NCBI GenBank assembly: GCA_020845955.1
Contig: JADLEU010000136.1
Location: forward strand, 1 to 35,598
Source: Anaerolineales bacterium
GTDB taxonomy: Bacteria > Chloroflexota > Anaerolineae > Anaerolineales > UBA6663
Direction of reading: 5' to 3'
DNA: 35,598 bases
The notes beneath the pieces were generated by a model, which ran no database searches, was not told the DNA's origin, and worked only from the letters and a program-made list of their open reading frames with translations. Below are positions 1 through 35,598 of this stretch, in pieces (the first letter of the stretch is position 1; each line of letters begins with the position of its first letter). The position numbers and the translations under genes are program-made.

Positions 1-387
1 CGCAAGGGATATGAAACGGTCTTCTTCCCCTACATCAACTCGGGCGTTCCCGATTCGGCGTTTCTGGTTTTCACCGGCCAGGAAGCCTGGGTCGCCAGCC
101 ACACCGAAGCGTTGAAGCGGTTTTTCGCTTGCCTGCGGGAAGGGCTCAAGCTCGTGAAAAGCTGGCAGGACGAGCAGTGGAGATCCTACACCGCCACCCT
201 GGAAGGCCGAAACGGGGACGAAGAGAGGGCGGTCTGGAAGACCATCCTGCCGATGATCGACGACGGCGGCGGCCTCTTTCAGCACAACCTCGAGGAAATC
301 AGGAAACTACAGGACATCCTGTGCGCCAACGGGTTGCTTGACACCCCCTACCCCGTCGAAGAAATATTCGTCAACACGCACGTGTAA
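1..387 (+). CDS. ABC transporter substrate-binding protein, NMT1/SsuA type (C-terminal part)
   Basis: The gene enters from outside the window; frame 1 is open from base 1 to the TAA at 385-387, giving about 128 residues. The visible part has the look of the C-terminal lobe of NMT1/THI5/SsuA-like periplasmic binding proteins: a segment with Y..NSGVP followed by a helical 'T.ALKRFFACLREG' region, where such proteins read 'l..fl.A...G'. It ends 22 bases before the permease start at 410, so the two are surely co-transcribed. The ligand cannot be told; family members carry sulfonates, pyrimidine precursors of thiamine, riboflavin or similar small molecules. No signal peptide is visible because the N-terminus is missing. 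Confidence 0.7.
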   Translation, partial: RKGYETVFFPYINSGVPDSAFLVFTGQEAWVASHTEALKRFFACLREGLKLVKSWQDEQWRSYTATLEGRNGDEERAVWKTILPMIDDGGGLFQHNLEEIRKLQDILCANGLLDTPYPVEEIFVNTHV

Positions 388-409
388 GAAGCCTAGCCGA
401 GAAGCTGCC

Positions 410-1276
410 ATGGACGTCGGTCAAGCCTCGTCGAAACAGCAGTTGCGCGCTCCCGCGCTGCGCGGGATCATGTCCGCTGCCTGGCGAAACCGCCTGCGGA
501 CCGCCGTGTTAAACCGGTACGAGTACCTGCTGATCCCGGTTTCGTTGATGCTTTTTGTCGGCGCCTGGCAGCTGGTCATCAACACCAATCGCCTTCCAGA
601 ATACATCCTGCCGCGTCCCGGCGCGGTCTGGAAAATGTTTCTGACGAGCATGCAAGGCGGGGACTTGTGGTTCCACACCCGCTACACACTGGCCGAAGCT
701 CTGGCCGGTTTCGCGTTGGGTTTCGTCTTTGCCACCGGCCTAGGATACCTCTTGGGGAAATCGCCGGGGTTGGAGAAAGTGACGTTTCCCGTCATCGTGG
801 CCGGTAAGGCGGTTCCGATCATGGGCATTGCCCCCTTGATCATCATCTGGTTTGGCCAGGACATCTTATCCAAAGCGCTGATCGCGTTCCTGGTCATCTT
901 CTTTCCCATGCTGGTGAACACCATCGTCGGCATCCGCCAGGTCGACGCGCAGCAGCGTGAACTAATGCGCTCCTATTCGGCTTCAACCTGGCAAACTTTT
1001 TCAATACTGGAAGTCCCCGCTGCTCTGCCGGTATTGTTGGGCGGCATCCGCGTGGGGCTGGCTCGTTCGATGATGGGCGCCATCGTGGGCGAGTATCTCG
1101 GCGGCCAGCGAGGCTTGGGCTTCCTGATAAACATGGGCACCCGCGGCGGCACGCCAAATGCCTCGCTGGTGTTCGTTGGCATTATCGCCATCGTCGTCAT
1201 CACCCTCGTTCTTTACGGCACAGGCACCCTGCTGGGGCATGTCCTGCTGGCCGGGAGAAGGCGGGACGCCAAGTAG
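410..1276 (+). CDS. ABC transporter permease, SsuC/TauC/ThiX-like
   Basis: A 288-residue inner-membrane permease of the binding-protein-dependent transport family. Several hydrophobic segments are evident (about residues 38-56, 94-115, 125-147, 155-175 and 262-282). The cytoplasmic EAA-type loop that docks the ATPase lies near residues 187-215 (MRSYSAS..., then PAALPVLLGGIRVG). I chose ATG 410 because the open frame upstream (from 338) overlaps the preceding gene and has no family resemblance; ATG 470 is an alternative. It sits between two different binding proteins and no ATPase gene is in view, so the ATP-binding subunit probably lies upstream of the window. Confidence 0.85.
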   Translation: MDVGQASSKQQLRAPALRGIMSAAWRNRLRTAVLNRYEYLLIPVSLMLFVGAWQLVINTNRLPEYILPRPGAVWKMFLTSMQGGDLWFHTRYTLAEALAGFALGFVFATGLGYLLGKSPGLEKVTFPVIVAGKAVPIMGIAPLIIIWFGQDILSKALIAFLVIFFPMLVNTIVGIRQVDAQQRELMRSYSASTWQTFSILEVPAALPVLLGGIRVGLARSMMGAIVGEYLGGQRGLGFLINMGTRGGTPNASLVFVGIIAIVVITLVLYGTGTLLGHVLLAGRRRDAK

Positions 1277-1304
1277 ATCGCGTTGAGGCTCCCGCCGGAC
1301 AACC

Positions 1305-1318
1305 TTGTCGCGCGACAA
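1305..1318. promoter_or_regulatory. 14-bp perfect palindrome, possible operator
   Basis: TTGTCGCGCGACAA is a perfect palindrome in the 203-base gap between the permease and the second binding protein. It could be an operator for the downstream lipoprotein gene; no clear -35/-10 pair was found beside it, so the role is a guess. Confidence 0.25.
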
Positions 1319-1479
1319 CCAGGGAAGAGGAGGCGCCGATCACAGCGACAGCACGAACAACCGGATGAAGCAAGGCCCGGTGAAGCGGGCAGAGCGCGCC
1401 TCCGCTCTGCCACACCGGCCTGTCGAGGGCAAGGAAGAAGCCTGTTGTGAGGCCGCGCGTTCAATCAAGGAGGAACACC

Positions 1480-2532
1480 ATGAGACGTGCTGCTGGTTTA
1501 TTCAGTATGCTGGTCGTGGCCGCCATGTTGCTGGGCGCTTGCGGGCCGGCGGCCACCCCAACCGCGCAGGTAATCAAGGAAACGGTCGAAGTCCCTGTCG
1601 AAGTCACCAGTGTTCCCGGCGAAGTCGAAGTCGTCAGAATCAACGTGGGCTATGTCCCCGATCCCCAGTTTGCGCCCCTTTACGTCGGTGTGGAGAAGGG
1701 CTACTTCGCACAAGAGGGGCTGCAGATCGTCATAGACTACGCGACGACGGTTGATGGTGTCGAGCTGCTGTCCGCCGGGAAGATCCAGTTCTCCTTGAGC
1801 GGCGGAGACCAGTTGATCCAAGCCCGATCCCAAGGCCGGCCGCTTGTCCAGGTCCTGCGATGGTACAACGGGATGCCGTCCGCCATCTTCTCGCTCGCCG
1901 AAACGGGCATCGAGGGGCCTGAAGACCTGAAGGGCAAGACGGTAGGCATTCCGGGTATGTATGGACTCCAGTTGAGAGGCTGGATGGCCTTGCTAGAGGC
2001 GAATGGCCTGACTAGCGAAGATGTGACGTTGGAAGCGATTGGTTACACTCAAATGTCCGCCGTAACCGAAGGGTTGGTGGACGCGGCCATCGGCTACTCC
2101 AACAACGAGCCAGTGCAAATGGCGTTCCACGGCCAGGACATCAACGTCATCGAGATGGCGCCGTACGTGCACTTTCCGGCCATCGGGGTCATTACCACCG
2201 AGGATATGATCGCGAAGAATCCCGAGCTGGTGCAAAAGTTCGTGCGCGCCTTCCTGAAATCCGTGAAAGCCACCGTCGACGACCCGGCATTCGCTCTAGA
2301 CGCGGTTGTGAGCCAGGTCGCGTACAGCGGCGGCGACGCCCTCCCGTTGACCGAGGCCACGCTCAACAAGGCGATCGAGTTCTGGACGCCTATCGATGGC
2401 AAGTATGGCTTCATCAACATGGCGGATTACGAATGGTCCCAGGCGTGGTTGCTCGAGCAAGGACAGATGGATCAGGAGGTCGACTTGTCCAAGGCCTTCA
2501 CCAACGAGTTCGTGGAGAACGCCCAACCTTGA
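1480..2532 (+). CDS. ABC transporter substrate-binding lipoprotein, NMT1/THI5-like
   Basis: A 350-residue exported lipoprotein: basic start, hydrophobic stretch, lipobox LLGAC with Cys21, then a Pro/Thr linker and a KETVEVPVEVT-type stretch common in Chloroflexota lipoproteins. The mature part is a periplasmic binding fold of the NMT1/ThiY class (INVGYVPD.QFAPLYVGVEKGYFAQEGL..., later LKGKTVGIPG). AAGGAGG at 1467-1473 precedes the ATG by a good distance and fixes the start. Related proteins bind formylaminopyrimidine, riboflavin (RibY of the RibXY system known in Chloroflexus) or sulfonates; the ligand here is not determinable by eye. It is a second binding protein next to the same permease. 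Confidence 0.85.
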   Translation: MRRAAGLFSMLVVAAMLLGACGPAATPTAQVIKETVEVPVEVTSVPGEVEVVRINVGYVPDPQFAPLYVGVEKGYFAQEGLQIVIDYATTVDGVELLSAGKIQFSLSGGDQLIQARSQGRPLVQVLRWYNGMPSAIFSLAETGIEGPEDLKGKTVGIPGMYGLQLRGWMALLEANGLTSEDVTLEAIGYTQMSAVTEGLVDAAIGYSNNEPVQMAFHGQDINVIEMAPYVHFPAIGVITTEDMIAKNPELVQKFVRAFLKSVKATVDDPAFALDAVVSQVAYSGGDALPLTEATLNKAIEFWTPIDGKYGFINMADYEWSQAWLLEQGQMDQEVDLSKAFTNEFVENAQP

Positions 2533-2694
2533 CCAAGGGATGGGCGTGAGCAATGGCCCGCCCCTTCTGGGTCGATAGGCTGCTGGAGCGGCATGGGTAA
2601 CCTGTGCGCCAAAGCTCAATAGGAGACGGCCGGATGCTGGAGCGCGGCCTCCGGTAGAGACCGGCCTGAGCATCACAGCCGTAGCAGTACGACA

Positions 2695-2716
2695 GGGCAG
2701 GCCCTCGGGCCTGCCC
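2695..2716 (+). terminator. Rho-independent terminator of the ABC transporter genes
   Basis: GGGCAGGCC, a CTCG loop, then GGCCTGCCC: a 9-bp perfect stem followed by GTTCTTGTT, 160 bases past the lipoprotein stop codon. Confidence 0.6.
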
Positions 2717-2972
2717 GTTCTTGTTGGCCGGCCCTGCTGGCGGCCCCACGGCGATAAACCCGTCTGGCCGCGGCTGGCCACCCTTCTCGCGTTTGCGCTG
2801 CCAGGCGCCATCTCTTTCTCCATCTGCGGCGCGGGCCGGGAGGCACCCAACCGGCCCGCGCGCCGCTCCTCCTTGGGCCGAAAGTTCTCCCCTTGGGTGT
2901 TGAGTGTCGTGGTGTGATGCCGGAGGCAATCGCGGACGGCCGTGGCAGACCTCACCTCGGCCCATAAAACTC

Positions 2973-3003
2973 TTGTGGCAGGCAATAGGCTGGATGATAT
3001 AAT
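2973..3003 (+). promoter_or_regulatory. Promoter of the 147-residue hypothetical gene
   Basis: A perfect -10 TATAAT at 2998-3003 with TTGTGG at 2973-2978 as -35 (19-base spacing, slightly long). It lies 24 bases ahead of the ATG at 3028. Confidence 0.55.
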
Positions 3004-3027
3004 CGCTTTGTTTGGGGGCGACTCCGG

Positions 3028-3471
3028 ATGACTTCTCGCATGACTTCCAGCCAATTCATGCAGGCCTTGCCGGCGGCCACGCGCGCGCTGCTGCCGGCCG
3101 GGCTGCAGAAGATCCGCAGCAGCCATCGCAGTTGGCTGTGCCAGCTTTATTACCGCGACCCCCGGCTGCACTACGAGGTTTGGAATCTCGGCCCGCAGCG
3201 CGGGCGGCTGGAGGTGGGGCTGCACTTCGAGAGCCGCGACCGGGCGGTGAACGCCAGGCTGCTGACGGGCTTTTCGCGCCACATGGCGGAGGTCAAAGCA
3301 ACGCTCGGGCCCCAATGGGAGGCCGAGCCGTGGGACAGGGGCTGGAGCAAGGTGTACGAGGTGGCGCCGCTGCGGCCGTTCAGCGACGAGTTCCTGCAGG
3401 CCACTGCCACGCGGCTGGCCGAGGCCATGACAGTGCTGCAGCCAATCTGGGATTCGGTCAGTAAGTCTTGA
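3028..3471 (+). CDS. Hypothetical protein, 147 aa
   Basis: I do not recognise a family. The protein is soluble, has no signal peptide, and alternates helix-rich and strand-rich stretches (QLYYRDPRLHYEVWN, RLEVGLHFESRD, ...ATRLAEAMTVLQPIWDSV). It contains several tryptophans and aromatic residues typical of a folded domain, and the good promoter directly upstream supports expression. It ends tail-to-tail with the BON gene, overlapping it by 14 bases. A start at the second Met (3040) is possible. Confidence 0.6.
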   Translation: MTSRMTSSQFMQALPAATRALLPAGLQKIRSSHRSWLCQLYYRDPRLHYEVWNLGPQRGRLEVGLHFESRDRAVNARLLTGFSRHMAEVKATLGPQWEAEPWDRGWSKVYEVAPLRPFSDEFLQATATRLAEAMTVLQPIWDSVSKS

Positions 3472-3898
3472 CCCTGGCGGCGCGCACGCCCGGCACTGCC
3501 TGGGCGACAGCCAGGACGGCGCGGGCTTCGTCGTTGGTGAAGCGCCCCGCCAGGGTCACGTGCCGAAAGACGGAGGTGACCTGGTAGCCAGGCGGGATGG
3601 CCTCCGTGCGCGGGTCGGTGGCGAGGGCTTCGGCGACGTCGCGGCTGAGGGTGCCGTCGTCGACGAGCAGGTTGGTCAGGCCGGTGAGGCCAGGCAACTC
3701 GGCCACCGCGCGCCCGACCTCCACGGCCGCCATGGGCGACTGCACCGCGCCGCGCAGGGTGACGTGGCCATCGGCGACCTCGACTTCGACGTCAGCGCGC
3801 GAGCCGCGCACGAGGTCGAAGTTGTTCAGGACGTCGTGCACCTGGGCGTACAGGTCGAGATCCTGATCGGCGCGGACCGGGGCGAGGGTAGCATCCAT
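3458..3898 (-). CDS. BON domain protein (two BON repeats)
   Basis: A 146-residue protein with two BON-like modules. The first is at about residues 15-75 (VHDVLNNFD...VEVEVADGHVTLRGAV...VGRAVAELPGL) and the second at about 80-143 (VAEALATDPRT...VTSVFRHVTLAGRFTNDEARAVLAVAQAVPGV). Each shows the BON pattern of a helix, a 'V..G.V.L.G.V' strand pair and a final 'a...pGV..v' helix/strand. BON domains bind phospholipid or act as small structural modules in envelope stress proteins such as OsmY. No signal peptide is evident, so a cytoplasmic place is possible. The start was set at Met 3898, which follows the promoter at 3955-3983; an upstream in-frame start would lie on top of that promoter. Confidence 0.75.
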   Translation of the reverse strand: MDATLAPVRADQDLDLYAQVHDVLNNFDLVRGSRADVEVEVADGHVTLRGAVQSPMAAVEVGRAVAELPGLTGLTNLLVDDGTLSRDVAEALATDPRTEAIPPGYQVTSVFRHVTLAGRFTNDEARAVLAVAQAVPGVRAARVKTY

Positions 3899-3954
3899 CC
3901 GTGGGCTTCTCCTATGAATGTCGGCGCCGCCGGGCAGCGCGGCGGCCAATTGAG

Positions 3955-3983
3955 ACTATACCCCGCCGGGGCGGTTTTGTCAT
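3955..3983 (-). promoter_or_regulatory. Promoter of the BON-domain gene
   Basis: On the minus strand ATGACA (3983-3978) and TATAGT (3960-3955) are separated by exactly 17 bases. The -35 overlaps the -35 of the divergent GNAT promoter. Confidence 0.6.
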
Positions 3984-4004
3984 TGGCCATTCATCACGTA
4001 TAAA
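3977..4004 (+). promoter_or_regulatory. Promoter of the GNAT gene, probably giving a leaderless mRNA
   Basis: TTGTCA (3977-3982), 16 bases, TATAAA (3999-4004). Transcription would begin at about 4010-4012, right at the ATG at 4010, and no Shine-Dalgarno sequence precedes that codon. Confidence 0.5.
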
Positions 4005-4009
4005 TGATT

Positions 4010-4981
4010 ATGATAAGCCTGCGCCCGGCTACCCTGGCTGACGTGCCCGCCATCGTCGCCATCCACTGCTCCGACATCGTCGCCTGGAAACGTTGGGACA
4101 GCGAAGGGCTGGCACATCTGGCCGGCTATGCCGAACTGCGGCCCGACGAGCGCTGGCTGAACGGGGGGCCGTGGCTGGACGTCTCGACCTACGCGCACTA
4201 CCTGGAGCGGCTGCTGGCGCCCGAAAGCGGCGGGCTGGCGCTGGTGGCCGAGGCGCAGGGGCAGGTGCGGGCGGTGGCGGAGGCCTGGCTCGGAGAGGAG
4301 CCGCCGTTTGGGCGCAGCCTGGACATCGGCATCCTGTACACGCTGCGCGGGCACGCGGGCCAGGGACTAGGCTCGGCGCTGATGGAGGCGCTGCGGCGGC
4401 GCGCGGAAGCGGCCCGGTGCGACACGCTAACGGTGACGCACGCCGAGGCGCCGGGCTTCTATGCCAAGCATGGCTTCCAACCGAGCGAGACCTGGCGCCG
4501 GGTGCGCATGCCGGCGCTGGCGAGCAACATCGTCTACCAGGCACAGACGCTGGCGCCCGGCCCGTACGCGGCCGAGGGCGGCGTGCGGGGCTGGGCCATG
4601 CCGATCGGGCGCTACCAATCGGCGCGGCAGGAGTGGGAGCGCATCCGGCCGGGCGCGCCGCCCGAGTTCGAGGCGTGGCGCGGGCTGCGGCTGGAGGCGT
4701 GGCGGCTGACGGCGCGGCGTTCGCCGGCGGTGCTGGTGCTGGACGAGCAGCCGCGCGAGCGCGGCACGGCCGACGTGCACCTGTGGACGCCGCAGCGGGG
4801 GGTGTCGCGACAATTGCTGGCCGCGGTTCGCGACCGGGCCGCGCGCTCGGGCTTTGAGGCGCTGATGTTCTTTACCGCCGAGAGCGCCCTGGCCCAACTT
4901 GGACCAGGATGGCGCGACGATGGCTTCAAGCAGCAGGTGTGGGTTCAGGCGCGGGAACGGAACACTCGTTCGGCCAGATAG
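4010..4981 (+). CDS. GNAT family N-acetyltransferase, two-domain
   Basis: A 323-residue protein. The N-terminal half is a GNAT acetyltransferase: MISLRPATLADVPAIVAIH opens the fold, and the acetyl-CoA pyrophosphate loop is RGHAGQGLGSALM near residue 115-127, followed by 'FYAKHGFQP'. The C-terminal half (about 190-323) looks like a second, degraded GNAT domain without a clear R/Q-x-x-G-x-G/A loop (...RDRAARSGFEALMFF). The substrate is unknown. ATG 4010 is preferred over ATG 4004 because the -10 box covers 3999-4004. The gene is divergent from the BON gene with shared promoter DNA, hinting at joint control. Confidence 0.8.
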   Translation: MISLRPATLADVPAIVAIHCSDIVAWKRWDSEGLAHLAGYAELRPDERWLNGGPWLDVSTYAHYLERLLAPESGGLALVAEAQGQVRAVAEAWLGEEPPFGRSLDIGILYTLRGHAGQGLGSALMEALRRRAEAARCDTLTVTHAEAPGFYAKHGFQPSETWRRVRMPALASNIVYQAQTLAPGPYAAEGGVRGWAMPIGRYQSARQEWERIRPGAPPEFEAWRGLRLEAWRLTARRSPAVLVLDEQPRERGTADVHLWTPQRGVSRQLLAAVRDRAARSGFEALMFFTAESALAQLGPGWRDDGFKQQVWVQARERNTRSAR

Positions 4982-5005
4982 GAATATTTTTAAGGTTCAC
5001 GGCGG

Positions 5006-5034
5006 TTGACTCGGGCGCTCAGACTCTCTATCGT
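5006..5034 (+). promoter_or_regulatory. Promoter of a putative non-coding RNA
   Basis: TTGACT at 5006-5011, 17 bases, TATCGT at 5029-5034. It faces a segment without a believable reading frame. Confidence 0.45.
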
Positions 5035-5040
5035 GAGGTT

Positions 5041-5320
5041 ACCTGGAAAAGCCTCCTGTGCCACCAGGGCTGAGGTCTCTGACGCACTCAGAAGGCCCGA
5101 GACGCTGACCCGGATCGCTCCCCGCGCACGCCACCGCGAGTGGCGGCGGGCTCGCACCCAACGCACTTTCCCGGCGACGCGTCTCCCGCTGGCCCGAGAT
5201 TCACCGTCAGACACTTGGCCATCGCGGAAGCCAAGCTGCCCTGGGCTCAAGTTCACAGCGAGGCTTTTCCATGCGCCGAGGCAGGTTGGGCGAACCCGAG
5301 TGGCTCGCCCGGTCTGTTTT
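5041..5320 (+). ncRNA. Candidate structured non-coding RNA, about 280 bases
   Basis: The segment lies between a promoter (5006-5034) and a hairpin terminator (5288-5320). It is closed by an 11-bp perfect long-range stem: 5045-5055 (GGAAAAGCCTC) with 5260-5270. Nested inside is CCAGGG, just 3' of the first arm, with CCCTGG shortly before the second. Local hairpins include GCCAC/GTGGC near 5135-5150 and CTTGGC/GCCAAG near 5214-5235, plus GTCTC/GAGAC near 5076-5104. The reading frames across it have no family character. I could not match it to RNase P, tmRNA, SRP, 6S or a riboswitch. A decayed mobile element with inverted ends is the main alternative; no target-site duplication is visible. Confidence 0.4.
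5288..5320 (+). terminator. Rho-independent terminator of the candidate RNA
   Basis: GGGCGA (5288-5293) pairs with TCGCCC (5305-5310), with an 11-base loop that can add a CC/GG pair, followed by GGTCTGTTTT. Confidence 0.55.
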
Positions 5321-5322
5321 AA

Positions 5323-5690
5323 GCGGCCGGTGTCAGCTTCTTGCCGCCCGATCCCTACACCTTCGCCGATCAGGCGCTGGCGGAGGCCCACCGCCTGGTT
5401 CAGGGATCGCGCATTTGGGGCTCGCGCCGGTGGTGGCCTGGCTGGCCGCGCGGCGGGACCGCGTGCCCTGCGCCGCGCCAGCCGTCGTCCACCGCGATTT
5501 TCATCCTGCCAGCATCGTGATGCGGCCGGCAGGAGGCGTGGCCGTTAGCGCTTGGACCTCACTGACCGTGACTGTACCGCGCCACGACCTGGTGTGGACG
5601 CTGCTGCCGGCCGGCAGCTATGCCGGGCCGGCCGTGCGGGCCGCCATCCTGGAGGCCTACAAACGTTACGCCCTCACCCCAGCTCACCCC
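5323..5690 (+). pseudogene. Aminoglycoside phosphotransferase-like (APH) gene remnant
   Basis: Only the C-terminal half of an APH/choline-kinase-like protein can be read, and it is broken. One frame gives FLPPDPYTFADQALAEAHRL up to about 5412. The sequence then continues in another frame with LAPVVAWLAARRDRVPC..PAVVHRDFHPASIVM...WTSL...RHDLVWTLLPAGSYAGPAVRAAILEAYKRY. The Brenner-type HxDFHP loop is present. The Mg-binding Asp of the usual 'DW' pair is Ala here (SAWTSL), and the start of the gene is missing. Downstream the frame simply runs into antisense of the phosphatase gene. This is a decayed gene. Confidence 0.65.
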
Positions 5691-5708
5691 CGCCGGGCGA
5701 GAGACATC

Positions 5709-6956
5709 CTAGCGGGCGTAGCGGCAGACGACCAGCAGGGTGATGTCGTCGTGCTGCGGCGCCGTGCCCTGAAAGGCCATGACTCGCGCCAGCAGCCGGT
5801 CGCAGAGCGCCTGGGCCGAGCCACTGACCGCGACCTCAGCCCGTAGGCTGCCGGCCAGGCGCGCCGACCCATAGGATTCGCCGCTCAAGGCACGGGCATC
5901 GGTGACGCCGTCGCTGAAAATCAGCAGCGCCCCGCCCGGCGGCAGCGTTATGCGGCCCTCATCGAGGGCCAGGTCGTCGAAGATGGCCAGCGGTTGACCG
6001 CGCTTCTGCGGCGGCCGGGTCACGGTTCCATCGGGCGCGGCCACTAGGGGCAACTCGTGGCCGGCGCGAGCGTAGGCCACCTCACCGGTGGCAAGTTCCA
6101 GCCGGGCGGACAGCGCCGTTACGAACACGTCGAGCCGGTTCATGCCCAACAGCAAGCGATTGACCTGCCGCAACGCTGCGGCCGGCTCGGCGCCGCGGCT
6201 GGCTTCGGCGCGAAGCAGCGCCAGGGCCTGGGCCATGAAGATGGCGGCGGGCATGCCCTTGTCGGCCACGTCGCCGATGACCAGGTTCACGGCGGCCGGT
6301 CCGGACGGCACGCCATCGTAGAGGTCGCCGCCCACCGCGCGGGCTGGCGCCATCCGCGCGCCAAAGTCGTAGCCCGGCGCGGGCGGCCAGGCTTGCGGCA
6401 GCAGGCCCATCTGGATCTCGTGCGCCAACCGCAGATCGCGTTCGAGCCTTTCCTTTTCGATGAGCTGGACCTGGGCCGCCTGCAGCGCCTCGTAGGCGGT
6501 CTGGAGCTGCTGGTTGCGCTGGCGCAGATCAGTGATGATGGCGTTTTGCGTGGTGGTCAGGCGGTCACTCATGACGCGCACCATCTCGTAGGCCAGCAGT
6601 GGATAGCGATGGAGCAGGACGTCGAATTCCGCCCGGCGCATCTCCAGCAGATCGGCTGTCTCAATGACGCGCACCGAGGCGGTGCGGCGCCCGTCGCGGT
6701 TGAGGAGGCTCATTTCGCCCAAGAAGTCCCCGGGACCGCGTAGGGCCAGCCGGCGCTCATCAGGCGTGCCCAGGCCTTTGACGACCTCCACGCGGCCGCT
6801 GACGATCACATAGAAGTGATCGCCGCACTCGTCTTCATAAAACAGCACCGTGCCAGCCGGCGTGTGGCAGGGCCGCAGCGAGGCCCACAACTTGTCCAGC
6901 TCGTCGGGCGGCACTGTGGCGAAAAGCTTTAGGCGCGCTAAAATACTATCGGGCAT
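5709..6956 (-). CDS. Cyclic-nucleotide-binding domain / SpoIIE-type PP2C phosphatase
   Basis: A 415-residue soluble signalling protein. Residues about 8-125 form a cNMP-binding/CRP-like domain (ATVPPDELDKLW..., PAGTVLFYEDECGDHFYVIVSGRVEVVKG, GDFLGEMSLLNRDGRRTASV). A coiled-coil linker follows (about 145-190, QRNQQLQTAYEALQAAQVQLIEKERLERDL). The rest is a SpoIIE/RsbU PP2C phosphatase with the metal-binding motifs GGDLYD, GDVADKG and, at the end, HDDITLLVV. Such proteins dephosphorylate anti-sigma-factor antagonists in response to a ligand; neither target nor ligand is visible nearby. The start was set at MPDSILARL (6956), where the domain begins; the ORF extends 20 codons further upstream. Confidence 0.85.
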   Translation of the reverse strand: MPDSILARLKLFATVPPDELDKLWASLRPCHTPAGTVLFYEDECGDHFYVIVSGRVEVVKGLGTPDERRLALRGPGDFLGEMSLLNRDGRRTASVRVIETADLLEMRRAEFDVLLHRYPLLAYEMVRVMSDRLTTTQNAIITDLRQRNQQLQTAYEALQAAQVQLIEKERLERDLRLAHEIQMGLLPQAWPPAPGYDFGARMAPARAVGGDLYDGVPSGPAAVNLVIGDVADKGMPAAIFMAQALALLRAEASRGAEPAAALRQVNRLLLGMNRLDVFVTALSARLELATGEVAYARAGHELPLVAAPDGTVTRPPQKRGQPLAIFDDLALDEGRITLPPGGALLIFSDGVTDARALSGESYGSARLAGSLRAEVAVSGSAQALCDRLLARVMAFQGTAPQHDDITLLVVCRYAR

Positions 6957-7064
6957 TGGCCGTAGTCTCCTATCCCGAGCCGCGCCCCCTTTCCTGCAGG
7001 ACACCGGCGCGTTCACGTTGGCGCGCCGGCGCCAGCGCCTATCTTAGCGCAGTCAGGTGAAAGC

Positions 7065-7259
7065 ATGAAGGTCGAGAATCTCGCCTCGGCGCACGTGCCC
7101 CAGGCCAGCGCACTGCTGGCCGCCCGGCATGGCCGCGATCGGCAGAGGTTGGCCGAGTTCCTGCCGCGCATGGCTGCCCTGGCGGAGGCCGAAGTGGCCA
7201 CGGCCGCCGCCTGGCAGCGCCCGCGGGCCAGCGGCGTGGCCGCGCTGGAGGGGGGCTAG
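7065..7259 (+). pseudogene. N-terminal fragment of a GNAT-type acetyltransferase
   Basis: Sixty-four codons with an ATG and a stop. The text (VENLASAHVPQASALLAARH...RPRASGVAALEGG) resembles the start of GNAT proteins that begin with an 'ASALLAARH' helix and a 'GVVAL.GG' strand just before the acetyl-CoA domain, but the catalytic part is absent. The stop codon comes exactly where the central strand should continue. The DNA that follows is repeat-like, so the gene was probably truncated by rearrangement. A functional micro-protein cannot be excluded. Confidence 0.45.
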
Positions 7260-7623
7260 GGCAAATTCTCGATGAGTGTCAGGCGCGGATGCGGCGTCAA
7301 CGGTGTCAACGGATGGGCAACGGACCAACGGATCAACCCCCGCGGGGGCAAAGCCCGCACGCCCCCCTGGCACCGCCCGCCACACCGCCCCCGTGGGGGG
7401 TGCAGGGGGGCAGGTGTTTCCCGGCCGCGGGCCGAGAGACGGCCGGCGGAGCTGGCGCAGCACCAACCTGCTAGCCGCGCGCTTCTGTTCTGGCCGCGCC
7501 AGGCTTTGCGGCCGATGCGCCGCCGGCAGGCGCGCCGAGTAGACGCGCGGGCGATGTGGGCGATGGGAGGTGGGTGAGCGCGTGAGTGGGAGAGTAGGAG
7601 AGTGGAGGCGAGAGGCGCCGGAG
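7260..7623. repeat. Intergenic repeat-rich region, 364 bases
   Basis: No gene is seen. The segment holds a GTCAACGG-type short repeat (about 7293-7336), a C-rich block containing one arm of a 24-bp repeat that recurs inverted at 9915-9938, and a purine-rich run at about 7575-7612 (GTGAGTGGGAGAGTAGG and similar). The same mix of elements appears at 9746-9960. This suggests a dispersed intergenic repeat family rather than regulatory DNA of one gene. Confidence 0.5.
7360..7383 (+). repeat. 24-bp dispersed repeat, copy 1 (inverted copy at 9915-9938)
   Basis: The 24 bases starting CGCCCCCCTGGCACC match exactly the reverse complement of 9915-9938. The two copies flank the MtaA-like and glucokinase genes. 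Confidence 0.7.
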
Positions 7624-8652
7624 CTAGTGGCCGTGGGCGGCGGCGACCATGGCGCGCAGGTTGGCGGTAGGGACTTGCGGCCAGAGGTCGCAGCCAGGCC
7701 AGATCGCATCGGCCCCCGCGGCCCGAGTGGCGGCGACGGCCGCGCGCACCTGGGTTTCGTCGCCGCCGGCCAAGAGGCCAACCGGGTCGAGGTTGCCAAA
7801 GAGCAGCGGCTCTGGTCCCAAGGCCGCGCGCGAGGCGGCCAGGTCATTGGCCTGATCCACGCTGAGCGCGTCGGCGCCGGCCGCGGCCAGCAGCGGCAGG
7901 CCGCGGTTGGTGCGGCCACAGACGCTGAGCACCCGCGGGGCCGGCAGCGCGGCCAACAACTGCTGCAGGCGCGGCAGCACCAAGCGTTCGAAGGGGCGCG
8001 GGCCGATAAAGCCCGGCGAGCCGCCCATCTCGTGCACGGTGATGAAGTCGGCGCCGCTGGCCCGGTAGAGCTGGCCGACATCGGCCAGCAGCGGCGTGAG
8101 TTGGTCGAGCAGGTCTCCGACGGCAGCCGGGGCCTCGCTAAGCTCCAGCAGCAGCGGGCCGGGATTCACGACCTGCATCGCCAGGGTGAAGGGACCGGGG
8201 ATCACGGCGCCGAGCACGATCTCGCCGCCCACATCTGCCTTGACCCGCTCAAGGGCCTCTGCCACCACTGGCAGCCGCCCGCGGCGCGCGAGCGGCCCGG
8301 CGCCGGGCAAGCGGAACGCCGCCGCCGATTCGGCCACGGTCTGCGCCACGCGGGGGAACTCGGCGCGCGGTTCGCCGGCGCGGAAATCGACGGCCGCGCC
8401 CAAGCCCTCGGCCTCGACGCACAAATCGCACGGCAGCACTGCCGATTCAAACCCGGCCAACCGGTAAGGGCTGGCGGCCACCGCGGCCAACCGGCCGGAG
8501 TCGGCGTGGATGGCGCTGAAGGCCAGACCGAGGCTGTCGAGCGCCGGCTGGGTGACGCTGATCAGCCCGCTGAAGCACGGCGTCCGGCCCGGCCGGCGGC
8601 CAGCCAGCAGCGCGAGCACACCGGCGCGAGCATTCGGAGTGGCGGTCGTCAT
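7624..8652 (-). CDS. MtaA/UroD-like corrinoid methyltransferase-family protein
   Basis: A 342-residue protein with the fold markers of the uroporphyrinogen decarboxylase/MtaA/CmuA family: PALDSLGL...HADSGRLAAVAASPYRLAGFES, VIPGPFTLAMQV, VHEMGGSPGFIGPRPFERLVLP, GADALSVDQAND, LFGNLDPVGLL and GADAIWPGCDLWP. Methylcobamide:CoM methyltransferases bind zinc through H-x-C...C. Here the Cys residues remain (C245, C321) but the His is Ser243 (LSVCGR). Either another residue serves or the protein is not a classical methyltransferase. No corrinoid protein or partner methyltransferase is in view. ATG 8652 is chosen over a TTG at 8673. It is divergent from glucokinase. Confidence 0.75.
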   Translation of the reverse strand: MTTATPNARAGVLALLAGRRPGRTPCFSGLISVTQPALDSLGLAFSAIHADSGRLAAVAASPYRLAGFESAVLPCDLCVEAEGLGAAVDFRAGEPRAEFPRVAQTVAESAAAFRLPGAGPLARRGRLPVVAEALERVKADVGGEIVLGAVIPGPFTLAMQVVNPGPLLLELSEAPAAVGDLLDQLTPLLADVGQLYRASGADFITVHEMGGSPGFIGPRPFERLVLPRLQQLLAALPAPRVLSVCGRTNRGLPLLAAAGADALSVDQANDLAASRAALGPEPLLFGNLDPVGLLAGGDETQVRAAVAATRAAGADAIWPGCDLWPQVPTANLRAMVAAAHGH

Positions 8653-8675
8653 CGGCGCGAAGGTTAGGCGCAATT

Positions 8676-8710
8676 GGCAGGAACGTCAACCCGTCAGGTT
8701 CCTGCCTGAC
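8676..8710. promoter_or_regulatory. Overlapping inverted repeats between divergent genes, possible operator
   Basis: GGCAGGAAC (8676-8684) is mirrored by GTTCCTGCC (8698-8706). Overlapping it, GTCAGG (8693-8698) and CCTGAC (8705-8710) form a second palindrome with 6-base spacing. Both lie in the 91-base gap between the MtaA-like gene and glucokinase. Confidence 0.35.
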
Positions 8711-8743
8711 AATTCGCTAGAGTGAAGGTGGAGGGCGACGCCC

Positions 8744-9745
8744 ATGCTGCTGGCTGCCGACATTGGAGGCACCAAGACCGACCTGGCGGTCTACGCGCCC
8801 GCGCTGGGACCGCACACCCCATTGGCCACCGGCTACCGGCGCAGCGGCCACTATCCCTCGCTGGAGGCGCTGGCCCGCGACTTCGTGAAGGACGTGGCCC
8901 ATCCGATCACCGCCGCCTGCTTCGACCTGGCTGGTCCGGTGCGCGGCGGGCGCGCCAGCGTGACCAACCTCGGGTGGGATGTGACCGCCGAGCGGCTGGC
9001 GGAGGCGCTCGGCCTGCGCCGCGTATGGCTGTTGAATGATCTGGAGGCCATCGCGCGCGCGGTGCTGCAGATGGGGCCCGACGACGCGCTCACGCTGCAC
9101 CCCGGCCAGGCAGAGCCCGAAGGCGCGCTGGCCGTGATCGCGCCCGGCACCGGGCTGGGCGAAGCGTTCCTCACCTGGGACGGGTCGGCTTACCAGGCGC
9201 ACCCGTCGGAGGGCGGCCATGCCAGCTTCGCGCCCAACGGGCCGCGGCAAGTGGGCTTGCTGCAATACCTGAGCCAGCGTTATGACCACGTAAGCGTCGA
9301 ACGCGTGTGCTCGGGAATGGGCCTGCCCAACCTGTATGAGTATCTGCGCGACAGCGGGGCCGCGCCAGAGACGCCGGCCGTGGCTGAGCGCCTGGCCGCC
9401 GCCGCCGACCGCACACCCGTCATCACCGCGGCCGCGCTGGACCCAGCCGCGCCCTGCCCGCTATGCGCGGCCGCGCTGGAGCTCTTCGTGGAGATCCTGG
9501 GCGCCGAGGCCGGCAACCTGGCGCTCAAGATCATGGCGACGGCCGGCGTCTACGTGGCCGGCGGCGTGCCGCGCCATATCTTGCCGGCGCTCACCACCGG
9601 GCGCTTCCTGCGCGCGATGCAGCACAAAGGCCGGCTGAGCCCGGTGGTGGCGCGCATGCCGGTGCACATCGTGCGGCGCTCGTCGGCCCTGCTGGGCGCG
9701 GCCAGCTATGGGCTGGCGCAGATGGCGCTGGCCGGGATCGGCTGA
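8744..9745 (+). CDS. glk: Glucokinase (ATP:glucose 6-phosphotransferase)
   Basis: A 333-residue cytoplasmic kinase of the Glk family (not the ROK type). The phosphate loop is DIGGTKTDLAVY at residues 6-17. LLNDLEA carries the catalytic Asp, GTGLGEA is the nucleotide loop, EGGHASFAP the glucose-contact region, and VAGGV the adenosine loop. It phosphorylates glucose to glucose 6-phosphate and stands upstream of gnd and zwf on the same strand, so the three form a glucose-to-pentose-phosphate set. GGTGGAGGG ahead of ATG 8744 is a fair ribosome site. The 249 bases to gnd contain repeats, so glk may be a separate transcript. Confidence 0.9.
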   Translation: MLLAADIGGTKTDLAVYAPALGPHTPLATGYRRSGHYPSLEALARDFVKDVAHPITAACFDLAGPVRGGRASVTNLGWDVTAERLAEALGLRRVWLLNDLEAIARAVLQMGPDDALTLHPGQAEPEGALAVIAPGTGLGEAFLTWDGSAYQAHPSEGGHASFAPNGPRQVGLLQYLSQRYDHVSVERVCSGMGLPNLYEYLRDSGAAPETPAVAERLAAAADRTPVITAAALDPAAPCPLCAAALELFVEILGAEAGNLALKIMATAGVYVAGGVPRHILPALTTGRFLRAMQHKGRLSPVVARMPVHIVRRSSALLGAASYGLAQMALAGIG

Positions 9746-9789
9746 CAGCCTATATAGCGGATTCCTGATGGGCGTAAGGTGTGGATTCG

Positions 9790-9847
9790 GCGTCAACGGC
9801 GTCAACGGCGTCAACGGATGAGGCAACGGATCAACGGATGAGGCAAC
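9790..9847 (+). repeat. Short tandem repeat of CGTCAACGG type
   Basis: Three head-to-tail copies of a 9-base unit (GCGTCAACG frame) are followed by two copies of ATGAGGCAAC joined by GGATCAACGG. The 16 bases CGTCAACGGATGAGGC at 9809-9824 recur exactly at 20709-20724, and a related array is at 7293-7336. Confidence 0.65.
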
Positions 9848-9914
9848 CCCCACCCTGGCCAAGCCCGCCACATCGCCCCGCCTGCGCGCCCCCGGCCTGC
9901 GGCCGGGAAAGGGC

Positions 9915-9938
9915 GTGGCGGGCGGTGCCAGGGGGGCG
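9915..9938 (-). repeat. 24-bp dispersed repeat, copy 2 (inverted relative to 7360-7383)
   Basis: Exact reverse complement of 7360-7383. The surrounding C/G-rich text is also similar. Confidence 0.7.
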
Positions 9939-9994
9939 GTGTGAGGCGCGGCGTACATGGGAGCGGTGTGCGCTCTAGATCGAGGAGGTGGCAG

Positions 9995-11005
9995 ATGCAG
10001 CTTGGAATGATGGGATTGGGCCGTATGGGGGGCAACATGGTGCGGCGGCTGATGCGGGCCGGGCATACCTGCGTGGTGTTCGATCACCACGCCGAGGCCA
10101 TCCAGGCCGTCACCGCCGAAGGCGCGACTGGAACTGACACCCGCGAGGCCTTCGTGGCCGCCTTGGCGCCGCCGCGCGCTATCTGGCTGATGATCCCGGC
10201 CGCCGCGGTGGACGACGAACTGGCCGGGCTGACGCCGTTGCTGGCGCCGGGAGACATCGTGATCGACGGGGGCAACTCGTACTATCGCGACGACCTGCGG
10301 CGGGCAGCGAGCCTGAAGGCCTTGGGCCTGCATTATGTAGATGTAGGCACCAGCGGCGGTGTTTGGGGGCTGGCCCGCGGCTATTGCCTGATGATCGGCG
10401 GCGAGGCGAAGATCGTGGCCCACCTCGAACCGCTCTTTGCAGCGCTGGCGCCGGGCCGCAGCGCGGCGCCGCCCACCTCCGGCCGGCCGGCGCGCGGCAC
10501 GGCTGACCAAGGTTACCTGCACTGCGGACCGCACGGCGCCGGCCACTTCGTCAAAATGGTCCACAACGGCATCGAGTACGGCCTGATGGGGGCCTATGCC
10601 GAGGGCTTCAACGTGTTGCGCCACGCCAACGCCGGCCAGCAGGCGCGGGCCGTGAGCGCCGAGGCCAGCCCGCTGAGCAACCCCGAATACTATCAATACG
10701 ACTTCGACCTGGCAGAGATCGCCGAGCTCTGGCGGCGCGGCAGCGTGGTGAGTTCGTGGCTGCTGGACCTGGCGGCCAAAGCGCTGCTCGACAGCCCCAA
10801 CCTGGCCCAATTCTCGGGTCACGTGGCCGACTCGGGTGAAGGTCGGTGGACCGTGGCGGCCGCGATCGACGAGGCCGTGCCAGTGCCAGTGCTCAGCGCG
10901 GCGCTGTACGCGCGCTTCGTCTCACGCGGCCAGGCGGACTTCGCCGAGCAATTGTTGTCAGCCTTGCGCTTTCAGTTTGGGGGCCACGTGGAAGCCCAGC
11001 CATGA
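9995..11005 (+). CDS. gnd: 6-phosphogluconate dehydrogenase, decarboxylating (short GndA/YqeC-like type)
   Basis: A 336-residue enzyme converting 6-phosphogluconate to ribulose 5-phosphate and CO2. The Rossmann start is [33 protein letters not shown] is the substrate loop, [21 protein letters not shown] the signature, and [19 protein letters not shown] carries the catalytic Lys and the nearby His-Asn. The length fits the short form (about 300-340 residues), which is often NAD-preferring, rather than the 470-residue form. GAGGAGG before ATG 9995 fixes the start; the ORF opens further upstream in repeat DNA. Its stop overlaps the zwf start (ATGA at 11002-11005), so the two are translationally coupled. 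A ~20-residue insertion rich in Ala/Pro/Ser lies near residue 155-170. Confidence 0.9.
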
Positions 11006-12435
11006 CCAGCCAGCCGGCCGAGACCAACAGCGGGCCGCTGGGGCCCGCCGATGCGTTTGTGTTCTTTGGCGCCACCGGTGACCTGGCTTACAAGAAGATC
11101 TTCCCGGCGCTGCAGGCGCTCATCCAGCGCGGCCAACTTGACATGCCCATCATCGGCGTGGCCAAGTCGGGCTGGAGGCTGGAGGAACTACGCGCGCGGG
11201 CGCGGGCCAGCCTGGCGGAAAACGGCGGCGTGGATGAGGGCGCCTTCGCAAAACTCAGCCAGCAACTGGGCTATGTCGACGGCGACTATAACGACGAGGC
11301 GACCTTTGTCCAACTGCGCCAGCGGCTGGGCAACGCGGCCCATCCCCTGCATTACCTGGCGATCCCGCCCAGTTTGTTCGCGACCGTCGCCGGCGGGTTG
11401 GCGAAGAGCGGCTGCGCTGAGGGCGCGCGCATCGTCGTGGAGAAGCCGTTTGGGCGCGACTTGGAATCGGCACGGGCGCTGACGCGCACCCTGCACCAGC
11501 ACTTCCCCGAGCGTGCCATCTTCCGCATCGACCACTATCTGGGCAAGGAGGCGGTACAGAACTTGATCTTCTTCCGGTTTGCCAACACTTTCCTGGAGCC
11601 GATTTGGAACCGGCATTACATCGACAATGTGCAGGTCACCATGGCCGAAAGCTTTGGTGTGCAAGGACGCGGCAAGTTCTACGATGAGGTCGGCACCATC
11701 CGCGACGTCGTCCAAAACCACTTGCTGCAGATCGTCGCACTGCTGGCGATGGAGGCGCCCTCGCGCCGCGACCAGGATTCCATCCGCGACCAAAAGGCCG
11801 TGATCTTCAAAGCCATGCGCCCGCTTGATGCCGGGAGCGTGGTGCGCGGGCAGTTCCGCGGCTTCCGCCAGGAGGCCGGGGTGGCGCCAGAGTCAACGAC
11901 CGAGACCTTTGCCGCGTTGCGGCTATTCATTGATAACTGGCGTTGGGCCGACGTGCCGTTCTATATCCGCGCCGGCAAGTGCCTGCCGGTGACCGCTACC
12001 GAGGTGCTGGTGACACTCACGCGCGCGCCGCAGGCCGCCTTTGGCCTGGTGGGCGTCGACGAGCCCAACTTCCTGCGCTTTCGGCTGAGCCCGCATGTGC
12101 TGATCTCGCTGGGCGCGCAGGTCAAAGCGCCGGGCGAGGCCATGGTCGGCGAACCGGTGGATCTGGTCGCGCGGCACCAATCAGCCGAAGCCTCCCTGCC
12201 CTACGAGCGGCTTCTGGGCGACGCCCTGAGCGGAGAGGCCATGCTGTTCACGCGCGCAGACGCCGTGGAGGCCGCCTGGGCGGTGGTCGAGCCGGTGCTG
12301 GGCCAGGCCGCGCCACTGGCATTCTATGCGCCGGGCACGTGGGGGCCTCCGGAAGCGGAACGGATGATCGTACCAGACGACGGATGGCACAACCCGGCCG
12401 AGGCGCCGATGCCGGCCAAGACGGCCTCGCCATAG
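11002..12435 (+). CDS. zwf: Glucose-6-phosphate 1-dehydrogenase
   Basis: A 477-residue enzyme oxidising glucose 6-phosphate to 6-phosphogluconolactone. Nucleotide loop [15 protein letters not shown] at residues 24-38; EKPFGRDL; active-site [13 protein letters not shown] with the catalytic His-Tyr-Leu-Gly-Lys; and [17 protein letters not shown]. The start ATG 11002 overlaps the gnd stop. No lactonase gene (pgl) is seen in this window, so the middle step of the pathway is encoded elsewhere or is spontaneous. Confidence 0.93.
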
Positions 12436-12721
12436 CCGGCGGGTGGCCTGCGCCGGGCGCAAACCGGCCAGGCGGCCTCGCTCAGCCCCTACCGGCTCCA
12501 CTACCGATAGTTCCGCAGGGAAGTTTGGCTCAGCAAAGGACCCGAGCGCTGGCCAGGGCAGGATCAAGAGACCTGTTCGGAATTGCCGTAAGCGCCGCCC
12601 GTGTGGCAGCGCGCCTGGCTGCCGGCCGAGGCCGGCACCGGCCCACAACTCATCCGCCTCGCTCCTGGGGCGCTGTGCGGGGGTGGGCCAACGCGATCCG
12701 GCCGGGTCGTCTGACACCTCA

Positions 12722-15178
12722 CTAGGCGCCATGCGCCAGTTCCACGTAGGCGTTTACGGCGCCGATGGAGAAGAGATGCAGCACATGGAGGGCGCGGGTG
12801 GCGGCCACGTACAGCAGGCGCCCGTCGAACTCGCTGGCTGCATAGTTGCCCGCGCCGGCATCGACGAGCAGGACCGCTTCGAACTCCATGCCCTTGGCCA
12901 GATGGACCGGGATGACCACCAGGCCACCCGCGTAGGTCTGCTCGGCCGTGGTGGCAACCAAGAGTGGCCCGGCCGAGCCGGGCGGCCAGTGGTTCGCCAG
13001 CGCAGCGGCCTGCTCGGCCGTCTTGGCAATCAGGGCGATGTTCTCGAAGCCCTGCTGCTGCAGCTCGCGCGCGGCCTCAGCCAGGGCGGGCACGAGCTCG
13101 GCCGGCGCGTCCAACCGGTGGAGTTGGACCGGGGCGCCGTGGCGCTCGAAGGGCCGCGCCAGGCGCGGCGCCTGGCCATCGGGCGCCAGCAACTCGAGGA
13201 TGCGGTTGGAGAAGGTGATGATCTCATACGTGCTGCGATAGCTGTCGGCCATCTCGACGAAGGTGCACGGCAGGCCGGAAAAGACCGGCCGCAGGTCATC
13301 CCACTCGGCCAGGCCACGATAGGCAAAGACGCTCTGGGCCAGGTCGCCCAGCACGGTAAAGGAGCCGTTGCGCGACAGCCGGCGCAGCACGGCATAGTAG
13401 AGCGGCGCGACGTCCTGGGCCTCGTCCACGACCACGTGGTCGAAGAGCGGCGCGAGCACGCCGTTCAGCAGCAGATGCAGGTAACAGAGCGCCGGCAGGT
13501 CGCTGGCGTCGATCGGCGCGCCGGGATCGGGCGGCGTGGGGCGGTGGAGCAGCTCCAGCTCGTCACTGCTGAGGAGACCGCGGCCCGCGCGCGCCAATTG
13601 GGGCAGATCGGCCAACAGTTGGTGGAAGCCGGCCAGCGGGTCTAGCGGCGGCCAGCCCCGTTCGAGTTCGGCCTCCAGCCGGCGCTGAAGCTCGGCGCGG
13701 ACCTGCGGGCGATCGACGCGCGCGGCATCTTCGTCTTTGAGGCGCGCCGCGCGCAGCACCAAACGCTTCCCCTTCCGGTCAAAGTGCTCGGCGAGGGCGC
13801 GCAGGGCCGCCGCCCCCTGCTCGAGGCCCGCGGCGGCCTGGCTGTCGTCCAGATCGCCATCGCCATGTTCCCGGGCATAGCGGGCATAGTCCGCCAGACG
13901 ATCGGCCTCCCCCCGGAGGGCATGCTGGCGCGCCTGTAGCTCGTCGCCCTCGGCCGCCAGGTGCGCCAGGTGGCGCTGGACGGCGGCGGCGTAAGCGCCC
14001 ATCAGGTCGACCAGCAGCAGCTCAATGAAGCGCTGACGCTGGCGCAGCAGCGGCAGCTCGGACAACGAATGATGGATCTCGAGCACGTGCGCCCGCGGCG
14101 CCTCGACGCTGACGCGCAAGGGCCCCAGCTTGTCGAACAGCATGCCCTGGGCCGGCACGACCAGCCGGGCCCGCCAGGCATTGACGAAGCCTTCCAGCAC
14201 CCGGCCAAAGCGCAGCGAGGCCTTGAGCTGGCTGCGGCGGGCATGCGCCTGGCGCTCACGCAGGGAGGCCGCGCCCAACAGCGCCGCCTGGGTCGTATCG
14301 ACCAGCGGGCGCTCGGCCAGGCCCAGGCGCTCCAGAGCCCAAGCTTCCAGCGTGCGCTGGTCGATGCCGGCCACGCCCAGCCCCGGCAGCACATTGGCAA
14401 TGTAACCCAGGAAGAGGCGGTTAGGACCAAAGATGATGCAGCGGCTGGCGTCGATGCCGGTTTTGTTGGGCGGGTAGAGCAGGTAGGCCACGCGGTGCAG
14501 GGCGACCGAGGTCTTGCCGCTGCCGGCCGCGCCTTGGACGACCAGCGCCTGCTGCGGCTCGGCGCGGATCAGGTCGTCCTGGTGCTCCTGCAGGCTGGCG
14601 ACGATGTCGAGCATGTGCGCCGCCCCGCGACCGGACAGGATCTCGCGCAGGTACGCGTCGGGATCGATCAGCCCCGGGCGCTCGGCGCCGGCCGGCCACG
14701 CCTCAGGGCGCGTATCGAACTCGTCGTGCAGGCTGAGCAGGGATTGCTGCTCGATGTTGAAGTGACGCTTGAGGCGCAGAGTCACGCTCAACCGCCCATC
14801 GGGGCTGGCGTATTGGCCGGGACCGGGGCGGCGGCGTGAAAAGAGCCGGCCGACGGGCGCGCGCCAGTCGAGGACGATCAGGCGGCTGTTGCGGTCGAAG
14901 CCGACCTTGCCCAGATAGTGGGTTTCGGCGGCCGGGGCGCCGTCGGGCACAAAGTCCAGGCGGCCAAAGAAGACCTGCTGGCGGGCAGATTTGAGGGCCA
15001 GATGCATCTCGACCAGCTTGCGGTGCAGCGCGGCCGTGTCGTGCGTGGTAAAGCCCTGGACTTTGTAGCTGCCGACTTCCGCGATGCGCGCTTCGAGGAT
15101 GGCCAGGGTCTCGGCCAGATGAGCGGTCTCCGCGGGGCGTTCGGGGTGTTCAGCGGTCGTCACGGTATCCTCCGGCAT
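12722..15178 (-). CDS. HelD-like superfamily 1 helicase
   Basis: An 818-residue UvrD-family protein with the HelD layout: a coiled N-terminal arm (LAETLAILEARIAEVGSYKVQG...), a Snf2-free region DFVPDG..ETHYLGKVGFDR...VLDWRAPVGRLFSRRRPG, then Walker A GAAGSGKTSVALHRVAYLL, Walker B VVDEAQDVAPLYY, motif III LGDLAQSVFAYRG, motif IV YRSTYEIITFSN and a C-terminal VIPVHLAKGMEFEAVLLVD...LLYVAATRAL. HelD proteins of Gram-positive bacteria clear stalled RNA polymerase from DNA; the activity here is inferred from family likeness. Start chosen at MPEDTV (15178). It is convergent with zwf and lies downstream of the small gene at 15221. Confidence 0.85.
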   Translation of the reverse strand: MPEDTVTTAEHPERPAETAHLAETLAILEARIAEVGSYKVQGFTTHDTAALHRKLVEMHLALKSARQQVFFGRLDFVPDGAPAAETHYLGKVGFDRNSRLIVLDWRAPVGRLFSRRRPGPGQYASPDGRLSVTLRLKRHFNIEQQSLLSLHDEFDTRPEAWPAGAERPGLIDPDAYLREILSGRGAAHMLDIVASLQEHQDDLIRAEPQQALVVQGAAGSGKTSVALHRVAYLLYPPNKTGIDASRCIIFGPNRLFLGYIANVLPGLGVAGIDQRTLEAWALERLGLAERPLVDTTQAALLGAASLRERQAHARRSQLKASLRFGRVLEGFVNAWRARLVVPAQGMLFDKLGPLRVSVEAPRAHVLEIHHSLSELPLLRQRQRFIELLLVDLMGAYAAAVQRHLAHLAAEGDELQARQHALRGEADRLADYARYAREHGDGDLDDSQAAAGLEQGAAALRALAEHFDRKGKRLVLRAARLKDEDAARVDRPQVRAELQRRLEAELERGWPPLDPLAGFHQLLADLPQLARAGRGLLSSDELELLHRPTPPDPGAPIDASDLPALCYLHLLLNGVLAPLFDHVVVDEAQDVAPLYYAVLRRLSRNGSFTVLGDLAQSVFAYRGLAEWDDLRPVFSGLPCTFVEMADSYRSTYEIITFSNRILELLAPDGQAPRLARPFERHGAPVQLHRLDAPAELVPALAEAARELQQQGFENIALIAKTAEQAAALANHWPPGSAGPLLVATTAEQTYAGGLVVIPVHLAKGMEFEAVLLVDAGAGNYAASEFDGRLLYVAATRALHVLHLFSIGAVNAYVELAHGA

Positions 15179-15220
15179 TAAACCACATGTCACCCCGGAG
15201 GCGTTTGTGACGAGAAGGGA

Positions 15221-15445
15221 TCAGCCGCTGGGGCCGCGTTTCTGCTCGAGCTTGATCTTGGGCGTGTATTCGAAGGCGTAGTCGTGCGGGCGTGGGTCGG
15301 TCGCCGGGTAGCGGTCGCCCAGGGCGGCCGGGAAGACGTAGCGCAACTGATCGTCGCCCGGCGGGACGGCCGCGGGCACAATGGCCGGGTCGCTCTCCCA
15401 GGTCTCGTGCGAGGTCTGCATCACCTGCTGGGCGGCGTGGAACAA
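15221..15445 (-). CDS. Small hypothetical protein, about 74 aa
   Basis: The text LFHAAQQVMQTSHETWESDPAIVPAAVPPGDDQLRYVFPAALGDRYPATDPRPHDYAFEYTPKIKL reads like real protein, and it has non-GC-driven composition. It lacks a recognised family. The start is uncertain: TTG 15445 or ATG 15421. The frame stays open some way upstream (GPFPSL...), so this may be the tail of an older, longer gene. It lies on the same strand between the antiporter and helD genes. Confidence 0.4.
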   Translation of the reverse strand: MFHAAQQVMQTSHETWESDPAIVPAAVPPGDDQLRYVFPAALGDRYPATDPRPHDYAFEYTPKIKLEQKRGPSG

Positions 15446-15489
15446 CGAGGGGAACGGTCCGACCCCGAGTTGACGCGGTCGCGGGGGAT

Positions 15490-15505
15490 GTCCCCTGGAG
15501 GGGAC
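15490..15505 (-). terminator. Hairpin just after the antiporter gene
   Basis: GTCCCC and GGGGAC enclose a 4-base loop, 5 bases beyond the stop codon on the minus strand. It has no T-run, so it may stabilise mRNA rather than terminate. Confidence 0.35.
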
Positions 15506-15509
15506 GTTC

Positions 15510-17561
15510 TCAGCTGGTGGGCGTTGCCTCCAGCCCGCCGGCGGCCGGGCTGACTGCCGGCGGCGAACTGCCGCTGGCAGTCAAACGGGCAAAGGCCGCG
15601 GCGATTTGCTCGGGCTCGCCGATCAGGCCAACGTGGTCGCCGCTCTGAAAGACAGTTTGTGACTTGGGGTTGGCCAACAGGCGCCCATCGCGATAGAGCG
15701 CAACCACCGAGGCGCCGGTTTGGGCCCGGAGGTCGGCCTGAGCCAGGGTCTGCCCAACCAGCGGGTCACCTTCGCCCAGCCGCACCCAGGTCAAATCGAT
15801 GTCGCGCGCGGCCGAAATCAACTGCCGCAGGATGCGGTTCTCGTCGGGGGTGTTGACGGCCAGGTCGTAATGCTCGCGGCGGACGATGTTGGCGTACTGC
15901 TCGACCTGATGCGCCAGGTAGCCCAGCCGCAGCAGCGTGCTGCGCACGATCTCCAGCCCGCCGGCCAACTCGGGATGGACCACGTCCTGCGCGCCGAGGG
16001 CTGCCAGGTGCGCGACCCCTTCCTGGGTCGCGGCGCGAGCGATGATGGGCAGGTTGGGCGCGAGCCGGCGGGCCGCGGCGACCACGACCTGGCTGGCGGC
16101 TTCGTCGGGCAGCGTGACCACCAGCGCCCGAGCCCGCTCCAGGTGGGCATGCGCCATGACCTCGGAGTTGGCGGCGTCGCCAAACAGCGTGGGCACCCCC
16201 AGGCGGCGCAGCGCCTCGACCCGCGGCGCGTCGGCCTCGATGACCAGCCGCGGCGCGCCCAGGTGGTTGAGCACGTCCACGATGTGGTGGCCCACCCGCC
16301 CCCAACCCACGACGACCACGTGGCCCTGCAGGCTGTGGCCGGCCGGAAGCGTTTCGGGGCCGTGACGGTTGAGCCGCGCCCAAAGCGCCGGCCGGGAGCG
16401 CAGCCAGCGCTCAGCGGGTTCGATCAGCCGGAACATGAGGGGGTTGAGAGTGATCGAAACGAGCGCACCGGCCAGGATGAGCGAGTATTGGTCGCGATTG
16501 AGCAAGCCCAAGGCCAGACCGGCCTGGCCGACGATGAACGAAAACTCGCCAATCTGGCTTAGGCCGGCGCCGACCACCAGGGCCGTGCGAGCGGGGTGGG
16601 GAAAGAGGAACGTAATCACGGCGCCCAGGACCGCTTTGCCGGCCACAACCAGGGCCGATAGGAGGGCCACCTGGCTGGCGTTGGCCAATAGATAAGCCGG
16701 GTTGACGAGCATGCCGACCGAAACGAAGAACAGCACCGAGAAGGCCTCGCGAAATGGGACCAGGTCGGCGCCGACCTGGTGGCTGAGCGGCGACTCGCCG
16801 ACAATCACCCCGGCCAGAAAAGCGCCGAGCGCGAAGGACACGCCGAACAATTCGGCCGCGCCCAGGGCGGTCCCCAAAGCCAGCGCCAGCACGGCCAGGA
16901 TAAACAGTTCGCGCGAGCGGGTATGGGCCGTGCGCAAGAGCAGCCAGGGGACGGCGCGGCCGCCCACAAACAGCATCAGGGCGGTGAAGACGGCGACCTT
17001 CAGGAGCGTCAGACCGAGGTTCGCCCAGTTTATGCCGCCCGCGCTGGGCGCCAGGGTGGGCAGCACGACCAGGATGAGGACGGTCGCCAGGTCCTCCAGG
17101 ACCAGCCAGCCGACGGCCACGCGCCCGTGATGGGTGTTGAGCAGCCCGTTGTCCATCAGCCCGCGCAGCAGCACGACCGTGCTGGCCACCGAGATCGCCA
17201 GGCCGAGAACGATGCTGGCACTCGGCGTCCAGCCCCAGGCCTGCGTCAGCAGATAGCCCAACACGGTCGCAATGCCGGTCTGGAGCAGCGCCCCCGGTAT
17301 CGCAATGTCGCGCACTTGCCACAAATCGCGCAGCGAAAAGTGCAGGCCGACGCCGAACATGAGGAAGATGACGCCCAACTCGGCCAACTGGCTGAGGGTA
17401 TCGATATCGCCGACGAAGCCGGGCGTAAACGGCCCGATGGCGACGCCAGCCAGCAGATAACCGACAATGGGCGGCAGACCCAGGCGCCGGGCGGCTAAGC
17501 CGCCGGCGAAGGCGACTACCAGGGCAACGGCGATATTGACGAGCAGCGGGATCGAATGCAT
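15510..17561 (-). CDS. CPA2 monovalent cation:proton antiporter with TrkA-N/TrkA-C domains (KefB-like)
   Basis: A 683-residue membrane protein. The N-terminal ~385 residues are a Na+/H+-exchanger-type membrane domain (IVGYLLAGVAIGPFTPGF, LAELGVIFLMFGVGLHFSLRDL, FGVSFALGAFLAGVIVGESPLSHQ, SQIGEFSFIVGQAG). An RCK/TrkA-N domain follows (GHVVVVGWGRVGHHIVDVLNHLG, then FGDAANSEVMAHAHLERARALVVTLPDE), and a TrkA-C domain near the end (ISAARDIDLTWVRLGEGDPLVGQTLAQADLRAQTGASVVALYRDG). Family members move K+ or Na+ against protons under control of NAD(H) or other ligands bound by the RCK domain. The start was set at MHSIPLLVN (17561), where the first membrane segment begins, downstream of a -10 box at 17634-17639. 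Confidence 0.88.
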   Translation of the reverse strand: MHSIPLLVNIAVALVVAFAGGLAARRLGLPPIVGYLLAGVAIGPFTPGFVGDIDTLSQLAELGVIFLMFGVGLHFSLRDLWQVRDIAIPGALLQTGIATVLGYLLTQAWGWTPSASIVLGLAISVASTVVLLRGLMDNGLLNTHHGRVAVGWLVLEDLATVLILVVLPTLAPSAGGINWANLGLTLLKVAVFTALMLFVGGRAVPWLLLRTAHTRSRELFILAVLALALGTALGAAELFGVSFALGAFLAGVIVGESPLSHQVGADLVPFREAFSVLFFVSVGMLVNPAYLLANASQVALLSALVVAGKAVLGAVITFLFPHPARTALVVGAGLSQIGEFSFIVGQAGLALGLLNRDQYSLILAGALVSITLNPLMFRLIEPAERWLRSRPALWARLNRHGPETLPAGHSLQGHVVVVGWGRVGHHIVDVLNHLGAPRLVIEADAPRVEALRRLGVPTLFGDAANSEVMAHAHLERARALVVTLPDEAASQVVVAAARRLAPNLPIIARAATQEGVAHLAALGAQDVVHPELAGGLEIVRSTLLRLGYLAHQVEQYANIVRREHYDLAVNTPDENRILRQLISAARDIDLTWVRLGEGDPLVGQTLAQADLRAQTGASVVALYRDGRLLANPKSQTVFQSGDHVGLIGEPEQIAAAFARLTASGSSPPAVSPAAGGLEATPTS

Positions 17562-17633
17562 GGTTTGACAGGACGCTCGGGCGGAGGCGCCGCCGAAGGC
17601 GGGTAGGCAAGGGGGACCAAGAGCGACCCGACC

Positions 17634-17639
17634 ATTATA
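17634..17639 (-). promoter_or_regulatory. -10 element upstream of the antiporter gene
   Basis: TATAAT on the minus strand, about 73 bases ahead of the ATG at 17561. The -35 is poor. ACGCT-AGC-AGCGT directly upstream (17641-17653) is a small palindrome that could bind a regulator. Confidence 0.4.
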
Positions 17640-17833
17640 AACGCTAGCAGCGTGATTTGCGTGGTTTATTGGAATCGGGAGGATTGCGGGGAAGGCAGCG
17701 CGGGTGACGCCCACTTGCGCTTATCGGGGCCGCGGTTATGATGTTGGCGTGACCGGCAATGCGCGCCTGGCCGCAGGTGTTGCCACGTTTTGGGCGCCCG
17801 CGGCCCGGCCCGAATGCTGTCGATGAGGTTGCC

Positions 17834-19246
17834 ATGCAACGCTACCGTGTGCTGCTGCCCATCCTGGCCGGCCTGGCAGTTTTGATCGGCGCCTGCGCCA
17901 CGCGCACACCCACCCCCACCAGCCTGCCGCCGACGGCCGTCGCCAACACCCAACGCGGGCTGGCCCTGGTGGATCGTGTCGAGGTCGAAGCCCCGGACAG
18001 CGGCGCCGCGGCGGCCGAGGTGACAGCCCACGGCCAACTGCTCGACAGCTGCACCGCACTGGCCGATACGACCGTCGAGCGCCAGGCCCAGGTTTTCGTG
18101 GTGACGCTTTTCACGCTGCGCACCGCGCGGGCCAACTGCGCGCCTGCCAGCCAGGCATTCGAACAGGCAGCCAGCCTGGACATCGCCGGGCTCCCGGCGG
18201 GCGAATACGTCGTCGTGGTCAACGGGGTCAGCGCGATACTGGCGCTGGCCCAGGCGCCGAGCGCGCAGGCCAGCGCCACGGCAACCGCGCAGGCGACGGT
18301 CACGGACGAGCCGGCGGCGCTGCCGCCTACCGCCCAGCCGTCGCCCTCCCCTACGCCGCCCACGCCGGCGCCTACCACGACCGGCGCGGAGGCGCCCGGC
18401 AACTGCATCGACAAAGCCGCCTTCTATGGCGATGTGACGGTGCCGGACGACACGGCCTTCAAGCAGGGCGAGGCCTTTGTAAAGACCTGGAAGATCCGCA
18501 ACGAGGGCACCTGTGCCTGGAAAGGCTACAGCCTGGTCTTTGCCGGCGGCGAGGCGATGAGCGGCGCGCTGGCCAGCCCGCTGCCAGAGGCGCCGCCGGG
18601 AACCATCGTCGAGATCTCGATCGAGTTAGTGGCCCCAACGCGCGGTGGATCGCACCTGGGCAACTGGGAGTTTCAAGACGCGCAGGGGTGGCGCTTTGGG
18701 GTCGGCGCCAGCGGCCAGGGGCCGATCTGGGTCAAAGTGAGCGTCAACTACTCCGGGCGAGAGCAGACGGTGCCGCCGCCCGATACGGTGGGATCTGCGC
18801 CCGCGCCCGAGGCGGCCAACCCCTGCGGGGCCAGCCACCTGAGCGGCAACGAGAGCGACATCCTCAGCCGGATCAACGCCGCGCGGGCAGTCGCGGGGTT
18901 GAGACCGGTGAGCGTCCAGCCGCAACTGGCCGCCGCGGCCGAACAGCACAGCCTGGATATGGCGTGTCACGATTTCATCAGCCACACCGGCACGGACGGC
19001 ACCAGCTGGAAAAACCGCGTGGCGGGCCAGGGGTACGCCAACTACAACTCGGCGCGCGAGATCATCTACGCGGGCGACGAGGCCTTTGGGGGCGGCTCGG
19101 CGGGCGCGTTCGACTGGTGGATGAACAGCCAGGTGCATCACGACATCATCCTGTACCCCGACGTCAGCGAGGCGGGGATCGCGGTCGTGACCAATCCGGC
19201 CAGCCCCAATTATGCCCACTATACGGTCGTATTTGCGCGGCCGTGA
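17834..19246 (+). CDS. CAP/SCP domain lipoprotein with an NBR1-type Ig domain
   Basis: A 470-residue exported lipoprotein. Signal peptide with lipobox LIGAC (Cys21); a region of about 130 residues of unknown fold; a Pro/Thr/Ser linker (about 165-190). Then comes a domain resembling the NBR1/'next to BRCA1' Ig-like module (DVTVPDDTAFKQGEAFVKTWKIRNEGTCAWKGYSLVFAGG...GGSHLGNWEFQDAQGWRFGVGASGQGPIWVKVSV), and a C-terminal CAP domain (about 345-470: ILSRINAARAVAGLRPVSVQPQLAAAAEQHSLDMA, FISHTGTDG, YNSAREIIYAG, VHHDIILYPDVSEAGIAVV). The CAP His/Glu positions (AEQHS, ISHTG, AREII, QVHHD) are kept. It likely acts at the cell surface; the substrate is unknown. The start at 17834 is fixed by the signal peptide. 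Confidence 0.85.
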   Translation: MQRYRVLLPILAGLAVLIGACATRTPTPTSLPPTAVANTQRGLALVDRVEVEAPDSGAAAAEVTAHGQLLDSCTALADTTVERQAQVFVVTLFTLRTARANCAPASQAFEQAASLDIAGLPAGEYVVVVNGVSAILALAQAPSAQASATATAQATVTDEPAALPPTAQPSPSPTPPTPAPTTTGAEAPGNCIDKAAFYGDVTVPDDTAFKQGEAFVKTWKIRNEGTCAWKGYSLVFAGGEAMSGALASPLPEAPPGTIVEISIELVAPTRGGSHLGNWEFQDAQGWRFGVGASGQGPIWVKVSVNYSGREQTVPPPDTVGSAPAPEAANPCGASHLSGNESDILSRINAARAVAGLRPVSVQPQLAAAAEQHSLDMACHDFISHTGTDGTSWKNRVAGQGYANYNSAREIIYAGDEAFGGGSAGAFDWWMNSQVHHDIILYPDVSEAGIAVVTNPASPNYAHYTVVFARP

Positions 19247-19631
19247 GCGGCACGAACGCGGCCAGGGCGTTTGAGCGGCAGAAGAAAACCTATAGCCTCA
19301 GCGGGGCATCCTGTGTATACTAACCTGGCCAATTCGCTCCGACACAAGCTCGAACCAGGCTCGGAGAGCTGTGTTGCTTACCTCGGCGGCTTGCAGACAA
19401 CACCCCCGCGGCAGACATAACGTCGGACATGGCTGGGGGGGAAGGTGATCTTCGGCATCGAAGACTGCGCAAATGATCATAACGCCGTGCCATCCCAGTC
19501 TGTTATCCTAGCGTAACGAAGCGCGGCAGGGTGCGCGGTCACAACCGCCCCAGCCGCGTGGCGGCGGCCAAGCGAGTGAGGTCGCCTGTCGGCGCTTCGT
19601 CGCAGGACGTGCAGCCAACTCAAGTAGGATA
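19247..19631. other. Intergenic region, 385 bases
   Basis: Between the CAP lipoprotein and the histidine kinase. A TATACT box at 19316-19321 could be a -10 but has no good -35. I see no gene, no clear terminator and no RNA with long-range pairing. Confidence 0.4.
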
Positions 19632-20702
19632 ATGAACAAGCTGGTCGCCAAGTGGTGGGAAAGCCTGCGAGGGCTCAGCGACCCGGGCCAAGCCAATCTG
19701 GCCGGGCAGATTCTGGACCTGTGTCCCCAGGCGATTGAGTTTTGCGATCTGCAGGGAACGCTGCTGTACCTCAACGCAGCGGCAGCCCGCCGCCGCTCCA
19801 AGCCGGCGGCCGAATTGGCTGGCACGCCCATCTGGGACTTACTGCCGGCCGGGCAGGCGGCGCACCGGCGCATGCTGGCCAACAAGGCGCTGCTGACCGG
19901 GCAGCCGGTGGAATTCACTGACCGGGCGGGCCACCAGTGGGAGGCGGTGTCAATCTGCCCGGTGCGGGGCGCGAGCGGCCAGGTGGAGGGCCTGGTGATG
20001 TTTACGCGCGACACCACGCGGGAGATCCGCGCCGAGGAACAGCTCAAGCTGGTGACGCTGCAGCTGGTGACCAGCCAGGAGGAACAGCGGCGCCAGATCG
20101 CGCAGGACCTGCACGACGACATTGGCCAGGGCATGACCGCCCTGATCCTTAACTTGAAGGCGATTCACGGCGAGGTGAGCGCAGGCGGTCCGGGCGTCGA
20201 GGCACAACTCAAAGCGACGATCCGTGGCGCCGAAGAAATGATGCGCCACATCCGGCAGGTGTTCTACGAGCTGCGCCCGCCGTCTTTTGGCTCGATGGCG
20301 CTGGCCAAGGTGCTCGAGTCGCTGTGCTCTACCGTGGCGCTCTCGACCGGGCTGCGCATTGTGCTCAGCAGCCAGGAGCAATTGCCACCAATCCCCAATG
20401 CTCAGGCCACTGTCCTCTACCGCATGGTTCAGGAGGGCATAAACAACGTCGTAAAACACGCGCAGGCGACCTCGGTGTGGATTAACCTGGAGTTCGTGAA
20501 CGACGAGATCAACATCTCCCTGGAGGACGATGGGCAGGGTTTCGACCCCAGCCAGCGCGCGCACCTGGGCATGGGCATGGGCCTGCAAGGGCTGCGCGAG
20601 CGGTTCTTTATGCTGAGCGGCAGTTTTGACGTCGAGTCGGACCCGGGCAAGGGCACCCGGCTGTACGGGTCGCTGCCCTTGCCGAGTGTCGGCGCCAGCT
20701 AG
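19632..20702 (+). CDS. Soluble PAS sensor histidine kinase, NarX/NarL-partner type (HisKA_3)
   Basis: A 356-residue kinase without membrane segments. A PAS domain spans about residues 24-130 (ILDLCPQAIEFCDLQGTLLYLNAAAARR..., ending FTRDTTREIRAEEQLK). The HisKA_3 dimerisation helix has EEQRRQIAQDLHDDIGQGMTALI with phospho-acceptor His161. The ATPase domain has VLYRMVQEGINNVVKHAQA (N box), DDGQGFD (G1), GLQGLRERF and PGKGTRLYGSLP. It would phosphorylate the NarL-type regulator whose gene starts 119 bases downstream. Being soluble, it senses an internal signal through PAS or through a partner; the glycerol kinase-like protein encoded two genes on is a candidate. Upstream spacing gives a weak AGTAGGA ribosome site. 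Confidence 0.9.
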   Translation: MNKLVAKWWESLRGLSDPGQANLAGQILDLCPQAIEFCDLQGTLLYLNAAAARRRSKPAAELAGTPIWDLLPAGQAAHRRMLANKALLTGQPVEFTDRAGHQWEAVSICPVRGASGQVEGLVMFTRDTTREIRAEEQLKLVTLQLVTSQEEQRRQIAQDLHDDIGQGMTALILNLKAIHGEVSAGGPGVEAQLKATIRGAEEMMRHIRQVFYELRPPSFGSMALAKVLESLCSTVALSTGLRIVLSSQEQLPPIPNAQATVLYRMVQEGINNVVKHAQATSVWINLEFVNDEINISLEDDGQGFDPSQRAHLGMGMGLQGLRERFFMLSGSFDVESDPGKGTRLYGSLPLPSVGAS

Positions 20703-20708
20703 GCCGGG

Positions 20709-20724
20709 CGTCAACGGATGAGGC
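20709..20724 (+). repeat. Copy of the CGTCAACGGATGAGGC intergenic repeat
   Basis: Exact 16-base match to 9809-9824. It lies between the kinase and regulator genes. Confidence 0.6.
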
Positions 20725-20821
20725 CTGCCGGACACGCGAAGCGAATGCGCTCTAACCGCGGCGCCAGGGTGACGTGATCGGCGGGTCGTGTGTCTCGAAG
20801 CGCCAGACGGGAAGGGAACCT

Positions 20822-21490
20822 ATGATACGCGTCGTCGTCGCAGAAGACCACATCCTGGTTCGGCAGGGCATCGTCAAGCTGCTGGAGGGCGCCGGTGACA
20901 TCGAGGTCGTCGGCGAAGCCGACAATGGCCGGGCGGCGGTAACGGCGCTCAAGGCCGTGCACCCCGACGTGCTGGTGCTGGATCTCACCATGCCCAAGCT
21001 CGATGGGCTGGACACTCTGGCGGAAATCAAGGGGATGAAGGATAGGCCCCAGGTGGTCGTGCTCTCGATGCACGCCGACCCGGGCCTGATCCGGCAGGCG
21101 CTGCAAACCGGGGCCTTGGGCTACGTAGTAAAACAATCGGTCGCGGACGAGCTGCTGGCGGCGGTCCGGGCAGCGCGCCAAGGCAGCATGTTCCTAAGCT
21201 CGGGGGTCTCGGGATTGATCGCCAACAACTTCTTCGGCGAGCAGGAGCGCAATTTGCTCGACAACCTGTCGCCGCGCGAGCGGGAAGTGGTCAAGCGCGT
21301 GGTGGAGGGCTACTCGGCGCGCGAGATTGCCGAAAGCCTGCGGACCAGCGTCAAGACCGTGGAAAAGCAGCGGCGCGATGCCATGCGCAAGCTGGAAGTG
21401 GACAACCTGGCCAGCCTGGTGCGCGTCAGCCTGGAGCTTGGCCTGGTAGTCAGCCGGCCAACGCACGCGAGCAGCCAGTATCCCGCGTGA
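20822..21490 (+). CDS. NarL/FixJ-family response regulator
   Basis: A 222-residue transcription factor. The receiver domain has acidic pocket E8-D9, phospho-acceptor Asp54 (DVLVLDLTMPKLDG), Thr/Ser 'VVLSMHAD' and Lys in 'GYVVKQS'. The C-terminal LuxR-type helix-turn-helix is LSPREREVVKRVVEGYSAREIAESLRTSVKTVEKQRRDAMRKL. ATG 20822 follows GGAAGGGAA. The last codon overlaps the start of the glycerol kinase-like gene (GTGA at 21487-21490), meaning ribosomes can pass from one to the other. Likely targets are promoters of the downstream glycerol genes (inference from position). Confidence 0.9.
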   Translation: MIRVVVAEDHILVRQGIVKLLEGAGDIEVVGEADNGRAAVTALKAVHPDVLVLDLTMPKLDGLDTLAEIKGMKDRPQVVVLSMHADPGLIRQALQTGALGYVVKQSVADELLAAVRAARQGSMFLSSGVSGLIANNFFGEQERNLLDNLSPREREVVKRVVEGYSAREIAESLRTSVKTVEKQRRDAMRKLEVDNLASLVRVSLELGLVVSRPTHASSQYPA

Positions 21491-22983
21491 CAACCTACAT
21501 CCTGGGCATCCACCAAAGAACCGCCGGTGTGCGCGTCGTCATCCTCGACCGCAAGGCGAACGTGGTTGCCTCCGCTTACGCGGACATCCACCAATATCAT
21601 CCCCAGCCCGGCTGGTCGGAGCACGACGCCAACGAGATCTGGCACGTGACGCAGACGGTGACGGCCGAGGCGCTGCACAACGGCCGAATTGCGCCCGAAC
21701 AGATCGAAGCGATCGGCGTCACCAACCAGCGCGACACGACTGTTTTTTGGAACAAGGGCACCGGCGAGCCGGTTGGCCGCGCGATCGTCTGGCACGACCA
21801 GCGCACCCTCGGGCTGTGTGAGCAGCTGATTGCCCGTGACAGGCAGGGCATTGAGGCTCGCACGGGCATGAGCATTGTGCCCGACGTCACCGCCGCCAAG
21901 ATCCGCTGGCTGATGGACAACGACCAGGCCGTGCAGAAGGGCATCACGCGCGGCGAGCTGCTGTGCGGCACCATCGACAGCTGGCTGATCTGGAACCTGT
22001 CGGGGCGCCGCGTGCATGTCACCGATCATTCCAACGCTTCAGTGACGCTGCTGCAGAATGCCAGCTCGTTGACGTATGACGACGGCATCCTCAACCTGCT
22101 CGGCATCCCGCGCGAAATCCTGCCTGAGCCGCGCCGGTCCAGCGAGGTATATGCGGAGACGGACCCGGCCATGTTCTTTGGGGTGCGGGTGCCGATCGCC
22201 AGCGCCGGCGGGGACCAGCAACTGGCGGTGCTGGGGCAGGCCGGCGTTGCGATCGGCATGGCCAAGAACACGTACAGTTCGGGCTCGTTTATGCTGCTCA
22301 ACACCGGCCCGCGTTATCTGCCGCCGGCCAGCGGCTTGTTCGCCCCGGTGTTGTGGACCCTCGGCGACACGGTGGTGTACGGCCTGGAGGGCAAAGCCGA
22401 CGTCGCGGGCGATGCCATTCAATGGCTGAGAGACGGGCTCGGCATCATCCGTGAGCCGGGGGAGGCGGAAGGCCTGGCAGGTCAGGTGCCCGACACCGAG
22501 GGCATCTACTTCGTGCCGCCGGTGGGCGGTTCAGACGTCGTGCGCTCAGGCGCCTACGCCCGCGGCGCCATTCTCGGCATCACCCGCAGCACGACGCGCC
22601 ATCACGTGGCGCGCGCCGCGCTGGAAGCCATGGCCTACCAGACGCGCGACTTCCTGGAAGTCGTCGCGCTGTACACGCCCGAGCTGACCCCACGGACGCT
22701 GCGGGCGGATGGCCGCCTGGCCAAGAGCGACTTCTTGTTGCAGTTCCAGGCCGACATTTTGGGGCTGCCCGTGGAGCGGCCGGTATATACCAACACCGCC
22801 GTCCTGGGCGCGGCCTACCTGGCCGGGCTGGCTGTGGGTTATTGGGCGTCGCTGGACGAGGTCGTGGCCTGCTGGAAGCGCGAGTGTTGGTTCGAGCCTC
22901 GGCTGCCAGAATCCCGCCGGGACGAGCTGTATCACGGTTGGCAGCGCGCCATCAAACAAGTCAAGAGCGCGGCGAAACCCTAA
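21487..22983 (+). CDS. Glycerol kinase-like protein with degenerate active site (FGGY pseudokinase)
   Basis: A 498-residue homologue of GlpK along its whole length, but with changes at conserved positions. The phosphate loop DQGTT is HQRTA (residues 9-13), so the metal/ATP Asp is lost. NQRET is NQRDT (Glu to Asp83). The glycerol-contact Tyr of 'PYFSG.K' is Asp133 (PDVTAAK). The nucleotide loop TYGTGC is TYSSGS, and the adenine-site 'VDGG' is ADGR. The GDQQ motif (D243, Q244) and AIVW remain. Comparison is with E. coli GlpK and with the intact copy at 24236. It starts at GTG 21487, overlapping the regulator stop. It probably does not phosphorylate glycerol and may sense glycerol or control the two-component pair (inference). 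A kinase with a different substrate is the alternative. Confidence 0.8.
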   Translation: MTTYILGIHQRTAGVRVVILDRKANVVASAYADIHQYHPQPGWSEHDANEIWHVTQTVTAEALHNGRIAPEQIEAIGVTNQRDTTVFWNKGTGEPVGRAIVWHDQRTLGLCEQLIARDRQGIEARTGMSIVPDVTAAKIRWLMDNDQAVQKGITRGELLCGTIDSWLIWNLSGRRVHVTDHSNASVTLLQNASSLTYDDGILNLLGIPREILPEPRRSSEVYAETDPAMFFGVRVPIASAGGDQQLAVLGQAGVAIGMAKNTYSSGSFMLLNTGPRYLPPASGLFAPVLWTLGDTVVYGLEGKADVAGDAIQWLRDGLGIIREPGEAEGLAGQVPDTEGIYFVPPVGGSDVVRSGAYARGAILGITRSTTRHHVARAALEAMAYQTRDFLEVVALYTPELTPRTLRADGRLAKSDFLLQFQADILGLPVERPVYTNTAVLGAAYLAGLAVGYWASLDEVVACWKRECWFEPRLPESRRDELYHGWQRAIKQVKSAAKP

Positions 22984-23352
22984 CCCCCGCCGATCAAAAG
23001 CTCCACGCCGATGGATTACGTCAAATGCTCCCTTGGCGTATTGGCCTACTCCATTTAGGCTCTCCCATCAGGCATTTCCTCTCTGGATCGGGCGGAATAC
23101 CTGATTCCCAAGCGCCATTCTCCGTGCAACAATAACAAAATCCGGCGCGACCTGCTGACCAGGCCGCTGGCGAGCGAACACCGCCATTCCCCGGCAGGTC
23201 CCCTGCAACCTGCCTCGGCTTCACCCTGAACGATCCGCGCGCGCGCTTAGCGCCAGGGGAGGTGAACCACCAAACGAGAGTTCTCCACGCGGCAAACCCG
23301 TCAAATGCGCAAAGGCGCGGACCTGTCCCCAACAAGCAAAAGGAGAAATGCA
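22984..23352. other. Intergenic region before glpF, 369 bases, likely regulatory
   Basis: It separates the regulator block from glpF-glpK-glpA. It contains a GGAAT/ATTCC dyad (23094-23098 and 23104-23108), an AT-rich patch (23127-23142), and a leader hairpin (23193-23214). No convincing -35/-10 pair was found. The length and location suggest the main control region of the glycerol genes. Confidence 0.4.
23193..23214 (+). promoter_or_regulatory. Leader hairpin upstream of glpF
   Basis: GGCAGGT (23193-23199) and ACCTGCC (23208-23214) enclose an 8-base loop. It may be part of the glpF leader RNA or an operator. Confidence 0.3.
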
Positions 23353-24147
23353 ATGAAAGAAAAAGGGTTGGTTAGCCAGCTGATCGGCGAGGTCCTGGGG
23401 ACCTTTGTCCTGATCCTGCTCGGCGATGGAGTGGTCGCCAATGTTGGGTTGGCCCCGCGGCTGGCGGGAACAGCCTACGACTGGAACACGATCACCCTCG
23501 GATGGGCCTTCGCGGTGATTGTAGCGGTGTATATCTCGGCCGGCGTGTCGGGCGCACATATCAATCCCGCCGTCACCCTCGCATTGGCAGTCAGACGCGA
23601 CTTCCCCTGGGCCAAGGTGGTCCCCTACATCCTGGCGCAGATGGTCGGCGCCTTCCTGGGCGCGCTGGGTGTGTACCTGGTCTATCGCGACGGTCTGGTC
23701 TCGGCCGGCCTGCCGAACGTGTGGGCCACCGGGCCGGGCTCGGTCTTCGAGGCCGCTTTCTGGGGTGCTGCCAGCTCAGGTCGGGTCGGCGGCTACTCGC
23801 TGACGACGGCCATCATCGCGGAGTTCTTTGGCACGGTAGTGCTGATGTGGGGCGTCCTGGCCAGCGGCGATTCGAAGAACACTGGCTTGCTGAACAACCT
23901 GGGGCCGTTCCTGGTCGGCGGCACCGTGCTGGCGGTCGGCCTGTCGCTGGGCGGCCCGAGTGGCTATTCTATCAACCCGGCCCGCGACCTCGGCCCGCGC
24001 ATCTTTGGCGCCCTGGCCGGCACCCAGAACCTGTTCAGCGGCCTCTACTGGCTCGTTCCGCCGGTGCTGGTCCCGGCCATTGCCGGCCCGATCGGCGCCA
24101 TCCTGTACGACCTGTTTGTGTCCGCCAATCTGCCGGAGAAACGCTAA
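23353..24147 (+). CDS. glpF: Glycerol uptake facilitator (aquaglyceroporin)
   Basis: A 264-residue membrane channel of the MIP family. Both half-helix signatures are present: SGAHINPAVT and GYSINPARDLGPR. The Asp after the second NPAR is typical of glycerol-conducting members. About six hydrophobic spans are visible. AAAAGGAG at 23338-23345 places the start at ATG 23353 rather than at 23305. It is followed 88 bases later by glpK, with a 15-bp hairpin between them. It lets glycerol enter by diffusion, where GlpK traps it. Confidence 0.93.
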   Translation: MKEKGLVSQLIGEVLGTFVLILLGDGVVANVGLAPRLAGTAYDWNTITLGWAFAVIVAVYISAGVSGAHINPAVTLALAVRRDFPWAKVVPYILAQMVGAFLGALGVYLVYRDGLVSAGLPNVWATGPGSVFEAAFWGAASSGRVGGYSLTTAIIAEFFGTVVLMWGVLASGDSKNTGLLNNLGPFLVGGTVLAVGLSLGGPSGYSINPARDLGPRIFGALAGTQNLFSGLYWLVPPVLVPAIAGPIGAILYDLFVSANLPEKR

Positions 24148-24150
24148 GCC

Positions 24151-24193
24151 GTGGAGACAGCGGCCGCCTGAGCCGGGGGGCCGCTGTCTCCAC
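24151..24193 (+). terminator. Perfect 15-bp hairpin between glpF and glpK
   Basis: GTGGAGACAGCGGCC (24151-24165) and its exact complement (24179-24193) around a 13-base loop, 3 bases after the glpF stop. There is no T-run, so it may set relative mRNA levels of glpF and glpK by partial termination or by protecting the 3' end. Confidence 0.55.
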
Positions 24194-24235
24194 CTACACT
24201 GGTAATCGCACCTAGTCACACAAAGGAAGAGGCAC

Positions 24236-25732
24236 ATGGCCAAGTACGCTGCCGCAATCGACCAGGGCACGACCAGCACTCGCTTCATGATTTTCGATCA
24301 CGCGGGCAAGGTGGTGGGCCTGGATCAAAAGGAACACGAGCAGATTTTCCCGAAGCCCGGCTGGGTTGAGCACGATCCGATGGAGATCTGGGCCGCCACG
24401 CAGTCCGTGATTTCGGGGGCGCTGGCGCGCACCGGCGTGGACCCCAAGGATATCGCCGCCGTCGGCGTGACTAACCAGCGCGAGACGACGGTCGTGTGGG
24501 AGAAGGCGACGGGCAAGCCGGTCTACAACGCCATCGTCTGGCAAGACACCCGCACCGACACCATCTGTAACCAGCTGGCCAAGGACGGCGGCCAGGACCG
24601 CTTCCGCGCGCGCGTCGGGCTGCCGCTGGCCACGTATTTCTCGGGCCCGAAGATCAAGTGGATCCTGGACAACGTGCCGGGCGTGCGCGCCAAGGCCGAG
24701 GCGGGCGAGGCGCTCTTCGGCAACATCGACACCTGGGTCATCTGGAACCTAACCGGCGGCCCGAACGGCGGCGTGCACGTGACCGACGTGTCGAACGCCA
24801 GCCGCACGATGCTGATGAACCTGGAAACGCTGGACTGGGACCCCGAGATCCTCAAGATCATGGGCGTGCCGCGCGCGATGCTGCCGGCCGTCCGCCCATC
24901 GTCGGAAGTGTACGGCAAGGCGATCGGCGCGCTGGCGGGCATCCCAGTCGCCGGCGACCTGGGCGACCAGCAAGCCGCGCTCTTCGGCCAGACCTGCTTC
25001 TCAGCCGGCGAGGCTAAGAACACCTATGGCACGGGCTGCTTCATGCTGCTGAACACCGGCACCAAGCCGGTGCAATCGAAGAATGGTCTGCTGACCACGC
25101 TGGGCTACAAGATCGGCGACCAACCGGCCGTTTACTGCCTGGAAGGCTCCATCGCCATCACCGGCGCGCTGGTGCAGTGGCTGCGTGATAACCTGAACCT
25201 GATCCAGAAGTCGTCGGACGTCGAAGCGCTGGCGGCCACGGTCGAGGACAACGGCGGCATCTACTTCGTGCCGGCCTTCTCGGGCCTGTTCGCGCCCTAC
25301 TGGAAGAACGACGCGCGCGGGGTGATCGTGGGCATGACCCGCTACGTGAACAAGGGCCACATCGCCCGCGCCGCGCTGGAGGCGACCGCCTTCCAGACGC
25401 GCGAGGTGCTGGACGCGATGAACGCCGACTCGGGCGTGAACCTGACCGCGCTGAAGGTGGACGGCGGCATGGTCTACAACGAGATGCTGATGCAGTTCCA
25501 GGCCGACGTGCTGGGCGTGCCCGTCATCCGGCCGACGGTGGCCGAGACCACCTCGCTGGGCGCCGCGTACGCCGCCGGGCTGGCCGTGGGCTTCTGGAGC
25601 CAGGTGGAAGACCTGCGCGCCAACTGGGGCAAGGACAAGGAGTGGCGCCCGAAGATGGACGCCGCTCACCGCGAGAAGATCTACAAGGGCTGGAAGAAGG
25701 CCGTGACCCGGACCTTTGACTGGGTTGAGTAA
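24236..25732 (+). CDS. glpK: Glycerol kinase
   Basis: A 498-residue FGGY kinase forming sn-glycerol 3-phosphate from glycerol and ATP. All expected residues are present: DQGTT (9-13), NQRET with Arg82-Glu83, Tyr134 in [16 protein letters not shown] with Asp244-Gln245, [18 protein letters not shown] and VDGG. AAAGGAAGAGG precedes ATG 24236. It belongs to the glpF-glpK-glpA row and is the functional counterpart of the degenerate copy upstream. Confidence 0.96.
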
Positions 25733-25753
25733 GGCCGGCCTGACGGAACACGC

Positions 25754-25795
25754 TGAGAAGCCTGGAAACCCTCAGCCGGGTTTCCAGGCTTCTCA
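25754..25795 (+). terminator. Perfect 18-bp hairpin between glpK and glpA
   Basis: TGAGAAGCCTGGAAACCC (25754-25771) is matched without error by 25778-25795 around a 6-base loop. It follows the glpK stop by 21 bases. No T-run follows. It separates the kinase from the dehydrogenase genes. Confidence 0.6.
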
Positions 25796-25840
25796 CGCAA
25801 TCCGAATACCGAGATGCGCGGCGCGCGCGGAAGAGTTGTT

Positions 25841-26998
25841 ATGGCAGCCCCACACGTTATCGTCATCGGCGCCGGTTCCACCGGCGCCGCCACGGCCCAC
25901 GACCTGGCGCTGCGCGGCCTGCGCGTGACGGTCCTGGAGCGCGGCGAAATCGCCAACTGCACCACGGGCCGCAACCACTGCCTGCTGCACTCGGGCGGGC
26001 GCTACTGCGTCAAGGACCAGGAGTCGGCCATCGAATGCATCGATGAGAACCTGATCCTGCGCCGCATCATGCCCGACGCGATGGAATTGAACGGCGGGCT
26101 GTTCGTGGCGCTGAACGAGGCCGACCTGGCCTTTCGCGAGAAGTTCATCGAGGGCTGCGAACAGTGCCACATCCCCTACCGCGAGGTCCCGGTCAAGCGG
26201 GCCCTGGAGATGGAGCCATTCCTAAACCCAGGCCTGCTGGCGGCCGTGCAGGTGCCTGACGGGGTGTTCGAGCCGTTTCGCTTCTGCCTGGCTTTCCTGG
26301 CGACGGCCCGGCATAACGGGGCCGTGGTGCGCACTTACACCGAGGTGACCGAGTTAGCGCGCGCGGGCCAGTTCATCACCGGGGTCAAAGTGCTCGACCA
26401 CCGCACCGGCAAGACGCAAGAGATCGGGGCCGACCTGGTGGTGAATGCCACCGGCCCGTGGGCAGGCCGCATCGCCGAGATGGGCGGGGTCGAGGTGCCG
26501 GTGGCGCCGACCGCCGGGGTGATGGTCACCGTGGACCAGCGCCTGTGCAACCTGGTCATCAACCGGATGGATAAGCCTGCAGATGGCGATATCGTCGTGC
26601 CGCAGCGCCTGACGTCGATCATCGGCACGACGTCGTGGGCCATCCTGGACCCCGACCAGATCGAGATCCCCAAAGCGCATATCGAGAAGATGATCCAGAA
26701 GGGCCGGGAGCTGATCCCCGCCATCCAGCGGCGTGTGACGCGCGGGGTGGGTGCCGCGGCGCGGCCATTGATCCGCAAGGCGAACACCGACGAGCGCGAA
26801 GTCAGCCGCACGTTTGAGTGCTTCGACCACCAGCGCGACGGGGTCGACGGGTTTGTGACGATTTCGGGCGGGAAGACCACTACCGCGCGGGCCATGGCCG
26901 AAAAGGCCGCCGACGTGGTATGCGCCAAGTTGGGGCAGCGCGCCGAATGCGCTACCCGGACCACGCCGCTGCTGTCGTACCGGCTGTTCTATAACTAA
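25841..26998 (+). CDS. glpA: FAD-dependent glycerol-3-phosphate dehydrogenase, GlpA-like, short form
   Basis: A 385-residue flavoprotein. The FAD loop is VIGAGSTGAATAHDLALRG (G10-x-G12-x-x-G15). TTGRNHCLLHSGGRYCVKD, NGGLFVAL, VPDGVFEPFRF, VNATGPWAG, DADI-like DGDIVVPQ, IIGTTSW and DGVDGFVTISGGKTTTARAMAEKAADVVCAKLG follow the E. coli GlpA text closely. It stops where E. coli GlpA goes on for about 130 residues with a BFD-like iron-sulfur domain, so that domain is missing. It oxidises glycerol 3-phosphate to dihydroxyacetone phosphate. Only 8 bases separate it from the SdhB-like gene, implying one complex. ATG 25841 begins the FAD fold. Confidence 0.9.
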   Translation: MAAPHVIVIGAGSTGAATAHDLALRGLRVTVLERGEIANCTTGRNHCLLHSGGRYCVKDQESAIECIDENLILRRIMPDAMELNGGLFVALNEADLAFREKFIEGCEQCHIPYREVPVKRALEMEPFLNPGLLAAVQVPDGVFEPFRFCLAFLATARHNGAVVRTYTEVTELARAGQFITGVKVLDHRTGKTQEIGADLVVNATGPWAGRIAEMGGVEVPVAPTAGVMVTVDQRLCNLVINRMDKPADGDIVVPQRLTSIIGTTSWAILDPDQIEIPKAHIEKMIQKGRELIPAIQRRVTRGVGAAARPLIRKANTDEREVSRTFECFDHQRDGVDGFVTISGGKTTTARAMAEKAADVVCAKLGQRAECATRTTPLLSYRLFYN

Positions 26999-27006
26999 GG
27001 CTTGCC

Positions 27007-27765
27007 ATGGCCATCCAGGTTCCCATCAAGGTTTTCCGCTACCGGCCGGGAACAGCGCCGCATTTTGAGCGCTACCAGGTGACGGTGCCCGACGACGCCA
27101 CGGTGATCGACGTCATCGAAGGAGTGTGGGCCGAGCACGACCGCAACTTCATGTTCCGCCACGCCTGCCATCACGCCTCGTGCGGCACCTGCGCGGTGCG
27201 CCTGAACGGCTATGAGCGCCTGCCGTGCATCGTGCCGGTCACAGAGGCCCTGGCCGGCCGGCAGGAACTCGTCGTCGAGCCGCTGCGCAACTTTCCGCTG
27301 GTGGGCGACCTGGTGGTGGATGTGGCGGGCTTCTTCCAGAAGCAGGCCGCCTCGGGCCTGGTCATTACGCGCGCGGCCGAGGCAACGCTGAGCGGGCAGC
27401 CGTTCGCGCACAGCGAGCTCTTCAGCCAGGCGGGCGCGCTGGAAGAGCGGGCCTACAACCGCTTCGAGAACTGCATCGAATGCGGCATCTGCATCAGCGC
27501 CTGCCCAACCATGGCCGCGACCGACAAGTTCTGGGGCCCGGCGGCGTTGGCCGGCATTCGCCGCGCCACCCTGACCACCGGCGACTGCCAGGAAAAAGCC
27601 GCGCTGCTGGCGTTGGCGGATAGCGAGCAAGGGGTGTGGCGCTGCCACAGCGCGTTCGAATGCACCGAGTCCTGCCCGCAGGATGTGGACCCCGGCGGGG
27701 CCATTATGAGCTTGCGGCGCGAAATCGTGGGGCGCAAGGTGAAGCACCTTTTCGGGGCCGGGTGA
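27007..27765 (+). CDS. SdhB/FrdB-like iron-sulfur subunit, partner of GlpA
   Basis: A 252-residue electron-transfer subunit of succinate dehydrogenase/fumarate reductase type. Ligands are complete: [2Fe-2S] C54-x4-C59-x2-C62-x11-C74; ferredoxin-type C156-x2-C159-x2-C162-x3-C166-P; and C213-x5-C219-x3-C223-P for the second and third clusters. It is not GlpC, which lacks the plant-type [2Fe-2S] domain. In normal loci it sits next to SdhA, but here its partner by position is GlpA, and no SdhA gene is in view. It would pass electrons from the flavin to the membrane subunits encoded just downstream (4-base gap). Confidence 0.88.
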   Translation: MAIQVPIKVFRYRPGTAPHFERYQVTVPDDATVIDVIEGVWAEHDRNFMFRHACHHASCGTCAVRLNGYERLPCIVPVTEALAGRQELVVEPLRNFPLVGDLVVDVAGFFQKQAASGLVITRAAEATLSGQPFAHSELFSQAGALEERAYNRFENCIECGICISACPTMAATDKFWGPAALAGIRRATLTTGDCQEKAALLALADSEQGVWRCHSAFECTESCPQDVDPGGAIMSLRREIVGRKVKHLFGAG

Positions 27766-27769
27766 ACAC

Positions 27770-28186
27770 ATGAGCGCGCCGCCGGGAGCTAAGGGCATGC
27801 AAGCGGAAAAAAGCACAAGACCACGCCAGGTGTGGCAATGGGCCGATGTGCGCCGGCGCAAGCTGGGCATGTGGGCCTACACGCTCAACCGCGTCAGCGG
27901 GCTAGGGCTGGTGCTGTACCTGTTTATTCACCTGGCCGTGCTCAGGCTGCTGGCGGGCGGACCGGCGGCCTGGGACAACTTCCTGGCGCTGGTGCGCTCG
28001 CCGCTGTTCCTGGTGCTGGACGTGGTGCTGCTGGCTGGCCTGCTGATCCACGGGCTGAACGGCATCCGCCTGACGATCACCGGGCTGGGCATCGGAGTGC
28101 CGGCGCACAAGACCTGGTTCCTGGCGCTGATGGCAGCGGCGCTGATCCTGAGCGCCGCGGGCGCCATCGCCATATTCACGATGTAG
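27770..28186 (+). CDS. SdhC-like cytochrome b membrane anchor subunit
   Basis: A 138-residue protein with three membrane segments (about 44-62, 78-98 and 114-136). It has the SdhC-type motif NRVSG (Arg41, Ser43, quinone-site positions), His54 in the first helix, and His94 in LIHGLNGIR, the heme-ligand motif. It anchors the dehydrogenase and reduces quinone. ATG 27770 starts 4 bases after the iron-sulfur gene; ATG 27797 is a possible alternative. Confidence 0.82.
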   Translation: MSAPPGAKGMQAEKSTRPRQVWQWADVRRRKLGMWAYTLNRVSGLGLVLYLFIHLAVLRLLAGGPAAWDNFLALVRSPLFLVLDVVLLAGLLIHGLNGIRLTITGLGIGVPAHKTWFLALMAAALILSAAGAIAIFTM

Positions 28187-28193
28187 GGACAGC

Positions 28194-28574
28194 ATGGAAA
28201 ACACGGTCGACACGCACACCGCCCGGCCGCGGGCGGGGCTGAGCAGCCTAAGCTGGCTGGCGCAGGCGATTAGCGGCGTGGCCCTCATCGTTCTGGCCGG
28301 GCTGCACATGGTCGCCAATCACTTCGTGGTCGAGGGCGGGCTGCGCAATTTCGCCGACGCGCAGGCCTACCTGAGCCATCCGGTCATCCTGCCGTTGGAA
28401 ATCCTTTTCCTGATCGGCGTGACGATCCACGCGCTGCTGGGCGTGCGCGCCATCCTGTTCGACCTGGGATTGAGCGACCAAGCTGAAGTACGCGTTACTC
28501 AAGCACTGGCCGTCATCGGGATTGTGACGATCGGCTATGGGCTGTGGTTGACGTGGGTGGTGATTACGTTTTAG
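28194..28574 (+). CDS. SdhD-like cytochrome b membrane anchor subunit
   Basis: A 126-residue protein with three membrane segments (about 25-45, 63-88 and 103-124). It pairs with the SdhC-like protein: AQAISGVALIVLAGLHMVANHF with His38 and His43, and IHALLGVRAILFD with His79. With two His-bearing helices in each anchor, a two-heme cytochrome b is possible. It is the last gene of the row before a strong hairpin. Confidence 0.8.
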   Translation: MENTVDTHTARPRAGLSSLSWLAQAISGVALIVLAGLHMVANHFVVEGGLRNFADAQAYLSHPVILPLEILFLIGVTIHALLGVRAILFDLGLSDQAEVRVTQALAVIGIVTIGYGLWLTWVVITF

Positions 28575-28604
28575 CCCGGCGCCTGAGAGCGGCACGCGGA
28601 GGAT

Positions 28605-28641
28605 CAACGCGCCAGCAGCTGCCCGAGCCGCTGGCGCGTTG
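28605..28641 (+). terminator. Hairpin terminator of the glycerol dehydrogenase operon
   Basis: CAACGCGCCAGC (28605-28616) and its complement (28630-28641) form a 12-bp perfect stem with a 13-base loop, 30 bases after the last stop codon. There is little T after it. Confidence 0.5.
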
Positions 28642-28652
28642 CGCTGCTCGAC

Positions 28653-28796
28653 TCACGCTTGGCTGCTCAGGGTGCGATCGGTTTGGGCCGTGGGCTCGCC
28701 GATGAAGGCGAAGTTGAACATGCCGTTGGCCTGAGAGCGCAGCGGCGCGGTGCCGGCCACGAAAGGGGCAGGAGGATCATGCGCCTGGCGCCAGGC
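28653..28796 (-). pseudogene. Orphan C-terminal peptide, possible gene remnant
   Basis: On the minus strand a frame ending at 28653 reads PPAPFVAGTAPLRSQANGMFNFAFIGEPTAQTDRTL... It reads like the tail of a real protein ('NFAFIG' strands are common near the C-terminus of FAD enzymes), but no upstream part remains. It directly follows the membrane sensor gene on the same strand. Identification is not possible by eye. Confidence 0.22.
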
Positions 28797-28799
28797 GCA
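28780..28799. repeat. 20-bp perfect palindrome
   Basis: TGCGCCTGGC followed at once by its reverse complement. A related TGCGCCGGGCGCA lies at 12449-12461, also followed by AACCGG. It sits 14 bases past the end of the membrane sensor gene and could be its terminator core. Confidence 0.4.
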
Positions 28800-28813
28800 A
28801 ACCGGGCCGGGGG

Positions 28814-29341
28814 CTAGCGTATCTCGAGGCGATCGTAGAGGCGCTGGATCGAGGCGTCCAAGGCATGGTGCGCGGCCTGCAGTTGTTCGGCTGTGTCCGG
28901 CGGCAACTCGACCGCGTGGTCTTGCAGGGCGCCGACGAGGGCGCTGACGGCAAACAAGTTCTGCAGGATGTCGTCGCTCAGGTGATGGGCCTGCTGCACG
29001 TGTTCCCGAGCCCGGGCCAAGGCGCGCGCCTGGGCTTCGGTGGTCTCACGCTCCTCGATCCAGCGCCCCAATAAATCGAGCAGAACGGCGGCCAGCGACG
29101 GTCCCAGCACACCGTACAAGGCCAACTCGGCCACGAGGTGGTAGGTAGGGCCGTAGCGAATGAGGATCCAGCGCGCGGGACCGGCCTCGTACAAGACGAC
29201 CAGCAGAAACATCACGATCGGCACGGCCCAGCGCAGCCAGCCCAGCCGGCGGCGGACGGCCGACAGCGCCGGCCCAAGTCGATCGGTGTTGCCTATGTCA
29301 GCAATCACGTACGGGCGAGGCGTCGAGCGCGAATTGCTCAT
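28814..29341 (-). CDS. Membrane protein with histidine-kinase-like dimerisation helix, no ATPase domain
   Basis: A 175-residue protein. Two membrane segments (about 36-60 and 68-92) are followed by a helix pair that resembles the HisKA_3 dimerisation domain: ARAREHVQQAHHLSDDILQNLFAVSALVGAL. In kinases this reads '..ReLHD.llQ.LFav'. Here the phospho-accepting His is Ser122, and the catalytic ATPase domain is entirely missing. It cannot be a kinase. It may bind a kinase as an adaptor, or be the remains of one; the reading frame is intact and clean. Start at MSNSRS (29341), downstream of a TATATA-rich minus-strand patch near 29370. Confidence 0.6.
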   Translation of the reverse strand: MSNSRSTPRPYVIADIGNTDRLGPALSAVRRRLGWLRWAVPIVMFLLVVLYEAGPARWILIRYGPTYHLVAELALYGVLGPSLAAVLLDLLGRWIEERETTEAQARALARAREHVQQAHHLSDDILQNLFAVSALVGALQDHAVELPPDTAEQLQAAHHALDASIQRLYDRLEIR

Positions 29342-29442
29342 CTGGGCGTTGCGATGAACTCGATCCAATTTATATAGACTCGGGCGTCACGTATGCGCGA
29401 TGTTGGGGACCATCGGCTGCGTGGCAGGCGGCCATGGTCATG

Positions 29443-29481
29443 CACCTGCCGGCTGCGTGGGCGAAACACAGCCGGCAGGTG
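29443..29481 (-). terminator. Terminator of the Rrf2 gene
   Basis: CACCTGCCGGCTG (29443-29455) and its exact complement (29469-29481) make a 13-bp stem with a 13-base loop, 41 bases past the stop codon on the minus strand. Confidence 0.5.
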
Positions 29482-29521
29482 GCCCGCTCATCTGGTTTGG
29501 CGCTGCGCCGCCGGGCAATCC

Positions 29522-29962
29522 CTAAGAAATGGCGAGCACTTCTTCAGTCTGCACCTTAGGCTTGGTCCTGGCGAGCTGATCGAACTTGGTCTCTGCCAGG
29601 CGCTTGACCAATTCGGCGCGCGTTTCGCACCAGACGACGCGCACGACGCAATCATCGCTCATAGTGCAGGTGTCGGGGTTGATCGTGCACTCACTCAGCA
29701 TCACCGGCCCGTCGATAGCTTCGACGATCTCCAGGAGGCTGATCTCTTCAGCCGGACGAGCGAGCGCCACCCCACCATGCGCGCCACGCGTGGCGCGCAC
29801 GATGCCCGAGGCCGACAGTTGAGACACGATTTTGGCAAGGAACGTCAGGGGGATCTTTTGCTCACGGGCGATTACGGCAGTTGAGGCCCGTCCCCCCGGA
29901 CCGATTTGCGCAAGATAGAGCACCGCGCGTACCGCGTAATCAGCTTGGCGGGTGATTTGCAT
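29522..29962 (-). CDS. Rrf2-family transcriptional regulator with probable Fe-S cluster
   Basis: A 146-residue DNA-binding protein. The winged helix is in the first 70 residues (MQITRQADYAVRAVLYLAQ, STAVIAREQKIPLTFLAKIVSQLSASGIVRATRGAHGGVALAR), and LLEIVEAIDGP is the Rrf2 signature. Cys92, Cys99 and Cys105 (C-x6-C-x5-C), with Cys112 nearby, fit the cluster loop of IscR/NsrR/RsrR-like members. It probably senses iron-sulfur status, nitric oxide or redox state. The start was set at 29962, just before the helix. It is divergent from the ZIP transporter gene across 389 bases, so metal or redox control of that gene is possible. Confidence 0.88.
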   Translation of the reverse strand: MQITRQADYAVRAVLYLAQIGPGGRASTAVIAREQKIPLTFLAKIVSQLSASGIVRATRGAHGGVALARPAEEISLLEIVEAIDGPVMLSECTINPDTCTMSDDCVVRVVWCETRAELVKRLAETKFDQLARTKPKVQTEEVLAIS

Positions 29963-30351
29963 TGGACCTCCCGATATCTGCAAAACCGATAGGAATAAGC
30001 TGGATTGACTGTAATCGGGCAGCGCCAGAGCCGAAAGTGACTAAAATCATGCCGATTATCGCTAAGTGTCCTACCTATTTCGCCTAGCCCGCCCCAGTTC
30101 CTAAGACAACCGGCAATAGCCAGGAAAACATAACCACCGGCGACGCCGCGGCCCACCTGCGTCTATGAAATGGGAATGCGGGTACGGAGCCGGCCCAACA
30201 TAAGGCGCAGTGGCCTATGAAACTCGATCTGACCGTATTAGTTCAAGCTTCCCATTATTTTCGTCATGACTAAAATGTGCTCTTCGGCGTTACGAAATTT
30301 GTGACACCGGGAGTACAATGCGCTGGGGCTCAACCTATTGGGAGACATAAC
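29963..30351. other. Divergent intergenic region, 389 bases
   Basis: Between the Rrf2 regulator and the ZIP transporter. It is more AT-rich than the surrounding DNA, as expected for promoters. TACAAT at 30314-30319 is a likely -10 for the transporter. No gene or long inverted repeat is seen. Confidence 0.4.
30314..30319 (+). promoter_or_regulatory. -10 element of the ZIP transporter gene
   Basis: TACAAT; the best -35 is TTACGA at 18-base spacing. It lies 33 bases before the ATG at 30352. Confidence 0.35.
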
Positions 30352-31131
30352 ATGCAGTCTATTTGGAGCTGGATGGCACAACTGAACCCGGTCTGGCAGG
30401 GACTGAGCGGCGGGGTGATCATCACGGCGTTCAATCTCGTCGGGGCGCTGCTCATCCTGGTTTGGCGCAAGCCATCTGTAAAGGCCCTGGACACGGCCCT
30501 GGGTTTTGCTGCCGGGGTCATGCTGACGGCCAGCTTCACCAGCCTGATCCTGCCCGGCGTGGAGTATGGCGGGATTTGGCCCGTGCTCATCGGCGTTGGG
30601 CTGGGCGCGCTCGGCCTCGATCTGGCTGACCGGCTGACGCCGCACGTGCATGCCATCGTCGGCCGCGAGGGCCGGCCAAGCCATAAACTCCAGGGCATGT
30701 GGCTGTTCATCCTGGCAATCACCCTGCACAACGCGCCTGAAGGCCTGGCCGTCGGCGTCGGCTTCGGGTCGGGCAACTTTAGCGACGCCATCACCCTCAT
30801 GCTGGCGATCGGCATCCAGAACCTGCCCGAGGGCCTGGCGGTGGCGATTGCCGCGCGAAACGCGGGGCTAGGCTCCAACTTTTACGCCAGCCTGGTTGGG
30901 TTAAGGGCCGGGTTGGTGGAGATCCCGATGGCGCTGCTCGGGGCGGTCGCGGTTCATTTTGTGGCCGCCTTGCTGCCGTACGCCATGGGGTTTGCGGCCG
31001 GCGCGATGCTGTTTGTGATCAGCGACGAGATCGTGCCCGAGACGCACCGCAGCGGCCACCAACGCCTGGCCACATTCGGGACGCTGCTGGGCGTGTTGGT
31101 CATGCTTTACCTGGACGTAGCGCTGGGTTAG
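30352..31131 (+). CDS. ZIP family metal ion transporter (GufA/ZupT-like)
   Basis: A 259-residue membrane protein with about eight hydrophobic spans. The metal-binding helices carry LHNAPEGLAVGVG (TM4) and IQNLPEGLAVAIA (TM5), and EIVPETHRSGHQR follows later. The HNxPEG pattern is the ZIP signature; the second motif has Gln where many have His. It imports zinc, iron or other divalent ions down their gradients. ATG 30352 follows GGGAGA. It ends in a strong 15-bp hairpin. Confidence 0.88.
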   Translation: MQSIWSWMAQLNPVWQGLSGGVIITAFNLVGALLILVWRKPSVKALDTALGFAAGVMLTASFTSLILPGVEYGGIWPVLIGVGLGALGLDLADRLTPHVHAIVGREGRPSHKLQGMWLFILAITLHNAPEGLAVGVGFGSGNFSDAITLMLAIGIQNLPEGLAVAIAARNAGLGSNFYASLVGLRAGLVEIPMALLGAVAVHFVAALLPYAMGFAAGAMLFVISDEIVPETHRSGHQRLATFGTLLGVLVMLYLDVALG

Positions 31132-31144
31132 CTACCCCGAAAAG

Positions 31145-31183
31145 GGTTGGGGGCGGCGCCCAGTAGGCGCGCCGCCCCCAACC
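31145..31183. terminator. Bidirectional hairpin terminator
   Basis: GGTTGGGGGCGGCGC (31145-31159) and its exact complement (31169-31183) with a 9-base loop. It stands between the convergent ZIP gene and the small cysteine-rich gene, so it can serve both. Confidence 0.6.
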
Positions 31184-31214
31184 GTCTGCAAATCTAAGGC
31201 TCCCCGGGTGCACC

Positions 31215-31460
31215 CTAGCCTGGCAGGAAGGACGACAGGCCTTCGAAAGCCACGATCTCCTGGTCACGCTCGTCGAGCACCAACGTGACGGTCTCTTTCT
31301 CGTCCTGCACGACCAGGGTCAACCGCGACGAGCCGTCATCCTCAATTGCCTGAATGCAGGGGCGGTCCTCTCCTTCTGGAAAGCGCACCAATCTGGCCAC
31401 GTGCCGGTCGCAGTAAGACTGGCACAAATCACAGTGAGCGCGGTCGATGTAGATTTTCAT
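31215..31460 (-). CDS. Small cysteine-rich protein, 81 aa
   Basis: The sequence opens MKIYIDRAHCDLCQSYCDRHVARLV, with C10-x2-C13-x3-C17 and a fourth Cys in PCIQAI, plus His residues nearby. This looks like a metal or Fe-S binding site. The remainder is acidic and strand-rich (RLTLVVQDEKETVTLVLDERDQEIV). I do not recognise a family. GGAGG just ahead of ATG 31460 supports this start; the frame is open further upstream without sense. Confidence 0.6.
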   Translation of the reverse strand: MKIYIDRAHCDLCQSYCDRHVARLVRFPEGEDRPCIQAIEDDGSSRLTLVVQDEKETVTLVLDERDQEIVAFEGLSSFLPG

Positions 31461-31574
31461 GTCAGCCTCCAGGGCGGCGAACCGATTGCGCTCAGTATGC
31501 CGGGAATCAACTGCAGTGACCACCTGCGCCGGGAGAGTTCGGCCCTACTCCCAGGGATAGGTTATGGGCCGGTC

Positions 31575-32243
31575 TCACGCGTCCGTGGAACGCAGCGTCA
31601 CGCCGGTGCGCAGCGCAAACGCGACCACCTCGGCCCGATTGCGGGCGTGCAGCTTCTGCAGGATGTTCTTCATATGGAACTTGACGGTGTTCTCGCTCAC
31701 CACCAATTGAGCGGCGATCTCAGCGTTGGTAGCGCCCTGCCCCACCAGGGCCAGCACCTCGCGCTCGCGCGGCGTGAGGTCGCCGGCATTCGGCGCCGGC
31801 GAGGCGGCCGGTTGTCCAGCGCCGGGGCGGGCGAACTCGCGCAGGATCTTCTGGGCCAGGGCCGGGGTCAGACCAGCTTCGCCGCGCAGCACGGCCACGA
31901 GCAGATCGAAGAACGGCTCGGCCTCGAGGCTCTTGGGCAGGTAGCCAGCGGCGCCGCTTTTGACGGCTTCGAACAAATCAGCATCTTCCTCAGAAACCGT
32001 CAGGATCACAATGCGGATGTCGGGATGGCTGGCCTTGATCAGGCGCGTGGCGGCCAGGCCGTTGAGACCCGGCATGCGAATGTCCATGAGGATCAGGTCT
32101 GGCCGCAGCTCGGCGGCCAGGCGCGCGGCCTCGGCCCCGTTGCCGGCCTGGCCTACCACGGCATAGTCGCGGGTGGCCAGCAGGCTGGCGACGCCGTTCC
32201 GGAAGAGGGGATGATCGTCGGCCAGCAGCACACGCACCGTCAT
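31575..32243 (-). CDS. NarL/FixJ-family response regulator
   Basis: A 222-residue regulator. Receiver domain with Asp9-Asp10, phospho-acceptor Asp54 (DLILMDIRMPGLNG), ILTVSEED and YLPKS. The LuxR-type helix-turn-helix is LTPREREVLALVGQGATNAEIAAQLVVSENTVKFHMKNILQKL. Its ATG overlaps the stop of the kinase gene (ATGA at 32243-32240 on the minus strand). It is the third gene of the YwiC-like/kinase/regulator operon. Confidence 0.9.
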   Translation of the reverse strand: MTVRVLLADDHPLFRNGVASLLATRDYAVVGQAGNGAEAARLAAELRPDLILMDIRMPGLNGLAATRLIKASHPDIRIVILTVSEEDADLFEAVKSGAAGYLPKSLEAEPFFDLLVAVLRGEAGLTPALAQKILREFARPGAGQPAASPAPNAGDLTPREREVLALVGQGATNAEIAAQLVVSENTVKFHMKNILQKLHARNRAEVVAFALRTGVTLRSTDA

Positions 32244-33451
32244 GCGGCCTGACCTTCGCCGGCCGCGCACCCAGGCAGGCGCACAAACAGGCGGGTGCCG
32301 TGTCCGGGCAGCGACTCAATCCGAAAGACACCGCCCACCGCCTGGGCGCGCTCACGCATCGTGCGCAGGCCAAAACGCGAAAACTCAGGGCTCAGCAGCC
32401 GCGAGAGGGGAAACCCACGCCCATCGTCGGAGATGCAGAGCACCACCTCGTCACCGTCCAGCGCCAGGCTGACCGTAACGCGCCGGGCAGCGGCGTGCTT
32501 GCGAGCGTTGGTCAGCGCTTCTTGCACGATCCGCAGCAGCTGCACGCGCGCATCAGGCGAGAGCAGGGCGTCGGCCCACCCGGCCGCCAGCTGCAGCTCG
32601 GCGGCCACGCCGCTCTGGCGCTCAAACCGGCCGATCTGCTCGGCGAGCAGATCGGCGAGCGGGCGCTCGGCGGCGCCCTCGACCCGCAGCCCGGCGATGG
32701 CTTCGCGCGCATCAGCATAAGCCTCGCGCGCGGCCAGGATCAATTCATCCAGGTGCCGGGCAGCCGCCGCCGGCTGTTCAGAACGCAGGTACTCGCGGGC
32801 GGCCTGCGCCTTGGTGTTGACAAAGCCCAAGACTTGCGCCAGCCCATCGTGCATCTCGCGCCCGATACGGTCGCGCTCTTCGAGGATGGCCAGGCGGCGC
32901 GCCTGCTCGCGCTCGTGCCGCAGCATCAGGCGCATGTGTTCTAAGGCCGCCGCGAGCTGGCTCAACTCACCCGGCGCGCCCGGCACCCGGACCGGAGTGA
33001 CCAGATCGTTGGCGCTAATGCGGCCGGCGGCAGCGCCCAGCTGCGCCAGCGGGCGCGTGAGACGGCGGGTGGAATACCACGCCAGCCCCAGACCAAAGCC
33101 CACGGCCAGGAGGGCGCTCACCCCCAAGCCAACCACGGTCTGACGCCAGGCCACGGCCAATTGGGCCTGAGCGCCGCGCAGGTTCTCTACGACGGGATCG
33201 AGCGTGAGCGGCTGCTCGCCAGCCACCGCGCCACCGGCAGCCTCTAGGGCCGCTGTCTCCGCCACGGCGCGCTCGAGGACCAGCGCGGCCGCCCGAACCC
33301 GGCTGAGCCCGGCCAGCCCAAATACGGCCGATAGGAGGGTCAGCAGCGCCATGAGCATAAAGGCGCCCGTCAGGCGCGGACCCAGGCCAATCCGCTGTCC
33401 GAGGCGGCTGAATGCAACGCGTACGACGGGCGCGACAGGTGCTGCCGCCAT
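32240..33451 (-). CDS. Membrane sensor histidine kinase with HAMP domain, HisKA_3 type
   Basis: A 403-residue kinase. Two membrane segments (about 28-50 and 105-127) bracket a short external region of about 50 residues. HAMP spans about 128-180 (STRRLTRPLAQLGAAAGRISANDL...). HisKA_3 has ERDRIGREMHDGLAQVLGF with His201. The ATPase domain has LLRIVQEALTNARKHAAA, DDGRGF, FGLRTMRERAQAVGG and PGHGTRLFVRLP. The small sensor region resembles NarX/LiaS-like kinases in size, but I see no nitrate P-box. It starts 1 base after the YwiC-like gene ends and overlaps the regulator, so all three are made together. Confidence 0.9.
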   Translation of the reverse strand: MAAAPVAPVVRVAFSRLGQRIGLGPRLTGAFMLMALLTLLSAVFGLAGLSRVRAAALVLERAVAETAALEAAGGAVAGEQPLTLDPVVENLRGAQAQLAVAWRQTVVGLGVSALLAVGFGLGLAWYSTRRLTRPLAQLGAAAGRISANDLVTPVRVPGAPGELSQLAAALEHMRLMLRHEREQARRLAILEERDRIGREMHDGLAQVLGFVNTKAQAAREYLRSEQPAAAARHLDELILAAREAYADAREAIAGLRVEGAAERPLADLLAEQIGRFERQSGVAAELQLAAGWADALLSPDARVQLLRIVQEALTNARKHAAARRVTVSLALDGDEVVLCISDDGRGFPLSRLLSPEFSRFGLRTMRERAQAVGGVFRIESLPGHGTRLFVRLPGCAAGEGQAA

Positions 33452-33452
33452 C

Positions 33453-34307
33453 CTACCAAACCAAAATAAACACGAGCGTGAACAAGCTGCTGACCAGCAG
33501 TTGGCGCACACCAATGACGACCGGCTTGACGCCCACGGCCGGCCGCAGCGTTCCCCAGATGGTTTCGGCGAATTGCACCGCAAACGGCAGTGCCAGTAGG
33601 GGCGGCCCGACCCTGACAGCCGTCAGCGCCAGGGCCAAGAGCACATTGAACCCGGCGTAGAGCAGCGCGCGCCGTCCCCGGCGCCACCGCTGGGCCATCG
33701 CCGGCATGACCTTGAGAACCCGCTGTTCCAGGCGCAAGTAGGCGTACACGATCGAGGCCGATGACTGCAGCCAGGCGAGCAGCCACAACCACCAGCCCAA
33801 CGGATCGGCGCGGCCCAGCATGGCCCAATAGGCAGCCGGCGCCGCCAGGGCGAATACGCCGCTGCCGACCAGCTCGACACCCAGCTGGCGCCGCTCGGCC
33901 CGCCGGCTGATCAGCACCAGATGCCAGGCGAAAACCGGTCCGGCGGGCAAGGCGAGCAGCAGCACCCACGGCGCACCGCCCAGGACCAGCCTGGCGACGG
34001 CGACAAGCGCCAGCAGCCCATAAACGGCGGCCCAGAAGGTTGCAGCCGACAGGTCGTGGCGCGAACGGCGGCCGCTATAGGCTTTAACGGCCGTGCCCAC
34101 GGGCTGGCGCGCCAGGAAGGCGGTCAGCGCCGCCACGCCCAGCCAGCCTGCCGACGCGCTCCAGGCGCCGCCCCGACTCAGCCCGACGAAATACCCAATC
34201 AACAGCGGGCTCAGTAGGAAAACCCAGGCGCCGTGCTCAGCGGGCAGGGCAATGTGCCGCTTGAGGACCCGACGCCAGAAGGAAGCAGCCGGAGACAAAA
34301 TAGACAT
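33453..34307 (-). CDS. YwiC-like membrane protein
   Basis: A 284-residue polytopic protein. The hallmark ALPAEHGAWVFLLSPLLIGYFVG near residues 19-41 fits the YwiC-like family, whose function is unknown. In Bacillus subtilis ywiC lies in the nitrate respiration/fnr region, which agrees with the FNR-like operator in front of this operon. About eight to nine membrane spans are visible. The start is ATG 34307, 25-30 bases past the predicted transcription start. It is the first gene of the kinase/regulator operon and might provide or stabilise the signal that the kinase reads (inference). Confidence 0.78.
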   Translation of the reverse strand: MSILSPAASFWRRVLKRHIALPAEHGAWVFLLSPLLIGYFVGLSRGGAWSASAGWLGVAALTAFLARQPVGTAVKAYSGRRSRHDLSAATFWAAVYGLLALVAVARLVLGGAPWVLLLALPAGPVFAWHLVLISRRAERRQLGVELVGSGVFALAAPAAYWAMLGRADPLGWWLWLLAWLQSSASIVYAYLRLEQRVLKVMPAMAQRWRRGRRALLYAGFNVLLALALTAVRVGPPLLALPFAVQFAETIWGTLRPAVGVKPVVIGVRQLLVSSLFTLVFILVW

Positions 34308-34337
34308 AAGCTTTGTAAACCCGATAACGTTTATCTC

Positions 34338-34366
34338 ATTATATGGAGGGCGCTCAGCCACGTTAA
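34338..34366 (-). promoter_or_regulatory. Promoter of the YwiC-like/kinase/regulator operon
   Basis: Minus strand: TTAACG (34366-34361), 17 bases, TATAAT (34343-34338). The predicted start of transcription is about 34331, giving a 24-base leader before ATG 34307. Confidence 0.6.
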
Positions 34367-34379
34367 TGACAATTGTCAT
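34366..34379. promoter_or_regulatory. FNR/CRP-family-like operator, site 1
   Basis: ATGACAATTGTCAT, a perfect 14-bp palindrome with the xTGA-N6-TCAx layout of FNR-type sites (FNR itself: TTGAT-N4-ATCAA). Its centre lies about 41.5 bases upstream of the predicted transcription start, the usual place for a class II activator. Confidence 0.5.
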
Positions 34380-34430
34380 CGAAAGCACAGGAGCATCGGC
34401 CCGACTCGGCGCGCCTGGCCGGTTAAATGC

Positions 34431-34461
34431 GCCTCGCCCGCGAAGGGTCCGCGGGCGAGGC
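34431..34461 (-). terminator. Hairpin terminator of the candidate RNA
   Basis: GCCTCGCCCGCG (34431-34442) and its exact complement (34450-34461) with a 7-base loop. On the minus strand it is followed by GCATTTAA. Confidence 0.55.
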
Positions 34462-34771
34462 CAAACACGGATGTGAGGTTAACTCAGGGAGGGCGCTCGG
34501 GTCAGGCTAAGTCGAAAGTGTTTCTTTGCGGTTCCGCTCCGCACCGTACCCGGTGTACGGCACCACCCACAATTCGGCAAGCTGAGCTGCGACCGACAGA
34601 GATCAGCCGCGGACCAATGCGCTTTACGGCGCGAGTCTCATCTGGCGCGCGCCCAGCGGCGACGCGACCAGCGTCTGACGGCCTCAACGGCGATCTTTCA
34701 CCAAATGTGGTTCCGTGGGCTCCTTTCTCCTCGTATCCACCGGACGCCCTCCCTGAGAGTGTTCCGGTTGT
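34462..34771 (-). ncRNA. Candidate structured non-coding RNA, about 300 bases
   Basis: On the minus strand, promoter 34806-34778 would start an RNA near 34771 that ends in the hairpin at 34461-34431. Positions 34757-34745 and 34495-34483 (CTCAGGGAGGGCG and its complement) form a perfect 13-bp closing stem around 249 bases. Inner hairpins include CCGTAC/GTACGG (34544-34560) and GACGC/GCGTC near 34665. The frames inside lack protein character, and no good start follows the purine-rich stretch. It does not match RNase P, tmRNA or SRP by eye. A small inverted-repeat mobile element is the alternative; no target duplication is seen. Confidence 0.4.
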
Positions 34772-34777
34772 GCCTCC

Positions 34778-34806
34778 ACTCTATGCGGTGCGCCTGGCGG
34801 TTACAA
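34778..34806 (-). promoter_or_regulatory. Promoter of the candidate RNA
   Basis: Minus strand: TTGTAA (34806-34801), 17 bases, TAGAGT (34783-34778). Each hexamer matches the consensus at 4 of 6 positions. Confidence 0.4.
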
Positions 34807-34820
34807 GTGACATTTGTCAT
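34807..34820. promoter_or_regulatory. FNR/CRP-family-like operator, site 2
   Basis: GTGACATTTGTCAT, nearly the same as site 1, abutting the -35 of the RNA promoter with its centre at about -42. Confidence 0.45.
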
Positions 34821-34875
34821 CCCACGCCCATGATTGTGGCGTAATCCAGGCTAAGTTGTCTGACCGCGAGCCGCG

Positions 34876-35598
34876 CTAGCTGACCACGACCGATCCGGCG
34901 CCGCCTTCGACCTCGAGCTCGACGCGGTTGGTGGCGGTTTCAAAGTCGGGCGATTCAAAGGCCCCGGCGCGGTTAGGGAAGCGCGCCTGGTCAACTGACA
35001 GTGAGCCGACACCCATAGCGCCGCGGATGCGAGCCGCCACGCCAGCGGGGACGGAGATGCGCACCGAGGCTACCCCCGAGGAGATCTGGGCGCGCGTCCA
35101 ACCGGCTCGGGCGGGCAGCGCCAGCCGGGTGCTGCTGGCGCCCGTTTGCAGGCGCAGGTCGGTCACTTTCAGATCGGTCAAGTCCAGGCGCGCCTCGGAA
35201 GCGCCAGTCTCGAAGCTCAAGGCCAGGCGCGTGCCGGCGTTGAGGCGAACGTCCCAATCCAGGCCGCCCCGCCCGCCAGCCCAATTCCAGGGCAGCATCC
35301 ACTGGGTCCAACCGGTGGGACGCGCCTCGAGCGTGGCCTGCAGCGCATCGCCCTGGCGGTCGATACGCTTTTCCAGGCCGCCGTGGAAGACTCCCTGGTA
35401 GAGGCGATCGGGTTCGGCGCCGGCCCGCACGTCCAAGACCCCCGCGCCATGCTTGAAGCTGATCCGGGCGCTGGCCGCCCCGTCAAGACCCAGGCTATCC
35501 TCTACCGGCTCAGGCCGCGCGCCGCGCCCCAGCAGCACGCTCAGGCCAAAGAAGATCAAGAGCACGGGCCAAAGGTAGCCCCAGGCGCTGCCCGGCAA
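34876..35598 (-). CDS. LiaF-like / adhesin-type beta-helix membrane protein (N-terminus outside window)
   Basis: At least 240 residues, continuing past base 35598. One membrane helix (WGYLWPVLLIFFGLSVLLGRG) resembles the LiaI/LiaF transmembrane region. A repetitive strand-rich domain follows (LDVRAGAEPDRLYQGVF..., LALSFETGASEARLDLTDLKVTDLRLQTGASSTRLALP, ...ISSGVASVRISVPAGVAARIRGAMGVGSLSVD), typical of the LiaF C-terminal/DUF4097-like putative adhesin fold. Such proteins monitor envelope stress, often alongside LiaSR-type kinases; the kinase/regulator pair at 32240-33451 is of that general type. The true start is not in the window. Confidence 0.7.
   Translation of the reverse strand: MPGSAWGYLWPVLLIFFGLSVLLGRGARPEPVEDSLGLDGAASARISFKHGAGVLDVRAGAEPDRLYQGVFHGGLEKRIDRQGDALQATLEARPTGWTQWMLPWNWAGGRGGLDWDVRLNAGTRLALSFETGASEARLDLTDLKVTDLRLQTGASSTRLALPARAGWTRAQISSGVASVRISVPAGVAARIRGAMGVGSLSVDQARFPNRAGAFESPDFETATNRVELEVEGGAGSVVVS

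Follow-up and report, generated by a model that had tools for sequence, protein, structure and literature searches.

The question raised by this locus is what kind of enzyme is encoded where the gene for a glycerol-3-phosphate (G3P) dehydrogenase flavoprotein, GlpA, runs straight into genes for B, C, and D subunits of the succinate dehydrogenase (SDH) type. The window studied here, a stretch of 35,598 nucleotides, is contig C136 of an Anaerolineales bacterium assembly (G000). Its + strand carries glpF, glpK, glpA, sdhB, sdhC, and sdhD, in that order. The product of glpF (23305..24147), an MIP-family glycerol channel, scored 171.0 bits against TIGR00861 (cut-off 171.25), and the glycerol kinase encoded by glpK (24236..25732) scored 760.4 bits against TIGR01311, above the cut-off of 590. 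They are followed by glpA (25841..26998; TIGR03377), encoding a short GlpA-type FAD-containing G3P dehydrogenase of 385 aa; by an sdhB-like gene (27007..27765) for an iron-sulfur subunit of 252 aa (TIGR00384, 167.6 bits, cut-off 88); and by two membrane anchor genes, sdhC-like (27770..28186; 138 aa, 50.8 bits) and sdhD-like (28194..28574; 126 aa, 46.6 bits), the products of which both exceeded the cut-off of PF01127 (Sdh_cyt). H54 and H94 of SdhC and H38 and H79 of SdhD are probable haem ligands. The glpA-sdhB, sdhB-sdhC, and sdhC-sdhD gaps were 8, 4, and 7 bases, and these distances, together with the coordinates that the first-pass annotation had assigned to the four genes behind glpF and glpK, proved exact on re-checking. 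None of sdhA, glpB, and glpC was present at the locus.

A hairpin with a perfect 18-bp stem lies between glpK and glpA (25754..25795, + strand; fold energy -40.7 kcal/mol, z -8.8) and is a possible terminator or processing site. The 16-bp, 94% complementary hairpin located 3' of sdhD (28605..28641, + strand) possibly marks the end of the unit; its folding was not significant against shuffled sequences (z -1.68). A third hairpin was found 3' of glpF (24151-24193). All three are without T runs, and they follow glpF, glpK, and sdhD as if closing each unit. The window also contains a second glycerol-kinase-like gene (21487-22983; 514.5 bits, TIGR01311 cut-off 590), directly 3' of genes for a PAS histidine kinase and a LuxR-type response regulator, and its product may have a substrate other than that of glycerol kinase.

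The flavoprotein is a truncated form of GlpA. Its match to TIGR03377 covered model positions 1-377 of 530 with 455.9 bits (cut-off 552.8), so that the protein does not qualify as a full-length GlpA equivalog, and the C-terminal domain (positions 378-530) is missing. The absence of this BFD-like iron-sulfur domain, already noticed in the first-pass annotation, was borne out by the cysteines of the tail: there were none in the window GlpA, which ends at residue 385, or in its SdhB-linked relatives, whereas GlpABC-type GlpAs had four to six, one short row excepted. Residues R54, Y55, R308, R323, and K345 correspond to R54, Y55, R317, R332, and K354 of GlpD, which we take to be the residues of its G3P site; they were invariant in all 40 SdhB-linked rows and are identical in Escherichia coli GlpA.

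We then considered whether the window SdhB, SdhC, and SdhD might simply belong to an ordinary SDH of the same organism. The assembly comprises 6.06 Mb, with a listed completeness of 100% and a contamination of 4.4%. The short GlpA occurred in it as a single copy; the two further matches, at E 2e-14 and 2e-11, were remote. Contig C33 encodes an SdhA that exceeded the cut-off, with a fused SdhCD (333 aa, two Sdh_cyt matches) ahead of it and an SdhB of its own behind it. This separate, complete SDH (sdhCD-sdhA-sdhB) means that the window SdhBCD set is surplus to the SDH and not borrowed from it, and the idea that an ordinary SdhA borrows the window subunits was rejected; the situation which would have spoken for it, an sdhA elsewhere in the genome with no further sdhBCD set, was not found. 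As for GlpB, no protein of G000 was above the cut-off (best E 3e-4), and thus the short GlpA has no GlpB partner; the earlier observation that SdhA, GlpB, and GlpC are lacking holds for the locus and, in the case of GlpB, for the whole genome. The same assembly carries an odd splitting of a complex II module (L045, G000:C89:8000-19000; ORFs 2116-3918, 3899-4297, 5147-6562, 6559-6933, and 6991-8715), in which SdhA/FrdA-like flavoproteins stand beside stand-alone proteins of 124-132 aa resembling the N-terminal 2Fe-2S domain of SdhB. Neither a 4Fe/3Fe half nor an anchor was seen there, and probable regulator genes adjoin.

The arrangement is conserved far beyond chance. Adjacent glpA and sdhB were found at 57 non-identical loci spanning Chloroflexota, Actinomycetota, and two Verrucomicrobiota bins. 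Of these, 55 also had sdhC and 53 had sdhD; at least 27 had glpK upstream, many of the loci being incomplete. A conserved neighborhood without sdhA, for which the first-pass annotation had proposed to search, therefore exists in three phyla, and an accident of assembly or of the locality was rejected. In a scan with each species represented by a single genome, there were 25 related loci; in 15 of them, glpA was followed by sdhB and sdhC, and also by sdhD unless the contig ended first. These 15 came from Chloroflexota including Thermoflexus, a Nitriliruptorales bin (97 kb contig), and the two Verrucomicrobiota bins, whose loci lie on short contigs and could be misbinned. GlpA proteins 54-73% identical to that of the window were found in 16 of 60 relatives, all 16 with sdhB adjacent (one cut by a contig end), while loci with GlpA of 38-46% identity had no sdhB, and those inspected further carried glpB and glpC. 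A GlpA-like gene at L062:1501-2583 (- strand; 45% identity, ~365 aa) had no adjoining sdhB and fell outside the SdhB-linked clade. The short GlpA was present in 12 of 396 Actinomycetota genomes, each time with sdhB, sdhC, and sdhD. Among the matches listed for plasmid records, there was no GlpA-SdhB pair of this type.

The two proteins also occurred together. In 400 Chloroflexota genomes, drawn evenly, GlpA was found in 22, the GlpA-linked type of SdhB in 22, and both in 21 (Fisher p 1e-32, kinship among genomes ignored). The genome with GlpA and no full SdhB (G207) had an SdhB fragment beside glpA, running off the contig. G329, the apparent case of such an SdhB without GlpA, was rejected: it has an ordinary sdhA-sdhB-sdhC-sdhD operon with the SDH-type 2Fe-2S loop CRSAICGSC. 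Judging from gene order, this could be the kind of operon from which glpA-sdhBCD arose by replacement of sdhA. Genomes of the same order with an intact hybrid SdhB had a separate SDH-type SdhB too.

Trees built quickly, in which the branches around the join were long, placed 37 GlpA-linked SdhBs in one clade against 24 SDH SdhBs (support 99) and 39 short GlpAs in one clade against 15 of the GlpABC type (support 99). Pairwise distances of GlpA and SdhB were correlated (r 0.88 over 37 pairs; the largest value in 5000 permutations was 0.25), which is owed in part to shared species history.

All cofactor ligands expected of a complex II iron-sulfur subunit are present in the window SdhB: C54, C59, C62, and C74 for [2Fe-2S]; C156, C159, C162, and C223 for [4Fe-4S]; and C166, C213, and C219 for [3Fe-4S]. 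These 11 columns were 100% Cys in the GlpA-linked set; in the SDH set, the C62 column was mostly Asp and the other ten were likewise 100% Cys. The 2Fe-2S loop, which in complex II faces the flavoprotein, was consistently unlike that of the SDH set, and the column of E. coli SdhB Trp 163, a residue near the quinone site, was mostly Ala; the SDH set was mostly from Chloroflexota, so both contrasts are with SDHs of that class. The loop pattern CHHxxCGxC was dropped as a full diagnostic, given that Actinomycetota have C[FLS]H and that SDH, too, can have the second His. In the anchors, SdhC H54 was conserved in 54 of 54 rows and H94 in 53 of 53, as were SdhD H38 and H43 (54 of 54) and H79 (53 of 53). 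The invariant pairs H54/H94 and H38/H79 would fit two bis-His b haems.

Whether GlpA could sit on such an SdhB was addressed by structure prediction. In one Thermoflexus locus (L027), glpA and sdhB share one frame with a single stop between them; with the stop read as a residue, this gave a single-chain query of GlpA, a linker of ~45 residues, and SdhB (51 input rows, 12 paired). AlphaFold2 returned a pLDDT of 84 and a pTM (confidence score) of 0.86, with the linker (384-427) disordered. GlpA makes up 57% of the chain, and we estimate that a pTM of ~0.6 would be expected if SdhB were not confidently placed. A control joining GlpK and GlpA of the same locus in the same way reached a pTM of 0.54; its two parts were for the most part well folded, and it had 6 paired rows versus 12. 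Thus, the predictor confidently docked GlpA on SdhB and left the control pair undocked, in line with the role first proposed for GlpA from gene order. The best solved match of the model was GlpD (2qcu, Z 32.6); SdhB chains were not among the matches listed, all of which were taken up by the GlpA part.

Taken together, we consider it very likely that glpA-sdhBCD encodes a membrane-bound G3P:quinone oxidoreductase that uses the scaffold of complex II, with GlpA in the place of SdhA. The replacement of SdhA by GlpA, which had been proposed from the window, is supported by the conservation without sdhA, by the surplus SdhBCD set, and by the predicted docking. Assembly of the complex in vivo, its activity and haem content, the type of quinone, and the direction of the reaction are what we infer from genes and models. 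Glycerol would enter via GlpF and be converted to G3P by GlpK, and GlpA would oxidize G3P to dihydroxyacetone phosphate (DHAP) at a site with the residues of GlpD. Electrons would then leave FAD through the SdhB-like [2Fe-2S], [4Fe-4S], and [3Fe-4S] clusters and reach quinone where SdhB, SdhC, and SdhD meet; the histidines of SdhC and SdhD probably hold two b haems.

A challenge to a four-subunit enzyme came from genomes with split operons. At eight loci (L030, L031, L033, and L035-L039), the short GlpA had no sdhB alongside. As counter-examples, these orphans were rejected, because seven of the eight genomes retain a GlpA-type SdhB in trans; in the eighth (G066), only an SDH-type SdhB was found. 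The trans SdhBs fell inside the GlpA-linked clade, near Thermoflexus, and their nesting there indicates that the operon was probably broken later. One of them (G061, L122) lay directly 3' of glpF-glpK, and the distance correlation within the seven trans pairs was 0.83. They were without adjoining sdhCD. In four of the eight genomes, a second SdhCD pair was found next to the SDH genes and on the other strand from them; no second pair was seen in the other four, of which G062, G063, and G065 had one pair only. Not every genome with the short GlpA would therefore have the complete complex of four subunits. At L152-L155 (G067, G068, G064, and G066), the second sdhC-sdhD pair was divergent in sequence and faced the sdhCD-sdhA-sdhB operon in convergent orientation; it could pair with the GlpA-type SdhB. 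The split-operon genomes, with their SdhB lacking sdhCD and, in three cases, a single SdhCD pair, are what speaks for a GlpA-SdhB enzyme of two subunits, soluble or loosely bound, to which SdhCD would be optional or shared with SDH. We regard this as unlikely, since SdhC is present in 55 of 57 intact operons, the histidines of the anchors are invariant, and the window has both anchors.

The direction and the substrate of the reaction were also considered. Complex II scaffolds run both ways, and genomics is silent on direction; the same complex might therefore work mainly in reverse, as a quinol-driven DHAP reductase, or act on a different 2-hydroxy phosphate. This seems distinctly improbable to us, with glpF-glpK just upstream in the window, glpK recurring upstream elsewhere in the family, and substrate-site residues shared with both GlpD and E. 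coli GlpA. Least probable of all is co-transcription without a complex, in which SdhBCD would be a second SDH or fumarate reductase module for a separate SdhA and GlpA would act alone like GlpD: SdhB normally pairs with SdhA, and an SdhA exists on C33, but it has its own SdhB and SdhCD, the GlpA-linked SdhB never occurred without the short GlpA in the 400 genomes and was kept even where the genes separated, and GlpA is predicted to dock on it.

With a GlpA-SdhBCD oxidoreductase as the preferred reading, we lean towards a history in which GlpA displaced SdhA once in an sdhABCD-type operon, kept a dedicated SdhBCD set, and spread over Chloroflexota and Actinomycetota; the operon would then have broken up in one lineage, with GlpA and SdhB kept and their own anchors lost or replaced. 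One genome (G004, L126:2192-11111) carries glpA-sdhBCD and a complete glpABC ~2 kb apart, a finding not fully explained by one having simply replaced the other. Fusions of GlpA and GlpB in one frame of ~990-1050 aa were found in the glpABC clusters of related Chloroflexota (L127:2290-5250, L065, and L067).

Compared with known systems, the window enzyme shares with E. coli GlpABC the catalytic core of GlpA and its active-site residues; however, its GlpA is without the C-terminal four-Cys domain, and SdhBCD replaces GlpBC at the locus. With complex II (e.g., 1nek and 1kf6), it shares a three-cluster SdhB and a pair of Sdh_cyt anchors whose histidines are invariant, but its flavoprotein is GlpA (DAO fold) instead of SdhA, and its SdhB belongs to a separate clade. 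GlpD, whose solved structure is nearest in fold to the GlpA part, likewise delivers G3P electrons to quinone; unlike the window operon, it is a single subunit without iron-sulfur or haem subunits. The nearest precedent is archaeal. From synteny, glpA followed by sdhB, sdhC, and sdhD-like genes has been described in Thermofilum-related archaea (PMC11962113, 2025), with GlpA-SdhBCD of Thermofilum pendens drawn in its Fig. 9b and membrane anchoring and electron transfer proposed. The likeness to the window lies in gene arrangement, the order being the same, whereas the window family is bacterial. Our literature search found no other paper describing this arrangement and no biochemical description of a bacterial or archaeal GlpA-SdhBCD. 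The first-pass annotation, to which no biochemical description of such a complex was known, has to be corrected on novelty: the gene arrangement was already in print. The novelty of the bacterial family lies in its distribution, whereas the concept is not new.

The same paper states that bacterial glpA co-occurs consistently with glpB and glpC (PMC11962113), and the glpA-sdhBCD loci correct this statement. In genomes with such loci, SdhB, SdhC, and SdhD calls should not be taken for succinate dehydrogenase. Several of the genomes with the operon are from Thermoflexus, a genus that includes a cultured species, and this opens the idea to experiment. Complex II would appear here as an exchangeable wiring module for another flavoenzyme, and many bacteria without a recognizable glpB would have a direct route for electrons from glycerol to the membrane.
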